Assembly: GCF_003014555.1 (NCBI RefSeq)
Contig: NZ_PYGE01000001.1
Location: forward strand, 124,001 to 188,000
Direction of reading: 5' to 3'
Source: Haloactinopolyspora alba
Lineage (GTDB): Bacteria > Actinomycetota > Actinomycetes > Jiangellales > Jiangellaceae
Length of the DNA: 64,000 nt
Shown: one piece after another, positions 1 to 64,000 of the stretch
Layout: the number at the start of each line of letters is the position of its first letter
How positions within the stretch are numbered: the stretch's first letter is position 1
The notes under the pieces: model-generated
Database searches by the model: none
What the model was told of the DNA's origin: nothing
What the model saw: the letters and a program-made list of their open reading frames with translations, nothing else
Program-made: the position numbers and the translations under genes

Positions 1-248
1 AAGACGGCCTGCCCATCGATGTACACCAGGTTGGTCCGGGTGACCTCGTCGTCGAGCGTCTGCGCCTCGTCAACGAGACGGGCCTCGAACCCACCGGCGA
101 TATAAGGAGTGTAGAACCGGATTCGCTCGCCGGCGGCGTTGACCGCGCGGCGGTGGCAGGCCCGGCAGGCGATACGGGGGTAGCGCTCCATCGTGCGGGC
201 CCCTACGCCGCAGATGATGCACTGGCTAGTGATGAACGGGCTAGCCAT
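1..248 (-). CDS. Zinc-ribbon protein, C-terminus cut by window edge
   Basis: An open frame of 82 codons starts at the ATG at 246-248 and runs off the left edge. The N-terminus carries CIICG at about residues 10-14 and CRACH at about 28-32, which form a two-knuckle zinc ribbon. It continues through a mixed segment (RFYTPYIAGGFEAR) into an acidic TLDDEVTR stretch. I do not recognise the family. It is the last visible gene of a minus-strand run beginning with the DUF2637 gene at 1655 and is one of several small CxxC proteins on this element. The start is uncertain because no strong ribosome binding site is visible upstream. Confidence 0.6.
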   Translation of the reverse strand, partial: MASPFITSQCIICGVGARTMERYPRIACRACHRRAVNAAGERIRFYTPYIAGGFEARLVDEAQTLDDEVTRTNLVYIDGQAV

Positions 249-251
249 AGA

Positions 252-443
252 TCAAGTGTGCCTGCTTGTAACGGCGTGGTGCGGCTGGTTGCCGCCAGCG
301 ACTCCTTGCTGCCCGAGGTGCTGAATCCGGGCGTCGCGTTGCACCCTGCGGTCGTCGTGCAGCGGCGCGAGACCGTGGAGCTGCGCCGCGGATCGCCGCG
401 TTTCGCAGGGTCGAAAGCGCCGTGACTGCTGCCGCTGGCTCAT
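252..443 (-). CDS. Small hypothetical ORF, doubtful
   Basis: This 63-codon frame starts at an ATG preceded by GAGGGG at a suitable distance and ends three bases before the next start at 248, so the spacing fits an operon. The translation is rich in Arg, Gln and His and resembles a wrong-frame reading of GC-rich DNA, with no domain or motif. It is listed only because it fills a 236-bp gap between two supported genes. It may be non-coding. Confidence 0.2.
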   Translation of the reverse strand: MSQRQQSRRFRPCETRRSAAQLHGLAPLHDDRRVQRDARIQHLGQQGVAGGNQPHHAVTSRHT

Positions 444-484
444 GACCCCTCGGTCAGATCGTCGACGCGGCCACCTGCGAGCCC

Positions 485-715
485 TCACCTGATCGACCGA
501 TATACGGCCACGACGATGACCGCACCGAGAGCGATGGTGAACAGGATGCTGGTGACGCGTAGCCACCAGGTGGCGAGGTGACCCAGTCCGCGGCCTCGTG
601 ATGTGCCGATGGTCAGCGAGACGTAGAAGAACGCTGCGATCCCGGCACCGCCGAACGTGACGATGGCGACCGCGAGCGCGTAACCAGCCTGTTCAGGATC
701 GCTCAGCGCGTGCAT
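485..715 (-). CDS. Small two-helix membrane protein
   Basis: The 76-residue product has two hydrophobic segments, about residues 11-35 (YALAVAIVTFGGAGIAAFFY) and 50-71 (VTSILFTIALGAVIVVAVY). A basic GTSRGRG linker separates them. The start codon follows GGGGAGG, and the gene overlaps the 3' end of the DUF2637 gene by 23 bp, so the two are probably co-transcribed and translationally coupled. Small membrane proteins next to DUF2637/Spd-type genes are common in actinobacterial conjugative elements and are thought to help plasmid spread. That role is inferred from context only; no family was recognised. Confidence 0.6.
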   Translation of the reverse strand: MHALSDPEQAGYALAVAIVTFGGAGIAAFFYVSLTIGTSRGRGLGHLATWWLRVTSILFTIALGAVIVVAVYRSIR

Positions 716-1655
716 GGCTACCTGCCTCCCCGTGGCTCAAACCTTGGCTGGAGTCGTCTGGAGCGTCTGCGGGCATCTCCTGGCGGAGTGCAGCGAGGCG
801 TCGGCGTCCCGTGGCTGCGGAGACGTTGAGCCTTGCTGCGACGTCGGCACCGGTCACAGTGCGGCCTGCTGCGTGTTCTCCATGGATCCACGCTCGCAGC
901 TCGGCATCGACTGTGGCGCGGGTCGGCTTGGTTTCCTTGGCCGTGGTCGATGAAGTCACGTTCAACGAACTTGCCGATGTGGCGGCACTGGAAGGGCGCT
1001 CCACGGCGTGGGCGGTGCCTTCAGCGGGTCGCTCAGAGGTACTTGCGCATTCGTGGCTCGTCCTCGTGGGCTCGTGCCCGGTGGTGTGGTTCGGTGTGCT
1101 GAGTAGGACGACCATGAGGTGGCTGGCGAGCAGCAGTGCGAGGGCGGGTACGGCGCTGACGGCGGCGGCGATGGTGATGCTGACGGCGGTGTGGTGGGCG
1201 TGGTTGCTGGCGTGGAGGGCGTTGCCGGCGACGCTGATGGTGGAGAACAGGATGAGGGTGGCCCATGGATACCAGGTGACGCGGCGGCCACGGTCTCGTA
1301 GTGCGACGGCTGCTGCGGTGGCGATCAGGATGAACCCGTCGACGATCAGTGGCCACAGCCACGCGAGGGTGGGGTTGAGCCCGGAGATGGTGGCGAGCTC
1401 GCGCAGTGCGTCGAAGCTGAGCGTGAACGCTCCGATCGCGAGCGCCGCACCGACGACGGCGATCATGGTAATCAGTCGCCGCAGCGTTGCGCGCGAGGAC
1501 GCCTGCTGCTCGTGAGCGCTCACCGGCTCGGTGCGCGCGGCCGGGGGTTGGTGGTCGCGCTCTGCGCGCACCGACGGCGCGTCGCTCAGGTCCGCGACCT
1601 GGCTGCTGGGCGCGCTCACCGGTCCCGGTGTTGCGCTCGTTGGCTCGGTGCTCAT
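693..1655 (-). CDS. DUF2637 (Spd-like) membrane transfer protein with C-terminal HTH
   Basis: This 320-residue protein has a disordered N-terminus of about 100 residues rich in Ser, Pro and Glu. Four hydrophobic helices follow, roughly residues 105-127, 142-165, 172-190 and 200-225, in the DUF2637 pattern (for example LAWLWPLIVDGF). The C-terminal third ends in a helix-turn-helix (GADVAARLNVSAATGRRRL). DUF2637 proteins sit on Streptomyces plasmids and ICEs and are linked to intramycelial spread. I chose the ATG at 1655, preceded by GGGAGA; the longer open frame to 1781 has a shadow-like Arg/His-rich start. A copy of the shared leader motif lies 55 bp upstream. It heads the minus-strand run down to position 1. 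Confidence 0.8.
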   Translation of the reverse strand: MSTEPTSATPGPVSAPSSQVADLSDAPSVRAERDHQPPAARTEPVSAHEQQASSRATLRRLITMIAVVGAALAIGAFTLSFDALRELATISGLNPTLAWLWPLIVDGFILIATAAAVALRDRGRRVTWYPWATLILFSTISVAGNALHASNHAHHTAVSITIAAAVSAVPALALLLASHLMVVLLSTPNHTTGHEPTRTSHECASTSERPAEGTAHAVERPSSAATSASSLNVTSSTTAKETKPTRATVDAELRAWIHGEHAAGRTVTGADVAARLNVSAATGRRRLAALRQEMPADAPDDSSQGLSHGEAGSHARAERS

Positions 1656-1710
1656 GTGTTCGTCTCCCTGCCGGTGTCGCTGCGCGGCGCTGAGCGTGTG
1701 CGCGCGGGGT

Positions 1711-1742
1711 CTCATTGACTGGGTGGCGCACCGGCGCGCACG
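1711..1742 (-). promoter_or_regulatory. ICE leader motif, copy 1 (DUF2637 operon)
   Basis: Read toward the gene the boxes are GTGCGC, a 10-bp spacer, CACCC, AGTCA and ATGAG. The site ends 55 bp before the DUF2637 start. It is nearly identical to the copy at 18988-19019, differing at one base of the GTGA box. Confidence 0.65.
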
Positions 1743-2036
1743 CGCGGGGTGCGGGTCTCGGTCATGACGGTGCTTACGCACCCGACGTAGGTCTCAGTCC
1801 GTCGGCGCCGTGCGGCCGTCGGCCGCCGATGTCGCTGTGACGGCCCGTCTATCAGTTGCACCGCCGGAGCCGGCCGACCGCCGCTGTTGTCGCTCTGACG
1901 ACCCCGCCTGCGGCCTTTACGGCACGGCGCGGCTGTCCGCCGCCGATGTCGGTCTGATGACCCCGTCCTGCGGCTGTTACGAGATCGCCTTACACCTCTG
2001 GCATTAAGAGCGGAAAGCGTGCGAATAGCCGTGACA

Positions 2037-2070
2037 GCGTGCGCGGCAGTACGCACCCACCGGGTGTGAC
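2037..2070 (+). promoter_or_regulatory. ICE leader motif, copy 2 (relaxase operon)
   Basis: The boxes GTGCGC (2039), a 9-bp spacer, CACCC (2054) and GTGAC (2066) are in order, but the last gap is 7 bp instead of 5. The motif lies on top of the possible GTG starts of the zinc-finger gene, unlike the other copies, which lie 28-92 bp upstream of a start. Confidence 0.5.
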
Positions 2071-2458
2071 GACCGACGACCTTCCCACGAAACGATGCTG
2101 GAACTGCGGCGACGTCTACGTGCCGGCCGCGGTAACGCAACGGTGGTGCTCGCGCGCGTGCCGCCGACAGGCGGCCAGAGCCCAGACTCGCGACGAGCGT
2201 GCGGCAGCCCGTCGGCGGTGCCCGATCTGCCGCCGCCTATTCACGGGCCGGCGCTCGGATGCCACGTACTGCTCACCGCGGTGTCGATGGCGCGCTCGCC
2301 GGGCCCGCGCACGCGTGAGCACCAACGTGGGTGCGCATGTGTTCCGGTGCCCGGTGTGCGCGGTCGAGTTCGACGCGCAGCGAGCGGACGCGCGGTACTG
2401 CGGTGAGCGGTGCCGCCAGCGCGCTCACCGCGCACGTTCGGTGGGTGAGCGCGCGTGA
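2066..2458 (+). CDS. Protein with three tandem treble-clef-like zinc knuckles
   Basis: About 130 residues are made of three related units: CWNC...WCSRACRRQ, CPIC...YCSPRCRWR and CPVC...YCGERCRQR. Each is a CxxC followed about 13-16 residues later by CxxxC and a basic helix. This resembles treble-clef fingers such as those of MYM/FCS or HNH-like proteins, so it is probably a nucleic-acid-binding accessory factor. Its stop overlaps the relaxase GTG by 4 bp, so the pair should be translationally coupled. The start is uncertain: GTG at 2039 and GTG at 2066 are both in frame, and both sit inside the shared regulatory motif. The later one is used here because it keeps all three fingers. Confidence 0.68.
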   Translation: MTTDDLPTKRCWNCGDVYVPAAVTQRWCSRACRRQAARAQTRDERAAARRRCPICRRLFTGRRSDATYCSPRCRWRARRARARVSTNVGAHVFRCPVCAVEFDAQRADARYCGERCRQRAHRARSVGERA

Positions 2459-5400
2459 TCTCGATCAAGGAGCTGCACGCCGGGGACGGGTACCGGTACC
2501 TGCTCAAGGGGGTGGTCGCCGACAGTGAGCAGATACCGGGCGCGTCTGCGGTCACGGCGTACTACACCGAGGCGGGTAACCCGCCGGGCCGGTGGCTCGG
2601 GTCCGGGCTCGCCGGCCTGAACGACGGCCACGGCCTCGAGGCGGGTGCGCAGGTGAGCGAGAAGCAGATGGAGCGGCTCTACCGCACCGGTTCTGACCCC
2701 GTCACCGGCGAACCACTCGGCCGCCGCTACCGAACGCCAAGACCACTCGAGGAACGGATCGCGGCCCGCGTCGAGGCCCTCCCGGAAGAAATGCCGGCCG
2801 GTGAGCGGGAGGCGATGGTGGAGCGGATCGAGGCCGAGGAGCGGGCCCGTAAGGTCTCGCGGCCGGTGTCGGGGTTCGATGTGACGTTCTCCCCGCCGAA
2901 GTCGGTCAGCGTCCTGTGGGCGTTGTCTGATCACGGTGTGCGGGAGCAGATCTACGAGGCCCACCGCGCCGCGCTCACGGACACGATCGCCACACTTGAG
3001 CGGGAAGTCGCGAAGACGCGCATCGGTACGGACGGTGTCGCCCAGGCCGACACTGCCGGGGTCCTCGCGGCGGCGTTCGACCATTGGGATTCCCGCGCCG
3101 GCGACCCGCAGCTGCACACGCACGTGGTGATCGCGAACCGGGTGCAGGGCCCGGACGGGAAGTGGCGCACGCTGGACTCGCGCGGGTCGATGTTCCCGGC
3201 GACCGTGGCCATGTCCGAGCTGTACGACACGCTGCTGGCCGATCACATCACCGCCCGCGTCGGCGCCGGTTGGCGGACACGCGGGACACCGGTGAAGACG
3301 AAGAACACTGCCTGGGAAATCGATGGCGTCTCCGACGAGTTGATCGCGGCGTTCTCCACCCGCGCCAACGACATCGAGCAGGAAACCGACCGGCTGATCA
3401 CCGACTACCGCCGCCGGCACGGCCGCTCCCCACGCGACACCGTCAAGCTGCGGCTACGCCAGATCGCGACCCTGGCCACCCGCCCGGTGAAAGAGATCCG
3501 CACGCTGAGCGACATGACCCAGGACTGGCGCGACCGCGCGGCCGTCGTCCTCGGAAACACCCCGGACGAGCCCGTGCAGCGGGCGATCCGGACCGCCACC
3601 AGCCCCGAGCAGGAGCCGGTGCTGTTGCGCGTGGACGATCTTGCCGCGGCCGGTGAGCTGGAGGAGCTGGCCCGCGCGGCGTACGTGGAGTTGGCGACGG
3701 AGCGGACCACGTGGAAGACGTGGAACGTGCGAGCCGCGGCCGCCCGCGCGTCGATGCGCCACCGCATGGTCACCACCGAGGAACGCGAACGCCTGATCGA
3801 CACCATCACACAGCGGGTAGTGGCGATGTCGGTCGACCTGACACCGGACGTGGCCGCGTCGACGCCGGCGCGGTTCACCCGCGCCGATGGCACGTCGATG
3901 TTCACCCGCACTCACGCCGGCCTGTTCACGTCCGCGGAGGCCCTCGCCGCCGAAGACCGTCTCCTCACCTCCGCCCGAACCCGAACTGGCGCGGTGGTCG
4001 GGTCGGAGACGGTCGAGCGCGTGGTGACCGCCGCATCGGTCGAGGGGCATTTCCTGACCGATGATCAGGCCGACGCGGTGCGTGACATCACCTCCAGCGC
4101 CCGCAGCGTCGACGTCCTCGTGGGGCCGGCCGGGGCGGGCAAGACCACCACCCTCGCCGCGCTACGCACCGCGTGGGAACTCGACCACGGCGAAGCCTCG
4201 GTCATCGGGCTGGCGCCGTCCGCGGCCGCCGCCGACGTGCTCGGCGAGTCGCTGGGCATCGAAGCGGACACCACCGCGAAGTGGCTGCACCACGCCGCCC
4301 AGGGCGACGAGGACCGGCGCGAGATCGACCACCTCACCACGGTGCTGCGCGGGCTCGAGGCCGGCGATCCCGCGTGGTTCGCCGAGCTGGCGCGCACCAG
4401 CGATCTCGGTGAACGCGCCGCGGCCTGGTCCGCATCGGTGGGAGCCGACCAGCCCGACACCTTGGCCGGTGCGGACGCACGAGACGCGGTCGCCGGCCGG
4501 CTTCAACGGCTGCAGGCGGATGCGCAGCGGTGGTCGTTCCGGCCCGGCCAGCTGGTGATCGTGGATGAGGCGTCGCTGGCGGGCACGCTCGCCGTCGACG
4601 ACCTCGCCACCCGCGCCCATGCCGCTGGGGCGAAGGTGCTCATGGTGGGTGACTGGGCCCAGCTCGCCTCCGTCGACGCCGGTGGCGCGTTCGGGATGCT
4701 GGTCCGCGACCGTGGTGAGGGCCTGGCGCCGGAGCTGACCGGGGTGCGCCGGTTCCGCGAGGCGTGGGAACGCCGCGCGAGTGTGCAGCTGCGTCTTGGT
4801 GACACCGCCGCCCTGGACGCCTACAGCACGCATGGGCGGCTGCTCGGCGGCGCGGCCGAGGACATGCTCGACGCCGCCTACACCGCCTGGAGCGCCGACG
4901 AGCAGGCCGGGCGGGTGTCACTGCTCATCGCCGGCGACACCGCGACCGTGACCGAGTTGAACCAGCGCGCCCGCGCCGACCGCCTCACCGCCGGGCTCGT
5001 CGACGAGCACAGTGTCACGCTGCACGACGGCACCGTCGCCGGTGCCGGGGACCGGGTGATCACAAGGAACAACCAACGCCGCCTCACCGCCGGCTCCGGG
5101 TGGGTGAAGAACGGCGACACCTGGCACGTCCAGCAGGTCCACCGCGACGGCGCGCTCACCGTCCGCCGCTCCGCCGGCGCGGGCACCATCACGCTGCCCG
5201 CGGCGTACGTGACCGAGCACGTCGAACTCGCCTACGCGACCACCGCGCACCGCGCCCAAGGCGCGACCGTGGACACCGCCCACGCGGTCGTGACCGGACC
5301 GAGCATGACCCGCGAAGTCCTCTACGTGGCGATGACCCGCGCCCGCCAAGCCAACCACGCCTACGTCGCCACCGACACCACCGAGGACGAGCGGCACCTG

Positions 5401-6237
5401 CACGACGACGCCGCGCCGACGGCCCGGTCGGTGCTGACCACCGTGCTGCTGCGCCAAGGCGCGGAACTGTCCGCCGGCGAGACCGCGCACGCCGAAGCCG
5501 AACGGGCCCGGTCGATCGGGCAGCTCGCGGCGGAGTACGACACGCTGCACCGCGCCGCGGCCGCCGACCGGCACACCACCCAGCTGGCCTCGTGCGGCAT
5601 CGACCCGGAGGCCGTCGAGAACTCCGAGCATCTCGTCGCGTTCTCCGGCGCAGTGCGCCGCGCCGACACCTACGGCCTCGACCCGGACGCCGCGCTGCCG
5701 AAGCTCGCGGCCGCGCAACCCATCGACCCGGAGCAGGACCCCGCGCGGGTGCTCGCCGCCCGCCTGGCGCGGTGGACCGACCACGCCATGCAATCCACAC
5801 CGGGCGGACTACAACACCAGCGACGGCTGGCTGCTGGGCTGGTGCCGGTCGCGCTCGGCATCACCGACCCGGACATGCAGCGCGCACTCACCGAACGCGA
5901 AGCACTGCTGGAAGACCGGGCCAGAGTGCTCGCCGAACGCGCCGTCAGCGAGCAGGCGCCGTGGCTGCGCCACCTCGGCCCCCAGCCCACCGACCACACC
6001 GCGGCCGCGCAATGGCAACGGTGTGTCCAGGTCGTCGCCGCCTACCGGGAACGCCACGACATCACCGACAGCACCACCCCGGCGGGCGATCCCGGGTCAA
6101 GCTGGACACAGCGCCACGACCACCGCCACGCCACCCACGCCGTTACCGCGGCGCGGCGCTTGGCCGGGTTCGGGGATGCTGGCCGCCCGGTCGAACAGCC
6201 GCACCAGCGCTCGCCAGGCGCCGACAGGACCCTCTGA
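2455..6237 (+). CDS. MobF (TrwC-like) conjugative relaxase-helicase
   Basis: The 1260-residue protein has an N-terminal TrwC relaxase domain and a C-terminal TraI/RecD-like helicase. The relaxase part shows AYYTEAGNPPGRW near residues 36-48 (catalytic tyrosine region), GFDVTFSPPKSVSVLW near 142 and the metal-binding LHTHVVIANR near 220. The helicase has Walker A GPAGAGKTT near 557, VIVDEAS in the next motif and YATTAHRAQG near 926-935. It should nick oriT, stay bound to the 5' end and unwind the strand for transfer through the T4SS encoded at 29.5-39.6 kb. The GTG start overlaps the zinc-finger gene by 4 bp. oriT was not pinpointed; the 1656-2036 intergenic stretch is the natural candidate. 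It is of usual length for the family and looks intact. Confidence 0.93.
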   Translation: MISIKELHAGDGYRYLLKGVVADSEQIPGASAVTAYYTEAGNPPGRWLGSGLAGLNDGHGLEAGAQVSEKQMERLYRTGSDPVTGEPLGRRYRTPRPLEERIAARVEALPEEMPAGEREAMVERIEAEERARKVSRPVSGFDVTFSPPKSVSVLWALSDHGVREQIYEAHRAALTDTIATLEREVAKTRIGTDGVAQADTAGVLAAAFDHWDSRAGDPQLHTHVVIANRVQGPDGKWRTLDSRGSMFPATVAMSELYDTLLADHITARVGAGWRTRGTPVKTKNTAWEIDGVSDELIAAFSTRANDIEQETDRLITDYRRRHGRSPRDTVKLRLRQIATLATRPVKEIRTLSDMTQDWRDRAAVVLGNTPDEPVQRAIRTATSPEQEPVLLRVDDLAAAGELEELARAAYVELATERTTWKTWNVRAAAARASMRHRMVTTEERERLIDTITQRVVAMSVDLTPDVAASTPARFTRADGTSMFTRTHAGLFTSAEALAAEDRLLTSARTRTGAVVGSETVERVVTAASVEGHFLTDDQADAVRDITSSARSVDVLVGPAGAGKTTTLAALRTAWELDHGEASVIGLAPSAAAADVLGESLGIEADTTAKWLHHAAQGDEDRREIDHLTTVLRGLEAGDPAWFAELARTSDLGERAAAWSASVGADQPDTLAGADARDAVAGRLQRLQADAQRWSFRPGQLVIVDEASLAGTLAVDDLATRAHAAGAKVLMVGDWAQLASVDAGGAFGMLVRDRGEGLAPELTGVRRFREAWERRASVQLRLGDTAALDAYSTHGRLLGGAAEDMLDAAYTAWSADEQAGRVSLLIAGDTATVTELNQRARADRLTAGLVDEHSVTLHDGTVAGAGDRVITRNNQRRLTAGSGWVKNGDTWHVQQVHRDGALTVRRSAGAGTITLPAAYVTEHVELAYATTAHRAQGATVDTAHAVVTGPSMTREVLYVAMTRARQANHAYVATDTTEDERHLHDDAAPTARSVLTTVLLRQGAELSAGETAHAEAERARSIGQLAAEYDTLHRAAAADRHTTQLASCGIDPEAVENSEHLVAFSGAVRRADTYGLDPDAALPKLAAAQPIDPEQDPARVLAARLARWTDHAMQSTPGGLQHQRRLAAGLVPVALGITDPDMQRALTEREALLEDRARVLAERAVSEQAPWLRHLGPQPTDHTAAAQWQRCVQVVAAYRERHDITDSTTPAGDPGSSWTQRHDHRHATHAVTAARRLAGFGDAGRPVEQPHQRSPGADRTL

Positions 6238-6357
6238 CAGCCCGGGCACACAGCAAGGCCCACAAACCATCCAGGGGCGCGTTGCCGAGAAGCACGTCAC
6301 CTGCCACGGCAGCGGTCTACAGGTCGGGGGCGAGGGAGGTTGGTCGTGACCGATGAA

Positions 6358-6582
6358 TCAGGGCCGTCGGATTGCCAGGTCGTCCTCGTGTGGCGCGTCG
6401 CTAAGATCGGGCTCCAGGTGCCACGACACATGCACGAGGAGCGGATACCCACGGACCAGCGACCACTGCGGCACCAACGCTTGAATCTTGGCCGGGCCGA
6501 ACTCCGCGAGCCCATGCTCACTGGCGTCGGGAAGCGTGTTCCTGAAGCCGAATGCCGTGGAGTTCCGGCACTCATAGAACAT
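6358..6582 (-). CDS. Hypothetical 74-residue protein, possibly truncated
   Basis: The translation has ordinary composition rather than the Arg/Pro-rich look of shadow frames, with a readable core FGPAKIQALVPQWSLV and VHVSWHLEPDLSD. No domain was recognised. It starts at an ATG without an obvious ribosome binding site and stands alone between the relaxase gene and the nuclease-like gene. Local base use is less GC-biased than the flanking conjugation genes, consistent with imported cargo. It may be the 3' part of a longer gene that has lost its beginning. Confidence 0.35.
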   Translation of the reverse strand: MFYECRNSTAFGFRNTLPDASEHGLAEFGPAKIQALVPQWSLVRGYPLLVHVSWHLEPDLSDAPHEDDLAIRRP

Positions 6583-6719
6583 TTGACGGACGGGCAGAAG
6601 CCCGCAGGCGGATCATGTGATGTCTGTCGTCGTTGGGATGATCGAGTGGGATGCGCATGCTTGCCACGGGCGGGAACGTAGAGCGCTCGGCCGTAGTTGA
6701 TTCGAAGAAGTGGGAGGCC

Positions 6720-7442
6720 ATGACCGTGCATAGCGTGACAGTCGTGGCTCCGATTTCGTCGCTCGGCGGACGCAGGTTCGAACCCCAGGCCGAGCTGGTC
6801 CTGCACGACCTCGCTCAACCAGCCGCGGCTTCGCTCCCTGGCACCGCTGGAGAGGTGCTGCTCATCCCCGAGATGCGCAGTCCCTTGGGCCTACCGGACT
6901 TCATCGCTCTGGCCGGGGGCCGGGACTGGCTTAAGGCGCGCGGTGCTGCGGGCGTCCAGCCGCTTCTCGCTGAGGCCGACTGCTCGGTGCTGGCGGTGCT
7001 GCACCCGGGACAGGCGCTTTCGTCGACGACGATCGCTCGGCGAGTCGGGTGGTCGCCAGCCGCTCTCGAGCCAGTGCTAGACCGTCTCGAGAATGCGGGC
7101 GCGGTCGAGAAGACCTCCGGCGGCGCGCACAGGGTGAACCAGGCGTTGGTGCCACGAGGATCAGCGTTCGCCCTGGAGGCGAAGGTGAAGGACTGGCAGA
7201 AGGCGGTTCTGCAGGGCCGCGCGTACCGCTCCTGGGCCGACAACTACGTCGTGCTCCTAGGGGATGTAGGCCCGGTGGCGGAGCGACGCGCCGCTGAGCG
7301 AGTCGCTCACGACGGGGCGGGCTTGTATTCATCGTCGGGATGGATCGTCAGGCCGCGCGCGAGGCGTCCCGCGCCGGCGAAGCGTCTCTGGGGCTTCGAG
7401 CACTTGTACGCCGCCACGGTGTCCTCAGCTCCAGCCCTCTGA
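6720..7442 (+). CDS. Winged-helix protein with PD-(D/E)XK-like motif
   Basis: This protein of about 240 residues has a middle winged-helix segment (STTIARRVGWSPAALEPVL, then RLENAGAVEKT). It is followed by ALEAKVKDWQKAVLQ and ADNYVVLL. Upstream is LGLPDFIALAGG. The order of an acidic PDF motif, an E-x-K strand and a D..YVV strand resembles PD-(D/E)XK nuclease-like folds found in many uncharacterised actinobacterial regulators; that assignment is inference. The ATG at 6720 follows GGGAGG very closely; an upstream ATG at 6651 is possible. The 3' end overlaps the convergent gene at 7425 by 18 bp. With the kinase and barrel-like gene it forms a compact cargo cassette. Confidence 0.6.
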   Translation: MTVHSVTVVAPISSLGGRRFEPQAELVLHDLAQPAAASLPGTAGEVLLIPEMRSPLGLPDFIALAGGRDWLKARGAAGVQPLLAEADCSVLAVLHPGQALSSTTIARRVGWSPAALEPVLDRLENAGAVEKTSGGAHRVNQALVPRGSAFALEAKVKDWQKAVLQGRAYRSWADNYVVLLGDVGPVAERRAAERVAHDGAGLYSSSGWIVRPRARRPAPAKRLWGFEHLYAATVSSAPAL

Positions 7443-8573
7443 CGCGGCGAAGAGCTCGAGTCCGTCGAGGAACGGCTTGATCCAGCGGTCGGGGCCGATC
7501 GGCGCGCCGGTGGTCCGTTTGACCTGCTGCCACTCGGGACGGGCATCCGTGTAGCGGCGTCGCAATGCGGCGATTCGATCGCGGCCGGTCAAGCCGTTCA
7601 GCTCGTCGACGATGGCGGTCAGGATCGACGCGTGGTGCTGGAACGCTTGCTCCGGCTTGGGGCCGATGGTGCCGGGGGTCAGGCGTGAGGCCAGCGCGGG
7701 CTCCTCCGAGGACAGCACGGAATACTCGCGATTGGAGAGCCCGCCCATGAGTCCGCCGAGCGTCGGGCGCTGGTACCAGCCGCCGCCGTTCTGGTCGCCT
7801 TCGCGCTCCTCGAAGTCCTGGTAGGCGCAGATGCGCTGGCGGATGTCCCACCCGGTCCCGATCGCTTCCGCTCCGGCGGCGATGGCCGGCAGCGCGGCGA
7901 TGTCGCCGAAGGCGATGCGCACGGGGCGGTCCTGGCTGAGCGCGAAAGTCGTGCGCATCAGGCCGTACACCTCTTCGGTAGTCGCGCCGGGCGGCATCGA
8001 GTTGTCCGACCGTGTCACGACGAGCAGCCAGCCAGCCGGCTCCAGCTGGTCCAGCGCACCGATGTGGGCATCTAACTCTGCGCCGGCACCCCAGAACTGC
8101 TGGTCCCCTGCAACGGTGATCCACGCAGCGGGCCCGACGTCCATGGCTTCCTGGCTGAATTCGAGCGCGCGCTGGCTCGCGGGCGTGTCGGGGTAGGACA
8201 CCAGCAGGGACGAGGCGAGGAGCGGGCTGGAGAGCTCTCGCTGACTCGCGTATACGCGGTCGATGTGGTCGCGCATGGCCGCTCGTGAAGACACGTCGCC
8301 ACGTGCGCCGCTCCAGAGGCTCCATGTGTCGTAGTGCCGGAAGTCACCGGCGCGGGGCATGCTCAGGGCGTAGGTCATGGGGTCGAACCAGAACTCGCCG
8401 CCCGCTGCTCGGATCTGTTCGGACGTGTCCTGCGCCGAGCGCTTGAAACCGTTGGCTAGGCGCGGGGAGGTGAAGGGCGACAGGTACGCGCCGGTCGCGT
8501 ACCTGCCTCGTATCGCGCTCGTGGCCCACTTGACTAGCGTGTTCCGGGCCGTGTCGCCAAGGAAGACTCCCAT
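7425..8573 (-). CDS. Unrecognised protein, possibly TIM-barrel-like, paired with kinase
   Basis: The 382-residue protein has no family I can name. Several short hydrophobic strands end in polar loops in a barrel-like rhythm: YLSPFTSPR, GGEFWFDPMTYAL, AAWITVAGDQQFWG, GWLLVVTRSDNS, VRIAFGDIAALPAIAAG and AIGTGWDIRQRI. The last two recall C-terminal strands of TIM barrels such as tRNA-guanine transglycosylase relatives, but no catalytic signature was confirmed. There is no signal peptide or membrane segment. The kinase stop overlaps this ATG (TGATG) after GAGGAG, so the two are translationally coupled and probably work together. The GTG three bases upstream is too close to the ribosome binding site. 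Confidence 0.62.
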   Translation of the reverse strand: MGVFLGDTARNTLVKWATSAIRGRYATGAYLSPFTSPRLANGFKRSAQDTSEQIRAAGGEFWFDPMTYALSMPRAGDFRHYDTWSLWSGARGDVSSRAAMRDHIDRVYASQRELSSPLLASSLLVSYPDTPASQRALEFSQEAMDVGPAAWITVAGDQQFWGAGAELDAHIGALDQLEPAGWLLVVTRSDNSMPPGATTEEVYGLMRTTFALSQDRPVRIAFGDIAALPAIAAGAEAIGTGWDIRQRICAYQDFEEREGDQNGGGWYQRPTLGGLMGGLSNREYSVLSSEEPALASRLTPGTIGPKPEQAFQHHASILTAIVDELNGLTGRDRIAALRRRYTDARPEWQQVKRTTGAPIGPDRWIKPFLDGLELFAASEGWS

Positions 8574-9400
8574 CACGCCTCCTCGAACGCGCGCTGCAGT
8601 GCGTCGCCGTTGCGGTACCGTCGTGCGGGCTGGGGGTGAAGCCCCCGCTCCACGACCGCGACCAGACCGTCGGGCACGTCCGGGCGTGCATCCCGCAGAG
8701 GTATGTGCTCCGCGGTCCGGAGGCGCCGGAGGTACTCGAAGTCATCACCCTTGTAGGGAACGGGCGGATGGCCGGTGGCCGCCAGGTAGACCAGCGCGCA
8801 GCAACCGAAGACGTCGGACGCGGCCGTGGGTGAGCCGGAGTACGCCTGGAGGTGCTCCGGCGTCATAAAGCCGCGGGTGCCCGGTTGGCCGCCGACGGTC
8901 AGCCCACTCCGGAGGGTGTGCTTTGCGAAACCGGGGTCCGTCACCACGAACTTCCCGGACGCGAGCCGCTGGACATTCCCAGGGCTGAGGTCGCGGTGGA
9001 TGACTTTCTTCTTGTGCAGCGCGCCGAGTCCGGCCGCCACGTCCCCTCCCAGCGCGAGCAGGTGCTCCCAAGGCCACCCCGATCCGCCATAGCGCAGGTC
9101 GGTGCCGTCGAGGAATTCCTCGAGCCAGAAGACCGCGACGGGCGGGTCGCCGAGCAGCTGGAGGTCCGAGCTGACAGCGACCACGTTGGGGTGGTCGATG
9201 CTCTTGAGCAGGTCGACCTCGCGCCGAGCGCGCTCGAGCGCCGCCGGGTCTGCGGCCAAACCGAGGTCGATAAGCTTGAGGACGCTCTCGTTGCCGTCGA
9301 GGTGTGTCACGACATGCACCTGCTTCTGCCCGCCCTGCACAAGGGCGCGCGCGGGCGCAACGTCCAGTTGGGAGCAGGCTTCGTGTAGCAGGTCGGTCAT
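8573..9400 (-). CDS. Ser/Thr protein kinase (Hanks type), soluble
   Basis: The 275-residue kinase domain has a likely ATP-lysine in VLKLIDLG, the catalytic loop HRDLSPGN near residue 135, TDPGFAK where DFG is usual (Pro replaces Phe), and GFMTPEHL as the APE-type motif. The C-terminus ends with the usual R-x-R-N-G-D element. Unlike PknB-type kinases there is no transmembrane segment or PASTA domain. I start at the ATG at 9400; the open frame continues upstream to 9724 but its extension is shadow-like. The downstream coupled gene is the obvious partner or substrate candidate. Mobile elements often carry such kinases in stress or anti-phage cassettes; no direct evidence shows this here. Confidence 0.8.
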   Translation of the reverse strand: MTDLLHEACSQLDVAPARALVQGGQKQVHVVTHLDGNESVLKLIDLGLAADPAALERARREVDLLKSIDHPNVVAVSSDLQLLGDPPVAVFWLEEFLDGTDLRYGGSGWPWEHLLALGGDVAAGLGALHKKKVIHRDLSPGNVQRLASGKFVVTDPGFAKHTLRSGLTVGGQPGTRGFMTPEHLQAYSGSPTAASDVFGCCALVYLAATGHPPVPYKGDDFEYLRRLRTAEHIPLRDARPDVPDGLVAVVERGLHPQPARRYRNGDALQRAFEEA

Positions 9401-9968
9401 CTCATGATCCTGGCATATCTGCACGGGCAGGACGGTGTTGGTCAATCGTGTCGCGGACCAAGCAACAGGGCGCGCCAGGATCTTGCCCGACAAGTGGCCG
9501 ATCATGAAGTGACAAGGCGGTCGCTGCGTCGGCCAGGGGCAGGGTCCGGTCGATCCTGACCGCGTGGCGGCCGCGGCCGCAGGCTCTGGTCTAGCCATCG
9601 TCGGGCCGTCCCACGTCGTGCTGCTCGAAGCCAGGATGGTCACGAAGGCGATGCACAGCACGGTCCTGGTCTGCTTCATGCTCATCGTCATCCGTTCGCG
9701 CCAGACGGCGAGCGCGCGGATCACCCTCGACCTCGTTCGCGATCGATCATGTCGAGCTCAAGTACGCACAACACATTTCGTGACCTGGCCCATTGGTCAG
9801 CACCATCAGCTGGGACGACGACCGCATCTGCTCCTCGAGCGACCGATTGCCCCATCCGACCGGACATCCCTCGGATGCCGCTGCGGAGTTCTGTGACTTC
9901 GAAACGCACGCAGGCCGAGTCTGCGAGGGGTTCGGCCTACGCTGGTCGTGGAGGAGTGGAGCACCGCC
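9401..9968. other. Intergenic stretch without a supported gene
   Basis: Several overlapping short frames occur on both strands but none has a family motif, a good ribosome binding site or codon bias. A minus-strand frame from 9724 begins with a signal-peptide-like segment (LCIAFVTILASSS) before turning into low-complexity sequence and joining the kinase frame. It may be the remains of a deleted gene. The kinase promoter should lie here. Confidence 0.5.
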
Positions 9969-10619
9969 ATGGCCGGACCCGAGCGGCGCGACAGGCTCGA
10001 CCTCGACGAGGGCGGCTCTTGGGCGGTCTCGACCGAGTCGGGCTCGCACTACCAGCTGATGCTCGGCGGTGACGAGAAGACGATCCTCCCTCTAGCCGTC
10101 GACACGGGGCACTCATACTCCGACGGCTTGCGCCCGCTGCGCCGTGACGGCGAGGTGTTCCCGCTGCTCGGACTTATCGATCCTCCGATCCAGGTCGCCA
10201 GCGATGCACCCAAGGCGGCGATCGCGGGGAGGCCCAGCATCCAGGCACCCTCGGGCGGACTGTACGCCGATCTCGGACACGGCTTGTCGTGCGGAGCGAA
10301 CTTCCTGGAAACCCTTGGGCTTCCCCACCTGGGCCGCCCGACAAGGTCCGCGCGGCCCAGGTTGGTGATGCCTCTGCACGTGCTCAAGGAACAAGGAGGA
10401 CGGGAAGACCTCGGCCAGGCCTCGGTACGCGCGTCAGTCAGATGGATAGCCCCGGCGCTGCGTGCTGCTGTGCCGCCTGCATTGACGCGCGGCGACCGGC
10501 CGGGCCGCCGCTGTGGTGCTGCGGGTGGCTGGCGCGCTGCCGCTGCGCGGAGGCCACGGTGCGGTGCGCGGCGTGGTGCTCGAGCCCGGCCTCGATGGCG
10601 GCCGCGACGAGCGGGGTGA
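9969..10619 (+). CDS. Hypothetical protein with probable run-on C-terminus
   Basis: The first about 75 residues look genuine: GSWAVSTESGSHYQLML, then LRRDGEVFPLLGLIDPP. This is a short beta-rich pattern seen in small actinobacterial proteins of unknown role. A ribosome binding site (GGAGGAG) precedes the ATG. From about residue 85 the composition turns Arg/Pro/Gly-rich and the frame runs 180 bp into the 3' end of the oppositely oriented primase gene. An ancestral stop was probably lost by an indel or junction near 10200-10250. Only the N-terminal part should be trusted. Confidence 0.4.
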   Translation: MAGPERRDRLDLDEGGSWAVSTESGSHYQLMLGGDEKTILPLAVDTGHSYSDGLRPLRRDGEVFPLLGLIDPPIQVASDAPKAAIAGRPSIQAPSGGLYADLGHGLSCGANFLETLGLPHLGRPTRSARPRLVMPLHVLKEQGGREDLGQASVRASVRWIAPALRAAVPPALTRGDRPGRRCGAAGGWRAAAARRPRCGARRGARARPRWRPRRAG

Positions 10620-11307
10620 GGTCGGTGGAGCCGTTGTCGAGGGCGCGGTTGGCGGCCCAGTAGAGCGCGTTGTTGCGGTTGCCGGGCTGGGTGTTGCGGA
10701 CGTGGTTGACCAGGTGGGTCATCCGCGGCTCGGCCGGCGCGTGCCCACCGCCCGCCGTGCCGACGTCCGGGGGCGGCGTGGGGGCGGGTGGTTGGAGCAG
10801 GTCGCGTGCGGTGGTCCAGTCGAACGGCTGGACCTGGCCGGGGTCGCGCACATCGATCGTGTCATAGCGCTGTGTGCCGTGGTCCGTCGTGACGAGGGAT
10901 GGGGGCAGGAGGACGTAGCCGCCCGCGCCGCGGTAGTCGATCTTGTGTCGGTGCAGCGCGTGGTTACCCTCAGCCGTGCCGGCGTAGTACAGGTGCAGCC
11001 CACCGGACGGGGTCCGCACAGCGTGCGACCACCCGTCGGTGAGCCCCGCGCGGGCGAGCTCACGTAGGGCGGGGTAGCCGGATTCGCCGTTCTTCATGTC
11101 GATGTCGAGGACATCCCACAGCGGCGCGCCGGTGGGCATGGCCAGGTTGGCGTCCGGCCACCGGCGCCACCAGTCCTGGATCTGTCCGGGGTCTGTGGTA
11201 GCGGCGGTGTAGCCGTGCTCGGTCAGCGGCTGCTTGCCGCCGGCCGCGCACGGGAACACCGCGATACCGGCCGCGGCGAACGACAGGGCCTCGTCGACCA
11301 TGACCAT
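10438..11307 (-). CDS. Bifunctional DNA primase/polymerase (Prim-Pol, AEP family)
   Basis: The 289-residue protein begins with the Prim-Pol signature (GIAVFPCAAGGKQPL). It carries the metal-binding LDIDMK near residue 67 and TPSGGLHLYY near 100, then the basic and aromatic strand GGYVLLPPS. The C-terminal tail is low-complexity with a PriCT-like helix region (NHVRNTQPGNRNNALYWA). It should synthesise primers for ICE replication or complementary-strand synthesis after transfer. It lies at the end of the SSB-DUF4913-primase run, six bases after the DUF4913 stop, and starts at an ATG preceded by GAGGTG. No helicase domain is fused to it; the giant methylase-helicase upstream may fill that role. 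Confidence 0.88.
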   Translation of the reverse strand: MVMVDEALSFAAAGIAVFPCAAGGKQPLTEHGYTAATTDPGQIQDWWRRWPDANLAMPTGAPLWDVLDIDMKNGESGYPALRELARAGLTDGWSHAVRTPSGGLHLYYAGTAEGNHALHRHKIDYRGAGGYVLLPPSLVTTDHGTQRYDTIDVRDPGQVQPFDWTTARDLLQPPAPTPPPDVGTAGGGHAPAEPRMTHLVNHVRNTQPGNRNNALYWAANRALDNGSTDLTPLVAAAIEAGLEHHAAHRTVASAQRQRASHPQHHSGGPAGRRASMQAAQQHAAPGLSI

Positions 11308-11313
11308 GACAGG

Positions 11314-11853
11314 TCACCTCCCGGGACTTGAGGGCTGCTCGGGACCGGTCAGCGTGGACAAGTAGGTCCGGAACTCGCTGGTCCAGCCGGAGGCGTCGGG
11401 GTCGGCGAGCCAGCGCTGCAGGTCGGTGCCGGTGCGGTTCCCCGGGCTTCCGCCGAGGCGGGACGTCCACTCGCGCAGGCGGATGCGGGTGTTGTAGAAG
11501 GTCATGTGCCAGTCCGCGGCGGCGGAGGCGGCCTGGGTCTGGTCGTAGGCGACATCCCACGCACCTTTGAGCGCGGACAGTTCCTCGACGAGGGCGCCGT
11601 GGCGCCACCAGTCCGGCGGCAGCTCCCGGCTGTCCAGCCCATAGCGGGCGCCGAGCCAGGACACCCAGGTCGCGAGCGTGACCAGCTCGGTGGCCTCGTC
11701 GGCAGGGTCGAGTTCGGCCCAGCGCACCGGGCGTGGGATCGCCGCGCCCAGGGTGTCCTGCATCAGCGCATCCAGCTGCTCCGGCGTCAGCTCACCCGAG
11801 TCGCTGTCGTGGCCGTGCTCGTCGCCGCTCGGGATGTGGTCGTTGTCGGTCAT
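11314..11853 (-). CDS. DUF4913 family ICE/plasmid protein
   Basis: The 179-residue product has an acidic His/Asp-rich N-terminus and the DUF4913 core VSWLGARYGLD...LPPDWWRHGALVEELSALKGAW, followed by ADWH and an Arg-rich helix. DUF4913 proteins occur mainly on actinobacterial plasmids and ICEs next to SSB and primase genes, as here; their role is unknown. The GGGAGGG ribosome binding site fits the ATG at 11853 better than the ATG at 11859, which it nearly touches. It is probably co-transcribed with ssb. Confidence 0.82.
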   Translation of the reverse strand: MTDNDHIPSGDEHGHDSDSGELTPEQLDALMQDTLGAAIPRPVRWAELDPADEATELVTLATWVSWLGARYGLDSRELPPDWWRHGALVEELSALKGAWDVAYDQTQAASAAADWHMTFYNTRIRLREWTSRLGGSPGNRTGTDLQRWLADPDASGWTSEFRTYLSTLTGPEQPSSPGR

Positions 11854-11953
11854 CGTCATGCCCTCCCATTGGGTTGGTGGCCCGGACGTGCGTGGCCCTG
11901 GTGCCCGCGGTCGTGGCGGGCACCAGGGCATCCCGGGGTTGATGGGTGCTGCC

Positions 11954-12535
11954 TCAGACCCCGACGCCGCCGGTCGCCGTGCCGGTCGGCTGCTGCGGCC
12001 ACCGCGGCCGCGCCGCAGCCTCGGCCGCAGTCGGCGGAGTCGGGACTGGCGGCGGGGCCGGCACCGGAGGCGGTGGAACATCGACCTGCACGTCGACCGC
12101 CTCTGCCGCCGCGCCGGACTGGGTCGTCGTCTGGGGCGCCGACGGGGCCGGGCCGTCGGCGCCGGCGCCACGTTCGGCCTGGCGGGTACGGTCAATGCTG
12201 ACCTGACACAGGCGCGGGTCCGGCGCGACGACGCGGGCGACGATCTGGGTTCCGGTACGGTTCTCCCCGGCCTGGGTGGTGTAGTTGTTGAACCGGACCT
12301 CCCCTGAGATCACCACGGGGTCGCCCTTGCGGTACAGGTCGGCGAACGTCTTGGCCGAGCGGCCGAACGCGACGACGTCGTGGAACACCGTCTGCCTGGT
12401 GGCCCATTCACCGTCCTGGCCCTGGGAGCGGTCGTCGACGGCCAGCCGGAACGTCAACCTGGGGTTGGCGCCGCCGGTGTATTGCGGGTCGGTGGCGATC
12501 CGCCCGGGCGTGGTGGCCGGGAACGCGTTACTCAT
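11954..12535 (-). CDS. ssb: Single-stranded DNA-binding protein (ICE-encoded)
   Basis: The 193-residue protein has an N-terminal OB-fold (PRLTFRLAVDDRS, TVFHDVVAFGRSAKTFADLYRKGDPVVISGEVR). A Pro/Ala-rich linker follows. The typical acidic SSB tip is replaced by a Gly/Val-rich end (TGTATGGVGV), so binding to host partner proteins may differ. It should coat transferred or replicating single strands. It starts at the ATG at 12535 after GGAGGAG. A leader-motif copy sits 30 bp upstream, so ssb, the DUF4913 gene and the primase form one operon separate from the methylase-helicase. Confidence 0.92.
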   Translation of the reverse strand: MSNAFPATTPGRIATDPQYTGGANPRLTFRLAVDDRSQGQDGEWATRQTVFHDVVAFGRSAKTFADLYRKGDPVVISGEVRFNNYTTQAGENRTGTQIVARVVAPDPRLCQVSIDRTRQAERGAGADGPAPSAPQTTTQSGAAAEAVDVQVDVPPPPVPAPPPVPTPPTAAEAAARPRWPQQPTGTATGGVGV

Positions 12536-12565
12536 GGGTGGTCTCCTCCCACCTCGATTACGTCG

Positions 12566-12597
12566 GTCACTCACGGGGCGGCCCACCCCCGCGCACA
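12566..12597 (-). promoter_or_regulatory. ICE leader motif, copy 3 (ssb operon)
   Basis: Toward ssb: GTGCGC, 10-bp spacer, CGCCC (one mismatch to CACCC), CGTGA, GTGAC. It lies 30 bp from the ssb start, in the 71-bp gap after the methylase-helicase gene. Confidence 0.6.
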
Positions 12598-12606
12598 CCC
12601 GAGGTG

Positions 12607-15600
12607 TCAGAGGCCGATGCCGTGCCCGGGCGGGCGCATCTGTCCCTGCCCGGTGTGCGCCGGGCGCGGCGGAGTCATTCCCGCGAGCCCGAGCGCGTCG
12701 TGGATTGCCGCATTGACCAGGTCACCGCCCGGCGGCTGCGTGTCGGGGGTCTCGTTCTGGTCGGCGGGTCTGCCGTCGTCTGCCGGGGTGGTGTGTTCGG
12801 CCATTTCGGCATCGATGCGGTCGAGGGTGGCGCGGGCTTCGGTGAGGGCGGTCTCGTGTTTGAACGGCGCGTCGAGTCCGGCCTCGGCGGTGTCGCGCTC
12901 GCCGACGGCGGACGCGCGCTGCTGGTCGAGCTTGCCCAGCTCGGCACCGATGGCGGCGACGCGGTTTTCCAGCACCCGCACGACGCCGTGGGTGTCCGGG
13001 TCGCAGATGCTGTCCACGGACACGGTCGCCGCGGACGCGGGGACGTCGCGCAGCCGCAGTTCCACGTGTGCGTCCTGGCCGAGGCCGGGCTGGGGCAGGT
13101 ATGTCGCCTCGACGGTGTGTCCGGCCAGCGACCCGATCTCGCCGAGCTCCACTGGCGAGCGCGCGTTTTCCGGTAGGACTCGCAGGGCCCAGTCCGCGAT
13201 CGCGGCCGCCGCGTCGGGCCGCTTGGTGAACCGGGCACCGTCGACGGTCATCGCGAACGCCTCACCGGTGGTGTTGGTGGTGCGCGCGATCGCCGCTTCG
13301 AGCAGTGGCCGGTCGCGGTCGCACTGTTCGATGAGGCCGGTGGCGGTGTCGCGGCGTTGGCGCAGGTGGTCCAGCTGGCGGTGGTGTGCACGCTGCAGCC
13401 GTTGCAGCCGGTTCACCTCGGCCGACGCGTTGGCGCGGTCGAGCACCAGCGGGTCACCGGCGGCGAGGGCTTTGACTTCGGCGAACGACAGTGCGTTGTC
13501 GCCGACGTCGTCGATGGAGCGCACGTCGAGGCGCCCACGCATGATCTGCGCGATGAAGCGCGCTTTGCGTTCCACGGTCTGCCACAGGTACCCGTCGAAG
13601 CTGCCCTCGGTGACATACCGATAGATCTGCACTTCGGGGTTCTGGTTGCCTTGGCGCAGGATGCGCCCCTCGCGTTGTGCGATGTCGGCGGGCCGCCAGG
13701 GGCAGTCGAGGTGGTGCAGCGCGACGGCGCGGTTCTGCACGTTGGTGCCCACGCCCATCTTCGCCGTTGACCCGACGAGCACGGACACCTGCCCGGCGCG
13801 GGCGGCGGCGAACAGGCGCGCCTTCTCGGTGTCGTTGCCCGCCTCGTGCATGAACCGCACCTGCTCGCGCGGCATCCCACGACGGGCGAGCTGGTCGCGG
13901 AGCTCGTCGTAGGCGTTCCACTCGTCTGATGGGGTGGCGAGGTCGCAGAACACGATCTGCAACGCCCCACGTGTCTGCGACACCTGGTCGGTGCCGGGAA
14001 TCAGGAACGTGTCCTCGCGGTGCGTCTTCCAGATGCGGGCGACGGTGTCGGCGACGGTGTCGAGTTTCGTCGCCTCGGCGTCAGGGTGCTCGGTGGTGAC
14101 CAGCCGCATGTCCAGTGCGGCCTTGCGCCCATCGGTGCTGATCATCAGCATGTTGTCGACACTGCTGTCCACCGCGCGGGACTTCACCTTCTCCGCGCGC
14201 TCGCCGAGCTGGTTCACGTAGGCGGTGAGCTCGCCAGCGGCGGGCACGACGACGGTGACCGGGGCCCGTTCACCATCGGCGTCGCGGGGCGCGAGGGCCG
14301 GGGTGGGCAGGTTGAGGTCGTCGGCGGTTTTCACGTCGGCGAACACGTGCCACACGGTGAGCATCTCGGGCACGTTCTGGAACTTCGCGAACCGGGTCTG
14401 CAGCCGGTACCCGCCGGCCGGGGCCATCTCGATCTCGGTGACGGTCTGCCCGAACGTCGCCGCCCACGCGTCGAACTCGCCCACACCCGCGTCTTCCAGC
14501 AGGTCGGGGCGCAGGTAGCGCTGCATCACGTGCGCCTCGGTCACGGAGTTGGCGATCGGGGTGGCCGTGGCGCCGGTGATGACGCGCTCGCCGTGCCGGG
14601 AACGGAGGTATTCGGTTTTCATGTGCAGGTCGCTGGCGCGGCGGCTGCCGTCGATGGCGGCGTCGCGGATGTTCGACACCGTGCGCAGGTTCTTGTAGTC
14701 GTGCAGCTCGTCGACGACGAGGTAGTCGATGCCGGTCTGCTCGAAGCTGATCCCCGGATCCCGGGGCCCGGCGAGGCGTTCCTTGAGCTGTTCCTCCGCC
14801 GCGAGGATCTTCTTCTCGAGCCGTTTCACACTCAGTCCATGGCCGGCGCGGGAGTTGTCCAGCATCGCCCGCAACGTGGCCATCTCCCGGTCCTGATACG
14901 CCGCCTCCACATCCGCCGAGACGGGGATGCGTTCGAACGCGCCACGCGTCATCACGACCGCGTCCCAGTCGTTCGTGGCGCAGCGGGCCACGAACACGCG
15001 CCGCTGCTCACCGCGCAGGTCCTCGCTGGAGGCGGCCAGCACCCGCGCGGTCGGGTACAGCTGCAGCCACTCGCGGGTGAACTGCTCGAGCATGTGATTC
15101 GGCACCACCACGGCTGGCTTCGTGACCATGCCCAACCGGCGCAGCTCCATCGCCCCGATGACCATCTCCGCGGTCTTGCCCGCACCGACCTCATGAAACA
15201 GGCCCACGGCGGGCTCGGCGAGCATCCTGGCGACCGCGGTGCGCTGATGCTCCCGCGCTTCGAAGGTCTCCGCCAGTCCCGGCAACGTGAGGTGCTGCCC
15301 CGCGGTGGTGTAGTCGCGCAGCACGATCGCGTTGAACCGGTCGTTGTACTCGCGCTGCAACTCCGCGGCCCGGTCGGGGTCCTGCCACACCCATTCGGCG
15401 AAGCGTTCCTGGATCAGGCCAGCCTTCTCCTGCGCGGCCGCGGTCTCCACCGGGTTCAGGACCCGTTTGCCGTCCTCGGTCTCGTCGGTCACCTGGACCG
15501 GGCGCTGCTCCAGCACCGCTTTCACGATCGCCGGTGCGGGCATCCGTTCGGTGCCCCACTCGCTGGACGCGGCGACCGAGTGCTTGTTCCCGCGGACCTC

Positions 15601-18108
15601 CCACACCGCCCCGCCGGGATGCTCCACCTGGATCGTGTCGTCGTCGAGCAGCTCGGCCAGGAACCGCTCATGGGTGGCCGCATCGATCCACGCCGCCCCC
15701 AAACGCGCCTCAATATCCCCCGGCCCGAGATCGGCCGGCACCACCCGCCGCAATGCGGCCACGTTCACCGCGTAGCGGTCCGGGTCGGTCTCAGCGGCCT
15801 GCTCGGCGGTGGCGAGCTTTGCCCGGACGTTGCCGGACAGGTACTCCTCCGCCGTACGCAGGTCCTTGGTGTGCGGGTCGTCGTAGACGAGTTCCCCCAA
15901 CTGCGTCCGTGCGTCGGGCTCGCTGGTGCCGAGCAGCCGCGCGACCTCGGCGAGTTCGACCCGCCCGGCCGTGTCCAGCACGACCTGCAGCGCCTCGCCC
16001 GGGGTGTCCGCCCCCAGCACCGGGGCCCGCGGCGCCACCACCCGCTGGGACATCATCGTGGCCGGGGTCGCCGTCTGGGTGGCCTCGTCGAAGTGCTCCA
16101 GGCCCTTCACCAGCGCCGCGAACGGGTCGGTGCGGAAGATACGCATCACCGGCGGCGCCACCCGCGCCATCTTCAGCTCGCCCGTCTCGGGGTCGGTGCG
16201 GCCGGTCGGGCGGGTCGTGAACCGGTTGATCGGCCCGAACCGCGCCACATACGCCCTGTACCGCGACGCGAGATCGGCCCGCTGGGTCTCGATCTCGGGC
16301 GTGTCCTCACGGTCGGCGGCCTCGGCCGTCAACAGTGCCCGCGCGGCGTCCCGCAGTCCCAACAGAGCGGTCAGTTCGGCACGTTGGGTGCGCGGCACGT
16401 GCTGCTCGGCCAGCACCCCGTCGGTGACGACGCTGAAGGTGCCGTCGTCGTTGGCGACGAGGTGCCCGTCCCACAGCCCGTCCGGTGCCAACGCCACCGG
16501 CCGCGACCCCTCACGGGTGTCGTCGCGGCGTGGGGTCATGGTGAGCCCGTCACGGCGCGCGGCGTCCGCGACGTCGGCCAGTGCCGTGGTGAGCCGGCCC
16601 GGCAGCTGACCGAGGTCGGCGGTGACGTGCAGGGTCTGCTCGCCGTGCATGCCGTGCCCGACGCCGAGCTCACCCAAGATCCGGCCCGGGTGGTGGTCGA
16701 AGTACGAGTTCACCCGCACCACCTCGCCGTCGACCTCACGGGCGGCGACGGTCTCGAACAACGTCGACCGTGGTGGCGTGTCGTCGTCGCGGCGCCGGAA
16801 CACCAGCAGGTCCGTCACGACCTCGGTGCCGGCCGCGCGCCGGTGCGCCCCGGACGGCAACCGCACCGCGCCGAGGAGGTCAGCGAGCGCGTTCATCTCC
16901 CTGCGGGCGGCCGGGTTCTGCGCGTCCAGCGTGAAATGCGACGTCAGCACCGCCACCAGCCCGCCCGGGCGGGTCAGCCCGAGAGACTTGAGGATGGCGT
17001 GGTTGTGCAGCGCGTGCCCGCCCGGGTTGTGCCGCGGATCGTGCAGGCGCACGTTCGCGAACGGCACGTTGCCGATGGTCGCGTCGAAATGCCCGGCCGG
17101 GTAGCGGGTGTCGGCGAACGACTCCGCGGCCACCGTCGCGTCCGGATACAGCGCGGCCGCGACCCGCGCGGACGTCGGGTCCAGCTCCACCCCGACCATC
17201 TCGGCCGTGTCCGGAGCGAGGCCGACGAACGTGCCCGCCCCACAGCCCGGTTCCCACACCCGCCCACCGTCGAAGCCCAGCGCGGTGAGCAGGTCCCACA
17301 TCGCCCGCGCGTAGTCGGGGTCGGTGTAGTGCGCGTTGATGGTCGTCCTGCGTGCCGCGGTGTACGCGTCCTCGCCGAGCAGCTGGTGCAGGTGTTCGCG
17401 TTCGGTGCGCCAGTCGGTGTTGTGTTCGTCGAACAGTTGCGGCACGGCGCCCCAGCCGGACCAGCGCGCCAACGCCGCCTGCTCACTGGCGGTGGCGGCC
17501 CGGTTCTCGCGGTCCAGCGTGTCGAGTAGCGCGATCGCGTCGACGTTCGCTCGCACGCGCGCTTTCGCGCCGGATGGGGCGAGGTCGTCCTGGTGGGCCG
17601 GGCGGAACCGTGCCGGCGCGTCTACCGGCCCGGATCGTTCGCTGTCTCGTCCTCGGCGGTCCCGTTGTCCGAGTGGATCCTCCACAGGAACCGATCCATC
17701 TCGCTCGGCTCGTCCGGGTCCCCGAGCTCGTCCAGGTCTTCCGGGTCCTCCACCGTCGACCCGGTCGCCGGGTCGGTCAGCCACACCAGCTCGGCCAGCG
17801 CCACTTCCTCGGCCTGCAGCCTGGCCATGTTCAGCCGGCCCACCTTCGCCAGGTACTCCTCCCCGGCCGGGTCCGGGCCCGCCAGATGGTCCTGCAGCTG
17901 CTGGATCCGGGTCTCGACCTGCTCGCCCAAGGTCGAAAAGAACTCCGTCGGGTCCTCCAGCGCTGCTACCCGATCCGGGGCCGCCTGTTGCCAGTGCTTC
18001 TGCGCCATCTGCGCGTACCTGTTCATCACGCTCACTCTCCGTCCCTGCCCACAACGACTCCAGACTCAGCTGCCCGTCGATCTCCTGTTTCTGCTTGCGC
18101 CGCGGCAT
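12607..18108 (-). CDS. Giant DNA methylase-SNF2-like helicase fusion
   Basis: This open frame of 1833 codons encodes an N6-adenine-methylase-like domain (SAM motif WEPGCGAGTF near residue 281, IGNVPFANVRLHD near 344 in place of NPPF) and a superfamily-2 helicase. The helicase shows HEVGAGKTAEMVIG near 971, VVDELHDYKNL near 1134, GSTAKMGVGTNVQNR near 1445-1460 and REGRILRQGN near 1478. Such proteins are common on ICEs and phage-plasmids and are proposed to protect or process element DNA. The conserved body begins about residue 150 (RFRPAHQDDLAPSGAKARVRAN). Residues 30-150 are Gly/Pro/Arg-rich and lie over a second well-formed gene in another frame, so the true start is uncertain. The first codons (MPRRKQKQEIDGQLSLESLW) look genuine. 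Confidence 0.85.
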   Translation of the reverse strand: MPRRKQKQEIDGQLSLESLWAGTESERDEQVRADGAEALATGGPGSGSSAGGPDGVLFDLGRAGRDPDPAAAGPSGGPGPGRGGVPGEGGPAEHGQAAGRGSGAGRAGVADRPGDRVDGGGPGRPGRARGPGRAERDGSVPVEDPLGQRDRRGRDSERSGPVDAPARFRPAHQDDLAPSGAKARVRANVDAIALLDTLDRENRAATASEQAALARWSGWGAVPQLFDEHNTDWRTEREHLHQLLGEDAYTAARRTTINAHYTDPDYARAMWDLLTALGFDGGRVWEPGCGAGTFVGLAPDTAEMVGVELDPTSARVAAALYPDATVAAESFADTRYPAGHFDATIGNVPFANVRLHDPRHNPGGHALHNHAILKSLGLTRPGGLVAVLTSHFTLDAQNPAARREMNALADLLGAVRLPSGAHRRAAGTEVVTDLLVFRRRDDDTPPRSTLFETVAAREVDGEVVRVNSYFDHHPGRILGELGVGHGMHGEQTLHVTADLGQLPGRLTTALADVADAARRDGLTMTPRRDDTREGSRPVALAPDGLWDGHLVANDDGTFSVVTDGVLAEQHVPRTQRAELTALLGLRDAARALLTAEAADREDTPEIETQRADLASRYRAYVARFGPINRFTTRPTGRTDPETGELKMARVAPPVMRIFRTDPFAALVKGLEHFDEATQTATPATMMSQRVVAPRAPVLGADTPGEALQVVLDTAGRVELAEVARLLGTSEPDARTQLGELVYDDPHTKDLRTAEEYLSGNVRAKLATAEQAAETDPDRYAVNVAALRRVVPADLGPGDIEARLGAAWIDAATHERFLAELLDDDTIQVEHPGGAVWEVRGNKHSVAASSEWGTERMPAPAIVKAVLEQRPVQVTDETEDGKRVLNPVETAAAQEKAGLIQERFAEWVWQDPDRAAELQREYNDRFNAIVLRDYTTAGQHLTLPGLAETFEAREHQRTAVARMLAEPAVGLFHEVGAGKTAEMVIGAMELRRLGMVTKPAVVVPNHMLEQFTREWLQLYPTARVLAASSEDLRGEQRRVFVARCATNDWDAVVMTRGAFERIPVSADVEAAYQDREMATLRAMLDNSRAGHGLSVKRLEKKILAAEEQLKERLAGPRDPGISFEQTGIDYLVVDELHDYKNLRTVSNIRDAAIDGSRRASDLHMKTEYLRSRHGERVITGATATPIANSVTEAHVMQRYLRPDLLEDAGVGEFDAWAATFGQTVTEIEMAPAGGYRLQTRFAKFQNVPEMLTVWHVFADVKTADDLNLPTPALAPRDADGERAPVTVVVPAAGELTAYVNQLGERAEKVKSRAVDSSVDNMLMISTDGRKAALDMRLVTTEHPDAEATKLDTVADTVARIWKTHREDTFLIPGTDQVSQTRGALQIVFCDLATPSDEWNAYDELRDQLARRGMPREQVRFMHEAGNDTEKARLFAAARAGQVSVLVGSTAKMGVGTNVQNRAVALHHLDCPWRPADIAQREGRILRQGNQNPEVQIYRYVTEGSFDGYLWQTVERKARFIAQIMRGRLDVRSIDDVGDNALSFAEVKALAAGDPLVLDRANASAEVNRLQRLQRAHHRQLDHLRQRRDTATGLIEQCDRDRPLLEAAIARTTNTTGEAFAMTVDGARFTKRPDAAAAIADWALRVLPENARSPVELGEIGSLAGHTVEATYLPQPGLGQDAHVELRLRDVPASAATVSVDSICDPDTHGVVRVLENRVAAIGAELGKLDQQRASAVGERDTAEAGLDAPFKHETALTEARATLDRIDAEMAEHTTPADDGRPADQNETPDTQPPGGDLVNAAIHDALGLAGMTPPRPAHTGQGQMRPPGHGIGL
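17622..18026 (-). CDS. ICE-associated small protein nested in the methylase-helicase 5' end
   Basis: The 134-residue protein (MNRYAQMAQKHW start) contains DPTEFFSTLGEQVETRI, EEYLAKVGRLNMARLQAEEV and an acidic tail. It resembles small proteins encoded immediately before methylase-helicase genes in other actinobacterial ICEs, known to me as hypothetical proteins. Its composition and codon use are those of a real gene. In contrast, the overlapping frame of the larger ORF is low-complexity here. It may start at the ATG at 18026 or the GTG at 18035. Either the larger protein starts near 17640 and this gene precedes it, or both frames are translated. Confidence 0.7.
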   Translation of the reverse strand: MNRYAQMAQKHWQQAAPDRVAALEDPTEFFSTLGEQVETRIQQLQDHLAGPDPAGEEYLAKVGRLNMARLQAEEVALAELVWLTDPATGSTVEDPEDLDELGDPDEPSEMDRFLWRIHSDNGTAEDETANDPGR

Positions 18109-18140
18109 CAGCCACCACGTCTCCCCTCACGCCCGTGTCG

Positions 18141-18172
18141 GTCACAGACGTGGTGGACCACCCCCGCGCACA
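18141..18172 (-). promoter_or_regulatory. ICE leader motif, copy 4 (methylase-helicase)
   Basis: Toward the gene: TGTGCGC, 10-bp spacer, CACCA, CGTCT, GTGAC. It lies 32 bp before the ATG at 18108, the same distance as at ssb, which argues that transcription is meant to reach that start and not only the one at 18026. Confidence 0.6.
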
Positions 18173-18181
18173 CACCTCGAG

Positions 18182-18934
18182 CTACGCCCCTCGCCCGGTG
18201 AGCCGCCGAACCCGCTCGAGAATCTGCCCCAACCGGTCCGTCGCACTGTCGGCGTCTCCCGTGTCGGGCCGGTCGAGCAGGTCCACCAGGCATGCCGCCG
18301 CCGGCGCGGGACGGCCCGGGATCGGCGCCAGCGCGGCCGGCACCGACGCGGACACCACCCGCAGAGCCAGATTCCCCACCGCATCCTCGCTCAGGCCATG
18401 CGCGGCCACGACCGCGTCGACAGAGCCTTCGGGCACGTACACGTCGATCGCGTCACCCACCGGCGACGTCATCTCCCCCGCGCGAGCCAGGCCGCGGGGG
18501 CCGCCCAGGCTGACGCGGCCGTCATCGGCAAGCCGGTACGTTCCGGCACGGTCCAGGACGTAACTCCTGCGCACAGCACGACCAGCCAGCCACCGCGACC
18601 ACCCGTCCGCATCCGGCGCCGAGGACAAGTTCTCCCGCAGCCGCTGCCGCGCCGACCCAGCCACCGGCACCGCCGCCAGCAGCCCCGACAACCCGGACTG
18701 TTCCTGCCGGTCCAGCAGCGTGGCCGCGGCGAGCACCGCCCATGCATGCGCGGGCGTCACCGTCTGCCCCACCGTTGGCGCCTCGCGGCGCCGCTGTTCC
18801 ACCGACGCCGGGTCGAGCAGCCACACCCCAGAGACCCGCCGACCCCGCAGTGCCCCCTGCCGCAGCAGCTTGCGCACCCGGGTCTCGGACACGCCCAACA
18901 CCCGGGCCGCTTCGGATACCCCGATCCAGTCCAT
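18182..18934 (-). CDS. HTH DNA-binding protein, antitoxin-like architecture
   Basis: The 250-residue protein has an N-terminal MerR/excisionase-type helix-turn-helix (GVSEAARVLGVSETRVRKLLRQGALRG). The C-terminal alpha/beta region reads VLDRAGTYRLADDGRV, then DAIDVYVPEG and VGNLALRVVSA. The architecture resembles HTH-plus-effector antitoxin or regulator proteins, but no cognate toxin gene is adjacent. It starts at 18934 after GAGGG. It is divergent from the small zinc-protein genes at 19110; the region between them carries a leader motif. Confidence 0.65.
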   Translation of the reverse strand: MDWIGVSEAARVLGVSETRVRKLLRQGALRGRRVSGVWLLDPASVEQRRREAPTVGQTVTPAHAWAVLAAATLLDRQEQSGLSGLLAAVPVAGSARQRLRENLSSAPDADGWSRWLAGRAVRRSYVLDRAGTYRLADDGRVSLGGPRGLARAGEMTSPVGDAIDVYVPEGSVDAVVAAHGLSEDAVGNLALRVVSASVPAALAPIPGRPAPAAACLVDLLDRPDTGDADSATDRLGQILERVRRLTGRGA

Positions 18935-18987
18935 CCCTCGTGATTATTCCGCCTCCGGAACCTTCCCCGTGCGGTGGTCACGACGAA

Positions 18988-19019
18988 TGTGCGCGCCGGT
19001 GCGCCACCCAGTCAGTGAG
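18988..19019 (+). promoter_or_regulatory. ICE leader motif, copy 5 (divergent region)
   Basis: On the plus strand: TGTGCGC, 10-bp spacer, CACCC, AGTCA, GTGAG. This is the best match to the consensus and is near-identical to copy 1. It is 90 bp upstream of the plus-strand gene at 19110 and 53 bp upstream of the minus-strand gene at 18934; the orientation fits the former. Confidence 0.65.
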
Positions 19020-19109
19020 ACCCACCGAACCTGGACGGCGCCGACGGTGCAGCAACACCGCCGGCGCCCGGACACCAGCAAACGACCCCTTTACCCGGAG
19101 GTACCTGCG

Positions 19110-19499
19110 ATGCCCACCGAGCAGCCTACGCACCAGCACCAGCCGACGCCGGGCGGTCACTGCAGGGTCGACCGCGCCCCGCTCCCGCGCCGCGGCACTG
19201 GCGCTGCCACACAGTTGGACCTGTTCGGCGACGTCCTCGCCGCCGAGCAGCGCGACCAGCGCATCCTCCACGAGGCGGCCGCGTGGCGGGCCCGGTTCGA
19301 CCGAGTCGAATGGTCCTCACCGCTGCCGAACATCACACCCCGACTCGGGTACCGGTGCCCGGACCCCGACTGCCGCCAGGTCGAACCCGCCGCGTTCGTG
19401 CTCGCCATCAACCACGGATTCGACCCCGACACCCCCGGCCGCCAGCCACATCACGGCCGCTGCCACCGCGTCACCCGCCGAGGCGGTGACCACCAGTGA
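19110..19499 (+). CDS. Hypothetical zinc-binding protein
   Basis: The 129-residue product carries a Thr/Pro/His-rich N-terminus, a QLDLFGDVLAAE segment and a CPDPDC knuckle followed by HHGRCHR. Together these could bind one zinc ion. A strong GGAGGT ribosome binding site sits seven bases before the ATG. The stop overlaps the GTG of the next gene, forming a two-gene unit of small zinc proteins. No family was recognised. Confidence 0.6.
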   Translation: MPTEQPTHQHQPTPGGHCRVDRAPLPRRGTGAATQLDLFGDVLAAEQRDQRILHEAAAWRARFDRVEWSSPLPNITPRLGYRCPDPDCRQVEPAAFVLAINHGFDPDTPGRQPHHGRCHRVTRRGGDHQ

Positions 19500-19651
19500 G
19501 CACAAAGATCCTCACCCGCCAGATCTGCCTGAGCTGCCAGCGCCGCACACCGCACGAGGAACTACGCCGCGACGACGGCACCCACGTGCCCGGCAAGACC
19601 ATCCTCGTCTGCGAGACCTGCGGCATCGTCACCACCGCACCGAAGAGGTGA
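19496..19651 (+). CDS. 51-residue zinc-ribbon protein
   Basis: A GTG start overlapping the previous stop (GTGA) opens a 51-residue frame with CLSCQRR near residue 10 and CETCG near residue 40, a compact two-CxxC zinc ribbon. The coupling and metal motif support it as a real gene despite its size. Function unknown; possibly a partner of the preceding protein. Confidence 0.6.
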   Translation: MSTKILTRQICLSCQRRTPHEELRRDDGTHVPGKTILVCETCGIVTTAPKR

Positions 19652-19723
19652 GACGGTACGCCGACACTCGCGGTGGGTGCGTCGCGCCGCGGTCGGACAG
19701 TGTGATCAGTGACTCGCGTGGGT

Positions 19724-19855
19724 CTACTCGCCGCATGCGGTGCAGTACACGATCTCTTCGGAGCTGATCGGGTCGTCGTAGTAGACGGTGACGTCGTGCA
19801 CCGTGACGCGGCCGCAGTGTTCGCAGTGCTGGTGTCGGGTCGTGGCCAGTCGCAT
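19724..19855 (-). CDS. 43-residue zinc-ribbon protein
   Basis: Starting at the ATG at 19855, the short frame contains CEHCGR near residue 14 and CTACGE at the C-terminus, separated by an acidic strand-rich core (VTVYYDDPISSEEIV). This is a typical minimal zinc ribbon. It is convergent with the gene at 19496. No strong ribosome binding site is visible (AGAGG about 11 bases upstream). Confidence 0.5.
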   Translation of the reverse strand: MRLATTRHQHCEHCGRVTVHDVTVYYDDPISSEEIVYCTACGE

Positions 19856-20038
19856 GGTGTCGGTCCTCTGCCGCCGGGAAACGGAGGGTTGGCGGGTGTG
19901 CCTGTGACCTGCACGCTAGACACGCGGACGGCGAAATCTGGTCGCGATTTCTCGAGATTTCGCATGCTGGGTCTGTACGGGCGTTCGGTTGCTCCGTACC
20001 GTCAGGGACACGCCCAACTACCCCGGAAGGTGGCGACC

Positions 20039-20239
20039 ATGAAGCTCCGGTTCCTCTACTCCACCAGCCCTGGCGGCTCGTGCCCGACGCTGTACGAGAC
20101 CGACGACGGACGCATCGTCGTGCAGGGTTCCGCGCTCACCGACGCCGAAGCGCTGGATCAGCTGCGTGACGTCCTCGACGGCGAGACCGCGGTGGTTGTG
20201 CCGCGGGAACTGCTGGCCGGCTTCGACCCGAAAGCCTGA
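20039..20239 (+). CDS. 66-residue hypothetical, first gene of DUF6879/XRE operon
   Basis: It starts at the ATG at 20039 after GGAAGGTGG. The sequence KLRFLYSTSPGGSCPTLYET followed by VVQGSALTDAEALDQL and ETAVVVPRELL matches a small protein frequently found before DUF6879 and XRE/DUF5753 genes in Streptomyces and relatives. There is no catalytic motif. It is the first of three tightly spaced genes, with a 3-bp gap to the next. These triplets are thought to be regulatory cassettes. Confidence 0.72.
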   Translation: MKLRFLYSTSPGGSCPTLYETDDGRIVVQGSALTDAEALDQLRDVLDGETAVVVPRELLAGFDPKA

Positions 20240-20242
20240 CCG

Positions 20243-20782
20243 TTGGCCGGACTGATCACCGGCGACGCGTTCACCGACCTGTTCCGCGAGTTCGCCCACA
20301 CCGCGTACCGGCTCGAGGTCCGCCGGGCCTACGACACCGAGGCCGACGACACGCTGCCGCGCTTCCTCGCCGGCGAGGAACCGGACCTGCCGTGGTTCCA
20401 GCCGTGGTTGGACCTGATGGTCGAGCAGACCGGGCAGGGCAAACGGGTCGAGCGAGTCCGCGTCGTCGACGACCCGCCGTCGGACTACCTGCGGTTCGAG
20501 ATGTGGCTGAACCCGCACAACCAGGCCGCCGGCGAGGACATCCGTTACCTACACCGGCACACCGCGGCCCAGCTCGGGCTACCCGGCTACGACTACTGGC
20601 TGTTCGACTCCCGCATCCTCGCGAAGCTCGAGTTCGACGACGACGGCGACCGATTCCTCGGCGTCACCCTCGACGACACCCCGACCGAAGTCGTCACGCA
20701 CAACTACTGGCGCGACGCCGCCTGGCACTACGCCGAGACGTTCGACACCTACCAGCAGAGGATCAGCGCCGCCGCCCGGTGA
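20243..20782 (+). CDS. DUF6879 family protein
   Basis: The 179-residue product shows the family pattern: FREFAHTAYRLEVRRAYDT, then RVRVVDDPPSDYLRFEMW, AAGEDIRYLHR and YDYWLFDSRILAKLEFD. The start is TTG at 20243, three bases after the previous stop. DUF6879 genes are nearly always next to XRE/DUF5753 regulators, as here, and may act with them; no activity is known. Its stop overlaps the GTG of the regulator by 4 bp. Confidence 0.85.
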   Translation: MAGLITGDAFTDLFREFAHTAYRLEVRRAYDTEADDTLPRFLAGEEPDLPWFQPWLDLMVEQTGQGKRVERVRVVDDPPSDYLRFEMWLNPHNQAAGEDIRYLHRHTAAQLGLPGYDYWLFDSRILAKLEFDDDGDRFLGVTLDDTPTEVVTHNYWRDAAWHYAETFDTYQQRISAAAR

Positions 20783-21603
20783 CCAACTTCCAGACCGCAC
20801 GACACGCCCTCGGTGCACGGCTGCGCGAGCTGCGCACCGAGGCAGGTCTGACCGGACGCGACCTCGCGCATGTGCTCGCCTGGCCGGCGTCGAAGGTGTC
20901 CAAGCTCGAACTCGGCAAGCAGACACCCACCCGCGACGACCTCACCACCTGGGCCCGCGGCGTCGGCCAACCCACGGCGGCCGACGAACTGCACCAGCGG
21001 CTACGCACCCTCGAGTCACACTACGCCGCCTGGAAACGCCAGCTCGCCGCCGGCAACCGCGCCCGGCAGGAAGCCTGGGGCACTCTCGAGGACAACTCCC
21101 GGCAGGTGCTCAACCTCGAAACTGGGTGCATCCCCGGCCTGCTGCAGACCGCCGACTACGCCCGTGCCATGTTCACCCGGGTCGCCGACGTATACAACTC
21201 ACCCGTCGACGTCGACGAGGGTGTCGCGGCGCGGATGCGCCGCCAACAGATCCTGTACGAGCCCGGCCGCGAGTTCCACTTCTTGGTGCTCGAAAGCGCC
21301 CTACATATCCAGCTCGCCCCGCCGGAAGCGATGGCCGGCCAGCTCGACCGCCTCGCCGGCGCCGTCGGCGTCCCCAGCTTCACGTTCGGAATCATCCCGC
21401 TGGCCGCACCCATGCCCATCACACCGTTCCACGGCTGGTGGATCTACGACCGCAAGCTCGTCAAAGTCGAAACCGCCGCCGCCGAACTCACCATCACCGA
21501 CGAATCCGAAGTCGACATCTACCTACGACTCTGGGACCAGTTCACCGACATCGCCGTGTACGGCGCCGACGCACACCGCCTCATCGCCCGCGCTCACGAC
21601 TAG
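20779..21603 (+). CDS. XRE-family regulator with DUF5753 domain
   Basis: The 274-residue protein has an N-terminal helix-turn-helix (LGARLRELRTEAGLTGRDLA, then WPASKVSKLELGKQTPT) and the DUF5753 domain from about residue 95 (IPGLLQTADYARAMF). It also has FHFLVLESAL and the C-terminal strand region. In Streptomyces such proteins pair with small acidic partners (DUF397 or DUF6879) in BldB/WhiJ-like regulatory pairs. The GTG start is coupled to DUF6879. It is probably a DNA-binding repressor; its target is unknown. Confidence 0.9.
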   Translation: MTNFQTARHALGARLRELRTEAGLTGRDLAHVLAWPASKVSKLELGKQTPTRDDLTTWARGVGQPTAADELHQRLRTLESHYAAWKRQLAAGNRARQEAWGTLEDNSRQVLNLETGCIPGLLQTADYARAMFTRVADVYNSPVDVDEGVAARMRRQQILYEPGREFHFLVLESALHIQLAPPEAMAGQLDRLAGAVGVPSFTFGIIPLAAPMPITPFHGWWIYDRKLVKVETAAAELTITDESEVDIYLRLWDQFTDIAVYGADAHRLIARAHD

Positions 21604-21636
21604 CGATCACCCGTACCTGTGTTCGATAATGCGGTC

Positions 21637-21921
21637 ATGTCGGCCCAATACCACAACGAGGAGATGCCAGACCGCATCCCGAAGCAGAACCAAGGCCGCA
21701 TCCCCGTGATCGCCCGCCTGGTCGACGACGAGAACGGCGTGCACTACCGGCCCGCCGAAGCGCGCAGATGGACATCCACACACGTCATGGTCGACGTCCA
21801 CCACACCGGCGCCCTCGGCCGCGACCGACTTGCCTGGCTGCGCGCCCAAGATGTGCACCGCATCCTCCGCACTGAGCACACCGGATTGCCAATAGGCAGG
21901 TCCAACCGCCAACGAAACTAA
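21637..21921 (+). CDS. Hypothetical 94-residue ICE protein, probably leaderless
   Basis: The core IPVIARLVDDENG, WTSTHVMVDV and RLAWLRAQDVHRIL suggests a small beta-barrel-like protein of a type often seen after XRE/DUF5753 genes on mobile elements. A GATAAT hexamer lies about 7 bases before the ATG at 21637 and there is no ribosome binding site, which fits leaderless transcription from that ATG. A later ATG at 21664 follows GAGGAG and is an alternative. The transposon-like unit begins 30 bp after the stop. Confidence 0.6.
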   Translation: MSAQYHNEEMPDRIPKQNQGRIPVIARLVDDENGVHYRPAEARRWTSTHVMVDVHHTGALGRDRLAWLRAQDVHRILRTEHTGLPIGRSNRQRN

Positions 21922-21949
21922 CGAGCGAATCACCGCCCGAGCATGTCAG

Positions 21950-22336
21950 CTAGGGCGTGTCTCCCAACTCAGCGGCGTCGACGGGTGGTCCCTCGGCGGA
22001 CGCCACCATGGTATCGACGAGAGCGTCGATCCTGGCGGCCGCGGCCGTCAGCTGCTCGAGCCGGCGCGCGATGCGCTCTTGCTGTCCACGTACCTCATCG
22101 ATCATGCCGGCGCTGATGCGCCCCGTCGATTCGCAGCGCAGCAGCAGCGCGATGGAGCTGCTGGGCAAACCGGCCGAGTAGAGGCACTGGATCAGCCGCA
22201 CCCGGTCCGGCGCGTCCGTGGCGTAGACACGCTGCCCCGTCGGCGTGCGGTCGGCTGCGAGCAGTCGCTGCTCCTCGTAGTAGCGCAGCGACCGGATGCT
22301 CACACCCGTGGCGCGGGAGAGCTCTCCGATCCTCAT
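21950..22336 (-). CDS. MerR-family transcriptional regulator
   Basis: The 128-residue protein has the MerR winged helix (MRIGELSRATGVSIRSLRYY, EEQRLLAADRTPTGQRVY) and a coiled dimerisation helix. It lacks a cysteine-rich metal site, so the signal is probably organic or redox. The last residues (G-D-T-P) and the stop are encoded by the transposon's terminal inverted repeat, so the natural C-terminus has been replaced. It is divergent from the SDR gene, which it probably controls. Confidence 0.87.
   Translation of the reverse strand: MRIGELSRATGVSIRSLRYYEEQRLLAADRTPTGQRVYATDAPDRVRLIQCLYSAGLPSSSIALLLRCESTGRISAGMIDEVRGQQERIARRLEQLTAAAARIDALVDTMVASAEGPPVDAAELGDTP
21951..21964 (+). repeat. Left terminal inverted repeat with TA
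   Basis: The sequence TAGGGCGTGTCTCC is repeated exactly, in inverted orientation, at 24111-24124. TA is the expected target duplication for IS427-group IS5 elements and GGGCGTGTCTCC the terminal repeat. It lies at the outer side of the MerR gene, 1.2 kb from the transposase. Confidence 0.7.
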
Positions 22337-22356
22337 GTTCGATCCCTTCAACGGCT

Positions 22357-22387
22357 TGCCCCTTACATGGATGTTAGGTCCTACCGT
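22357..22387 (+). promoter_or_regulatory. MerR-type promoter/operator
   Basis: The imperfect dyad CCTTACAT-GG-ATGTTAGG (22361-22378) lies between TTGCCC (22357) and TACCGT (22382). These boxes are 19 bp apart, the long spacer typical of MerR-activated promoters. The site sits in the divergent gap between MerR and SDR. Box assignment is by eye. Confidence 0.55.
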
Positions 22388-22434
22388 CGGTGAAGCCTCG
22401 CAGACGACGAGGCGAGCCGACGAGAGGATGCTCG

Positions 22435-23151
22435 ATGAGACTCAGCGGACAGACCGCTTTTGTGACCGGCGCGAACCGAGGTATCGGGCGCGCATTCGTC
22501 TCAGGATTCCTGGCGCGGGGGGCGAGCAGGGTCTATGCCGGCGTGCGCGATCCGCTGTCGATCGATGACGAGCTGAGCCACGACCCGCGCGTGGAGGTCG
22601 TGCGCCTGGAGGTCACCGATCGCGGTGAGATCACCAGGGCCGCGGACGTAGCCAGCGACACCACCGTCCTGGTCAACAACGCCGGCGCCGTGGCATTTGA
22701 GTCGCTGCTCACGGGATCTCTCGAGACGGCGCGGCGACTGTTCGACACGAACGTGTTCGGGCCGTGGGAGCTCACCCGCGCCTTCGCGCCCGCGCTCCGC
22801 GCATCGCGCGGCGCAGTCGTCAACGTACTCTCGGCCATCGCGTGGTTCTCGCCGCCGCAGAACGGCGCCTACGGGGCGACGAAGTCGGCCGCGTGGAGCC
22901 TGTCCAATGGCCTCCGGTCGGAGCTCGCTCCGGCTGGCGTCCTGGTGCAGGGCCTGCACTTCGGCGCCGTCGACACGGACTTTTCCGCCGGATTCGACAT
23001 CCCGAAGATCGCGCCGGAAGACGTCGTGCGCGCATCGCTCGACGGACTGGAGGCGGGCACGGCCGAGGTGCTCGTCGACACCGAGAGCCGGGCCGCGAAG
23101 GCCGCGCTGACGGGTGAACCCAACGGCTACGTCCGGGCCATGGCGGGCTAG
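22435..23151 (+). CDS. Short-chain dehydrogenase/reductase (SDR)
   Basis: The 238-residue classical SDR has the nucleotide-binding TGANRGIGRAF near residues 8-18, LVNNAGAV near 80, a serine in LSAIAW and the catalytic YGATK near residues 146-150. It probably reduces a small carbonyl compound using NADP(H); the substrate is unknown. A GAGAGG ribosome binding site precedes the ATG at 22435; the longer frame to 22390 is not needed. Divergence from a MerR gene suggests induction by an electrophile or xenobiotic. The stop TAG sits exactly at the degenerate inner end of the IS. Confidence 0.9.
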   Translation: MRLSGQTAFVTGANRGIGRAFVSGFLARGASRVYAGVRDPLSIDDELSHDPRVEVVRLEVTDRGEITRAADVASDTTVLVNNAGAVAFESLLTGSLETARRLFDTNVFGPWELTRAFAPALRASRGAVVNVLSAIAWFSPPQNGAYGATKSAAWSLSNGLRSELAPAGVLVQGLHFGAVDTDFSAGFDIPKIAPEDVVRASLDGLEAGTAEVLVDTESRAAKAALTGEPNGYVRAMAG

Positions 23152-23160
23152 CCACGTCTC

Positions 23161-24075
23161 CTAAATGCGTGTCCAGGTGATGCACGCTGAGAGCAGGACG
23201 GCGGCTCGGTAGGTGATGGCGAGCTTGTCGTAGCGGGTGGCCAGGGCGAAGCAGCGTTCGACGACGTTGCGGCCCTTGTAGGTCACGGCGTCCAGCGTTG
23301 GTGGGCGCCCGCCGGCGGAACCCTTGTGCTGGCGGGCGGCGGTCTCGTCCTTCTTCTGCGGGATCACCGCCTTGATGCCCCGGCCGGCAAGCATCCGGCG
23401 GGCCTTGCCGCTGGTGTACGCGCGGTCGGCGATCACGGTGTCGGGACGTGTACGTGGCCGTCCTGGTCCCAGGCGTGGGACGCGGATATCTGCCAGCACG
23501 TCGACGAGCACCGCGCCGTCGTTGCGCTGACCACCGGTGACCACGGCCGCGAGCGGGCGACCGCGCCCGTCGACCGCCGCGTGGATCTTCGTGCTCAGCC
23601 CGCCGCGCGAGCGACCGATGCCGTGACCAGCAGGCTCACGCTCACCCCCGAGCGGGCTGTGGACGAACCCGGCCGGTGTCGGCGTGTAGTTCGACGTCGC
23701 CCCCCTGTGTCCTGCTCCGGTCGCGAGGTGTTGGTGCCGTGCTGGTGGGCACGGCTGATCGTCGCGTCCACCGACACGTTCCAAACGATCTTCCCCGCCG
23801 CGTCGGCCTCCGCAAGTAGCCGCGCCAGCACGCGGTCCCAAGTCCCGTCACCGGCATACCGGCGGTGCCGCTTGCACACCGTTTTCCATGGCCCGAACTC
23901 CTCGCGCGGCAAGTCACGCCACGGGATCCCGGTCCGGTAGCGGTAGACGATCCCCTCGACCACCCGCCGGTTGTCACCAAACGGGCGCCCTCGGCCGACC
24001 GACGTTCGAGGGCAACATCGGCTCGATCTGCTCCCACTGCTCATCAGCCAGGGCCCGGTACCGCGAAGACGTCAC
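23161..24075 (-). pseudogene. IS5-family (IS427 group) transposase, frameshifted
   Basis: From the GTG at 24075 the frame reads SSRYRALADEQWEQIEPML and then stops early. One extra C near 23994-23997 shifts it, after which the next frame continues GRPFGDNRRVVEGIVYRYRT and SVDATISRAHQHGTNT. A second change of frame occurs at a run of six C (23700-23705, six G in the sense strand), which may be the programmed frameshift of this group. The last frame holds RSRGGLSTKIHAAVDG, VIADRAYTSGKARRML and NVVERCFALATRYDKLAITY with the DDE-type residues. The first shift probably inactivates the protein. Confidence 0.8.
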
Positions 24076-24110
24076 CCGGCCAGTCTGCCGCGCGCCTCAG
24101 CACCTATTAA

Positions 24111-24124
24111 GGAGACACGCCCTA
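24111..24124 (-). repeat. Right terminal inverted repeat with TA
   Basis: Reverse complement of this segment is TAGGGCGTGTCTCC, identical to the left copy at 21951-21964. It lies 36 bp beyond the transposase start, as expected for the true right end. Confidence 0.75.
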
Positions 24125-24307
24125 ACCCGCCGATGCGAAGCTCCGCGACAGTGGCCGCGAGCGTACTGCGCGCACGTGGTGCGCCAGCCTCCGTGACCGT
24201 CTGCGTATCGACGGTATGCCTTGCTCCAGCACCACGCCGGCCGTCGGGATTCGACAGCCGGTGGATGTCCTCCCTGGCAGTCCGTCTCGTGACAGGGTAG
24301 ATCTCGC
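24125..24307. other. Gene remnant interrupted by the transposon
   Basis: On the minus strand one frame reads DLSEIYPVTRRTAREDIHRL and continues to AATVAELRIGG before entering the transposon end. It looks like a small HTH-like or helical protein, but there is no start codon in good context and the 3' end is lost to the insertion. No other gene was seen in this stretch. Confidence 0.3.
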
Positions 24308-24925
24308 TCAGATCCGCAGGTTGCGCAGTACCGGAAGAATAGCGTCTGCCAGGGCTGCATGGCCGGCGTCGTTGGGATGCACCCCGTCGTCGCACAGAAG
24401 TTGCGGCGATCCGTTCACTGCCAAGCGGAACTGTTCGACATAGGTGAGACCCAGGTCACTGCTCGTGGTCGTGATCCATTCGTGAATTCGTGCAGCACGC
24501 GGTGACAGGTCGCTTGTAGGAAAGTACGCCGTGACCACGACGTGTGCACCATGTAGCTCCTCGCGGAGGCGGGTGAGATCTCGGCGGATACTCGCGTAGA
24601 TGTCTTCGCCATGCTCATCCATGAACTGAAGATCGTTGGCAGCAAGGCACACCACGACCACGTCGGGCGTCAACCGGATGGCCGCGTCCAGAAGGGTTGT
24701 GTCCGTCGACGACGGCGACAGTTCCCCACGACCGTCCCGCGGGCCGCGGCGACGGTAGTAACCCATTCCGTTGATCGCCAAGGCAACTTCCCGCCAGCCG
24801 AGCGTGTCGCTCATAATGCTCGGCCAACGGGCCCGTGGAGCAGTCGTACCGCGCCAGCCAGTGACGATGGAGTCGCCATAGAACACGGCGGTGGGATGGT
24901 TCCTGGCTTGATCGGGGGTCGGCAT
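24308..24925 (-). CDS. SGNH/GDSL-family hydrolase
   Basis: The 205-residue protein shows the four SGNH blocks: VFYGDSIVTGWRG (nucleophile Ser), INGMGYYRR, CLAANDL with the block III Asn, and DDGVHPNDAGH with the catalytic Asp/His. It is probably a cytoplasmic esterase or lipase; no signal peptide is present from the ATG at 24925. The frame stays open to 25000 and could add a short hydrophobic start (VVTVVAVFSVDSV), which would make a weak export signal, so the start is not certain. It is a cargo gene of unknown substrate. Confidence 0.82.
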   Translation of the reverse strand: MPTPDQARNHPTAVFYGDSIVTGWRGTTAPRARWPSIMSDTLGWREVALAINGMGYYRRRGPRDGRGELSPSSTDTTLLDAAIRLTPDVVVVCLAANDLQFMDEHGEDIYASIRRDLTRLREELHGAHVVVTAYFPTSDLSPRAARIHEWITTTSSDLGLTYVEQFRLAVNGSPQLLCDDGVHPNDAGHAALADAILPVLRNLRI

Positions 24926-24996
24926 CGCGCGAACGCTATCAACGCTGAATACGGCCACCACGGTTACGACCCCTTCCCGCACTACATAAGCCCGGT

Positions 24997-25305
24997 TCAC
25001 CCAACGCAGCGTTGAAAAACGGCATCGCGCACCGCGGCCGCCTCTCGCACACCGGGATCGTGGTCTGCGTCGCTTCCGAGAGCGGAGCGAACGGCGTGAC
25101 GCCGCTTCCGGTACACGATGTGAGCCGCGACGAGCATGTCCCGGTCGGCGCTGGGCAGGTCACGGACCCACTGCCGTATCCGGGTCCAGCTCAGCTCGTC
25201 CGCACCGTCATCGCGGTCCGGCAGAACGATGCCTGTCCACGTGGTCCGGTAGGCCGGTCCACCTGACCACAGCTCGGCCCCGCAGCCGCCACAGTCCCGG
25301 CCCAC
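24997..25305 (-). CDS. Zinc-finger-containing hypothetical (overlaps 25191-25406)
   Basis: The 102-residue frame starts at a GTG and contains CGGCGAELW near the start, then a charged helical region (WTRIRQWVRDLPSADRDML). It has the composition of a real protein. The frame upstream of its GTG (RRTGRGDLV) does not begin with a start codon. The preceding gene in the other frame ends in shadow-like sequence, so the two may be one gene split by a frameshift near 25290-25300. Confidence 0.5.
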   Translation of the reverse strand: MGRDCGGCGAELWSGGPAYRTTWTGIVLPDRDDGADELSWTRIRQWVRDLPSADRDMLVAAHIVYRKRRHAVRSALGSDADHDPGVREAAAVRDAVFQRCVG

Positions 25306-25406
25306 GAGATCACCTCGTCCGGTGCGACGACCAGGTCGCCAGCGAGGGATCCGGTGAAGTAGTACCGCAGGATCGTCAGCTCGAACGGGCTCAGATCGGT
25401 AGCCAT
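25191..25406 (-). CDS. Small hypothetical with strong start signals, possibly frameshifted
   Basis: The ATG at 25406 has TGGGAGG nine bases upstream and a leader-motif copy 30 bp upstream, so this is a genuine translation start. The first about 38 residues (LSPFELTILRYYFTGSLAGD, then DEVISWAG) read as a real N-terminus. After that the frame becomes low-complexity while the good coding signal continues in the frame of 24997-25305. A one-base indel or sequencing error near 25295 would explain both. Confidence 0.5.
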   Translation of the reverse strand: MATDLSPFELTILRYYFTGSLAGDLVVAPDEVISWAGTVAAAGPSCGQVDRPTGPRGQASFCRTAMTVRTS

Positions 25407-25436
25407 GCCGGGTCCTCCCAGTCAGTCGACGTTGTC

Positions 25437-25468
25437 TTCACTGAATGGGTGGCCCGCCGGTGCGCACA
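25437..25468 (-). promoter_or_regulatory. ICE leader motif, copy 6
   Basis: Toward the gene: TGTGCGC, 10-bp spacer, CACCC, ATTCA, GTGAA. It is 30 bp from the ATG at 25406. Between motif and start is TCGACTGACTGGGAGG, which is repeated exactly upstream of 39625. Confidence 0.62.
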
Positions 25469-25570
25469 CACGCCGGTGCCCTACAGTCGCTGTCACTAAG
25501 GGCTGCGTGTACGGCTCAACGTTGCGTATACTGGGCTTCAGGCCGGTCCATCGCGGTGGATTCGGAAGTG

Positions 25571-25609
25571 AACCCGGGAAGTTCCCGCTCGGAGTGGGGT
25601 CCCGGGTTT
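25571..25609. terminator. Hairpin after the DUF3800 gene
   Basis: AACCCGGGA (25571) pairs with TCCCGGGTT (25600), and an inner CCCGCTCGGAGTGGGG may stack. It lies 15 bp past the DUF3800 stop on the minus strand. No clear T-run is present on either strand. Confidence 0.5.
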
Positions 25610-25623
25610 CGCGCTGTCTGGGG

Positions 25624-26190
25624 TCAGATCACCAGTTCAGTGATCTTGCCGTCGAGGATGTCCCGGTAGGTGGGGTCGCCAGCATAGGCAGACATCACCG
25701 CGCCGACGGCGATATCCGCGACCGCCAGCAACGGCGTCGAGGGCCCTGGCACGTGATCGAGTCGGAACGGTCCGGAGATAATCTTCTGATTGCGCAGGCC
25801 GAGCAGCAACTGCACGTCTCGCGCGTTCTGCTTCGCTTCGCGGGCCTCGGCGATTACCTGGGTAACGCCCAGGTCGCACAGCTCGGGCAACAGGCGGGTT
25901 AGACACTGCCTCCTGCGCCTTTCGGGCCTGGTGCCCGACGGCGCCGCAGCCAAGACAACGACGAGATGCTCGACCCCAGCCAACTCCGCTACCGTGCGTG
26001 CCAGCAGTGTCCGGCGTTCGGTCTTGTGTTCGTCGTACCAGTGCAGCTTCCGCGACCGCGGTACCGTGATCGCGCGGAGCGCATCGGCGATCTCCTCGGC
26101 GGCCGTAGTATCGATCAGCGACGCGGCCAAGCTGTACGTATGGCCCCGGTACACGGCCTCGCACTCGTCGACGTAGGCGGTCCAGGTCAC
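25624..26190 (-). CDS. DUF3800-like protein (RNase H-like fold)
   Basis: The 188-residue protein begins TAYVDECEAVY, the D-E start motif of DUF3800, and has YSLAASLID, KLHWYDEHKTERR and a C-terminal LAVADIAVGAVMSAYAGD with the late conserved Asp. DUF3800 is predicted to have an RNase H-like fold and occurs on mobile elements and in defence contexts. Its role is not established. The GTG start overlaps the serine recombinase stop by 4 bp, so the two are one operon, and the protein may modulate or accompany recombination. Confidence 0.78.
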   Translation of the reverse strand: MTWTAYVDECEAVYRGHTYSLAASLIDTTAAEEIADALRAITVPRSRKLHWYDEHKTERRTLLARTVAELAGVEHLVVVLAAAPSGTRPERRRRQCLTRLLPELCDLGVTQVIAEAREAKQNARDVQLLLGLRNQKIISGPFRLDHVPGPSTPLLAVADIAVGAVMSAYAGDPTYRDILDGKITELVI

Positions 26191-26849
26191 GACCGACCTG
26201 TTCCGAGCGCCCGGGTGTTGGCGACGCTGCGGAGTTCTTGCAGGTCGGGGATGTGGTTGTACAGGGTGCCGCGACTGACACCGAGGATCCGCGCGATGGA
26301 GTCGACGGTGTGGTCCGGGTTGGGCAGCATGTCCCGTGCGGCGCGGATCAGGTCGTCGGTGACCACCGTCGGGCGGCCACCGACGCGGCCGCGGGAGCGG
26401 GCGGCGGCGAGGCCTTCGTGGGTGCCGGCGACGATGAGCTCGCGGACGAATTCCGACAGTGCGGCGAACACGTGGAAGATCAACCTGCCGCCGGGTGTGG
26501 TGGTGTCGAGCTGTTCGTGCAGGCTGCGGAACCCGACGTCACGGGCCCGGAGGTCGGCGACCATGGTGATCAGGTCGTGCAGGGTGCGCCCGTAGCGGTC
26601 CAGGCTCGGCACCACCAGCGTGTCCCCGGCGGTGAGGAACGCGTGCGCGGCCTTCAACTCGGGGCGTTCGGCGGTGCGGCCGGACTTCTTGTCCGCGAAC
26701 ACCCGCCGGCACCCGGCCTGCTGCAACTGGTCGATCTGCCGGTCCAGGTTCTGCTCGGTCGTGGACACGAGGGCGTAGCCGATCAGGATCTCCGAGCGCC
26801 GCGCCGGCGAGGGAGTGAGCAGATCGTCGGGGTCGGCGGCGTTCGTCAT
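26187..26849 (-). CDS. Serine recombinase (resolvase/invertase family)
   Basis: The 220-residue protein has the catalytic-domain start GYALVSTTEQNLDRQ with the nucleophile Ser in VST, then ADKKSGRTAERPEL, VVPSLDRYGRTL and GFRSLHEQLDTTTPGGRL. A C-terminal Hin-like HTH (DSIARILGVSRGTLYNHI) follows. The catalytic residues look intact. The ATG at 26849 is used; a frame extension to 26894 crosses an inverted repeat. Upstream lies an array of repeated half-sites (26862-26980) that is probably its recombination or operator site. It could act as an inversion/resolution enzyme within the ICE or as a separate cargo transposon. Confidence 0.9.
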   Translation of the reverse strand: MTNAADPDDLLTPSPARRSEILIGYALVSTTEQNLDRQIDQLQQAGCRRVFADKKSGRTAERPELKAAHAFLTAGDTLVVPSLDRYGRTLHDLITMVADLRARDVGFRSLHEQLDTTTPGGRLIFHVFAALSEFVRELIVAGTHEGLAAARSRGRVGGRPTVVTDDLIRAARDMLPNPDHTVDSIARILGVSRGTLYNHIPDLQELRSVANTRALGTGRS

Positions 26850-26861
26850 GACCCCGTATCG

Positions 26862-26980
26862 TGTCAGCAATCGCCGACAGGGTGTTGCTGACACCCGGGG
26901 GTTGTCGGGAATTCCTGACGTCGGTGGCCTGCGGATTCGTGGTCCTCGGGGTGATGTCAGGAAACGATTGTCTACTGACG
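26862..26980. repeat. Cluster of seven TGTCRG half-sites upstream of the recombinase
   Basis: Copies of a TGTCRGSAAT-like element lie at 26862-26871 (+), 26870-26879 (-), 26884-26893 (-), 26903-26912 (+), 26911-26920 (-), 26955-26964 (+) and a weaker CGTCAGTAGA at 26971-26980 (-). Two pairs form dyads: GTGTCAGCAA with TTGCTGACAC (26861-26894, perfect 10 bp) and GTCGGGAATTCCTGAC (26904-26919). Multiple dyads next to a serine recombinase resemble a res site with sub-sites. Confidence 0.65.
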
Positions 26981-27012
26981 TTCAGTTGGAGCGACGCGCG
27001 TTCATGGAAAGT

Positions 27013-27048
27013 GGGCCCCGGGAGCGTGATTCGTGCTCCTCGGGGCCC
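27013..27048. terminator. Strong GC hairpin
   Basis: GGGCCCCGGGAGC pairs with GCTCCTCGGGGCCC with one bulged or mismatched base and an eight-base loop. It sits between the 3' end of the DUF3238 gene (minus) and the recombinase site and is likely the terminator for the former. The weak A/T run (AAAGT on the left) fits minus-strand reading. Confidence 0.6.
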
Positions 27049-27131
27049 AACCGCTCCACCACGCAGCAGCGTGCACGATGCGCCAGTCACGTCCGGCACG
27101 AGCTACACTCCTCGCGCATGACTGATACTGC

Positions 27132-28520
27132 CTATTGGGGATTGCACAAACGCGACCACAAGAGGATGTTCAAATCAATGTCAACCGTCGCATTTGGAGC
27201 AGGCGGAGCCAGAAACTCAAATCCACGATTATTGAATCGATAGAGACACTTGTTGGCTCGGTGATTCCCGTTCACGTAATAATCGACGCCAATTTCGTGC
27301 GATGGTGCCTGATCGTGTTCACCGACAATCGATACACGACCGCCAGGATGAGAAAAGAAGGCAGCACCGTAACTGATCGCAGGCGCCGCTCCGCCTGCAC
27401 ACAGCGGATCGCTAGCATCATGTTCCAAATACGTGTAGGCCATATCTGGTTCGTAGTTCTGGTAGATCGGTTCCCAGTTCAAATCAGATTCAGCCTCTTC
27501 AACCGTTTCGAAATAGTACCATTCATCGAGTGGTTCAGGAGCTTCTTCGGTGATCTTCTCGTCGATAGCGGTCGTACCCACCTTCCCGTGCCATGAGGCA
27601 GTTGAAGTTGTTGGATCGGTAGCCCCTTGAGGCGTGTAGAACCGACTCCGCCACCGCGTGGACGTGCGTGATGATTCCTCACCCGGAATATCCCAGCCGA
27701 AATTGCCTGATTCGGTGAATTCTCTTGGGATTCCATCCGCTCCGATAGCAAAGAATTCATTGATTGTCTGGGCGGCCGTGCCATCCCCGCGGAATAGGTG
27801 ATCAGACGGGAGGATGAGTTCGGGACAGAGCACTTGTGACAAGGAACTTTCGACATGATGGGGTGGAATAAATGTGTTCCACCATACATTGTGTCCTTCG
27901 ACCCTCTCCTCCTGATTGATCTCCTTACCGTCAGACAGCTCCATGGCCTTGACTTCAGAGAAGGTCCGTCCGCGATAATCTCGCCGCTCTGGTACATCAA
28001 TCATGAAGAAGTATGGTTTGAACGTGCCGACAGAACCATTGGTGTGGAGCGCGCGTATCTTGTACAGATGACCCCTTCTTGGGTCAGCTCTTCGATCCAC
28101 AAATTGGGTCGAGCTAACAGTCTCGATCGCGCGACCATCGCGAACAATCTGCCAGGTAGTTGCCGAAGATACTTCGTCCGGAACACCCCAGTCCAATGCG
28201 ATTTGTTCGGCGTCAGCAGTCCACTCGATCAGTTGGTGATTCGCGCTTTGCGCCGTCCGCTCGACTCGCAGTTCTTGGTCCTTAACAACATCCGACGAAT
28301 CAAGCGAGAGTTTCAACAGCAATTCTCGAGTAGACCCCGCGCTCGGGGCACTTTTCGGCGCCATCCCAGAGTTCTCGAGCGAAAGAGTGACAATCGACTC
28401 GGAACCAACGTCAGATTCGGCAAGTGCTCTCGTTTCGTAAACGGACGCTACCGCGAGTCCAGTGGCGATAGATAATGCACAATACGCCAGATTTCGGGAG
28501 CACTGTAAGGCTTTAGACAT
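27132..28520 (-). CDS. Secreted DUF3238-like protein, AT-richer cargo
   Basis: The 462-residue protein starts with a signal peptide (ALQCSRNLAYCALSIATGLAVAS, then ALAES). A fibronectin-like middle follows (VDRRADPRRGHLYKIRAL). The C-terminal half has FNTFIPP-like (WWNTFIPPHHV) and GEHDQAPSHEIGVDYY, the hallmark of DUF3238. This family is extracellular and uncharacterised. The base composition is clearly lower in GC than the neighbours and codons include many with A or T in third position, pointing to recent transfer. GGGG lies five bases before the ATG at 28520. It could be an adhesin- or effector-like secreted product. Confidence 0.72.
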   Translation of the reverse strand: MSKALQCSRNLAYCALSIATGLAVASVYETRALAESDVGSESIVTLSLENSGMAPKSAPSAGSTRELLLKLSLDSSDVVKDQELRVERTAQSANHQLIEWTADAEQIALDWGVPDEVSSATTWQIVRDGRAIETVSSTQFVDRRADPRRGHLYKIRALHTNGSVGTFKPYFFMIDVPERRDYRGRTFSEVKAMELSDGKEINQEERVEGHNVWWNTFIPPHHVESSLSQVLCPELILPSDHLFRGDGTAAQTINEFFAIGADGIPREFTESGNFGWDIPGEESSRTSTRWRSRFYTPQGATDPTTSTASWHGKVGTTAIDEKITEEAPEPLDEWYYFETVEEAESDLNWEPIYQNYEPDMAYTYLEHDASDPLCAGGAAPAISYGAAFFSHPGGRVSIVGEHDQAPSHEIGVDYYVNGNHRANKCLYRFNNRGFEFLAPPAPNATVDIDLNILLWSRLCNPQ

Positions 28521-28722
28521 CGACACCCCAAAGAATTTTGCCCGTCACACGTCCAATTCTGGCAATATCGTCGACGATTTCCCCATCTGACCACTTATGA
28601 TGCATCCGGTCAATGTGGTGTAAATCACAAGCTTTTGCTGCCCGGCCATGCCGGCCCTGTACAGCGCAGTCTCGATGCCGGAGAACATCGACCTGCGAGG
28701 TGGGTCTTGACTTGAACTCCAT
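28513..28722 (-). CDS. Hypothetical His/Cys-rich small ORF
   Basis: The 69-residue frame overlaps the start of the secreted-protein gene by 8 bp. It contains CDLHHIDRMHHKWSDGE, which could bind a metal or be an HNH-like fragment. Only 19 bp separate it from the divergent membrane-protein gene, leaving little room for two promoters, so it may be the remains of a larger gene. Composition matches the AT-richer island. Confidence 0.35.
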   Translation of the reverse strand: MEFKSRPTSQVDVLRHRDCAVQGRHGRAAKACDLHHIDRMHHKWSDGEIVDDIARIGRVTGKILWGVDV

Positions 28723-28741
28723 GATATGGTATTAAAAGAAT

Positions 28742-29200
28742 ATGTGGCGTCGAAAGAGCCAAATGCCCGATCCTCGAGTTCGCTATCGCAAGCCTTTGGA
28801 GCTTCCCGATTTCGCTTGGGGCGCATTTGGTGCGTATTTGACTGCGTGTGCCGCGATGGGATTCTTAGGAACATTCGTAATCGATGACCAGTGGTCCGCA
28901 GGGCTCTTTTTGGCTGGCGTGACCGCTGTTGCTGCCGTTCCGATTCTCACGCTTATTGTTATACCGACGACATTCTTTATCGAGAGAAAATTCAATCGGC
29001 ACGGACTGGCCAGTATACGTCGCCTGATAGGAATCTACAGTTTTCTCGGTATAGTAGTAGGGGCGCCTTGGGCGATGGCCGAATGGTCGATACTGATTGT
29101 GAGCATTTTAGCATCTCTTGTGGGGCGGGGTGTTGCCGAGCTAAGCAGTGTTCGTGAGCGGTCTGATCGGGATATATACTTAGATCCTCGCCGCAACTGA
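28742..29200 (+). CDS. Four-helix membrane protein, AT-richer cargo
   Basis: The 152-residue protein has hydrophobic segments near residues 27-47 (FGAYLTACAAMGFLGTFVID), 50-75 (LFLAGVTAVAAVPILTLIV), 95-117 (LIGIYSFLGIVVGAPWAMA) and 118-132 (SILIVSILASLVG). It ends in a short basic tail. No family was recognised. No good ribosome binding site precedes the ATG at 28742; ATG 28763 after GAAAGAG is an alternative. Base composition is like the secreted-protein gene opposite, so both probably arrived together. A transporter, immunity or anchoring role is possible but unsupported. Confidence 0.55.
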   Translation: MWRRKSQMPDPRVRYRKPLELPDFAWGAFGAYLTACAAMGFLGTFVIDDQWSAGLFLAGVTAVAAVPILTLIVIPTTFFIERKFNRHGLASIRRLIGIYSFLGIVVGAPWAMAEWSILIVSILASLVGRGVAELSSVRERSDRDIYLDPRRN

Positions 29201-29514
29201 CCATAATTGTCAGCGCCCGAGCTGCTGCCATTGACTAGTGGGCGAATCTTCGCGTGTTGCCTCATTTCAATAGGCTCGCGAGGGTTATTTCGTTGCGTCA
29301 TGTGGGAAGGTCCGGCTGAATGGGGTGAAGGCGTGGTTGACCGGTGGTTGGGTGCGTGTTCTTTCTTTGCCTGCGCGAGGATTTCCAGTTTGCCGGTCAG
29401 GGCGAGGATCTGCCGGGACGGGGCGGCGGCTTGTCTCGCAGGCCGAATTCCTCGAATTGGCCGTCGATGTACAGGGGGCAGCTGGATCGGCTCAGAGCGG
29501 TCGGAGGGCAGCGA
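29201..29514. other. Intergenic stretch with decayed coding traces
   Basis: On the minus strand, short readable pieces in different frames (LYIDGQFEEFGLRDK, then QILALTGKLEILAQAKKEHA) suggest a gene broken by frameshifts after the 29515-29793 gene. No intact start-to-stop frame has support. This marks the junction between the AT-richer cargo and the T4SS operon's 3' end. Confidence 0.4.
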
Positions 29515-29793
29515 TTACGGCAGGTCGGCGCCGATCAGGCCAGCGACGTGTTCGACGTTCGTGGTGATGTCTTGTCCGCCGAACAGCTCGGCTGGATCTC
29601 CGACGTTGGTGCTGAGCTGCCCGAGGATCGTGGCGAGGTCGTCGGCGAAGTCGAAGGGCCGCTCCCCGGCGGCTGTGAGGTACCGGTCGCGGGCGAGCTG
29701 TGTGAGCTCGTCTACGGCGACGTCGATGACCTCGTCACGGGACGTGATCATGATGTCGATCTCGTCGCCGTAATTGTCGATGCGGGTGGTCAT
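29515..29793 (-). CDS. Hypothetical acidic ICE protein
   Basis: The 92-residue protein (IDNYGDEIDIMITSRDEVID, FADDLATILGQL) is acidic and helical with no recognisable domain. It starts at the ATG at 29793 after GGAG and overlaps the HNH gene stop by 4 bp, placing it last in the T4SS operon that begins at 35805. Possibly a small cytoplasmic accessory protein of transfer. Confidence 0.6.
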   Translation of the reverse strand: MTTRIDNYGDEIDIMITSRDEVIDVAVDELTQLARDRYLTAAGERPFDFADDLATILGQLSTNVGDPAELFGGQDITTNVEHVAGLIGADLP

Positions 29794-30191
29794 GGGTGGT
29801 CTCCTTCTGGATGGTCGCCGCTGGTGTGGTGGCGGCGCAGGATGGTGATGAGCTGGGTGGTGGCGGTGGCGCGGTCGAGGCGGCGCCAGTGTTTGGAGGT
29901 GTCGAGGATCTGGTGCAGCTGTTCGTGGCAGGTCCGGCACATGGGCACGAGGTCGGTGTGGTGTTCGTGGCCGAGGTTGTCGTAGCTGGTGTGGTGCAGG
30001 TCGCCGGCCGCGAGCGTCCATTCGTGCTCACAGATGGCGCAGCGCGGTGTCTGCCCGGTGAGCAGGGTCTGGTCTCGGTACCAGCGTTCGCGGCGACGCC
30101 ACCAGGCGGGTGAGGTCATGTAGGTGGCGTAGCGGCGGCGGTAGGCCGCGCGGCGGGCGTCGACACGTGCGAGGGGCCGTAGCGGCCTCAC
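29790..30191 (-). CDS. HNH-type zinc-finger protein
   Basis: The 133-residue protein has an Arg-rich N-terminus and an HNH core: CAICEHEWTLAAGDLHHTSY, then DLVPMCRTCHEQLH. The two CxxC pairs and the HH / N-like / H arrangement match the McrA-like HNH fold. It could be a nicking or homing-type nuclease or a DNA-binding remnant. The GTG at 30191 follows GGGGAG and overlaps the upstream stop by 4 bp; a longer frame upstream is shadow. HNH proteins are frequent riders in actinobacterial T4SS operons. Confidence 0.8.
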   Translation of the reverse strand: MRPLRPLARVDARRAAYRRRYATYMTSPAWWRRRERWYRDQTLLTGQTPRCAICEHEWTLAAGDLHHTSYDNLGHEHHTDLVPMCRTCHEQLHQILDTSKHWRRLDRATATTQLITILRRHHTSGDHPEGDHP

Positions 30192-30541
30192 GATGCTCCC
30201 CTTCCCTGGCCCGCGGTGCTGGGCCCGTCGATGAGGCGGCGCAGGTGCCGGCGGGCGCGGGTGACGCGGAGCCGGTCGGCGGGCTGGTCGGTGCGGTAGG
30301 TGTCGAGGACGGTGAGCGCGCACCGGGCGGCCTGGTAGGGCGGGTGGGGTGCGTGGTCACCGATGTCGATGTGCTCGCCTGGCTGGCGGCCGACGGTGAG
30401 GGCGTCCATGGCGTCGCCGAGCACGGTCATGGCGAGCAGGTCCCGCATTGTCGGTCGTTCGGTGTCGAGGATGTACGCGGCGGAGGCGAGGATTTGCCAG
30501 GCTTCGCGGATCGCGGCCGGCGCCGTCGTCTGCGTGCTCAT
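30188..30541 (-). CDS. Hypothetical T4SS-operon protein
   Basis: The 117-residue helical protein (IREAWQILASAAYIL, PTMRDLLAMTVLGDAMDAL) overlaps the coupling-protein gene upstream and the HNH gene downstream by 4 bp each. It has no signal peptide or membrane helix, so it is probably cytoplasmic. No family was recognised. Tight coupling to the VirD4 gene suggests a coupling-protein accessory. Confidence 0.65.
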   Translation of the reverse strand: MSTQTTAPAAIREAWQILASAAYILDTERPTMRDLLAMTVLGDAMDALTVGRQPGEHIDIGDHAPHPPYQAARCALTVLDTYRTDQPADRLRVTRARRHLRRLIDGPSTAGQGRGAS

Positions 30542-32373
30542 GTCGTCACCTGCTCACTGGTCGTTGTCGCGGTGGTGCCGGCCTGGGCGGCGAAGGCGTC
30601 GCCGATGCGGGTTTCGACCTCGCGCCGGTTGGTGTCGATCCGGTCGGCGTCGTCGCGGCTGGTCCATGCGGTGAGGTCGAGCATGATCGGGGCGGCGGAG
30701 CGGAGCATGAGCACGCCGGTGCCGAACGGCAGGGTGCGTAGCGCGGCGGTGTCCAGGATGGGGACGCGGCGCAGTGAGGTCTGCCTCGAGCGCGATTTGT
30801 CCCCGCGACCGGTAGAGCGGGACAGGGAGACGGTTTCGTCGTCGCGTTCGCCGATGAGGGTGGCGAGGTCTTGGAGGTCTTTGCTGGTGGAGGCGCCACC
30901 GAGGATGATTTTCGCGATGGCGGATTCCCAGATGGTGTGGGCGGTGTCGTCGCCCCACCCGGCGCGTAGTTGGGCGAGGGATTGGAACACGGCGGTGGTG
31001 ACGAGTCCGGTGCCGCCACCTTCGGACATCAGTGTCGGTAGCGAGTTCAGCGGGACGAGGTTGCCGATCTCGTCGAGGACGAGACTCAACGGCGGGTCGA
31101 GCCGCGCCGCTGGGGCGGCCGCGGCGAGTTTCCGCGCGGTTTCGACCATGTCTTCGATGAACGCGCTGATCAGGGGTGCGGCGTTGCCGGCGCCGGTGGC
31201 GGTGCCAAGCAGGTAGAGGGTGCCGCGGCTGGTGAGGAATTCGGCGGGGTCGAACTGCTCCCCCGGGCCGGGTGAGACGGCGTCGAGCACGTGGGGCGCG
31301 GCGAGTGAGCCGAGGGCTTGGCGCACACCGAGCCAGATCGAGTCGCGGGTGCGCTCATCGGCCGTCGCGGCAGCTTCGAGTGCGGCGGCCCAGCCGGTGG
31401 CCGCTCGTGGGTGGTCGGTGAGCACGCGGACGGCTTCGAGCGCGGCGACTGGGTCGATCGACCACCGGTACAGGTCGGCCGCGCCGCGGTTGTCGAGCGC
31501 GGCGGCGTGCAGCATCCCCCGCAGGGCGGCTTCGGTCTGTCCTTGCCAGAACCCGCCGTTCTCCACGCCTTTGCCGCCGATCTCGCTGGCCGAGGCGAGC
31601 CCGCGGGCGCGGACCATCGCCGTCTGTGCCTCTTCGCAGCCACGGACCGGCGACCAGCGCAGCCCGCCGGGGATGCCGGGCGCGAGCTGTTGCGGGTCGA
31701 ACACCGCCACTGGGCCGACCTGCTGGCGGGCGGTGAGGGTGGCGGTGATGTTGTCCGGGCGGGTGCTGGTGGTCACGACGGCGCCGGGCGCGTCCAGGAT
31801 CATCGGGATCACCAGGTGCAGGCCCTTGCCGGAGCGCGGCGGGCCGAGGATGATCCGCGAGTCCTCAACCGTCGAGTACACGTCGACGCCGCGGGAACAC
31901 CCGAGCCGGTGCCCCACCTCCCCCGGTTGTGGGTTGTCGAGGCTGGGCCGCAGCCGGGACGCGCGGGCCATCAGCGCCGCGCGGCCGGCGACACGGGCGA
32001 CGTCTCGGCGCTCGGCCGTCCCATCCGGGTACCCGGTTCTGGCCCCCGCCGTGCCGCCGTGCCGGCGGCGCCACGCCAGCACCGCTGTGACCACTGTTGC
32101 GACGACGAGCGCGGTGATGATGCCGGTAGCGGACCACACCAGCCCGGCGGCCGGCATCGGCGTACCCCACGCCGCCTCAGGTGCGGCGGGGTGGCGGATT
32201 GCGCCCCACGCACCGCCGGCGGTGAACGGCGGAGCCGGGTGTCCGGTGGCCAGCGCCGACAGGGCGGCGCCGCACCACACCAGCGCAAGCACCAGCCCGG
32301 CGGCGAGGGTGGCGAGGATGAGCGCGATGACGGCGGGCGCGTCGCGGTCACGTTCGGTCGGTTCGCTGGCCAT
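30538..32373 (-). CDS. Type IV coupling protein (VirD4/TraG-like ATPase)
   Basis: The 611-residue protein has two N-terminal transmembrane segments (IALILATLAAGLVLALVW and VWSATGIITALVVATVV). The TraG/VirD4 ATPase domain follows: Walker A GPPRSGKG near residue 177 and Walker B LVLDEIGN near 430. LMSEGGGTGLVTTAVFQSL and FGTGVLMLR continue the family pattern. It should recruit the relaxase-DNA complex and feed it to the T4SS channel. The start is six bases after the VirB4 stop, and the ATG is at 32373. Confidence 0.92.
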   Translation of the reverse strand: MASEPTERDRDAPAVIALILATLAAGLVLALVWCGAALSALATGHPAPPFTAGGAWGAIRHPAAPEAAWGTPMPAAGLVWSATGIITALVVATVVTAVLAWRRRHGGTAGARTGYPDGTAERRDVARVAGRAALMARASRLRPSLDNPQPGEVGHRLGCSRGVDVYSTVEDSRIILGPPRSGKGLHLVIPMILDAPGAVVTTSTRPDNITATLTARQQVGPVAVFDPQQLAPGIPGGLRWSPVRGCEEAQTAMVRARGLASASEIGGKGVENGGFWQGQTEAALRGMLHAAALDNRGAADLYRWSIDPVAALEAVRVLTDHPRAATGWAAALEAAATADERTRDSIWLGVRQALGSLAAPHVLDAVSPGPGEQFDPAEFLTSRGTLYLLGTATGAGNAAPLISAFIEDMVETARKLAAAAPAARLDPPLSLVLDEIGNLVPLNSLPTLMSEGGGTGLVTTAVFQSLAQLRAGWGDDTAHTIWESAIAKIILGGASTSKDLQDLATLIGERDDETVSLSRSTGRGDKSRSRQTSLRRVPILDTAALRTLPFGTGVLMLRSAAPIMLDLTAWTSRDDADRIDTNRREVETRIGDAFAAQAGTTATTTSEQVTT

Positions 32374-32379
32374 CGCCGA

Positions 32380-33951
32380 TCACGCCCCCTCAATCGCGAC
32401 GGGCGCGGGTTCGTCTCTGGTGGCGGCTTCGGAGTTCCTGAACTCACCGGGGTTGGTGTGCATGCGCTGGTCGGTGTTGGTGAGGTTCTTTTCGGCGTCG
32501 GTGAGGTGGTTGTGCACGACGAACGAGCGGTTCCCGACCCGCCAGAGCCCGACGCCGCGGTCCAACCGCGGCAGCATGCCGGCTTCTTGACTGTTGAGGC
32601 CGACGACGTCGGCGGTGGTGCGGATCTGGTCGGCTTTCTGGCGGTAGATGATCCTTGTGGCGGTGTCGGCGATGAGGCCTTCGGCCAGGGCGCGTTGTTC
32701 GCTGCCGGCGTCGCCGACGGCGGAGCCGTCGCTGTAGCGGTGCATGATCGCGACGTTGGAGATCCCGAGACCGCGGGCGAGTTTCCACTGCGACTGCATC
32801 CGCCGCAGCAGCGGCAGTTCGCGCATGATCCGCCACGCCTCGTCGTAGACCATGAACCGCCGCCCACCGTCGGGGTCGCGCACGGCGGCTTCCATCCACG
32901 ACGACGCGCACGTCATGACCAGCGGCATCGCCGGGTTGGACTCGCCGAGCCGGGAGATGTCCACGCTCATCGCCGGCAGGTTCGGGTCGAAGCTGACGGT
33001 CGAGGGCTGGTCGAACATGCCGGCGAGCTCGCCGGAGACCATGACCCCGAGCAGGTGACCGAGTTCGTGCCCGGCCTCACGCAACCGGTCGTAGGTGTCG
33101 AACCCGACCTGCAGCGGCCGTGCCTGGTCCGGCTGGTGCAGCAGGGACACGACGTGCGGCAGCAGCGGGGTGTCGTGGTTCTCGGTGGCGGTGTCCAGCG
33201 CGATCGCCAACGCGGTGTGCTCGGTCGGCGCCAACGAGCGACGGCCCAGCCATTCCGCGAGCGAGCGCAGCAGCTCGAGGCGGTGCGCGCGGACCTCGCG
33301 GGCCCAGTCCTCATCCGACAGCCCCGGTGGGCGCAGCCCTTCGTCGAGCGGGTTGATCCGGTTCGCCATCCCCGGACCCACCGCGATGACGGCCCCACCC
33401 AACGCTTGCACGATCGGTGTCCATTCGCCTTTCACGTCGCCGGGGATGTAGGCGCGGTGCCCACCACACGCACGCGAGCGGATCACCATGGCCTTGAACA
33501 GGGCGGACTTGCCGGACCCGATCTCGCCGACGAGGAAAATGTTCGGGTTGGTCAGCACGCCGGCCTCGTACAGCACCCACGGGTCGAAGAAGAACGACCC
33601 GGACGTGTACACCTCGGTGCCGATCAGCATCCCGTCCGCACCGAGGCCACCTTCGGCCTGGAACACGTACAGACCGCCCAGGTTCCTCGTGGTGGCCCGA
33701 TGCGGCGCGAGACGGAACCGGCGCCGCGTGCGCAGCGCGTGCGGACGCCTCTCCCCCGCCGCGGGCACCTGCCGGCGAACCCGCTCCTCCTCCGCGGTCG
33801 CGGCGCGCCGCGCCGCCGCGTCGGCCACATCGGATTGGCGGGCCTCGCGGGCGAGTTCCCGCTCCGCGGCGACCCGCGCCCGCCGGGCGGACCAGCTCTC
33901 GCGGTTGGGCGTCATCAGCGACGTCGTCGACACGTTGCGTCGGCGGGTCAT
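32380..33951 (-). CDS. VirB4-like conjugation ATPase
   Basis: The 523-residue protein has a long Arg/Ala-rich coiled N-terminus, then the P-loop VGEIGSGKSALFKAM near residue 142. The Walker B RRFMVYDEAWRIM follows near 364, with the downstream RIIYRQKADQI region. It powers pilus or channel assembly. It lacks the N-terminal VirB4 domain, which appears instead as the separate SCO6880-like protein upstream, a split typical for actinobacterial T4SS. The 4-bp overlap with that gene supports joint function. Confidence 0.9.
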   Translation of the reverse strand: MTRRRNVSTTSLMTPNRESWSARRARVAAERELAREARQSDVADAAARRAATAEEERVRRQVPAAGERRPHALRTRRRFRLAPHRATTRNLGGLYVFQAEGGLGADGMLIGTEVYTSGSFFFDPWVLYEAGVLTNPNIFLVGEIGSGKSALFKAMVIRSRACGGHRAYIPGDVKGEWTPIVQALGGAVIAVGPGMANRINPLDEGLRPPGLSDEDWAREVRAHRLELLRSLAEWLGRRSLAPTEHTALAIALDTATENHDTPLLPHVVSLLHQPDQARPLQVGFDTYDRLREAGHELGHLLGVMVSGELAGMFDQPSTVSFDPNLPAMSVDISRLGESNPAMPLVMTCASSWMEAAVRDPDGGRRFMVYDEAWRIMRELPLLRRMQSQWKLARGLGISNVAIMHRYSDGSAVGDAGSEQRALAEGLIADTATRIIYRQKADQIRTTADVVGLNSQEAGMLPRLDRGVGLWRVGNRSFVVHNHLTDAEKNLTNTDQRMHTNPGEFRNSEAATRDEPAPVAIEGA

Positions 33952-35411
33952 CGCAGCCCCCGTCCCAGCGGAAGCGCACCAGCGGTGAACGCCTCGGCCT
34001 GCTCGCCGTACAGCACCCTGAGTTCGCAGTGCGCCTTGGCCGCGGCGGTGGTGATCTGCCCCACGTTGGCGCGCAGCTCGTCCAGCGACCAGGCGGACAC
34101 CACCACGAGCCCGGCGTAGTCCATGTCCCCGGCGCCGGCGGCCAGCTCGACCTCACGGCGCCGCGTGTCGTTCCACTCCCGCCGGTCCGATTCGGTTTCG
34201 ATGACGTCACGCTTGGCGCGCTGACGCGCGTTCGACTCATGATCAACCAGCTCCGCCCGCACCGTGCGGAGCGCTTTCGCCGTCGGCACCGGCCGGAACG
34301 TGGTGGACACCGTGCGGCGCACGCCGGAGGTGAGCAACAGCGGCCACAGGAAGTTCACCGGCACCTCCAGCCGCGGCCACTCGGCCACCCACAGCACGCA
34401 GTGGAACGCCGAATCCGCGCGCAGATGGTCCCACTCCTCCTCAACGGCCACCGGCCCGGCACGCTCCAGCGCAGTCCCGACCCCCGTCTTGGCGATCTGC
34501 GCGAGCGCGGCCGGGTCGTACGCGCCGCGCAACACCCCCGCCATCGCGGTGCTGTCCAGGCACCCGTCCGGGCGCACGTCCATCCCCGACAGCCGCGAGG
34601 TGAGCATCCCGACCTGCTGGGCCAGCACCTCCGCCGCCCCAGCCACACCACCACCAGCGTCCTTGACCGCCCGCCCAGCGGCGCGGATGTCCAGGACCAG
34701 CGTGATGGTGGTCTCGTGGCGCTCCGAAACCGGCGTCGCCGCAGCAAGCAGCTGCTTGTACGAGGCGACCTCCCACGAATCGTCGTCGCGGCCGTGGGCG
34801 CGCCAGTACGCCTCGGCCGCCACACCCGATTCCGGCAGCGTGCGCTCCAGCACCTGCACCCGCATGATGCCCGAGTCCGACGTGCAGAACTCCGACAGCA
34901 ACGCCCCCCACGCGTCCGCACGGCGGTCCTGCTCGGCCGGCTCGGCCAGCGTCCACGCCCCCGGAATCACCCGAAGCGTCGCGGTGAGGGTTTTGGCGTG
35001 CGGGTCGTGCACCATCACCGCACCGGTCGCGTCGTGCACCACCCGGCGCAACCTGGCCGCAGTGCCCGGCAGCGCCAACGTCCCATCCGGGCGCGGTTTG
35101 CTCTGTTGCTTGCGGAATGATGCCTGGCGGGCGCGGCGTCGGCGCTGAAACGACACCACGATCGGCAGCCAGTCCGCCAGCTTGCGGCCCTTCACGCTGA
35201 CGAACGCCAGCACCAGCGGCGGCACCCACGCCGGCGACGTCGCCACCGCCAGGGCAAACTGGCCCACATACAGACTCGGCACCAACACCAACAGCGCCAA
35301 GCCCACCCAGATCAACTGCGGCACATGCAGCCCCAGCAGCACACCCCGCTGCGGGCGCCGCCCAAACTGCACCCGCCGCTCCACCGGGCGGTCAGCCGTG
35401 TCGGTCGTCAC
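33948..35411 (-). CDS. SCO6880-family T4SS protein (PrgI-like, split VirB4 N-domain)
   Basis: The 487-residue protein has a PrgI-like start with two adjacent transmembrane helices (LIWVGLALLVLVPSLYVGQFALAV split by a short turn). A long cytoplasmic part resembles SCO6880 of Streptomyces (GTLALPGTAARLRRVVHD, LERTLPESGVAAEAYW). It has no P-loop. It probably anchors the VirB4-like ATPase to the membrane. It starts at 35411 and lies 46 bp from the pilin-like gene upstream. Confidence 0.85.
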   Translation of the reverse strand: MTTDTADRPVERRVQFGRRPQRGVLLGLHVPQLIWVGLALLVLVPSLYVGQFALAVATSPAWVPPLVLAFVSVKGRKLADWLPIVVSFQRRRRARQASFRKQQSKPRPDGTLALPGTAARLRRVVHDATGAVMVHDPHAKTLTATLRVIPGAWTLAEPAEQDRRADAWGALLSEFCTSDSGIMRVQVLERTLPESGVAAEAYWRAHGRDDDSWEVASYKQLLAAATPVSERHETTITLVLDIRAAGRAVKDAGGGVAGAAEVLAQQVGMLTSRLSGMDVRPDGCLDSTAMAGVLRGAYDPAALAQIAKTGVGTALERAGPVAVEEEWDHLRADSAFHCVLWVAEWPRLEVPVNFLWPLLLTSGVRRTVSTTFRPVPTAKALRTVRAELVDHESNARQRAKRDVIETESDRREWNDTRRREVELAAGAGDMDYAGLVVVSAWSLDELRANVGQITTAAAKAHCELRVLYGEQAEAFTAGALPLGRGLR

Positions 35412-35457
35412 TGATCGTCACCTCCACTCATCTCGTTCGTGTCTGGTGGCGTGGGGG

Positions 35458-35805
35458 TCAGATGGTGGCGCCGGTGTCGGCGAAGAACGCGATGATCGCG
35501 TTCGCGCCGCCCAGCACGATCGCGCCGAGAGCGGCGTAGAGCACGCCCGTCTTCGACTGATCAGCCATGCCGCCACGGTTGGTGACCTTCGCGAACCCGA
35601 GTGCGGCCGCGGACACGACCAGGGCCGCGACCGCGGCGACCAGTCCCCAGGCGACCAGCGCGCCCACGATGTCTTTAAGCACTCCGAGGCCGGGCAGACC
35701 GGTCGTGTTTGGGGTGATGCCGGGGTTCGTGCCGGCGTTGGTGCCGGGTTCCTTGCCCGGTCCGGCCTGGATGTCGACGGCCAGTGCGGTGAGCTTCTGC
35801 AACAT
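35458..35805 (-). CDS. DUF6112 pilin-like membrane protein (VirB2 analogue)
   Basis: The 115-residue protein has two transmembrane helices (IVGALVAWGLVAAVAALVVSA, and VLYAALGAIVLGGANAIIAFF) joined by a short basic loop. A low-complexity Gly/Thr/Asn segment precedes them. Size and topology match VirB2-type pilins and the DUF6112 family found beside SCO6880-like genes. It is the first gene of the operon running down to 29515 and follows a leader-motif copy by 50 bp. Confidence 0.8.
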   Translation of the reverse strand: MLQKLTALAVDIQAGPGKEPGTNAGTNPGITPNTTGLPGLGVLKDIVGALVAWGLVAAVAALVVSAAALGFAKVTNRGGMADQSKTGVLYAALGAIVLGGANAIIAFFADTGATI

Positions 35806-35855
35806 CTCCGGTTCCCTTTCCGTTGAGCCAGTGCGACCCCGGGTACGGGGCGCCG

Positions 35856-35886
35856 TATACCTGTTGGGTGGCCACGTCCGCGCACA
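35856..35886 (-). promoter_or_regulatory. ICE leader motif, copy 7 (pilin/T4SS operon)
   Basis: Toward the gene: TGTGCGC, 9-bp spacer, CACCC, then AACAGGTATAC, where the GTGA box is poor. It lies 50 bp before the pilin-like start. TATAC directly after the motif could serve as a -10. Confidence 0.55.
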
Positions 35887-35965
35887 CATCAGCCCGCGGA
35901 ACGCAAAGAGGCCGGTGAGGACGCGTGAATCCGCATCCGTCACCGGCCCTGAACATTTCGGGCGG

Positions 35966-36322
35966 CTATCCGACAGGTGGCTCCTGCCCGGACGTGGCGG
36001 AGTGCAGCCGGGCGGCCTTGGTGACGGCGGCGGTGAGGGCTTGGGCGATGTCGGTGGCGCGGGTGGTGTTCAGCTTCAGCGCGAGGTCGTCGCTGCGGGC
36101 GGTGGTCGAGGTCAGCTCGACCCGGATGGGCTCGCCGGGCCGGTCGCGCTGCACGAGGTTCACACCGAGGTGCCCGTCCTCGCGCACGGCACCAGGCACG
36201 GTGTACAGGTATTGGCGGTGGGTCGGGTGTGGGCCGGTCTCGTCGCACCAGCCGATCGGGCACGCGATGTCGTGGTCGAGGACCGTCTCCGGCCGGGCGG
36301 GACTTGCCGTGGTGGTGAGCAT
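35966..36322 (-). CDS. Hypothetical T4SS-region protein
   Basis: The 118-residue protein contains CPIGWCDETGPHPTHRQYL near residues 21-39, a strand-rich middle (LGVNLVQRDRPGEPIRVEL) and a helical tail. It resembles small proteins common on actinobacterial mobile elements whose function is unknown. GGGAGG precedes the ATG at 36322, and 14 bp separate it from the hydrolase stop. It is the last gene of the operon that begins at 39625. Confidence 0.65.
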   Translation of the reverse strand: MLTTTASPARPETVLDHDIACPIGWCDETGPHPTHRQYLYTVPGAVREDGHLGVNLVQRDRPGEPIRVELTSTTARSDDLALKLNTTRATDIAQALTAAVTKAARLHSATSGQEPPVG

Positions 36323-36336
36323 CAAGGGCCTCCCTG

Positions 36337-37362
36337 TCAGTAGATCGGTGGTGCCCAGCCCGCGTAGGGCAGCTTCCAGGCGCCGTCGGTGAATTCGGTG
36401 GTGTCGACGATGTAGACGCCGCCTTGGCGTCCGGTCTGTTCGTCGAGGATGTCGTTGCTGATGGCCTTGCCGTTGCCGAGGTAGACGGCGACGTGGCCCC
36501 AGGGTTGGTTGGTGTAGAACAGCAGCGCACCCGGTGGTGGCGGGGAGCCGTCGGTGACGGCGACGCCGGAGGCGGTGTAGGCCTGCCACTGGTCGAGCGC
36601 GGAGATGTGCCCGGAGTGCGCGTGCCCGTGCACCCGTGCGGCGAGCTGTGCGCAGAGGAGGTAGTAGCTGGTGGCGCCGTAGAACGGGTCCGGCAGCCCG
36701 GCCTCGCTGGCGTCGGCGAACGCCTGCGCCCGCGCTCGTAGCGCGGCTGGGTCGTCGACGAGCGGCGGTGGGTCCTCTCCTACCGGCTTGTCGGGCTCCC
36801 CGTCGTCCGGGTCGCAGCCGTTGTCCGGCGGCGGGGTGCCGGTGATGTCGGCGAGCCACGTCCAGGCGTCGTCTTCCCACTTGGCGTACGCGTCCGGATA
36901 GGCACTGACCTGCACCGCCTGCGCGGCCTCGGTGAGGGGCATGTTCTGCCAGCCGGGAATGTCGAGCAGCCCGGGCTGCTCACCGGCGCCGCCGGTGTAG
37001 AAGAACTTCGCCGCGGTCGGTGGGTGGGTGCGTTCGCCGAAGCTGCCCCAGGGTTCGCGTTGCTGGAACAGCCCGACCGAGTCCCGGTCGCCGTGGTCGA
37101 GGTTACGCAGCATCGACTCCTGCGCCGCGGTCGCCAACGCCACTGCCAGACCGAACTCCGGCACGTCGTGCCGCTCGCCCACGGCGACGATGGTGCGTGC
37201 GTGCGCGGACTGGTGCTCGTCCAGCTCGGCGACCGGCGCCGTGTCGTCCGGTGGGCACGGCTGGTCTTCCTGCGCGCCGCCGCGGCCGGCGCCGGCGAAC
37301 ACCAGCCCGACCGCGGCCATACCGACCACGGCGAACGGAAACCCGACAGCGAGTTTCTTCAT
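36337..37362 (-). CDS. T4SS peptidoglycan hydrolase (lysozyme-like plus NlpC/P60-like)
   Basis: The 341-residue secreted protein has a signal segment (FPFAVVGMAAVGLVFAG). A lysozyme-like domain follows with the catalytic-Glu region VALATAAQESMLRNLDHGD and SVGLFQQRE. The C-terminal part is an NlpC/P60-like cysteine hydrolase domain (YYLLCAQLAAR with the Cys; HVAVYLGNGKAISND with the His). It should open the cell wall for the conjugation channel, as VirB1-type enzymes do. The ATG overlaps the stop of the TrbL-like gene (TGATG). Confidence 0.85.
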   Translation of the reverse strand: MKKLAVGFPFAVVGMAAVGLVFAGAGRGGAQEDQPCPPDDTAPVAELDEHQSAHARTIVAVGERHDVPEFGLAVALATAAQESMLRNLDHGDRDSVGLFQQREPWGSFGERTHPPTAAKFFYTGGAGEQPGLLDIPGWQNMPLTEAAQAVQVSAYPDAYAKWEDDAWTWLADITGTPPPDNGCDPDDGEPDKPVGEDPPPLVDDPAALRARAQAFADASEAGLPDPFYGATSYYLLCAQLAARVHGHAHSGHISALDQWQAYTASGVAVTDGSPPPPGALLFYTNQPWGHVAVYLGNGKAISNDILDEQTGRQGGVYIVDTTEFTDGAWKLPYAGWAPPIY

Positions 37363-38906
37363 CAGCTGCCCCCAGACTCGTCCCGGCGGGTCAGGTCCGG
37401 GCCACCACGCTCAGCTGACGGAGGTGGAGACGACGGTGCAGACGGTGCCGGACCGCTGCCGGCGGCGCCCTGCGAGGAGCCCGACGCCGGCGACGGCGTA
37501 GGCCCGGCCGGCGCCAGCACGCGGGGCTCAGCACCGCCACCAGCCGCCGCCGTCCCGTTCCCCGTGGCGCCGGCACCCGAGGTGCCGTTCCCTGCGGTCG
37601 CCGTTCCAGTGGCGCCGGACGCGCCCGAGGACGATGCACCGGCCCCGGACGTGGCCGGTTCGGCGCGGTTCGACGTCGGCCCCGTGGGGCTCGTGGCCGC
37701 GTCGTCACGAGACGAGGCACCCGCCGCCCCGCCGCCCCCGGCCGCGGCACCAGCGGCTCCACCCGCAGTCCCGGAAGCTGCGGCTGGATCGGGCTGCGGT
37801 GTCGAGCGCTGCCCGCCACCGGACGAGCCTCCCGACCCGCCACCAGAGCTGCTGCCGCCGGAGCCACCGGCGCCACCGCCTCCGCTGCGGGCGTTCATGA
37901 TCTGTGCGGGGTTCGCGCGTCCGGCGACCTCACGCCCACGGCTGGCCGCCGCCGTCCCCGCGCCGTGCAGGGATCCCGCTTCGATCTCGTCGCCGAGGAA
38001 GCTCATGAACTTGAAACACGCCACCGGCACGAGCGCGGCGAGCAGCAACATCAGGGTGGAGGTGAGCAGCACACCCACGATCCCGGCGCCGTCGTCACCG
38101 AAGCTGAGGCTTTCCAGGCCGGACACGCCGAGCCCGAACACGATCATCACGGCGAGCTTGGTGAAGATCAGCGCGACGACGAGACTGACCCATTTCTTGA
38201 ACCAGCCATGGGTCTTCTCCCACGCCAGCCCCATGATCGCCAACGGGCCCAGGACGACGGCGATGTCGAGCAGCATGGTGCGCACCAGCAGCGCCGCGAA
38301 CACCGCGAGCGAACCGAACACCAGGAAGATCCCGAACACGATGAACCCGAACGCACCCGCCACGATCGACCCGCCACCGAGCAGGGCATAGTTCGCTTCC
38401 TGGCCGGGGACGGCGTCAGCACTTTCCAGCACGCTGGACAGGACCGTGGTGAACCGGTCCCCGACGCCGTCGAGGTCGCCGAACGTGATCGCGGTCAGAT
38501 CCTCCGACAGGCCGTCCACGGCGGTGGTGAGCAGGTGGATGATCGGCAGCGACGCGGCCGTGCCGAGCACCGCCGTGCCGGCCAGCGCGACCGACTTCCC
38601 GATGCCGGCGGTGCTGCGGTTGCGCAGCATCACCGTCATGACCTGGATGGCCAGGAACCCGACGGTGATCGGCAACGCGATCCCGAACACGCGCCCGGCC
38701 CACTCGTAGACGAACCCGGCGTCGGTGTGCGGGCTCGTGGTGGTGGTGATGAGGTTCCAGATCCACGACATCAGTGACATCGCGAACCCGAAGATCGCGC
38801 CTGCTGCGGCGGTGACCATGTCCTTGAACCAGCCGCTGGGGCCTTCGAGGATGGTGCAGCCACTCCCGACGACGGGGACGTCGCACACATCGAACATCGG
38901 TGTCAT
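37362..38906 (-). CDS. TrbL/VirB6-like polytopic T4SS membrane protein
   Basis: The 514-residue protein has about six to eight transmembrane helices between residues 25 and 300 (AAAGAIFGFAMSLMSWIW, ITVGFLAIQVMTVML, AGAFGFIVFGIFLVFGSL, LVVALIFTKLAVMIVFGLGV, TLMLLLAALVPVACF). A tail of about 180 residues rich in Gly, Ser, Ala and Pro follows. This is the VirB6/TrbL architecture that forms the inner-membrane channel. GGAGG lies seven bases before the ATG at 38906, and ATGA overlaps the upstream stop. Confidence 0.85.
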   Translation of the reverse strand: MTPMFDVCDVPVVGSGCTILEGPSGWFKDMVTAAAGAIFGFAMSLMSWIWNLITTTTSPHTDAGFVYEWAGRVFGIALPITVGFLAIQVMTVMLRNRSTAGIGKSVALAGTAVLGTAASLPIIHLLTTAVDGLSEDLTAITFGDLDGVGDRFTTVLSSVLESADAVPGQEANYALLGGGSIVAGAFGFIVFGIFLVFGSLAVFAALLVRTMLLDIAVVLGPLAIMGLAWEKTHGWFKKWVSLVVALIFTKLAVMIVFGLGVSGLESLSFGDDGAGIVGVLLTSTLMLLLAALVPVACFKFMSFLGDEIEAGSLHGAGTAAASRGREVAGRANPAQIMNARSGGGGAGGSGGSSSGGGSGGSSGGGQRSTPQPDPAAASGTAGGAAGAAAGGGGAAGASSRDDAATSPTGPTSNRAEPATSGAGASSSGASGATGTATAGNGTSGAGATGNGTAAAGGGAEPRVLAPAGPTPSPASGSSQGAAGSGPAPSAPSSPPPSAERGGPDLTRRDESGGS

Positions 38907-39625
38907 CGGATGACCTCCTGCGGGATGCTCACCAGCGCACACGTCCCGCCGTCCGGGCAGTAGGCGATGACCGTGATCAGCCGCGGCGTCGACGACGTCG
39001 CCGGTTTGCCGTTCTCGCCGACGAACCTGGTGGTCTGGGTGCCCGCCACGGTTCGGACCGCGTACCCGTCCGGGATCTCGTCACGTGCACCGTCGACCGC
39101 GTCCGGCTCCCACACATGCTCGACGGTGAACGTGTTCACCTGGCCGTGGTCACGCTGGCGCAGCCACTGATACTCATCCGGCAACGCCGAGGTGATGACC
39201 GGTTCGACCCGGTCGCGAGACTCGCCCACCGCCTCGTCGGTAACCTCACCCAGCAACACGGCCAGGTAGTCATCACGGGCGTGATCGCGCGGGTTCGTGC
39301 CCAGCACAATCCGCGCGATACTCGCCGCGTACTCCTCCGGCGACGACGTATCCGCTGGGCGCTTCAACCGCGACCCGGGGCCGGTCGTCGCCGACGGCTC
39401 CGGCGACGACGACCGGCTCGGCGCAGGTGTCGGGTCCGGCCCCGTCGGCGCACCACTCGTCCGTGCGGCCTTGCCCGGCGCGTCGTCACCGGTAGGGCTT
39501 CCGGCAGTCGGCCCGTCGCTGAGCCAGCCCAACACCAGCACCACAAGCAGCGCGGCGGCGCCTGCGCCGACCCCCCACTTGGCAGTCCCCGACTGTTCCG
39601 TCCACCGTTGCCGAACGCCGTTCAT
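38903..39625 (-). CDS. Single-pass T4SS protein (VirB8/TcpC-like)
   Basis: The 240-residue protein has a short cytoplasmic N-terminus, one transmembrane helix (GAGAAALLVVLVLGWL), a Pro/Ser-rich linker and an extracellular alpha/beta domain (EEYAASIARIVLGTNPRDHA, ending with ITVIAYCPDGGTCALVSIP). The topology matches VirB8/TcpC scaffold proteins; sequence identity to them is not evident, so the call rests on position and architecture. It is first in the operon with TGGGAGG before the ATG and a leader motif 28 bp upstream. Confidence 0.65.
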   Translation of the reverse strand: MNGVRQRWTEQSGTAKWGVGAGAAALLVVLVLGWLSDGPTAGSPTGDDAPGKAARTSGAPTGPDPTPAPSRSSSPEPSATTGPGSRLKRPADTSSPEEYAASIARIVLGTNPRDHARDDYLAVLLGEVTDEAVGESRDRVEPVITSALPDEYQWLRQRDHGQVNTFTVEHVWEPDAVDGARDEIPDGYAVRTVAGTQTTRFVGENGKPATSSTPRLITVIAYCPDGGTCALVSIPQEVIR

Positions 39626-39653
39626 CGCATGCCTCCCAGTCAGTCGAATCCGT

Positions 39654-39684
39654 CTCACTGGGTGGGTGGGCCGAACCGCGCACA
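39654..39684 (-). promoter_or_regulatory. ICE leader motif, copy 8 (T4SS operon 2)
   Basis: Toward the gene: TGTGCGC, 9-bp spacer, CACCC, ACCCA, GTGAG. It lies 28 bp before the ATG at 39625, with TCGACTGACTGGGAGG in between exactly as at 25406. Confidence 0.62.
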
Positions 39685-39860
39685 CGAGGCCGCGGCGCGT
39701 GATGATCTGTTCGTCCCATGACCTGATCTAGATGGGCCGACCTGGTGTGCCGGTATTTCCGCGCTGCCGTGTCGTGGATTGCCGGTATTTCGTGCACGCG
39801 GCGGCGACGGTAGGCGGTGCTCGGACGGGCGTATTCGACGCATCAGCGTTCGGCCCTACA

Positions 39861-40220
39861 GTGGCCCCCGCGCCGCTCGTAGACGTGACCTATGCACCGG
39901 ACGTCGCCGAGTCGACGCTGCGCGAGCTGGGGTCAGTGCTGCCGCACCTGGTGTCCGAGGCCGTGAAATGTCCGGAAGAGCCCTACGACGGGAACCTGCA
40001 GCCCGGTGACGTCGAGATCCGGTTCCGGGCACTGGGCCCGTTGGATCGCAGCGGCCTGAATGTGGTGATCGAGATCAAGTCCAAGTGGTTCCAGAGCAGG
40101 GCCGCCAACCAGCAGGAACGCGTCAACAAGCTGCGCGAGGCCATCCGGTCAGCGACCAGATTGAGTGGCTTCGGCGTGTACCTATCACTGCCGCTGGCCG
40201 CGTGGGCACAGGACCCCTGA
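39861..40220 (+). CDS. Tautomerase-like hypothetical protein
   Basis: The roughly 119-residue frame from the GTG at 39861 starts APAPLVDVTYAPDVAEST, continues LRELGSVLPHLVSEAV, and has strands DVEIRFRALGP and LNVVIEIKSKWF. The beta-alpha-beta rhythm and the Pro close to the N-terminus recall tautomerase/CHMI-like proteins, but the catalytic Pro cannot be confirmed without the true start. TACAGT just before the GTG could be a -10 of a leaderless transcript. The frame extends upstream to 39732 with poorer composition. Confidence 0.5.
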   Translation: MAPAPLVDVTYAPDVAESTLRELGSVLPHLVSEAVKCPEEPYDGNLQPGDVEIRFRALGPLDRSGLNVVIEIKSKWFQSRAANQQERVNKLREAIRSATRLSGFGVYLSLPLAAWAQDP

Positions 40221-40279
40221 CGAGCTTCGCTCCGGTACCGCGACCGTCCGCTGGACGGGGCCATTCGGAGGCAAATGAC

Positions 40280-41137
40280 CTACGTCGCGTCGGGGTTTCG
40301 CGCAGCGGCGCGGGCGCGGCTGATCGTCTCCGGCGACGCCGGTGGTGCAGCGCGGCAGTCCGGGCAGCGTGCGGCCTGTTGGAGCGGATGGATCCCGCAC
40401 GGATCCCCCGGAGTCGGTGTGGGTCGCCAGCGCTGCGGGTCTCGCTGAACCGAGGTGAGCACATACGCGGACGGGCGTTTCACTCTTGCCGCGGCGGCGT
40501 CGAGGATCGACTTCGCGATCTCGGTGCCCTCATCGACGGTGAGCCCGGGGCGTTGCAGGGTGTCGCGGAGCTTGTCGATGAGTCCGGCGGCCACGGCAGC
40601 AGGATCGTTGACGTCCCCGACGGCCGGAGCCGGATCCGGGCTCACATCCTCACCGCGACGGCTGGTCCGGGGTTGCTGTGCGCGAGATTCGTCTCGTGCG
40701 AGGTGGGCGGGGAGGGTGAGTTCGTAGCGAGCGCCGTATCGGCGTTGCTGGCCCCGCCGCGGACGTCCTCCGCCGTGGGTCAGGCGTTTCAGATAACCGG
40801 CGGCGACGAGGCGCCGTAGCTGGGTCCGCACGTGACGCACCGACCGGCGGCACATCGTGGCGATGCGCTTCTCCCCGGCGAACATGCGGGTGCCGTCGAC
40901 GGCAGCGAAATGGGCACATGCCAGCGCGACGTGGTGTGCGGCCGCAGTCAGGTTGTCGACCTCACCGAGGGCCCGTTGCCAGGCGAACTTGCCCGTCCGG
41001 ATCAGGTCACGCAGGTGACACTCGTCGCGCCACGACGGGTAGCCCCAGATCACCCCGGTGGCTACGCTGTGATCGTTGGACACTCGTGCTGTCCAATCGT
41101 TGGGTTGGAGCCCCCGTGGCAGCGAGGGCTTCGACAT
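40280..41137 (-). CDS. Winged-helix protein with C-terminal Cys pair (replication-type)
   Basis: The 285-residue protein contains a winged-helix region (EKRIATMCRRSVRHVRTQLR, then RLVAAGYLKRL) followed by a basic linker. The C-terminal helical part ends with a zinc-knuckle-like CGIH...CPDC. The arrangement resembles helix-turn-helix replication or partition proteins of actinobacterial ICEs; the exact role is not shown. Its ATG is immediately after the stop of 41140-41991 (TGAACATG), so it is translationally coupled. Confidence 0.6.
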   Translation of the reverse strand: MSKPSLPRGLQPNDWTARVSNDHSVATGVIWGYPSWRDECHLRDLIRTGKFAWQRALGEVDNLTAAAHHVALACAHFAAVDGTRMFAGEKRIATMCRRSVRHVRTQLRRLVAAGYLKRLTHGGGRPRRGQQRRYGARYELTLPAHLARDESRAQQPRTSRRGEDVSPDPAPAVGDVNDPAAVAAGLIDKLRDTLQRPGLTVDEGTEIAKSILDAAAARVKRPSAYVLTSVQRDPQRWRPTPTPGDPCGIHPLQQAARCPDCRAAPPASPETISRARAAARNPDAT

Positions 41138-41139
41138 GT

Positions 41140-41991
41140 TCAGGCGGCGCTGAGCGCAAATTCCGACTCGCGTGCCCGGGTGGCCTGCCGGAACGGGGAC
41201 GCGAACCGCGCGAACCGCGCGGCGGCCGCGCGGTCGATCGATGCCCACGGCAGTTCGCCACGCTCCGGTGCCTGGCGCAGCGCCAGCCACGCCGAGCTCG
41301 CCGGGCCGCCCCTGCGGGTACCGATCAGCAGTTCGAGCAACGCGCGGCGCTGATCACGATCGAGCCCGTCCAGGCGAGTGGACTGGTAGACCTCGGTGTG
41401 CGCATGTGAGCGGCGCACCGTGGACAGCACATCCAGCACCGCGCTGATCGCGTCGTCGGTCGCCGCTGCCGGCGCGCCCGCGGCGACAAGTTGGTCACGC
41501 AGCTCCCGCAACGCGGCATCCCACCCGCCCGTCCACGCAGGCACTGCGGCGCCGGCCGTCGGGTCCTGCGTCGGATCACCCACGTGGTCCGTCGGTGGGT
41601 GGTCGACGCCCAGGCGCGTGGCCGTGTGCGCCTCGACGCGCCGCTCGGTACGGGTCGACTCGCGGGCGCGGCGTTCCGACACCCCAAGTTCATCACCCAG
41701 CTCGGCCGCTCGGGCCTGGCGGCGCATCACCGTGTGCAGCACGGCCCACGGTGACCGCGCGCCTGCGACATAGGCGGCGTGCTGCGCGAGGTACTCCCAG
41801 CCGAGTCCGACCAGATGCGGCACCCGGTGCGCGTCCCGGACGTCGGAACGCTGCCGATTCACCAGTGCCGACGCCTTGTCCCACAGCGCCGAGATGACCA
41901 CCCGACCCAACGGCCCATCCCAGCCGCCTTCCTGTGGCATCCGGGCTAGAGCCTGCCGCAGACCGTCGTCAGTGCGCACGTCGAAGATCAC
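41140..41991 (-). CDS. Hypothetical ICE protein with HTH-like middle
   Basis: The 283-residue protein has GRVVISALWDKASALVNRQR, HLVGLGWEYLAQHAAYV and a sigma-like or HTH-like VMRRQARAAELGDELGVSER segment, then a helical C-terminus. I do not recognise a named family. The middle part may bind DNA. It is the central gene of a three-gene set (41988-42398, this gene, 40280-41137) with 4-bp and -2-bp junctions, which could form a regulatory or replication module. Confidence 0.6.
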   Translation of the reverse strand: MIFDVRTDDGLRQALARMPQEGGWDGPLGRVVISALWDKASALVNRQRSDVRDAHRVPHLVGLGWEYLAQHAAYVAGARSPWAVLHTVMRRQARAAELGDELGVSERRARESTRTERRVEAHTATRLGVDHPPTDHVGDPTQDPTAGAAVPAWTGGWDAALRELRDQLVAAGAPAAATDDAISAVLDVLSTVRRSHAHTEVYQSTRLDGLDRDQRRALLELLIGTRRGGPASSAWLALRQAPERGELPWASIDRAAAARFARFASPFRQATRARESEFALSAA

Positions 41992-42398
41992 GACGCACCT
42001 CCACCAGCCACCCCATGCCGAGGCAGCAGCAACGCGCGACCGCGCCGCGCCTGCATCGCCTCCAACGCCAGACCGAGGAAGCGATCCCCCAGGCCCAGCA
42101 CGTCAGTCAGGTCGATCGCCGTGTGCCGACCACCGCTCCACAGGTTCCGCCCCAGAGCGAGCAGGACCCGCTCCCCCGACGACCAGGTGCCCTCGGCCAG
42201 AATCGCGGCCCAGTCGATCGCCTCGTGTTCGTCGTCGACGTGCGACCACACCCGCCAGTCATCAGCGAACAGCGGATCGCACAGAATCGCGACCGCCGAG
42301 GCCGCCTCACCGTCACCGTCCACGGCGCGACGGGCCAGCCACCAGTCCGGTCGCTCAACGCCCGCCACGGAGCCGTCGGCGCTCCTAGAATCAGACAT
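41988..42398 (-). CDS. Hypothetical ICE protein
   Basis: The 136-residue protein (WWLARRAVDGDGEAASAVAI, AILAEGTWSSGERVLLAL, DLTDVLGLGDRFLGLALEAM) is helical and soluble. A similar size and pattern is found in small mobile-element proteins of unknown role. AGGGAGG precedes the ATG at 42398, and the stop overlaps the next start by 4 bp. It is the first gene of the three-gene run; a terminator lies directly upstream. Confidence 0.65.
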   Translation of the reverse strand: MSDSRSADGSVAGVERPDWWLARRAVDGDGEAASAVAILCDPLFADDWRVWSHVDDEHEAIDWAAILAEGTWSSGERVLLALGRNLWSGGRHTAIDLTDVLGLGDRFLGLALEAMQARRGRALLLPRHGVAGGGAS

Positions 42399-42425
42399 GC
42401 CGAACCTCCCTGCTGAGGTTTGGAA

Positions 42426-42468
42426 GGCGCGGGGGCGAACGGTTGGTAGCCAGTGGCGCCCCCGCGCC
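42426..42468. terminator. Perfect 12-bp GC hairpin after the excisionase gene
   Basis: GGCGCGGGGGCG (42426) pairs perfectly with CGCCCCCGCGCC (42457) around a 19-base loop. It separates the excisionase-like gene (minus) from the next minus-strand operon. AAACTTTGTG lies on its right side. Confidence 0.65.
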
Positions 42469-42504
42469 GGCTAAGAAACTTTGTGTAGCGCTACGCGCTA
42501 TTGA

Positions 42505-42762
42505 TCAGGCGGCACTCGACGGGATCACGTAGTCGGCAGCGTCTACCGCCGCCTGCGTCGACGTCGCCGCATCGACCATCGCGTCCAACGCCTTCGCCGG
42601 CACGATCAACCGGCCCCGGATCTTCACCGCCGGGAACTCCCCATCGGCGATCGCCCGGTACACCGTCATCGTCGACATCCCGAACATCCGCGCCACCTCC
42701 GCGACGGAGTAGAACCGTCGCCGTTCCGGGGCATCGGAACTCTCCACGTGAGCTGTCAGCAT
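42505..42762 (-). CDS. Excisionase-like MerR-type HTH protein
   Basis: The 85-residue protein has the BldC/Xis-type motif FYSVAEVARMFGMSTMTVYR, then AIADGEFPAVKIRGRLIVPA. That is the compact winged helix of excisionases and recombination directionality factors. With the integrase 4.4 kb away and a divergent GntR gene with a dyad operator, it is a candidate directionality factor for ICE excision. ATG 42762 follows GGGACGG; an upstream GTG at 42771 is possible. Confidence 0.78.
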   Translation of the reverse strand: MLTAHVESSDAPERRRFYSVAEVARMFGMSTMTVYRAIADGEFPAVKIRGRLIVPAKALDAMVDAATSTQAAVDAADYVIPSSAA

Positions 42763-42805
42763 CCGTCCCACCGGTCCACTCCCATCACTGAGCCAACAGA
42801 TGACT

Positions 42806-42833
42806 CTAGGTTACATAGTGAACCTAGGTTCAT
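42806..42833. promoter_or_regulatory. Divergent operator between excisionase and GntR genes
   Basis: Two overlapping dyads are visible: AGGTTACATAGTGAACCT (42808-42825) and the perfect palindrome GAACCTAGGTTC (42820-42831). They contain GT-N-AC-type half-sites as in GntR operators. The region is AT-richer than its surroundings and lies between the divergent starts at 42762 and 42893. Confidence 0.6.
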
Positions 42834-42892
42834 CAACTGTCTCGTGTCTCCTCAAGGCGTCGTACGGAATCCCGAACCGCTAACCTCGTCGC

Positions 42893-43285
42893 ATGAAGGT
42901 GCGTGACGAGGACCCGCGGCCGCGGTACGTGCAGGTCGCCGACGACCTACGTCACTCCATAACGACCGGGGCGCTGACAGCCGGCGAGAAACTGCCCGCG
43001 GCGCGTGAGCTTGCCGAAGAGTATGGCGTCGCACCGATGACGGCGCAGAAGGCGGTCGACGTCCTCAAGTCCGAAGGGGTCCTGTACGGCGCGGTCGGGC
43101 GCGGCACTTTCGTGCGAGCAGCTGCCTCGTCGGACGACAGCGCCGAGCCCAGCGCCGACTTCACCGCACTGATGGCGGAGATCGAGCAACTACGAGCTGC
43201 TGTCCGCGAGCAGATGGGCCAACTCGACCAGCGGCTCACCAAACTGGAGGACGAGGTCCATCGGCCTCGGCAGCAAGACTCGTGA
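42893..43285 (+). CDS. GntR-family regulator (short, YtrA-like)
   Basis: The 130-residue protein has a GntR winged helix (YVQVADDLRHSITTGALTAG, then AEEYGVAPMTAQKAVDVLKS and GRGTFV) followed by a coiled tail instead of a ligand domain. TAACCT about 8 bases before the ATG suggests a leaderless transcript. Divergent from the excisionase-like gene, it is a good candidate for the repressor that keeps the ICE integrated, as pSAM2 Pra/KorSA-type regulators do. Its domain resembles the C-terminal GntR domain of the integrase. Confidence 0.87.
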   Translation: MKVRDEDPRPRYVQVADDLRHSITTGALTAGEKLPAARELAEEYGVAPMTAQKAVDVLKSEGVLYGAVGRGTFVRAAASSDDSAEPSADFTALMAEIEQLRAAVREQMGQLDQRLTKLEDEVHRPRQQDS

Positions 43286-43433
43286 CTCGCTCACGCAGGT
43301 CCGCGGCTGTGCTCTCGATCTCTTCAGCCAGCATCCGAAGTTCGGCTCGAATGCGCCGCTGTTCGGAGTCGGACAACACTCGCCACACCTCCTTACTTGT
43401 CCACTCGACGATCTCGAGGGCAACTACCGCCAA
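43236..43433 (-). CDS. Small coiled-coil hypothetical, antisense overlap
   Basis: The 65-residue frame (EIVEWTSKEVWRVLSDSEQ, RRIRAELRMLAEEIESTA) has a credible amphipathic helix and balanced composition. It overlaps the 3' end of the GntR gene by 50 bp and starts at a TTG without a clear ribosome binding site. It is listed because the helix is unlike neighbouring shadow frames. Confidence 0.4.
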   Translation of the reverse strand: MAVVALEIVEWTSKEVWRVLSDSEQRRIRAELRMLAEEIESTAADLRERVTSLAAEADGPRPPVW

Positions 43434-43535
43434 CTACGCTTGGTAGCGAATCACGCTCGACACCTCGCTGTGCGTAGTGAACGCACCACAGGGTGGTGAA
43501 AGCGGTGAAAGCTGTCGGCCGCGCAGGGGTGGGCA

Positions 43536-44942
43536 ATGGTGCAGGGACGTACCCGCAATGACCAATTGGCCGCGTTGATCGACGAAGCGCGCTGGTCACA
43601 CGGACAGGCAGCATCGGCGCTCGTCCGTGTCGCTCTCGAGAACGGCGCCGATGAGCTCGCCGGCGTCGGGCGTTCGCACGTATCGCATTGGGTCCGCGGG
43701 ACGCGTCCGTCTGGCCGAAGCAGTGTATTGCTATGTGAAGCTCTATCCCGCAGACTGGGTCGCGTCGTCAGTCTCGAGGACGCCGGACTGGGTACCGATC
43801 AGCAGACTTCGGAACTGACCGCCGACTGGCACACCGATACGCTGACTGCACTGGCCGCCCTCGGGAGCGTCGACTTGGACATGGACCGCAGACGGGCACT
43901 GAGCGCGCTGACCTACGGCGTCGCCGCCGCAGCGCTGCCCAGTGACGGCTGGTGGGGACAGATGGCCGAGCGCGGGCGGCACCGGAACACGTCGGGCGGC
44001 AGAGTCGGCCGCGGTGACGTCGACGCCGTTCAGGACATGGTCGCCATGTTCTCCCAGATGGACCAACGCCGCGGCGGCGGTCACGCGCGCGCCACCGTCG
44101 TTCAATACCTGTCGTCGGACGTTGCCAAGCACCTCACCGGCACGTTCCACGACGATCAAGTGCGGCGGGACATGTTCTCGGCAGCCAGCGAACTCGCCTA
44201 CCTGTCGGGCTGGATGGCCTTCGACAACAGTGAGCACGCCACCGCCCAGCAGTACTTCAGCGTCGCCACCAAACTCGCCGCCGAAGCCGGCGACGCGCCC
44301 ATGGCCGGGCACATCCTCCGGGCCATGGCCCACCAGGCCGTCGACCTCGGACACCCATCCCGAGCGTTGAAGATCGCCAACGCATCCGTGGACGGTCCCC
44401 GCTACGTAGAAGCCAGCCCACGCGAACGTGCACTCCTCGGCGTCGTCCACGCTCGAGCCCTCGCCGCCCACGGCGACAAGAACAAAGCCGTCGCGGCCCT
44501 GAATCGAGCAGAATCGGACCTCGGCGCAGCTGGACCAGGCGACAACGAACCTCGCCGTGTGTTCTTCTTCTCCGAGGCCAGCCTGGCCCACGAAACCGCC
44601 TGCACCCTCCGCGACATCGGCGACCTCGACGGCGCCGTACGAGAGTTCCGCCGCAGCGTCCGCACCCGCCAAGCCAGCACGTTCACGCGCACACACGCCG
44701 TCACCCTCGGCTACCTCGGCTCTGTCCAGGTCGAGCAGGGCAACCTCGACAACGGGTGCGCCACCTGGTCACAAGCGCTGGACATCATGGACGGCATCCG
44801 TTCGGGCCGCACCCGTCAGACCGCCCGCGACATGCGCGCCGCACTCTCCCCATTTCGCCGGCGCCACGTCCGCGCAGCCGAAGAACTCGACGCGAGAGCA
44901 GCCGCCTACCTCGACACCACAGGCGGACTGTCGACACGCTGA
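43536..44942 (+). CDS. TPR-containing HTH regulator
   Basis: The 468-residue protein has an N-terminal XRE-like segment (DQLAALIDEARWSHGQAASA, VGRSHVSHWVRGTRPSG). A linker with RRRALSAL follows, then TPR-like repeats from about residue 170 to 430 (GWMAFDNSEHATAQQYFSVA, AHILRAMAHQAVDLGHPSRA, GYLGSVQVEQGNLDNGCATW). Such proteins occur in Streptomyces as regulators or signalling proteins that bind peptides through the TPR part. The start ATG at 43536 lies 103 bp after the small antisense ORF. Its position before TrmO suggests cargo rather than core. Confidence 0.8.
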   Translation: MVQGRTRNDQLAALIDEARWSHGQAASALVRVALENGADELAGVGRSHVSHWVRGTRPSGRSSVLLCEALSRRLGRVVSLEDAGLGTDQQTSELTADWHTDTLTALAALGSVDLDMDRRRALSALTYGVAAAALPSDGWWGQMAERGRHRNTSGGRVGRGDVDAVQDMVAMFSQMDQRRGGGHARATVVQYLSSDVAKHLTGTFHDDQVRRDMFSAASELAYLSGWMAFDNSEHATAQQYFSVATKLAAEAGDAPMAGHILRAMAHQAVDLGHPSRALKIANASVDGPRYVEASPRERALLGVVHARALAAHGDKNKAVAALNRAESDLGAAGPGDNEPRRVFFFSEASLAHETACTLRDIGDLDGAVREFRRSVRTRQASTFTRTHAVTLGYLGSVQVEQGNLDNGCATWSQALDIMDGIRSGRTRQTARDMRAALSPFRRRHVRAAEELDARAAAYLDTTGGLSTR

Positions 44943-45000
44943 CATCGATAGAGTCGCAGAGCCCACACCACCTCAGCCGAACCCGCACCGGAGGACGACC

Positions 45001-45483
45001 ATGCCCGAAACGTTCGACGTCGTACCCGTCGCCCACGTCGTCGGGGGACGCACCGAACCCACCGACGACTACTGGGGCGGCACCCGCGCGATCGTGCGCA
45101 TCGACAACGCCCGATTCACCACAGACGCCACCAAAGGGCTGGACGCGTTCTCCCATCTCGAGCTCGTCTTCCGCTTCCACCTCACCGACCAGTCCGACCT
45201 CAACCTCGGAGCCCGCCGACCCCGCAACAACCCCCACTGGCCCGAAGTCGGCACATTCGGACACCGCAACATGCGCCGACTCAACTGGCTCGGCGTCTCC
45301 CGCTGCCACCTGCTCAAAGTCGACGGACTCGACCTGCACGTCGAAGACCTCGACGCCGTCGACGGCACCCCCGTGCTCGACATCAAGCCCTGGTTCACCG
45401 AGATGGGACCCCGCGGCGAGATCCACCAGCCCGAATGGACAACCACCATGCTCCGCGACTACTACGAACCGCCCGAGGTGTGA
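45001..45483 (+). CDS. TrmO-like tRNA methyltransferase (TsaA/UPF0066)
   Basis: The 160-residue protein has the short beta-barrel features of the TsaA/TrmO family: DDYWGGTRAIVRIDN, THLELVFRFHL-type strand (FSHLELVFRFHL), RNNPHWPEVGTFGHRNMRRLNWLG and VLDIKPWF. Family members methylate N6 of t6A at position 37 of tRNA-Thr. A GGAGG ribosome binding site precedes the ATG at 45001; the much longer frame from 44557 is a shadow of the TPR gene. It is 58 bp after that gene and probably co-transcribed. Confidence 0.85.
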   Translation: MPETFDVVPVAHVVGGRTEPTDDYWGGTRAIVRIDNARFTTDATKGLDAFSHLELVFRFHLTDQSDLNLGARRPRNNPHWPEVGTFGHRNMRRLNWLGVSRCHLLKVDGLDLHVEDLDAVDGTPVLDIKPWFTEMGPRGEIHQPEWTTTMLRDYYEPPEV

Positions 45484-45540
45484 CACTCGCTGCTGGGGAG
45501 CGACCGTGAGCTACGGCGATTCCCGTCAGGTCCCGCGGTC

Positions 45541-45981
45541 CTATCGAGCGCCGGCCGCCGCAGCTGTGTCGGCGTGATCCGGGTCAGATTCGGACTCGTG
45601 TGGGTCGTCGGCGGTGAGCTGGTGGGCGCGCTGGTACGACACTCCGAGGACGGTGCCGATGTCGCGCACCGTCAACCCGGCCTCTCGCAGTGATCGGGCC
45701 GCCGTGCGCACTTCTTTCGCTGCTCCGGAGTTCGCGCGCGCCGCGGCCTCGCGGAGTTCGGCTGCATGCGTGAGGTGGTCCTCGACATCGTCCGGCAGAA
45801 CCGGACGGACCTCGACCTCGACCTGGCTCTCGTCGACGCCGGCGACGAAGGCGATCGCCTCGCGGTGCACCTCCGCCGCCTGGGCCAGCCGCGCCACCTG
45901 TGAGATCGCACCGGGATACTGATCGCACTGTACGACCCACCACTTGCCGCTACGGGTCGCGGTGGCCGTGTACGTGGTCAT
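45541..45981 (-). CDS. hicB: HicB-like antitoxin
   Basis: The 146-residue protein has the HicB RNase H-like fold start (TYTATATRSGKWWVVQCDQY, PGAISQVARLAQAAEVHREA) and a C-terminal HTH (REAGLTVRDIGTVLGVSYQR). It neutralises HicA and probably autoregulates. The ATG overlaps the HicA stop by 4 bp, so toxin precedes antitoxin as in classic hicAB. The C-terminal tail is acidic and long. Confidence 0.82.
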   Translation of the reverse strand: MTTYTATATRSGKWWVVQCDQYPGAISQVARLAQAAEVHREAIAFVAGVDESQVEVEVRPVLPDDVEDHLTHAAELREAAARANSGAAKEVRTAARSLREAGLTVRDIGTVLGVSYQRAHQLTADDPHESESDPDHADTAAAAGAR

Positions 45982-46190
45982 CGCTTCCACCATCCCTTCC
46001 CGAGCGCCGGCTCGAGCTGCTTGTACAGCGCCTCAACCGCACCCTCGGCGACCTCGCTGTGCCGTCCGATGGTCGTACGCACCGTGCCGACCAACAGCCT
46101 CGTATGGTTGCCGCCCTCGGTGACCTCGAACTGCACGCCGGCCTCCTTCGCGGCACGGCGGATCTTCTTGATGACTGCCGTCCGCTTCAC
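45978..46190 (-). CDS. hicA: HicA-like mRNA interferase toxin
   Basis: The 70-residue protein (VIKKIRRAAKEAGVQFEVTE, GGNHTRLLVG, RHSEVAEGAVEALYKQL) matches HicA, a double-stranded RNA-binding-fold toxin whose catalytic His is in the GGNHT segment. Together with HicB it should act as a maintenance or addiction module for the ICE. It is followed by HicB with a 4-bp overlap. Confidence 0.82.
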   Translation of the reverse strand: MKRTAVIKKIRRAAKEAGVQFEVTEGGNHTRLLVGTVRTTIGRHSEVAEGAVEALYKQLEPALGKGWWKR

Positions 46191-46277
46191 CAGCGTAGTC
46201 CACCCTCCGCTAGACAGATCAAGTCAAGACCGCCCTTTCACGTGTAGGCGCCCTATTGGTCACGAGTCGGCGCCGTG

Positions 46278-46853
46278 TCACCGCACGGCCCAGCGCGGGT
46301 CGTAGTCCGGATGCGCGGCATAGGCCGTGGCCGCGATCCGCAACAGGTCCTCGTCACGCTGCGAGAGCCGCCCGTCACCGCGCGGCCAGCCGAGAACCCG
46401 ATCGATCAGCCGGGCGAGCGCCCGACTACTGGGGTCGTTACCGTCGTCGGCCTCGACGCTGCGCGCCACGAGGAACGCCACCAACGGATACCGCCGCGCC
46501 AACGCGTCACGCCCACCGGGTCCGACCGCCCGGTCCCGAGCGTCAATGACCATGTCCGCGACATCCGGTGGCAGACCACAGATCGGGCACGCCTCACCGC
46601 GCTGGAACGCCCAAGCCACACTCCGAGCGTCTCCGTCGCAGCCAGGGCACACATACTCGAACCCCTCGTCACCATCGTCCCGGTCTCCGCCAGCCCCGTA
46701 AGCGTCCTCGCTACGCTCACGCAGCTGCCGCAACGAATTCACCGCGCGCCCATGCTTCTCCACAACGCCGTCGCGAAGATCGTCGACCACGTCGAAGACA
46801 TGTTCCACAAGTTCATGATCAGGAATGCTCTCGGACTGGGTAGAGTCCTGCAT
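46278..46853 (-). CDS. Hypothetical zinc-ribbon protein
   Basis: The 191-residue protein has a helical N-terminus (HELVEHVFDVVDDLRDGVVE), a zinc ribbon of two CxxC pairs (VCPGCDGDARS and ACPICGLPPD) and a helical C-terminal half. GGAGG lies nine bases before the ATG at 46853. A weaker leader-motif copy lies about 160 bp upstream. Function unknown. Confidence 0.68.
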   Translation of the reverse strand: MQDSTQSESIPDHELVEHVFDVVDDLRDGVVEKHGRAVNSLRQLRERSEDAYGAGGDRDDGDEGFEYVCPGCDGDARSVAWAFQRGEACPICGLPPDVADMVIDARDRAVGPGGRDALARRYPLVAFLVARSVEADDGNDPSSRALARLIDRVLGWPRGDGRLSQRDEDLLRIAATAYAAHPDYDPRWAVR

Positions 46854-46892
46854 TGGGTTCGCCTCCTGCTGGTTCAGGGTGGTGGATCAAGT

Positions 46893-46922
46893 CCCTGCCC
46901 GGAGTTGCCGCTCCGGGCAGGG
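46893..46922. terminator. Perfect 12-bp hairpin between integrase and zinc-ribbon gene
   Basis: CCCTGCCCGGAG (46893) pairs exactly with CTCCGGGCAGGG (46911) with a six-base loop. It lies 178 bp past the integrase stop (minus strand) and 40 bp before the next minus-strand start. Confidence 0.6.
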
Positions 46923-47012
46923 GCGCTACCGCTACTACGTCGCCGCTCCTCTCGGCGCTCGGCGCGATACAGACGTCGGACTACCGGCCACGCGCCTACG
47001 CGGATGACCGCC

Positions 47013-47043
47013 TCATATATGTGGGTGCGGAGCAGCGCGCACA
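47013..47043 (-). promoter_or_regulatory. ICE leader motif, weak copy 9
   Basis: Toward 46853: TGTGCGC, 9-bp spacer, CACCC, ACATA, then TATGAG instead of GTGAG. It lies 160 bp from the start with the hairpin in between. This is the poorest copy. Confidence 0.35.
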
Positions 47044-47099
47044 CGCGCGCGCCCGCAGTGATCACAGACGTCAAGGCTCGCCGACGGGGGCGACCAGAC

Positions 47100-48896
47100 T
47101 TACGCGGTTGCCGCGACGTATGTGGTCACGACAGTGGCGTGACCGGCACGACGGACGACGAGCTCGTACTCGTCGATCGCGGCCAGCTCCGCACTGTCAC
47201 GCTTCACCGCACCGACTAACAGCCGGTGCAGGACCGTAGCGTCGGCCGGGTCCGCGCTGGTCCGCAACGTCGCCACCGTCGCTCCCAGCTTGCGAACCTC
47301 TAGGTCCACCGGTTGTACGCCATCACCCGTCGCACCGGGAGGCTCTGTTTCGACGTTTGTCTGCTCCGTGACTGGCTCTTGTGGCTCCGTGTCGGCGCGC
47401 GGTTGCACGAGTGTCGGCCGTCCGGTCGCGACTCGCACCAGGCCCCACTCTTCGAGTAGTCGCACCGCGCGTTGCGCCGTGGACACCGACACGTCATGAT
47501 CACGCGCCAACTGCTTGACCGACGGAATCGGCATACCGATCGCCAATTCACCGGCGTAGATGCGGTCCCGAAGGTCGACGGCGATCTTCTCGTACGGGTT
47601 GCTCGCCTCGAACTCCTGCCGCTCCGGCAGAGCCGCACGGGCAGGCCGTTCGGGCATGCGGGTGGCGATCTCACCGGCAGCACGTTGGTCTGCTTCCGAC
47701 ACCCACGCGGTGTAGGAACGCAGCGTCGTCGTACCGCCGCTGCCGTGCCCAAGACGCCCGGCGACCGTGCGGATGTTCACACCCGCGGCGATCAGCTCGG
47801 TCGCGTTGTAATGGCGAAGCTTGTGCAACGTGGTGCGGATCCCGAGCCGCCGCGCGAGCTTGCCGTAGCGCTGGGTCACCGAGTCAGGGATCCGCGGCTC
47901 CGACCCGTCAGGCTTGAGCGAGAACACGTAGGCGTCCTGACTCAACTCCATCCCCAACGCGGCCATGCGGGCCACCCAGCGGTCCCGATGTTCACCCAGA
48001 AGCTCGACGGTAGCTTCGTCAAGGACCACCCGCCGGTCCGCGTGGCTCTTGGTGTCCTTCTCCCACCGCCGGCGTCCGAGCTGCCCGATGCTCCGTGACA
48101 GATGCAGGACCCGGTTCGGCAAGTCGATGTCCTCCCACCGGATCGCACACAACTCACCCCGACGGTAGCCAGTCACCATCGTCAGCCAGACGAGCATGCC
48201 CCAATCGGCGTCGCTGTCCCATGCGGCCGTCACGATTCGTGCGGCCTCCTCCGGCGACGGCGGGTCCGGATTCGACCGCGCCGGAGCAGGTGGCTCCGCC
48301 GTCGACGCCGGATTCACACTGATCCACTTCCACCTCTGAGCACGCCGGAACGCCCCGCTCAGAATCATGTGAACCTGTCGAATAGTCGACTCGCCGAGTG
48401 GACGACACTCGTGCCGCCGGCAGCGCTCGTCACAGTCGTGCTCACGCAACGTCCGGTGATCGACGAGAGCCTTCCTACCCGAGCAGTGCTCCCGGCAACG
48501 ACGCATCTCGTAATACAGCGAGTCGAGGATCTCCGCGTCGATCTTGCCGACCTTCTCCTTGCCGACGAACGGCAGCACATGCTTCTTCAGATAGCCCCGG
48601 TACGTCCCCTCCGTGCTCGGCTCCAGCTTGTTCTCCCGCAGGTGCCGTTCGAGGAGCTGGGACACCGTCGCGTTCGTTCGCGGGTTGCGTCTCTCATTCA
48701 TCTCGTTGAGCATCCGAACGCGCGCCGCCTCGGCTTCTTTGGCGGCTTTCGGACCTGCAGGCACCACTTCGACGAGGTCGTAGCGCTTCTTGGTGACGGG
48801 ATCCACGCCCGCGTATACACGCACGCGGAGGGCGCCGCTGGGCAACAAATCGATGCTGCCTTGCTGCCTGCTTCGGCGCTTTCCCTCGGACGTCAC
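47100..48896 (-). CDS. int: Tyrosine integrase fused to a C-terminal GntR domain
   Basis: The 598-residue protein has an arm-binding N-terminus (1-75), a SAM-like core-binding domain from about 78 to 190 broken by a Cys/His-rich insertion (Cys134, 138, 155, 159, 164), and a catalytic domain of 215-410. The catalytic set is Arg245 or 246 in TGYRRGEL, His358 and Arg361 in LHKLRHYN, His384 in RLGHGSG and Tyr395 in RSYTAW. A GntR-type winged helix follows at 433-498 (NPYEKIAVDLRDRIYAGEL, VKQLARDHDVSVSTAQRAVR), then about 100 residues of unknown fold. It should integrate the ICE into the adjacent tRNA-Lys gene. It starts at the GTG at 48896. Confidence 0.92.
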   Translation of the reverse strand: MTSEGKRRSRQQGSIDLLPSGALRVRVYAGVDPVTKKRYDLVEVVPAGPKAAKEAEAARVRMLNEMNERRNPRTNATVSQLLERHLRENKLEPSTEGTYRGYLKKHVLPFVGKEKVGKIDAEILDSLYYEMRRCREHCSGRKALVDHRTLREHDCDERCRRHECRPLGESTIRQVHMILSGAFRRAQRWKWISVNPASTAEPPAPARSNPDPPSPEEAARIVTAAWDSDADWGMLVWLTMVTGYRRGELCAIRWEDIDLPNRVLHLSRSIGQLGRRRWEKDTKSHADRRVVLDEATVELLGEHRDRWVARMAALGMELSQDAYVFSLKPDGSEPRIPDSVTQRYGKLARRLGIRTTLHKLRHYNATELIAAGVNIRTVAGRLGHGSGGTTTLRSYTAWVSEADQRAAGEIATRMPERPARAALPERQEFEASNPYEKIAVDLRDRIYAGELAIGMPIPSVKQLARDHDVSVSTAQRAVRLLEEWGLVRVATGRPTLVQPRADTEPQEPVTEQTNVETEPPGATGDGVQPVDLEVRKLGATVATLRTSADPADATVLHRLLVGAVKRDSAELAAIDEYELVVRRAGHATVVTTYVAATA

Positions 48897-48997
48897 AGGG
48901 GTACGCTATCGCGATTTCGCGTCACAGTCCGTGTCATGACGGGATGAACGGACTCATGAAGCTGGGCCAAGCTGGTCAAGAATGCTGGTCAGGAGGG
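48897..48997. other. Attachment-site region with arm-type repeats
   Basis: Three direct repeats lie between integrase and tRNA: GCTGGGCCAA (48961), GCTGGTCAAG (48971) and GCTGGTCAGG (48984). A dyad CGCGATTTCGCG (48910-48921) sits next to the integrase start. These are placed as expected for integrase arm sites and an autoregulatory operator. The crossover core should be in the tRNA 3' half at 48998-49025. Confidence 0.55.
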
Positions 48998-49069
48998 TGG
49001 GCCCCCGGGGGATCGAACCCCGAACCCGCGGATTAAAAGTCCGCTGCTCTGCCGTTGAGCTAGAGGCCC
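48998..49069 (-). tRNA. tRNA-Lys(UUU), ICE attachment site
   Basis: On the minus strand the cloverleaf is complete: acceptor GGGCCTC with GGGGCCC, D-arm GCTC...GAGC, anticodon stem GCGGA/TCCGC with loop CTTTTAA (anticodon TTT) and T-arm CGGGG-TTCGATC-CCCCG. The discriminator is A, and CCA is not encoded. It is likely the attB of this ICE; the integrase-proximal side holds the tRNA 3' end, so the gene remains intact after insertion. Confidence 0.95.
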
Positions 49070-49224
49070 GGCTGGCGAATGCTCGACCGCTCGAACGGTC
49101 TGAACGCATGCGCCCTGCACGCCGCGGATGCCGCCACGCTGGAACCGGCTCGACATCCACACCGCCCCGTTAGGGTATCCGCACTGCAGCGACGGCTCCC
49201 AATCGGCACGAGGAGGTGCGCCGC

Positions 49225-49698
49225 ATGCTCAGTGTCCAGGTGCGCCGCGTCTACGACGAACCACAGTCCGACGACGGTCTGCGCGTCCTGGTCGACGGCG
49301 TGTGGCCGCGCGGTATCGCCAAGCAGCGGCTGGCGCACGACGAGTGGCTCCGCGACCTCGCGCCGTCCTCTGACCTGCGCCGGTGGTTCGGCCACGATCG
49401 GTCGAAGTTCGCCGAGTTCCGCCGCCGATACCGGACCGAGCTGGACACCGCCACCGCACGCCAGACGCTGGACCGACTGCGAGCAACCACGACCACCGTC
49501 ACGCTGCTCACCGCCACCAAGGACGTCCAACACAGCCATGCCGCCGTCCTGGCCGAGTTGCTCGAGAACGGCCAACCCGACGAAGGCGGCGACCCGGCGT
49601 GCTGGCTGGCCGGAGTGTGCCCGGAGTGTGGCCGTTTCGTCCCGGACGAGCCGCCGACGACGTGCCCCGGTTGCGGCACGCGGATCACCCAGGACTGA
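49225..49698 (+). CDS. DUF488 protein with C-terminal zinc ribbon
   Basis: The 157-residue protein has the DUF488 pattern: RVYDEPQSDDGLRVLVDGVWPRG, HDEWLRDLAPS, FGHDRSKFAEF and VTLLTATKDVQHSHA. A zinc ribbon follows (CPECGRF, CPGCGTRI). DUF488 is widespread and uncharacterised. GAGGAGG precedes the ATG at 49225. It is the first chromosomal gene to the right of the ICE. It is convergent with the esterase gene. Confidence 0.85.
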   Translation: MLSVQVRRVYDEPQSDDGLRVLVDGVWPRGIAKQRLAHDEWLRDLAPSSDLRRWFGHDRSKFAEFRRRYRTELDTATARQTLDRLRATTTTVTLLTATKDVQHSHAAVLAELLENGQPDEGGDPACWLAGVCPECGRFVPDEPPTTCPGCGTRITQD

Positions 49699-49704
49699 CC
49701 CGGC

Positions 49705-50637
49705 TCAGCCGTGCAGCACGGGCCGCAGCCGTTCGGCCAGCCATTCCGGCAGCGCCGTGCTGGCGGGGACGGCCCCGTTGTGGTGGAAAAATCCGTGGAT
49801 CATGCCGGGGAACCGGCGCGCGACGACGTCCACGCCGTCGGCGGCCAGCCGCGACGCGTAGTGTTCGCCGTCGTCGCGGGCCGGGTCGTACTCGGCCGTG
49901 GCGATGACGGTGAACGGCAGCCCGGCCAGTATTCGCGCGCGCAACGGTGCCGCGTACGGGTGTGACCCCGCGAACGCCGTGGGCAGGTACTCGTGCCAGG
50001 CCTGCTGCATCGCGGCCCTGGTCAACGCGTAGCCGGTCGCGTAGCGCAGCGCACTCTCGGTGGCGCACGACGGCTCCAGCGGCGGGTAGAGCAGGACCTG
50101 CGCCGCCAGCGGCACACCGACGGCCAGGTCGCGCACGGCCAACGCGGCTGCGGCCGCGAGATTGCCGCCGGCGCTGTCGCCTCCGACCACGACCCTGGAG
50201 AGGTCGACTCCCAGCCGGTCCGCCGACGACGCCAGGTGGGCCAGTACCGCCAGCATGTCGTCCACGGGCGCCGGGAAGCGTGACTCCGGCGCCAGCCGGT
50301 AGTCGACGCTCGCGACCACGGCCTCGAGGCGGTGCGCGAGATTCTTGAGCGGCGTGTCCCAGGTGTCGAGGTCGCCACGTGTCCAGCCGCCGGCGTGTGC
50401 CCACACGACGACGGGCGCGGGCGCGGCAACACCGTCCGGGGAGTAGAGACGGACGCCGACCGGCTCACCCGCCGACGGCGCCTCGATGTCGCGGACCGAC
50501 ACCGCCTCGGCCGCGTCACCCTGCAACGCCGCGACGCGGCGGATCGCGGCCCGCGACTCGTCCAGCGTGAGTGTCTCCAGCGGCGGGGCGTCGGCCTGCG
50601 CCGCCAGCAGCGATTCGACGTCCGGATCGAGCGTCAT
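49705..50637 (-). CDS. Alpha/beta hydrolase, HSL-type esterase
   Basis: The 310-residue protein has the oxyanion-hole motif WAHAGGW (Ala replaces the first Gly of HGGG), the nucleophile GGDSAGGN, an acid in AEYDPARDDG and the catalytic His in PGMIHGFFH. These are typical of hormone-sensitive-lipase-like esterases. It acts on small esters in the cytoplasm; substrate unknown. The ATG overlaps the stop of the DinB-like gene by 4 bp. Confidence 0.9.
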   Translation of the reverse strand: MTLDPDVESLLAAQADAPPLETLTLDESRAAIRRVAALQGDAAEAVSVRDIEAPSAGEPVGVRLYSPDGVAAPAPVVVWAHAGGWTRGDLDTWDTPLKNLAHRLEAVVASVDYRLAPESRFPAPVDDMLAVLAHLASSADRLGVDLSRVVVGGDSAGGNLAAAAALAVRDLAVGVPLAAQVLLYPPLEPSCATESALRYATGYALTRAAMQQAWHEYLPTAFAGSHPYAAPLRARILAGLPFTVIATAEYDPARDDGEHYASRLAADGVDVVARRFPGMIHGFFHHNGAVPASTALPEWLAERLRPVLHG

Positions 50638-51182
50638 CGGTGGCCTCCTTCGGTGCTGCCGGACGTCGCGCCGAGGTGGATGCCGACGTGCCGGAACGGT
50701 TCGCCGCCGGGGACGGACATGACGTACTGGGCCAACGCGCCCATGCTGGTCACGACGGGGTGGGTGAACGCCGGCGCGGCGGTCCAGGGGACCCGGGAGA
50801 GCTCGTCGAGCAGCGCGTCGCGGACCGTGTCGAAGCGGTGCAGGAGCTGATCACCGGAGATCTCGCGTCCGGCGGCCACCCCCGCCCGGTTCAGCTCGAC
50901 CCCGGCGGGCGGAATCTCCCAGCGCGGGTCGAGACTCCAGTGCATCCGGCCGGACCGCGCCTCGGTGAGCACGGCGAGATTGATCTCGTCCCACATCAGG
51001 ATGTGCGCGACGAGGTCACCCAGCGAATCGCAGAAATGCCCCAGCGGCCCGTCGCCGACCCGGTAGGGCGCGAACAGCTGGTCGTCGGGCAGGTCCCTGA
51101 CCAGGTCGGTCAGCAGGTCGTGGTCGTCAGCGGCGCGTCGGACGGCCTCGTCGGCCGCGACGGTGTCGTCGTTCGATGTCAC
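50634..51182 (-). CDS. DinB/maleylpyruvate-isomerase-like protein
   Basis: The 182-residue protein is helical with LTDLVRDLPDDQLFAPYRVG, CDSLGDLVAHILMWDEINL and a late EPFRHVGIHLG whose His may be the third metal ligand, as in four-helix DinB/YfiT proteins. It could be a mycothiol-dependent or metal-dependent enzyme; specific function unknown. It is coupled to the esterase by a 4-bp overlap. Confidence 0.72.
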   Translation of the reverse strand: MTSNDDTVAADEAVRRAADDHDLLTDLVRDLPDDQLFAPYRVGDGPLGHFCDSLGDLVAHILMWDEINLAVLTEARSGRMHWSLDPRWEIPPAGVELNRAGVAAGREISGDQLLHRFDTVRDALLDELSRVPWTAAPAFTHPVVTSMGALAQYVMSVPGGEPFRHVGIHLGATSGSTEGGHR

Positions 51183-51272
51183 GCCGGTGAACCTACGGCC
51201 GCGGCGTCCGGGATGTCCGATGACTGCCGGCCTCCGGCAGCCTTCCGCCGGCGACTCACCAGCCTCGCGGTG

Positions 51273-52343
51273 TCAGCGGCGCAGCACGTCCAGCAGATCC
51301 GGGCCCAGCCCGGTGATCACGCGCTCGTCCAGGCTGTACCGGACGTAGTGACCGGCGCGTTCGCTGTGCACCAGCCCGACCGCACGCAACGCCGACAGGT
51401 GCTTGGTGACCGTCGACTCCGCCATCCCCCACAGCCGGGCGATCTCGCGCGCCGAACGCGGCTCGACGGCGATGGCCCGGCACACCTCCAGCCGTGCCGG
51501 GTGGGCGAGCACGTTCAGCCGGCGCAACGTCGATCGGCTGCCGGCGGCGCTCGCGGGCGACGGGACGGGGTAGTGCACGACGACGGGACGGCCCGGTTCG
51601 TCGGCCACGTAGAGATGCCCGCTACCCAGGACGGTCGGGACGAGGACGAGCCCTCGCCCGGCGACGGCGAGCCGCTTGTTCTGCACCTTGTCGACGACGA
51701 TCCGACCGGCGGCGGCGTCGACCCGCACGGCCGGCGACAACCTCGACAGCGCACGGCTCCAGCCGTCCCGGTCACGCATCGCCGAGCGCGCGCTCGCCTC
51801 CTCGCCGAGCCGTGGCGCGGCGCTGCCCCACTCGCGGGCGAAGAACGACGTCCACGCCTGGTCCAGCAGGTCGGCGAACGCGTCGCGGGCGGCTTCCGGC
51901 TCGTCCAGCACCAAGGTGACCGTGCGCCGCGCACGAGGGCCGCGGGCACGGGCCAGACTCCGCACGTGCGCCCGCACCGTGGCGTCGCCGACATCGCCCG
52001 CACGACCGCGCCGGCGGGCCAGCGGCCGCAGCACCGACGCGGCGAAGTCCTTCGGCGGCATCCGCCGGATCCACGCCACCTGCTCGCTCCAGCCGGACCC
52101 GGTGACCAGGGTTGGGTCCGCCAGCAGCGCGGCGCGCACGGCGGAAACCGCGAACGACCAGTCCGCCAGAGCGTCCGTGACGCCGGCTGGCAGCTTCGCC
52201 CAGACCTGGGCGGCCCAGTCGGCATGCTCCGGGTGGTGGTCGGCGACGAGGACGTGCCACGCCGATCCGAACTCGGCCAGCGGCGACGTGCTGATACGCA
52301 CATCCGTGTCCGTAGCGCCGGTCATGTCGAGCGAGATCGGCAT
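51273..52343 (-). CDS. ArsR-type HTH regulator with DUF5937-like N-terminus
   Basis: The 356-residue protein has a long N-terminal region (STSPLAEFGSAWHVL, DWSFAVSAVRAALLADP) and a C-terminal ArsR winged helix (VLAHPARLEVCRAIA, SAREIARLWGMAESTVTKHL, then GHYVRYSLD). It lacks an obvious metal-binding cysteine pair. The ATG at 52343 is chosen over the frame start at 52385. It is divergent from the FAD oxidoreductase, which it probably controls. Confidence 0.85.
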   Translation of the reverse strand: MPISLDMTGATDTDVRISTSPLAEFGSAWHVLVADHHPEHADWAAQVWAKLPAGVTDALADWSFAVSAVRAALLADPTLVTGSGWSEQVAWIRRMPPKDFAASVLRPLARRRGRAGDVGDATVRAHVRSLARARGPRARRTVTLVLDEPEAARDAFADLLDQAWTSFFAREWGSAAPRLGEEASARSAMRDRDGWSRALSRLSPAVRVDAAAGRIVVDKVQNKRLAVAGRGLVLVPTVLGSGHLYVADEPGRPVVVHYPVPSPASAAGSRSTLRRLNVLAHPARLEVCRAIAVEPRSAREIARLWGMAESTVTKHLSALRAVGLVHSERAGHYVRYSLDERVITGLGPDLLDVLRR

Positions 52344-52532
52344 AAGGCCACGATATTCGAGCGCAGCGGCGGTCCCATCCGACACGACCGCGTCTGGGCA
52401 CGGGCTGCCAGCGATCTGTCAGGACTTTGTCAGTGGGTGCCGGTTGAATGGGTTCCGGTACCGGACGCCGGAACCGGCAGCACCGGCCGGGTCGGCGTTC
52501 GGTCCCGCGACCATGAAGGAGACGCCACACCC

Positions 52533-53918
52533 ATGACTACGCTTCCCACACTGGACACCGCCGCGCTGACACAGCTGCGCACCATGTTCGACACCCGCTT
52601 GATCGCGCCGGAGGACCCCGGCTACGACGCAGCGCGCACCGTTTTCCCGGGCGACGTCGACCATCGCCCGTCCGCCATCCTCCGCCCCCGTGACGCCGCG
52701 GACGTCGCGCAGGCACTGTCCGTCGTCCGCGAGACCGGCGCCGAGGTCTCCGTGCGCAGCGGCGGGCACAGCCTCGCCGGGCACGGCGTCAGCGACGGCG
52801 GCATCACCCTCGATCTCGCCGAGATGAAAGACCTCGACATCGACGTGGACGCCCGCACGGCTTGGGCCGGAGCCGGGCTCACCGCCGGCGAGTACACCAA
52901 TGCGGTGGGCGAACACGGGCTGGCCACCGGGTTCGGCGACACCGGAGTCGTCGGCATCGGCGGCATCACTCTCGGTGGCGGTGTCGGTTTCCTTTCCCGG
53001 CGGTACGGGCTGACCATCGACGATCTACTCGCGGCCGAGATCGTCACGGCCGACGGCTCCATCCTGCACGTCGACGCCGACAACCATCCGGACCTGTTCT
53101 GGGCCATCCGCGGTGGCGGCGGCAACTTCGGCGTGGTCACCCGGTTCCGGTACCGGCTGCACGAGGTACCGACGGTGGTCGGCGGCATGATGCTGCTGCC
53201 GGCGACGGCCGATGTCCTGCGCGGAGTGCTGGCGGCGGCCGCGGAAGCCCCGGATGAGCTCTCGCTGATCATCAACACGATGCTCGCGCCGCCGATGCCG
53301 TTCATCCCCGCCGACCAGCACGGCCAACCGGTCGTCCTGCTGCTGGCCTGCTACGCCGGGCCGGACGACGACGGCCAGCGCGCTCTCGCGCCGTTCCGCG
53401 CCGTCGCCACGCCGGTCGCGGACATGATCCAGTCGATCCCCTACTCCGGCATGTTCCCACCTGGGGAGGGCGAGGACTTCCACCCGACGGCGGCGAGCCG
53501 CACCTTCTACGCGGACGACATCGCCGCCGACACCGTCGACACGATCATCGACCGCATCTCCTCGTCGGCCGGCAGTATGCGGGCGGTCCAGATCCGGCCG
53601 CTCGGCGGCGCCATCGACCGTGTTGCCAACGACGCCACCGCGTACGCGCACCGCGGCCGCCGGTACATGATGAACATCACGTCGTTCTACGACGGCGCGG
53701 ACGACTACGCCGCTCAGGAAGCCTGGGTGGACGACCTGACCTCGGCCCTGCGCAACGGCGCCGACGGCGCGTACGCCAACTTCCTCGGCCACGACGGCAC
53801 CGACCGCGTCCGCGAGGCGTATCCGGGCGGGACGTTAGACCGTCTCGCCGAGGTGAAGAGCCACTACGACCCGACGAACCTGTTCCGGCTCAACCACAAC
53901 ATCCCGCCGGCACCGTAA
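52533..53918 (+). CDS. FAD-linked oxidoreductase (BBE-like)
   Basis: The 461-residue protein has a PCMH-type FAD domain (SVRSGGHSLAGHG with the flavin-binding His; GIGGITLGGGVGFLSRRYG) and the C-terminal BBE motif YDPTNLFRLNHNIPP. The Cys of bicovalent members is replaced (GFGDTGVVG), so flavin attachment is likely through His only. It should oxidise an alcohol, sugar or secondary metabolite. GGAG lies 12 bases before the ATG at 52533. Divergent from the ArsR-type regulator. Confidence 0.9.
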   Translation: MTTLPTLDTAALTQLRTMFDTRLIAPEDPGYDAARTVFPGDVDHRPSAILRPRDAADVAQALSVVRETGAEVSVRSGGHSLAGHGVSDGGITLDLAEMKDLDIDVDARTAWAGAGLTAGEYTNAVGEHGLATGFGDTGVVGIGGITLGGGVGFLSRRYGLTIDDLLAAEIVTADGSILHVDADNHPDLFWAIRGGGGNFGVVTRFRYRLHEVPTVVGGMMLLPATADVLRGVLAAAAEAPDELSLIINTMLAPPMPFIPADQHGQPVVLLLACYAGPDDDGQRALAPFRAVATPVADMIQSIPYSGMFPPGEGEDFHPTAASRTFYADDIAADTVDTIIDRISSSAGSMRAVQIRPLGGAIDRVANDATAYAHRGRRYMMNITSFYDGADDYAAQEAWVDDLTSALRNGADGAYANFLGHDGTDRVREAYPGGTLDRLAEVKSHYDPTNLFRLNHNIPPAP

Positions 53919-53938
53919 CCGGGCCGACGGTGCCGGCA

Positions 53939-53973
53939 GAGCCGCCCGACCCCTGTATCGGGCCGGGCGGCTC
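53939..53973. terminator. Bidirectional hairpin between convergent genes
   Basis: GAGCCGCCCG (53939) pairs exactly with CGGGCGGCTC (53964), with CCC/GGG able to extend the stem inside. It lies 20 bp after the oxidoreductase stop and 45 bp from the carboxypeptidase stop on the other strand. Confidence 0.65.
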
Positions 53974-54018
53974 GCTGCCCGGTGGACCGCGGTGGTCACA
54001 GTCGCCGCGGTCGGCCGG

Positions 54019-55440
54019 TCAATGTGGGCGCGGCCGGCCGCGGTGGAACTCACGGCGGCACTCGGTGAGATCCACCCCCACCGTCTCGCCCAGGTGGACG
54101 TTGACGGCGCTGGTCTGCAGCACCGTCCCGTCCGGCCGTTCACATGTGAGCGTCCACGGCTCCTCGTAGAACTCCGTCTGCCCACCCTTGATGCCGTCGG
54201 CCTGATACGCCGGCACCGGCCGGTACGAGGGGTTGACCGCCCAGCTGAACTTGCCGTTGCGGCTGGCGACGTCGAGCTCGGAGCTCAGTGTGGTGGTGAA
54301 CGACGCCGGTTCGGTGCTGCCATCCGGCTGCTCGAAGGGGCTGGTGTACATGTCGAACGACTTCGTCACGCGCAGCACCGCGTCCTTCGGCGCGTGTCCC
54401 TCGATCGTCGCGTGCTGGCCCGGTTCCGCCGTGGTCTCGAGAGCCTCGACCATGGCGTCCCGATGCGACGGGTACGGGTCGACGACCTGGGTCTCGAAGG
54501 TCCGTTCCACGCCCTCGTCGGGGCACGTCTCGGTGGTGACGGACAGCGCGCGGGTGGCGTAGTACGCCCAGTCGATGGCCTCGCCGGTGGTCTCGTAGTC
54601 CTCGGCGGACGGCATCGCCTCGTACGTCGGTCCGTAGTGCGCGGCGATCGACGACGCCAGGTCGTGCAGCCGCCCGGTGTCCTGGGCCGGGCCGGCCTCG
54701 AGCTGCAGCGGCGGGTACAGCACGACCTGAATGCACGTGTGCTGGGTGTTGAACACCGTGGCCTGCCGCGTCGAGAGCAGCCACTCGATGTTCCTCGTCT
54801 CGGGCTCCGACCAGGGCGCCGCACCTGCGGTCGCTATCGGCAGCCACCCGAGCCCGTAGTTGCGGTTCATGTCGACGTCGGTGTCGGTGTGCCGCCGGCC
54901 GCGGACGAAGCCGTCCACGTTCACGATCGGCACGATCACCACCCGAGCACGGTCCAGCAGATCGGCGAAGACGGGGTCGTCGGCGTTCTCGACCAGGTCG
55001 ACGGCGAACTCCATGGTCAGCTCGCCACTCGGGAACTCGTCGCCGTGATGCATGCCCACGTCGACGAACACCGGCTTGCCCTGGTCGGTGTGCACGTCGC
55101 GGGTGATCTCCAGGCCGCGGACCTCCCGGCCGGAACTGGTCCGGTACGGCAGTGTGATCGGCTTGACCAGGTTCGGATGCTCGGCCGCCAGTTCGGCCAT
55201 GTCCTCGTGATAGTCCGTGAGGGAGCGGTAGCCGGTACCGCCGCTGGGTAGGTCGGAATCGGCCGGACCGGACTCGACCGGACCGGACTCGGCGGGCGCC
55301 GCGCCGGACGGGCTGTCGGCCGCGGCCGGCGCGGCCAGGCCGAGCGCCGCCGCGAGTCCGAGCGAGCCCACGAGCACCGGCACGGCTGCCGGCACCGGCT
55401 TCATACGAGTTCGAAGAGCTGGACGGTGGGTGCGTTTCAT
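54019..55440 (-). CDS. Secreted M14 zinc carboxypeptidase
   Basis: The 473-residue protein has a signal peptide (AAVPVLVGSLGLAAALGLAAP, then AAADS) and an M14 domain. Zinc ligands are in MHHGDEFPSGE near 128-138 and the later His in NTQHTC near 231; substrate-Arg/Asn in VDMNRNYG; catalytic Glu in VTTETC near 300. A C-terminal beta-rich part of about 120 residues follows. It should remove C-terminal residues from extracellular peptides or cell-wall material. The ATG at 55440 is chosen because it begins the signal peptide; the longer frame to 55554 is not needed. Confidence 0.9.
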   Translation of the reverse strand: MKRTHRPALRTRMKPVPAAVPVLVGSLGLAAALGLAAPAAADSPSGAAPAESGPVESGPADSDLPSGGTGYRSLTDYHEDMAELAAEHPNLVKPITLPYRTSSGREVRGLEITRDVHTDQGKPVFVDVGMHHGDEFPSGELTMEFAVDLVENADDPVFADLLDRARVVIVPIVNVDGFVRGRRHTDTDVDMNRNYGLGWLPIATAGAAPWSEPETRNIEWLLSTRQATVFNTQHTCIQVVLYPPLQLEAGPAQDTGRLHDLASSIAAHYGPTYEAMPSAEDYETTGEAIDWAYYATRALSVTTETCPDEGVERTFETQVVDPYPSHRDAMVEALETTAEPGQHATIEGHAPKDAVLRVTKSFDMYTSPFEQPDGSTEPASFTTTLSSELDVASRNGKFSWAVNPSYRPVPAYQADGIKGGQTEFYEEPWTLTCERPDGTVLQTSAVNVHLGETVGVDLTECRREFHRGRPRPH

Positions 55441-55595
55441 CTGCGTCCTCCTCGCAGGCACGTGCACGGCTCCCCGTCGCCGTCGTCGGAGCGTCAGAGG
55501 GTGATCTTCGCACCATGGCGACAGATTCCGCTGGAAAACCGGCCAAATCGACACCGCGATCGCGCCGAATCACGGCGAAGGGGTTGCGTAGCTGA

Positions 55596-55614
55596 TTAGG
55601 TTAGGCAAACCTGT
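55596..55614 (+). promoter_or_regulatory. Iron box (DmdR/IdeR-type) before the siderophore operon
   Basis: The 19-bp TTAGGTTAGGCAAACCTGT differs at only three positions from the actinobacterial iron-box consensus TTAGGTTAGGCTAACCTAA. It lies 35 bp before the GTG of the aminotransferase gene. It should give iron-dependent repression of the whole operon. Confidence 0.85.
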
Positions 55615-55649
55615 CTTCTACGTACACCTCTCGTGGAAGGACTCCGCCC

Positions 55650-57056
55650 GTGGCGTATTCCGAGGGCGTCCGGCTCGCCGAGCCGCCGACCGTCGACCGC
55701 ATCCACCAGCACCATCCCGCACCAGCCACCGGCACCGCAGACGAGCTCTTCGAGCGGCAGCGCCGCCGCGAGTCCTCGGCCCGTTCGTATCCACGACGGC
55801 TGCCGGTCGCGCTGGTCGAAGGGTCCGGATCGACCGTGCGCGACCGGCACGGCACCGCCTACATCGACTGCCTGGCCGGGGCGGGCGCCCTGGCACTGGG
55901 TCACCATCACCCGGTCGTCGTCGAGGCCATCCGCAGCGTCCTCGACGACGGCGCGCCGCTGTCGACGCTCGACCTCCCGTCACCCACGCGGGACCGTTTC
56001 GTCGAGACGCTGTTCGACGCGCTGCCCGAGCCGATGCGCACCGGCAAACTGCTGATCTGCGGTCCCACCGGCGCGGACGCCGTCGAGGCCGCCGTCAAGC
56101 TCGCCCGCACCGCCACGGCGCGCTCCGGCGTGCTCGCCTTCGGCGGCGCCTACCACGGCATGACACAGGGCACGCTGGCGCTGACCGGCCGCCGCTCCGC
56201 GAAGGAGGCACTCGGTCCGCTGCTCGGCGAGGTCCACCACCTGCCGTTCCCCACGACGTACCGCTCCCCCTTCGGCGCCGACGACACGGCGGCCGTCGCG
56301 GCGCGCCTGGTCGAATGGGCGCTGACCGACGACCACAGCGGCATCGCGGCGCCCGCGGCCGCCGTCGTCGAACCCGTCCAGGGCGAGGGCGGCGTGCACC
56401 CGATGCCGCCGGCCTTCGCCTCCGCGCTGCGCCGCAGCACCCGCGCGGCCGGCACCGTCCTCGTCGCCGACGAGGTGCAGACCGGCCTGGGCCGCACCGG
56501 CACGTTGTGGGCCGGCGACGCGGTCGGCCTCGACCCGGACGTGCTCGTGCTCTCCAAGGCGATCGGCGGCGGCCTGCCGCTCGCCGTCGTCGTCCACCAC
56601 GGTGAGCTCGACGGCTGGCCGGCCGGTTCGCACGCCGGGACGTTCCGCGGCAGCACGCCGGCGCTGGCGGCGGGTGCGGCCACCATCCGTGAGGTGCGCC
56701 GGGCCGGGCTGGCCGAGCACGCCGCGGATGTCGGGCACCGGCTCACGACCGGGCTGCGGACGGTCTCCGCCGGCGACGCGCGTGTCGGCGACGTCCGCGG
56801 CCGCGGGCTGATGCTCGGCGTCGAGATGGTCGACCCGGACACCGCCGACCCCGACGGGGTCCCGCTGCCCGACGGGGCGCTGGCGGCGCGGGTTCAGGCG
56901 GAGATGCTGGGCCGTGGGGTGATCGTCGAGGTCGGCGGTGCAGCGGACGCCGTGGTGCGGTTCCTGCCGCCACTCGTGCTCACCGCCGCCGAGGCGGACC
57001 AGGTCGTCGACGCGTTCGGGGCGGCGTTGCGTGCCACCCGCGGAGGCCTCGGGTGA
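55650..57056 (+). CDS. rhbA-like: Diaminobutyrate-2-oxoglutarate aminotransferase (RhbA-like)
   Basis: The 468-residue class-III aminotransferase has GPTGADAVEAAVKLAR and FGGAYHGMTQGTLALTG. The PLP-binding Lys lies near residue 302 in LVLSKAIGGGLPLAVV after DEVQTGLGRTG. In this neighbourhood it is expected to convert aspartate semialdehyde plus glutamate to L-2,4-diaminobutyrate, the first step to 1,3-diaminopropane. AAGGA lies ten bases before the GTG start. It is first in a six-gene operon and overlaps the decarboxylase gene by 4 bp. Confidence 0.88.
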   Translation: MAYSEGVRLAEPPTVDRIHQHHPAPATGTADELFERQRRRESSARSYPRRLPVALVEGSGSTVRDRHGTAYIDCLAGAGALALGHHHPVVVEAIRSVLDDGAPLSTLDLPSPTRDRFVETLFDALPEPMRTGKLLICGPTGADAVEAAVKLARTATARSGVLAFGGAYHGMTQGTLALTGRRSAKEALGPLLGEVHHLPFPTTYRSPFGADDTAAVAARLVEWALTDDHSGIAAPAAAVVEPVQGEGGVHPMPPAFASALRRSTRAAGTVLVADEVQTGLGRTGTLWAGDAVGLDPDVLVLSKAIGGGLPLAVVVHHGELDGWPAGSHAGTFRGSTPALAAGAATIREVRRAGLAEHAADVGHRLTTGLRTVSAGDARVGDVRGRGLMLGVEMVDPDTADPDGVPLPDGALAARVQAEMLGRGVIVEVGGAADAVVRFLPPLVLTAAEADQVVDAFGAALRATRGGLG

Positions 57057-58567
57057 GCGTCGGCACGCACCACACCCCCGCACGACCGCCCGGCACCACC
57101 GACCACCAGCATCCGCTCTTCCTCGACGGGACCGCCGCCTCGCACGCCGCCCTGTGCCGGGCTGTCGACGCCGTGCTCGACGCGATCACGGCCACCGACT
57201 CCCGAGGGCCGTTCCCGGCCGAGTCGCCGGAGATCCTGCACGCGTCGATCGCGGCGACCGACTGGCTGCCGGCCAGTGGGGTGCCTCTCGAGCAGGTGGT
57301 CGGCGAGGTGAGCCGCGACGTGCTCGCCCGCGGCGCTCGCGTGGGCGATCCGCGCTGCGCGGCACACCTGCACCCGCCGACGTTGCTCACGGCGTCGGCC
57401 GCCGAGCTGGCCATCGCCACCACGAACCAGTCGATGGACTCCTTCGACCAGGCGCCCGCGGCGACCTACGCCGAGGATCACCTGATCACGCGGCTGGCCG
57501 GCCTGCTCGGACTGCCGACGGACGCGACCGGGGTGCTCACCTCCGGCGGCACCGCGTCCAACCTGCTGGGCCTGCTGCTGGCCCGGGAACGCGCCGCGGC
57601 CGGCCCCGCCGGCAGCGCCCTGCCCGCGACGGCGCGACGGTGGCGCATCCTGGCCTCGTCGGCGGCACACATGAGCATCCGGCAGGCAGCCGCCGTGCTG
57701 GGACTCGGCCGCGACGCCGTCGTCGCCGTCGACACCGACCATGCCGGCCGGATGAACCCCATCGCGCTCGACCGCACCATCGAGAAGCTGCACGACGACG
57801 GCGCGGTGCCGATCGCCGTCGTCGGCACCGCCGGCACGACGGACACCGGCGCCGTCGACCCGCTGGACGCGCTCGCCGAACGGGCCTGCCGGCATCGGCT
57901 GTGGTTCCACGTCGACGCGGCCGTGGGCTCCGCGCTGGCGCTCAGCAACCGGCTGCGTCCGATGCTCGACGGGCTCGGCCGGGCCGACTCGGTCACCGCC
58001 GACCTGCACAAGCTGTGGTGGCAGCCGATCGGTGCCAGCGCGCTGCTGGTCCGCGATGCGGCGACGCTGGCCGGTGTCCGCGAGCCGGCCGACTACCTCA
58101 ACCGTGGCGAGCCGGACGGTGCCCTGGACCTGGCCGACCGGTCACTGGACACGTCGCGGCGCTTCGACGCGCTGAAGATCCTCGTGTCGCTGCGCTCCAC
58201 CGGACGCGAGCAGCTCGCGGCGATGGTCGAACACGTCGTCGACCTGGCCGGACGTGCCGCCGACTCGGTCCGTGCACATCCCGGCCTCGAGCTGGTGGCT
58301 CCCCCGCAGACCGTCACCGTGCTCTTCCGCTGCCGTGCCGACGGCCGGACCGACGACGGCCTCGACCAGCTCAACACCGCCGTTCAGCGGCACCTGCTCG
58401 CCACCGGCGAGGCGGTGATCGGCCGGACCCGCCACCGCGGCCGGACCGCGCTGAAGCTGACCCTCACCAACCCGATGACCGGGCACGACGACGTCGCCGC
58501 GCTGCTGGACACCATCGCGGCCGCGGGCGCGGGCATCGCCACGCCCACCGGAGGAACCACCACATGA
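57053..58567 (+). CDS. rhbB-like: L-2,4-diaminobutyrate decarboxylase (RhbB-like)
   Basis: The 504-residue group-II PLP decarboxylase has VLTSGGTASNLLGLLLAR, a PLP phosphate and Asp region (WFHVDAAVGSALAL) and the PLP-Lys near residue 320 in TADLHKLWWQPIGAS. By partnership with the aminotransferase it should make 1,3-diaminopropane. A lysine- or ornithine-decarboxylase role is possible, but no such pathway needs the aminotransferase. It overlaps its neighbours by 4 bp on both sides. Confidence 0.87.
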   Translation: MSVGTHHTPARPPGTTDHQHPLFLDGTAASHAALCRAVDAVLDAITATDSRGPFPAESPEILHASIAATDWLPASGVPLEQVVGEVSRDVLARGARVGDPRCAAHLHPPTLLTASAAELAIATTNQSMDSFDQAPAATYAEDHLITRLAGLLGLPTDATGVLTSGGTASNLLGLLLARERAAAGPAGSALPATARRWRILASSAAHMSIRQAAAVLGLGRDAVVAVDTDHAGRMNPIALDRTIEKLHDDGAVPIAVVGTAGTTDTGAVDPLDALAERACRHRLWFHVDAAVGSALALSNRLRPMLDGLGRADSVTADLHKLWWQPIGASALLVRDAATLAGVREPADYLNRGEPDGALDLADRSLDTSRRFDALKILVSLRSTGREQLAAMVEHVVDLAGRAADSVRAHPGLELVAPPQTVTVLFRCRADGRTDDGLDQLNTAVQRHLLATGEAVIGRTRHRGRTALKLTLTNPMTGHDDVAALLDTIAAAGAGIATPTGGTTT

Positions 58568-60378
58568 CCACCACCGCGGATCCGCCCGCGCCCGCGCAGG
58601 CACCGCCCCGCTCGCCCGGGCAAGCCGCCGAGGACGCCGGGACACGCGCCCTGCTCACCTGCTGGCTGCGCGAGACGTCCGGCTGGAGCATCCACCCCGC
58701 CGTCCCGGACGGCGCGCCGTCGACGATCACCGTGCCGCTGCCCCGCTGGGACGCCGAGCTGCTGGTGGGTGTGCGACGGCGGTCGGCGACGTTCCGCGAC
58801 GAGCTGGAGCTGCCGGTCCGTGTCCGGGTGAGCGACGCCGCGCCGCGTCCCGTCGGACTGTCGACGCTGACGGTGCTGCTCACCGACGCACTGGCCGACC
58901 ACCCGCGGGGCGCCGGGCACACCGACACGCTGCTGCGCCGGGTCCTGGACAGCGCGGACGCCGTCACCGACGACCTCACCACCAGGACCGGCGAGATCGA
59001 CCGGCTGTGGTCGGCCGCGCCGCTGACGTTCGCCCAGACCGAGCAGGCCCTGCTGCTGGGCCACCTGGCCCACCCCACGCCGAAGAGCCGTGGCGAGATG
59101 ACCGTGGCGCAGCGGCGCCGGTACGCGCCGGAGTCGGCGGCTTGCTTCCCGCTGCACTGGCTGGCCGTCGACGCCGGGCTCGTCCGTCACGCCAGCGCAA
59201 CGGGCACGCCCGCGCCGGAACTGGCCGAGCGGCTGCTGCGGGACGACCCCGCCACCGACGACGCCGCGCTCGACGCGACGATCCGCGCGGTCGGCGGCGA
59301 CCGGGTCCTGATGCCCGCGCATCCGTACGAGGCCGGCCATCTCGCCACCGATCCCGCGACGGCCGGGCTGTTCGACACCGGCGCGGTGGTGGACATCGGC
59401 GCCTGGGGTTCGCCGTACGCGGCGACCACCTCGGTGCGTACGGTCCACCGGCCGGACGCGCCGTGGCAGCTGAAGTTCTCGCTGCACGTGCGGGTGACGA
59501 ACTCGATGCGGGTGACGCTGCCGAAGGAGCTGGACCGCGCCGTCGAGGCGGGCCGGCTCGCGCACAGCGAGATCGGGCGGCGGGCCGCGGCGGCCGCGCC
59601 CCGGTTCCGGCTCGTCCAGGACCCCGCCTACCTCACGGTCGCGCCCGACGGCGCCGTCGCCGACGGGTTCTCGGTGCTGCTGCGCGAGAACCGGTGGCCC
59701 CCCGACGGCCCGCGCGACGTCAGCGCCGTCACCACGTTGTGCCAGGACCACCCGTACGGCGGCGACAGCCGGCTCGTCGCCCTGGTCCGCGCCGTCGCCG
59801 CCAGGGAAGGACGCGGCGAGGCCGACGTCGCCCGCGAGTGGTTCGCGCGCTTCGGCGACGTCGTCGTCCGTTCGCTGCTGCGGCTCTATCTGGACGTCGG
59901 GCTCTGCTTCGAGGCACACCAGCAGAACACCCTGGTCGAGCTGGACGGCGGCTGGCCGGTGCGCGGGGTGTACCGGGACAGCCAGGGCTACTTCCACCGT
60001 GAGGCCGCGCACGCCGACGTGACGGCGGTGCTGCCGGGCCTGGGCGAGGCGAGCGAGTCGATCTTCGCGGAGTCCCTGGCCGACGAGCGCCTCGTCTACT
60101 ACCTGTTCGTCAACCTCACCCTCGGGGTCGTCAACGCGCTCGGCGCGTGCATGGACGAGACGGTGCTGCTCGGCGATCTGCGGCGGATGCTGACGCAGGA
60201 ACGCGCGCAGGGCGGGCGCTACCCGGCCACGCTGCTCGACCGGCTGCTCGACGACGACCACTGGCCCTGCAAGGCGAACCTGCTGACCCGGGTGCACGAC
60301 ATGGACGAGCTGGCCGGCGACATCGCCACCCAGTCGGTCTACGTGCGCCTTCCGAACCCGCTGCGGGGGCTGCCGTGA
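58564..60378 (+). CDS. rhbC-like: IucA/IucC-family siderophore synthetase 1 (RhbC-like)
   Basis: The 604-residue NIS synthetase has the family hallmarks HPTPKSRGEM near residue 175, LMPAHPYEAGHL, AATTSVRTVHRP, LKFSLHVRVTNSMR and AHQQNTLVELDGG. It couples citrate, or its monosubstituted form, to an acetyl-hydroxy-diaminopropane arm with ATP. The order in the operon matches rhbC. It overlaps the decarboxylase stop (ATGA) and the acetyltransferase start (GTGA). Confidence 0.9.
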   Translation: MTTTADPPAPAQAPPRSPGQAAEDAGTRALLTCWLRETSGWSIHPAVPDGAPSTITVPLPRWDAELLVGVRRRSATFRDELELPVRVRVSDAAPRPVGLSTLTVLLTDALADHPRGAGHTDTLLRRVLDSADAVTDDLTTRTGEIDRLWSAAPLTFAQTEQALLLGHLAHPTPKSRGEMTVAQRRRYAPESAACFPLHWLAVDAGLVRHASATGTPAPELAERLLRDDPATDDAALDATIRAVGGDRVLMPAHPYEAGHLATDPATAGLFDTGAVVDIGAWGSPYAATTSVRTVHRPDAPWQLKFSLHVRVTNSMRVTLPKELDRAVEAGRLAHSEIGRRAAAAAPRFRLVQDPAYLTVAPDGAVADGFSVLLRENRWPPDGPRDVSAVTTLCQDHPYGGDSRLVALVRAVAAREGRGEADVAREWFARFGDVVVRSLLRLYLDVGLCFEAHQQNTLVELDGGWPVRGVYRDSQGYFHREAAHADVTAVLPGLGEASESIFAESLADERLVYYLFVNLTLGVVNALGACMDETVLLGDLRRMLTQERAQGGRYPATLLDRLLDDDHWPCKANLLTRVHDMDELAGDIATQSVYVRLPNPLRGLP

Positions 60379-60992
60379 CCCCGCCGCGGACGGTGCCCGC
60401 CCCCGCTCCGGAGCTGCCGCGTCGCGGCTGGTCGGTCACGTTGCCCGGCGCGACGACGGCGTTGACGTTCCGCCCGGCGAGGGCGGACGCGGACGCCGAG
60501 CTGATCCACGACTGGATGCACCGGCCGCACGTGGTGCCGTGGTGGCAGCTGGACCGGGCGCTGGACGGCATCCGCGCGTACCTGGACGGTCTGGAGCACC
60601 TGTGGCCGTGGGTGGTCAGCGCCGGCGACGTCGCCTTCGGCTACGTGGAGACGTACCGGGTCGCCGACGACCCGCTGGCGGCGGCGTACCCGGCCCTGCC
60701 CGGTGACGTCGGCTGGCACGTCCTGGTCGGCCCGCAGGAACAGCTGGGCACCGGCACGCCGCAGCTGCTCGCCCGGGTGACGCTCGCCGCGCTGCTCGGG
60801 CACGGCGACCGCGCGGTGTGCGAGCCGGACGTCCGCAACGCCCGGATGCTCGCGTTCTGCCGCGGCCTGGGGCTGCGACACGACGGCGAGATCGATCTGC
60901 CGGACAAGCGCGCGGCGCTGCTGACGTGCACCCGCGCCGAGTTCGACGCCCGCTGGCCCGGCGACCGTGCCGCCGTCGAAGGAGCGAGCTAG
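60375..60992 (+). CDS. rhbD-like: Siderophore N-acetyltransferase (RhbD/IucB-like GNAT)
   Basis: The 205-residue protein has the IucB-type segment IHDWMHRPHVVPWW, then HLWPWVVSAGDVAFGYVETY, PGDVGWHVLVGP and ARMLAFCRGLGLRHDGEIDL. These belong to the siderophore GNAT family that acylates N-hydroxy or free amines. It should acetylate the hydroxylated diaminopropane. The start is GTG 60375; it ends directly before the monooxygenase ATG. Confidence 0.88.
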   Translation: MTPPRTVPAPAPELPRRGWSVTLPGATTALTFRPARADADAELIHDWMHRPHVVPWWQLDRALDGIRAYLDGLEHLWPWVVSAGDVAFGYVETYRVADDPLAAAYPALPGDVGWHVLVGPQEQLGTGTPQLLARVTLAALLGHGDRAVCEPDVRNARMLAFCRGLGLRHDGEIDLPDKRAALLTCTRAEFDARWPGDRAAVEGAS

Positions 60993-62324
60993 ATGGACGA
61001 CCTCGACGTCGTGGGCGTCGGGCTGGGGCCGTTCAACCTCGGCCTGGCCGCCCTGCTCGAACCGGTCACCGACGTCCGCGCGGCGTTCTTCGAGGCCGCG
61101 CCGGAGTTCGCCTGGCACCCGGGGCTGATGCTGCCGGGAGCGACGCTGCAGGTGCCGTTCCTGGCCGACCTGGTGACGATGGCCGACCCGACCAGCAGGC
61201 ACTCGTTCCTCAACTACCTGCACGAACGCGGACGGCTGTACCGCTTCTACTTCTACGAGCGCTTCCACGTGCCGCGCCGCGAGTACGACGCGTACGCCCG
61301 CCGGGTCGCGGGCTCGCTGCCGGCGTGCCGGTTCGGCAGCCGCGTCGAGTCGGTGACCCCGACGGACGGCGGCTGGACGGTGGCGGTGCGCACGGCCGAC
61401 GGCTCGGTCGAGCACCACCGCACCCGGCACGTCGTGTTCGGTGTGGGCAGCCGGCCGTGGGTGCCGCGACCCGCGCGGCAGGATCTCGGCGCGGAGATCT
61501 TCCACTCGGCCGACTACCTGACGTACCGCGAGAAGGCGGTGACCGCCGACGCCGTCACGGTCGTGGGCTCGGGCCAGAGCGCCGGCGAGATCGTCGCCGA
61601 CCTGCTGGAGACCGGGCTGCACACCGGCATGAGCCTGGACTGGTTCACCCGGTCGCGCGGGTTCATGCCGATGGAGTACTCCAAGCTCGGCCTGGAGCAC
61701 TTCACGCCGGAGTACACCGCCCACTTCCACGGACTCGCGCCGCACGTGCGCGACGAGGTCCGCTCCGGACAGGACCTGCTGTACAAGGGGCTGTCGGCCG
61801 GCACCGGCGAACGCATCTACGACCTGCTCTACGAAGCCACGATCGACCACGACGATCCGCCCGTCACCTACGCCGGCGGCTGCGAGCTGCGCGCGGTCGA
61901 GCCGTCGCCGCAGCCGGGGCGGCGGTGGCGGCTGAGCTGGCACCACCGCGACGAGGGACGCACGTTCAGCCGCGACACCGACGTCGTGGTGCTGGCCACC
62001 GGTCACGTTGCCGCCGAACCGCCGATCGACGGCGCGCTGCTCGCCCGGGACCACGCCGGCCGCCCGATCATCGACGCCGGCTACCGGCTGGCGCTGGCCG
62101 ACGGCGCGCCGTCGACGCTGTTCGTCCAGAACGCCGAACTGCACACCCACGGCGTGGGCGCCCCCGACCTCGGCCTGGGCGCCCACCGCAACTCCGTCAT
62201 CGTCAACGCCCTGGCCGGCCGCTGCGTGTACCCGGAGCCGAGCCGCACCGTGTTCCAGCGCTTCGGCACCGCGGCGCTGGCCGACACCGCCGACGAGCCC
62301 GAACCCCTGGAGGACCCGGCATGA
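60993..62324 (+). CDS. rhbE-like: Siderophore amine N-monooxygenase (RhbE/IucD-like)
   Basis: The 443-residue flavoprotein has the FAD motif VGLGPFNLGLA near the N-terminus, WHPGLMLPGATLQVPFLADLV split by the family pattern, the NADPH motif VVGSGQSAGEIVADLL and VVLATGHV near the C-terminus. It N-hydroxylates the terminal amine of diaminopropane using NADPH and oxygen. The ATG follows the acetyltransferase stop with no gap; the preceding AAGGAGC is a good ribosome binding site. The stop overlaps the next ATG. Confidence 0.92.
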   Translation: MDDLDVVGVGLGPFNLGLAALLEPVTDVRAAFFEAAPEFAWHPGLMLPGATLQVPFLADLVTMADPTSRHSFLNYLHERGRLYRFYFYERFHVPRREYDAYARRVAGSLPACRFGSRVESVTPTDGGWTVAVRTADGSVEHHRTRHVVFGVGSRPWVPRPARQDLGAEIFHSADYLTYREKAVTADAVTVVGSGQSAGEIVADLLETGLHTGMSLDWFTRSRGFMPMEYSKLGLEHFTPEYTAHFHGLAPHVRDEVRSGQDLLYKGLSAGTGERIYDLLYEATIDHDDPPVTYAGGCELRAVEPSPQPGRRWRLSWHHRDEGRTFSRDTDVVVLATGHVAAEPPIDGALLARDHAGRPIIDAGYRLALADGAPSTLFVQNAELHTHGVGAPDLGLGAHRNSVIVNALAGRCVYPEPSRTVFQRFGTAALADTADEPEPLEDPA

Positions 62325-64000
62325 CATCCGATCGGCACGAGGCCGTCCACGACGCGCTGACGCGCGAGCGCTGGGTCGCGGCCAACCGCGAGCTCGTCGC
62401 CAAGATGGTCACCGAGCTCGTGTACGAGGAGGTCGTCTCACCGGAGATCGGCGACGACGGCACGCTGCGGTGGCCGCTGTCCTCCGGTGTGCTGACGGCG
62501 CACGCGACCCGCCGCGAACTGGGCTGGTGGCGGGTGGACGCCGGCTCGCTCGAGTGGAGTGAGGGCGAGCTGCCGGACGCGCCGGACCTGATGGCGCTGG
62601 TCCTGCGCGAGCACGGGGTCGACCCGTCGGTGACGGCGGGTGTGGTGGCGGAGATGTCCGCGACGGCGATGGCCGACGTGCTCCGGCGCGCCCGCGCACG
62701 GCCCGCCCACGAGCTGGTCGGCCTCGAGCCCGTGCAGGTCGAGAGCCAGCTGGGCGGGCACCCGTGGATCGTCGCGAACAAGGGCCGGGTCGGCTTCGAC
62801 GTCGACGACCTGCTCGCCTACGGCCCGGAGGGCGGCGGTCAGGTGCGGCTGACCTGGCTGGCAGCGGATCCGTCCGTCGCCGACAGCGTGACCGTGCCCG
62901 GGCTCGAGCACCGTGACCTGATCCGCGAGCAGGTGGGTGACGACGAGTTCGCGCGGCTGCGCTGCCGTGCCCAGCTCGGCGGGCTCGACCCGGACAGCTG
63001 CGTGTACCTGCCGGTGCACCCGTGGCAGTGGACGAACCGGATCATGCCGCTGCACGCGGGCGAACTGGCCCGCGGCGCGATGGTGCCGCTGGGCACCGGC
63101 GCCGCACGGTACCGCCCCCAGCTGGCGGTCCGGACGCTGACGGACGCCGACCACCCGGACCGTCGCTACCTCAAGCTGCCGGTGTCGATCCTCAACACGT
63201 CGGTGCACCGAGGGCTGCCGCGAGAGCGGACGCTGGCCGCGCCGGCACTGACCCAGTGGCTGGCCGGTGTCGTGGCCGCCGACCCGTTCCTGCGCGAGAC
63301 CGGCATGATCCTGCTCGGTGAGGTGGCCGGCGTGAGCGTGGCGCACCCGGCCTACGAGCGGATGCCCGGCGTGCCGTACCAGCACACCGAGATGCTGGGC
63401 GCCATCTGGCGCGAGCCCGTGCAGCCGTCGCTGCGCCCGGACGAGCGCGCCGTGTCGCTCGCCGCGCTGCTGCACGTCGACCCGGACGGCACGTCGTTCA
63501 CCGAGGCCCTGGTCGAGCGCAGCGGCCTGGATGCGACCGAATGGGTGCGGCGGCTGCATGAAGCCGTGCTGCCGCCGCTGCTGCACGTGCTGTACCGGTA
63601 CGGAGCGATGTTCTCGCCGCACGGGCAGAACTGCATGATCGTGCACCGCGACGGCGTTCCGACCCGGCTGGTGGTCAAGGACTTCGTCGACGACCTGGCG
63701 ATCTGCTCGGAGCTGTTGCCCGAGCACGACGGGTTGACGCCACAGGTGCGGTCGGCCCTCGCCGACGTGACCCTCGACCCGAAGACACTGCCGAAGTACC
63801 TGCAGAACGGGCTGCTGGTGTGCGTGTACCGCTACCTCGCCGAGATCACCGCGGAACGGCTGGGTGTGTCGGAGACGGCGTTCTGGGCGTCCGCACGGGC
63901 CGCACTGGCCGCGTACCAGGAGCGGTTCGGCACCGAGTTGGCCGACCGGTTCGCGCTGTTCGACCTGGAGACGCCGACGTTTCCGAAGCTGTGCCTGAAC
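62321..64000 (+). CDS. rhbF-like: IucA/IucC-family siderophore synthetase 2 (RhbF-like), cut by window edge
   Basis: The first 560 codons are present and the frame runs off the right edge. The protein has VESQLGGHPWIVANKGRVGF-like start of the core (HPWIVANKGRVGFDVDDL), VHPWQWTNRIMPLH, YLKLPVSILNTSVHRG, and the late SPHGQNCMIVHRDGVPTRL with VVKDFVDDL. It should attach the second hydroxamate arm to citrate. It overlaps the monooxygenase stop by 4 bp. Export or uptake genes, if in this operon, lie beyond the window. Confidence 0.9.
   Translation, partial: MTSDRHEAVHDALTRERWVAANRELVAKMVTELVYEEVVSPEIGDDGTLRWPLSSGVLTAHATRRELGWWRVDAGSLEWSEGELPDAPDLMALVLREHGVDPSVTAGVVAEMSATAMADVLRRARARPAHELVGLEPVQVESQLGGHPWIVANKGRVGFDVDDLLAYGPEGGGQVRLTWLAADPSVADSVTVPGLEHRDLIREQVGDDEFARLRCRAQLGGLDPDSCVYLPVHPWQWTNRIMPLHAGELARGAMVPLGTGAARYRPQLAVRTLTDADHPDRRYLKLPVSILNTSVHRGLPRERTLAAPALTQWLAGVVAADPFLRETGMILLGEVAGVSVAHPAYERMPGVPYQHTEMLGAIWREPVQPSLRPDERAVSLAALLHVDPDGTSFTEALVERSGLDATEWVRRLHEAVLPPLLHVLYRYGAMFSPHGQNCMIVHRDGVPTRLVVKDFVDDLAICSELLPEHDGLTPQVRSALADVTLDPKTLPKYLQNGLLVCVYRYLAEITAERLGVSETAFWASARAALAAYQERFGTELADRFALFDLETPTFPKLCLN

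Follow-up and report, generated by a model that had tools for sequence, protein, structure and literature searches.

Given that genes for a protein kinase, a protein of no recognised family and a nuclease-like protein lie side by side between the relaxase and primase genes of the window (the whole 64,000-nucleotide stretch of DNA analysed here), we asked whether the three form one unit and what that unit might do. An earlier note on this DNA had proposed that they constitute a mobile cargo cassette and could amount to a defence or exclusion system not described before.

Position and mobility of the cassette

The layout read in the earlier note is accurate in its particulars. The coordinates and motif check out for a Ser/Thr kinase with TDPG, whose stop overlaps the start of the 382-residue ORF in a TGATG at 8571-8575, and the 18 bp overlap between the latter and the convergent winged-helix gene is real. 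An alternative GTG start at 8576 would lengthen the middle protein to 383 aa, and a possible alternative start for the nuclease ORF lies upstream at 6651. A MobF relaxase gene (2455-6237) flanks the cassette on one side and a Prim-Pol gene (10438-11307; PF09250, E = 1.5e-32) on the other, in agreement with the position that had been claimed. The features are as follows:

8573-9400, minus strand: kinase ORF, ATG at 9400, stop at 8573, 275 aa, PF00069 match
7425-8573, minus strand: ORF of the 382-residue protein (the "barrel"), directly downstream of the kinase, unnamed family
6720-7442, plus strand: ORF of the putative winged-helix PD-(D/E)XK-type nuclease, convergent to the other two, motif and HTH match
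6557-9464, no strand: mobile cassette unit, ~90% DNA identity to L004 and L005, flanks unrelated
6237-10438, no strand: relaxase-to-Prim-Pol interval, 4.2 kb in the window

Because dN/dS compared across three hosts is 0.07-0.13 in each gene, indicating purifying selection, and because the set is kept in 11 divergent lineages, the three reading frames are not chance ORFs.

Among the GTDB species genomes searched there were only two close copies, in Actinokineospora (contig L004) and Brachybacterium (contig L005), which belong to different orders, and the ~90% DNA identity with both is limited to the 2.9 kb of window 6557-9464. Related elements in genomes G018 and G009, with relaxases 72% identical, contain an empty site: they run from relaxase to Prim-Pol with a gap of only ~0.2-0.4 kb, compared with 4.2 kb in the window. 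The cassette is therefore cargo of the conjugative element, and the mobility suggested earlier is borne out both by these empty sites and by the ~90% identical unit in unrelated flanks. More broadly, cassette carriers include plasmids, one ICE, integrase islands and also chromosomal islands; the copies in genomes G556 and G526 lie near integrase genes (in G526 by reading), and relatives of the barrel were found neither in phage records nor in IMG/VR scans with seven queries.

Closer inspection of the edges suggests an origin for the insertion. The left cassette edge in both close copies coincides with the ychF 3' end (YchF-GTPase_C, E = 1.5e-38 and 1.6e-36), and the last codons of ychF come from the cassette (GAGTTCCGGCACTCATAG). 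At the corresponding edge in the window, position 6557, only the remnant GTGGAGTTCCGGCACTCATAG is kept; because this equals the ychF end in L004 and L005, the window cassette probably derives from a ychF-end insertion of the same kind. The L004 copy occupies a 6-kb island (L004:3958-10016) between two ychF 3' ends that form the direct repeat GTCGAGTTCCG, with a second, native-looking ychF end (GTCGAGTTCCGCTTCAACGTCTGA) closing the island. Its cargo comprises the cassette, AbiV and AbiD, and no integrase was seen within it. The replacement of the last ychF codons by an island, as in L004, is a little-reported type of insertion site. Beyond the cassette edge, a 70-bp stretch at window 9933-10002 is 79% identical to L005:6392-6461, where it surrounds the start of a small ORF, and may have been left behind from the source island. 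We also noted a 74-aa ORF (window 6358-6582, minus strand) that starts inside the cassette edge and resembles a gene truncated by insertion.

Predicted properties of the three proteins

The kinase consists of the catalytic domain only (PF00069, E = 2.3e-19, above cut-off). Among nine aligned kinases, K42, E61, the HRD at 135-137, N142 and D155 of the DPG are invariant, which is the residue set expected of a Hanks-type kinase. We rejected the TDPG motif as the mark of a dead kinase, since the metal-binding Asp and the Gly are retained and the middle residue varies among relatives (P, L, V or F, with DLG, DVG or DFG motifs); the natural reading of these residues is that the kinase would be active.

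In the product of 6720-7442, a winged helix at about residues 84-140 is situated between a GxPD (D60) and an ExK (E153, K155), and the remaining motif residues are E25, E51, W159, Q165 and Y169. The Asp of Gx[PAV]D, the ExK, one Trp and one Gln are identical in 11 divergent lineages, so the PD-(D/E)XK-like pattern remarked upon previously (E..GxPD..ExK..Q) proves invariant and agrees, at motif level, with this nuclease superfamily. No Pfam nuclease model matched the protein (NucS_C was weak at E = 0.18). The winged helix gives a weak MarR/HTH-like match (E = 1e-4) and is weakly Rrf2-like as well, and it is missing from the Polaromonas protein, which has a compact core (GLVDVLARDGAQALVAFEAKLSDWRRGFLQAY). 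An AlphaFold model built from three near-identical sequences reached a mean pLDDT of 41.8, with the winged-helix part alone above 70. From the conserved motif we infer the fold and activity of a PD-(D/E)XK nuclease whose core hairpin carries an inserted domain.

The 382-residue protein has no match in Pfam, NCBIfam, PHROGs, PADLOC or PDB sequences, as its earlier description as a protein of no recognised family implied. Members from the other lineages tested had no Pfam, PADLOC or PDB relative, and PDB sequence searches with barrel profiles were empty. These proteins form one family, with leave-one-out profiles scoring 51-168 bits and a comparison of combined group profiles giving E = 8e-10 over 310 columns. 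Compared directly by hhalign, the window group showed no significant similarity to the barrels of Kineococcus/Arthrobacter or of Kocuria (E = 0.085 and 0.04; negative controls 0.15 and 0.7), and the family link passes via the Polaromonas/archaeal group (E = 1.6e-5, 1.1e-5 and 5e-6). It is the most diverged member of the trio, at 11-38% identity between the window and the non-close copies, and its recurrent residues are an SP, FD[PA], a later SP, GA....G.G, one His and one Trp. Our suspicion that the protein is a beta/alpha barrel, from which we take its working name, comes from a suggestive alternation of strands and helices; an AlphaFold model from three near-identical sequences had a mean pLDDT of 35.5. 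Two barrel enzymes were considered and rejected, namely TGT (hhalign E = 0.14 against one TGT; no PF01702 match by hmmscan) and a dihydroorotate dehydrogenase (DHOD)-like protein (hhalign E = 0.67, a single-sequence comparison). One barrel sequence used alone as query gave weak genome matches (L002, L003, L008-L013); these proved to be either antisense frames or SelB GTPases and were discarded as chance.

Conservation and neighbourhoods of the trio

The complete trio, with its genes adjacent, is present in all 13 full loci, drawn from 11 divergent lineages that comprise Actinomycetota, Polaromonas and one haloarchaeon, and the proposal that the three genes make up one cassette is thereby upheld. 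The kinase directly precedes the barrel in every one of the 11 lineages, either with a gap of -136 to +10 bp or as a fusion, the latter being a single 675-aa protein in Kocuria rosea. The position of the nuclease gene is more variable, convergent in 7/11 lineages and co-directional upstream in the other 4/11; because of the convergent orientation, it would be transcribed separately in most lineages. A Dietzia plasmid carries the three genes with order, orientation and overlaps identical to those of the window at 30-44% identity, and G556 has the same arrangement. Searches of plasmids for weaker matches added the Kocuria rosea copy and those on Kineococcus pKRAD01 and Arthrobacter FB24 plasmid 3. 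Outside Actinomycetota, the trio occurs on Polaromonas pPNAP03 and in the haloarchaeon Natribaculum breve, with nuclease, kinase and barrel co-directional. Beside the Polaromonas trio, L038:8604-9677 reads as a second PD-(D/E)XK protein (DLAVV...FEVKTS) and has no Pfam match.

A barrel profile and a nuclease profile were searched independently against one set of 236 Actinomycetota genomes. Either search returned six genomes, and five were common to both (p = 6e-9 by chance; 7.6e-6 once the two genomes that had contributed to the profiles are left out). Three of the trio genomes were new (G416, G526 and G412), and in these the kinase lies between or beside the barrel and nuclease genes. Homologues of the 382-residue protein always occurring without the kinase would have counted against the proposal of the earlier note; this is contradicted by a kinase next door at 13/13 full loci, one of them with the fusion. 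A solo homologue exists in genome G099 (L055:8339-9739; hhalign E = 6e-8), which adjoins an IS3-like transposase and has no kinase or nuclease nearby.

The neighbours of the trio are of mixed kinds. In the L004 island AbiD (PADLOC E = 3.5e-58) and AbiV (PF18728, E = 3.2e-30) accompany it. In G412 the trio is embedded in an operon of overlapping genes (L054:2995-19001), with a methylase gene on one side and a RapA-like Snf2 helicase on the other. This operon also contains PglZ (E = 4.4e-37) and a large P-loop protein (the DNA methylase and P-loop protein were assigned by reading). Around this copy pglZ and a putative methylase occur together, the pairing expected of BREX; DUF1156 was looked for in the operon and not found. 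The whole resembles a type 3 BREX locus, in which the helicase BrxHII has been likened to RapA, and nuclease effectors are known to be embedded in BREX loci (both from a recent survey, PMC12839542). Elsewhere, pieces of an Eco57I-type (type II) methyltransferase, split by IS1634, lie near the Dietzia copy, a NERD-domain gene near the Kineococcus copy, and a large N6-type methylase (by reading) upstream of the Natribaculum copy. On the Natribaculum plasmid a metallophosphoesterase-like gene, possibly a phosphatase partner, directly follows kinase and barrel (L039:7201-7890). Several plasmid copies sit beside metal-resistance or transfer genes, and defence neighbours are not universal.

A candidate kinase-controlled nuclease system and its alternatives

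Because a NERD-type nuclease is already known to be paired with an S/T/Y kinase in PglW (PMC12839542) and DndF (PMC10853773), the logic of nuclease plus kinase is not unique to the cassette. In PglW (type 2 BREX/Pgl) and in DndF of the NERD-kinase kind, the PD-(D/E)XK-type nuclease and the kinase are domains of one large protein, found with PglX/PglZ or DndGH, whereas the cassette has separate genes, a putative nuclease with an internal winged helix and an obligatory third member from an unnamed family. The PADLOC profile for PglW matched the cassette through the kinase alone. The nearest PADLOC kinase profiles were PD-T4-6 and MAD6, a likeness of kinase domains in general. PD-T4-6, a single-gene anti-phage Ser/Thr kinase, is similar over the full length of the cassette kinase (E = 1.2e-34) but possesses its own C-terminal region, which the kinase-only 275-aa protein lacks, and its PADLOC models do not include the two partner genes. 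The cassette kinase resembles the MAD6 kinase of MADS (PADLOC E = 1.2e-29) but scores 83.5 bits with the NCBIfam MAD6 model, far below the equivalog cut-off of 460, and the window cassette lacks the MADS methylase and every other MADS gene. The KKP system, a tripartite kinase/kinase/phosphatase antiphage toxin-antitoxin (PMC11341870), is also a small mobile three-gene Ser/Thr kinase module, but it has two kinases and a phosphatase, whereas the window cassette has a single kinase, accompanied by the putative nuclease and the unnamed protein, and lacks a phosphatase gene. The G412 trio is embedded in its operon in the manner of the auxiliary PD-(D/E)XK effectors of BREX loci (PMC12839542), although most trio copies stand alone. 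The passages of that survey consulted do not describe a nuclease-kinase-barrel trio, and a trio with the unnamed member is absent from PADLOC (2023) and from the open-licence literature searched.

The claim of a new system stands insofar as no described system found matches it, while its defence or exclusion role is suggested by neighbours and mobility. Our best reading is a mobile kinase-controlled nuclease defence system that is not described in the sources searched. We assign a probability of roughly 0.5 to the cassette being a horizontally mobile three-gene immune module of this type, with its neighbours and mobility as the grounds for a defence function. The wider claim is tentative and falls short of even odds: that bacteria and archaea share a widespread immune system which has so far gone unnamed. 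In it, a nuclease with a winged helix in its catalytic core would be controlled by a kinase, itself coupled to a protein (sensor or enzyme) whose family is absent from current databases, and the system would act alone on mobile elements or as an add-on in BREX-like operons.

Given the translational coupling of the kinase and barrel genes, their invariable adjacency and the fusion in Kocuria, their products may constitute one signalling unit, in which the fast-evolving 382-residue protein would most likely serve the kinase as sensor or regulator. Sensing of foreign DNA, from a phage or a competing element, would activate the kinase, which would then phosphorylate its targets; the simplest target would be the nuclease, which is a guess, and the alternative a host protein. 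Phosphorylation would license the PD-(D/E)XK nuclease, the built-in winged helix would bring it to DNA, and cleavage would follow, either of the invader DNA or of host DNA as abortive infection. We infer the direction of signalling, the trigger, the targets and the defence role alike.

The main rival scheme makes the kinase itself the toxic effector, braked by the barrel or the nuclease-like protein until infection lifts the brake and host growth stops. KKP provides a precedent for such a tripartite antiphage module (PMC11341870), the pairing of kinase with barrel is the constant part of the cassette and takes the form of a fusion in Kocuria, and the metallophosphoesterase gene after the barrel in Natribaculum would suit the scheme. 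The other trio loci, however, read without a phosphatase, and the PD-(D/E)XK catalytic residues, needless for a mere antitoxin, are invariant in 11 lineages, so we consider a kinase toxin unlikely. The main alternative target is the competing element rather than the phage: the cassette would guard its own ICE or plasmid by cutting the DNA of incoming plasmids or ICEs. Most copies do reside on plasmids, the ICE or integrase islands, and none in phage records, but the cassette is also enclosed in a PglZ operon and, elsewhere, has AbiD and AbiV, both active against phages, as neighbours, and exclusion as the dedicated purpose seems to us rather improbable.

Two further schemes reassign the partner proteins, and we regard both as very improbable. 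The winged-helix protein could be a nuclease-derived regulator in a module for element transfer or maintenance, with the kinase signalling host state, as its weak MarR/Rrf2 likeness and the copies on conjugative elements would allow. Its catalytic motif is nevertheless intact everywhere, the Polaromonas protein keeps the nuclease core while dispensing with the winged helix, related ICEs manage without the cassette, and chromosomal islands carry it too. Least probable of all is restriction by modification, with the barrel as a DNA- or nucleotide-modifying enzyme, the nuclease cutting unmodified DNA and the kinase in a regulatory role; the enzyme-like conserved residues of the barrel (SP, FDP, GA..G.G) and the methylases adjoining several copies fit this idea, while the single-sequence comparisons with TGT and DHOD-like barrels gave it no likeness to draw on.

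If the kinase-controlled nuclease reading is correct, the cassette would represent a compact kinase-based immune system across two domains of life, in a class with few solved mechanisms, and would supply a role for a protein family that has no annotation. It would also offer a simple three-protein setting for how phosphorylation switches on a DNA nuclease, for which nature provides variants to test: the fused protein of Kocuria, the operon of the haloarchaeon and the Polaromonas nuclease that lacks a winged helix. Elsewhere in the window, G+C drops to 0.52-0.54 at 27001-29000 against ~0.70 around it, and this segment (ORF 27132-28526, minus strand) is likely a recent acquisition.

What the first reader, a model, noticed from the sequence alone, without database searches (positions are those of the whole stretch)
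21951..24124. IS427-type unit that appears to have captured a MerR-SDR pair
Identical 14-bp TAGGGCGTGTCTCC sequences, inverted, bound a 2.2-kb unit whose left part holds MerR and SDR genes and whose right part is an IS5-type transposase. The last codons and stop of merR are made by the terminal repeat itself. The IS's inner left end is degenerate next to the SDR stop. This suggests that an outer end has replaced the normal one so the passenger genes could move with the IS.
Basis: seen in the sequence. Interest (0 to 1): 0.55.

Follow-up and report, generated by a model that had tools for sequence, protein, structure and literature searches.

The report
Jumping gene that swallowed two neighbours
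A common bacterial jumping gene here appears to have gained a second, more distant end that brackets two ordinary genes, and relatives of the same jumping gene bracket other genes in the same way, which suggests a recurring route by which these elements pick up and carry genes, although this particular copy looks dead.

Summary
Identical inverted 14-bp ends lie at 21951-21964 and 24111-24124. A profile of 40 ends from relatives scores the outer left end like a genuine end (32.8; median of real ends 32.7; next site in the window 2.1), while the inner left end is degenerate. Full-length relatives do end at the inner position (93% identical copy in G017), so the plain IS is ancestral. The 21951 repeat is nevertheless not a chance leftover. 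The merR-SDR pair occurs without the IS elsewhere (Saccharopolyspora flava; homology spans 21978-23149). Relatives of this IS repeat the architecture with other passengers (TetR+SDR, glycolipid-binding, tautomerase, glyoxalase, RlmA-type methyltransferase, APH), each with a displaced or extra outer end. Two such units occur in two hosts each with different flanks. The window unit is therefore best read as a transporter-IS-like capture product of the IS5/IS427 type. Its own movement is not shown: it is a single copy, no empty site was found, and the transposase is broken (frameshifts and a 21-bp deletion).

The parts
21951..21970 (+). outer left end TAGGGCGTGTCTCCCAACTC (first 14 bp identical to the right end); flanked by C (CTAG)
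   Evidence: profile score 32.8; 19 of 20 bases match the end of a relative (L239), 16 of 20 match its own right end
21950..22336 (-). merR-type regulator (passenger); last codons and stop supplied by the outer end
   Evidence: PF13411, 4.3e-15; 86% aa identity to S. flava homologue over residues 2-123 of the ORF
22435..23151 (+). SDR oxidoreductase (passenger), divergent from merR; stop codon lies in CTAG 23148-23151
   Evidence: PF00106, 7.4e-31; NF006119 above its cut-off; 89% aa identity in S. flava
23148..23172 (+). inner (ancestral) left end of the IS, degenerate: begins CTAGCCACGTCTCCTAAATGCGTG
   Evidence: intact CTAGGGCACGTCTCC in L007 (93%); not among the top profile sites of the window
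23161..23841 (-). transposase second ORF (DDE), with an extra G in the frameshift run and a 21-bp deletion just after the conserved E
   Evidence: PF01609; NF033580, 121 bits
23595..24044 (-). transposase first ORF, 1-nt insertion near its start
   Evidence: (PF13340)
24111..24124 (-). right end TAGGGCGTGTCTCC, flanked by T instead of C
   Evidence: score 28.1

Best explanation
The window holds the decayed remains of a transporter-IS-like unit. An IS5-family (IS427-type) element sat at the CTAG that overlaps the SDR stop codon. The outer tip of a second, related element, left beyond merR after nearly all of that element was deleted, supplied a consensus end in inverted orientation to the IS's right end. 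The deletion fused the tip to the 3' end of merR, giving it its last codons. With the old inner end mutated, the outer tip plus the right end define a 2.17-kb unit carrying a merR-SDR pair. Shown: genuine ends, degenerate inner end, an IS-free gene pair elsewhere, the same layout with other passengers in relatives. Inferred: the two-IS origin, and that the outer pair of ends was ever used together. The unit is now non-autonomous.
For: Outer tip scores as a real end. The merR-SDR pair exists without the IS in S. flava; homology spans window 21978-23149, and 2-mismatch scans of L044-L048 found no IS end. The IS alone is full length in G017 (93%, L007) and in five copies of a 78% relative in G011. 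Profile survey of 55 loci (52 with an IS match, 51 distinct): 33 plain copies with both ends adjacent, and 8 with one canonical end missing and an end about 0.27-2.4 kb further out with ORFs between. Passengers of those 8: window merR+SDR; L206 TetR+SDR; L198 PF06475; L199 PF14552; L216 80-aa ORF without Pfam match; L243 PF18029; L231 and L251 RlmA-type methyltransferase. L231 and L251 (two Streptomyces plasmids) share IS, passenger and both ends at about 79-89% identity with different flanks. G017 and G012 (different genera) share an APH gene plus the IS, and the shared block starts exactly at an extra outer end while the outer flanks differ. Both have the IS at CTAG of the APH stop codon; G511 keeps the outer tip and the APH gene without the IS.
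Against: One copy only; no match to the whole unit in 22 family genomes, 393 class genomes or the plasmid collection. No empty site: left and right flanks are not neighbours in any of the 22 family genomes. Right flank is T, whereas 39 of 40 plain ends have C. Transposase broken. The inner left end is mutated, not lost, unlike in L198, L199 and L216. The tip matches the unit's own right end for only 16 of 20 bases, so it may come from another IS.
Confidence: 0.62

Rival explanations
1. Independent leftover: the outer tip is the relic of a separate IS insertion near merR, the IS at 23148-24124 came later, and the two ends never worked together.
For: Single copy, no empty site; plain relatives end at the inner site; the tip is closer to ends of other members than to its own right end; right flank not C.
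Against: Correct inverted orientation at 2.17 kb; inner end degenerate; 7 other displaced-end units and 3 loci with extra outer ends; two units found in two hosts each with different flanks.
Confidence: 0.28
2. Ordinary composite transposon decay: two IS copies flanked merR-SDR and moved it as a composite; the left copy was then deleted, so the unit is a dead composite rather than a functional single-IS unit.
For: Gordonia L224 holds the IS, DUF1269 and a partial second IS; Rothia shares the IS-DUF1269 block (97%). Glutamicibacter L233 has an inverted second left-type end of about 31 bp.
Against: No trace of the left IS beyond about 20 bp in the window; in L198, L199 and L216 the inner end is gone, as expected if the outer end is the one used.
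Confidence: 0.08
3. Chance 14-bp match in merR coding sequence.
For: None beyond shortness.
Against: Profile score 30 bits above the next non-end site; 40 simulations reach at most 9.2; exact 14-mer only at IS ends in 5.54 Mb; MerR C-termini of relatives are not conserved.
Confidence: 0.02

Closest known systems
Transporter IS (tIS): IS derivatives carrying passenger genes, e.g. ISNha5 (IS1595), ISCgl1 (IS481), ISDsp3 (IS6), as named in PMC11891212, PMC7986276, PMC9330008 (passages read)
   Same: One transposase, IS-type ends, passenger genes without a role in transposition (regulators, methyltransferases and resistance genes are listed as passengers); plain close relatives exist
   Different: Those passages name other families, not IS5/IS427; the window copy has a broken transposase and no proof of unit movement
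IS5 family, IS427 group (Paracoccus survey PMC3281130, passages read)
   Same: 0.83-0.87 kb there, about 0.95-1.0 kb here; 13-21 bp ends; two overlapping ORFs with a frameshift; DDE transposase; 2-bp (one 4-bp) target repeats there, TA/CTAG here
   Different: No passengers are mentioned in the passages read; group membership was not tested against ISfinder
Transposable modules (TMos; PMC3281130 and PMC9330008, passages read)
   Same: Single IS with adjacent host DNA as cargo
   Different: TMos are described there for an IS1380-family element; here the far end is a consensus IS end
Composite transposon
   Same: Genes bracketed by IS ends
   Different: Only one IS copy; the other side is a tip of about 20 bp

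Membership tests
Transporter IS (tIS) | Passenger gene(s) between the two functional-type ends of one IS | tested here: met
Transporter IS (tIS) | Close relative of a plain IS | tested here: met
   93% IS with both own ends in G017 and five 78% plain copies in G011
Transporter IS (tIS) | Moves as a unit (second copy or empty site) | tested here: inconclusive
   Not found for the window unit; seen for the parallel units L231/L251 and, at the left edge, G017/G012
Transporter IS (tIS) | Own working transposase | tested here: not met
   frameshifts and 21-bp deletion; so the window copy is at most a decayed tIS
IS5 family, IS427 group | IS5-type DDE transposase | tested here: met
   NF033580 transpos_IS5_3, 121 bits over the 110 cut-off for the second ORF; the first ORF scores 101, below it
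IS5 family, IS427 group | Two overlapping ORFs joined by frameshift; short ends; TA-containing target repeat | tested here: met
   for this group of relatives; group name recalled and compared with PMC3281130, not with ISfinder
Composite transposon | Two complete or recognisable IS copies | tested here: not met
   one IS match in the window

The most novel reading that the evidence does not exclude
A CTAG-targeting IS427-like lineage of Actinomycetes acts as a recurrent gene-capture system. CTAG is rare in these genomes and in several cases the one used is a stop codon, so copies land at gene ends and leave neighbouring genes intact. The tip of one copy and the body of another then bracket the genes, the inner end decays, and unit transposons arise that spread enzymes and resistance-like genes between families. 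The window would be one of many independent captures.
Probability: 0.3. Interest if true: 0.62.

Novelty: new member of a known kind. Interest (0 to 1): 0.45.

Why it matters
IS elements with passengers are known, but how a plain IS turns into one is seldom caught in the act. Here one IS lineage shows plain copies, copies with an extra outer tip but both own ends (G017, L233), a copy with a damaged inner end (window), and copies whose inner end is gone (L198, L199, L216). That series makes the step from IS to gene carrier testable and predicts how such units should be annotated: several of these loci are now labelled only as IS5 transposase.

Tried and rejected
Chance match: rejected. Unit found elsewhere: not found in family, class or plasmid searches. 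Empty site: flanks searched separately in 22 family genomes, never adjacent. Tip taken from the genome's second IS: only 17 of 20 bases, not better than unrelated members. L205 first looked like a passenger unit, but the extra 1.4 kb holds a 415-aa ORF that I read by eye as an IS256-type transposase, i.e. nesting (not run against Pfam). Transposase scan of viral contigs gave one 24-residue hit. The APH region in plasmids gave one short hit. L242 shows a displaced right end with a RibD_C ORF, but no left end was found, so it is not counted. Loci were picked as best hits, not at random, so the proportion 8 of 51 is not a population frequency. Literature searches for passengers in IS5/IS427 elements or the CTAG target gave no description that I recognised in the listings and passages read; subscription papers and ISfinder were not available.

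Full report
Observation. The two 14-bp arms are exact and inverted. In the whole 5.54-Mb genome the 14-mer is found only at three IS ends: the two unit ends and one end of a second IS that is 66% identical. I built a profile of 21 positions from 40 ends of plain relatives, leaving the window and all passenger-bearing copies out. The outer left end is the best site in the window (32.8 bits; the median of the training ends is 32.7), the right end is second (28.1) and the third is 2.1; the inner left end is not among the listed sites. 39 of the 40 training ends are preceded by C, so the target is CTAG; the window has C at the outer left and T at the right.

The IS by itself. A 93% identical copy in G017 has the ends CTAGGGCACGTCTCC and CTAGGGCGTGTCTC, and five copies of a 78% relative in G011 have both ends adjacent to the transposase. 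So the inner left end is the ancestral one. In the window it reads CTAGCCACGTCTCC, altered in its terminal bases. The transposase of the window copy has a 1-nt insertion near its start, an extra G in the frameshift run and a 21-bp deletion just after the conserved glutamate region. The copies in G017 (4-bp deletion) and G012 (right part missing) are damaged as well; the G011 copy looks intact in the same alignment.

The passenger. merR (PF13411) and the SDR (PF00106, NF006119) form a divergent pair. The nearest of the 80 loci returned is in Saccharopolyspora flava (89% aa for the SDR, 87% DNA), and homology runs from 21978 to 23149, that is from 27 bp inside the outer end to the SDR stop. Streptomyces cacaoi and Mycolicibacterium lacusdiani have the pair too. 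2-mismatch scans of L044-L048 found no IS end, and the three genomes holding L044-L046 gave no match to the IS. The C-termini of the MerR homologues are not conserved, so the last codons GDTP-stop in the window come from the IS tip.

Parallel cases. In G017 and G012, placed by the search tool in different genera of one family, the same IS lies at the CTAG of the stop codon of an APH-type gene (PF01636). Beyond that gene is an extra outer left end. The shared block (95%) begins exactly at this end while the outer flanks differ. G511, reached through the Saccharopolyspora flava centre, has the same tip and gene without the IS, as precise loss of the IS would leave; in G778, G703, G697, G681 and G525 the gene occurs without the IS, and G778 has a degenerate form of the tip.

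Survey. 33 copies are plain. Eight have one canonical end missing and an end further out with ORFs between: the window (2174 bp), L198 (1620, PF06475), L199 (1462, PF14552), L206 (3257, divergent TetR and SDR), L216 (1250, 80-aa ORF), L231 (2060) and L251 (2026), both with an RlmA-type methyltransferase, and L243 (1847, PF18029; its IS is internally deleted and its left end begins CAG). L170 and L233 keep both own ends and have an extra outer end; L171 has the extra end but no right end; L205 looks nested; the rest are incomplete. Only one site scoring 20 or more was left without an assigned IS (L201 at 9557). The loci were best hits of searches, so this is no population estimate. L231 and L251 are the clearest evidence that such units persist and move: two Streptomyces plasmids, IS, passenger and both ends alike at about 79-89%, flanks different.

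Interpretation. The best reading is a capture product: a full IS on one side, the tip of another on the other side, with the inner end damaged so that the outer tip is the only good left end. Whether the pair of outer ends was ever used together in this strain is not shown: there is no second copy, no empty site, and the right flank is off-consensus. The main rival, an independent leftover tip, stays at about a quarter.

Mechanistic hint. CTAG is rare here (23 in the window against 54.5 expected from trinucleotides). The CTAG used is a stop codon for the SDR, for APH, and, by annotated coordinates, for a histidine phosphatase (L214), a DUF305 protein (L216) and a recombinase (L227), i.e. 3 of the 17 annotated plasmid loci opened. 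That would let an IS sit beside intact genes, but I did not test it against random CTAG sites.

Known kinds. Reviews describe transporter IS with regulators, methyltransferases and resistance genes as passengers in other families (passages of PMC11891212, PMC7986276 and PMC9330008). The IS427 group as listed for Paracoccus has small members with mostly 2-bp repeats, and some with two overlapping ORFs (passages of PMC3281130). The name IS427 for this element is a resemblance, not tested against ISfinder.

Noticed in passing
L223:1548-3234 and L224:3242-4928: Rothia and Gordonia plasmids share a 97.5% identical block that starts exactly at the left end of an IS of this group and runs past its right end over a DUF1269 gene, ending without an IS end; Gordonia has a partial second IS beyond.
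   Followed up: partly
L233:4873-9837: Glutamicibacter plasmid: IS, MFS and ABC-F genes bracketed by two inverted left-type ends that share about 31 bp.
   Followed up: partly
L200 and L204: Two copies in G011 share flank sequences in exchanged positions, suggesting recombination between IS copies.
   Followed up: no
L242:6543-7744: Internally deleted IS with a RibD_C reductase ORF between it and a displaced right end; no left end found.
   Followed up: partly
L170:8242-8275: The extra outer end in G017 looks like a 34-bp relic: about 25 bp of the IS left end followed by ACGCCCTAG like the right tip.
   Followed up: partly
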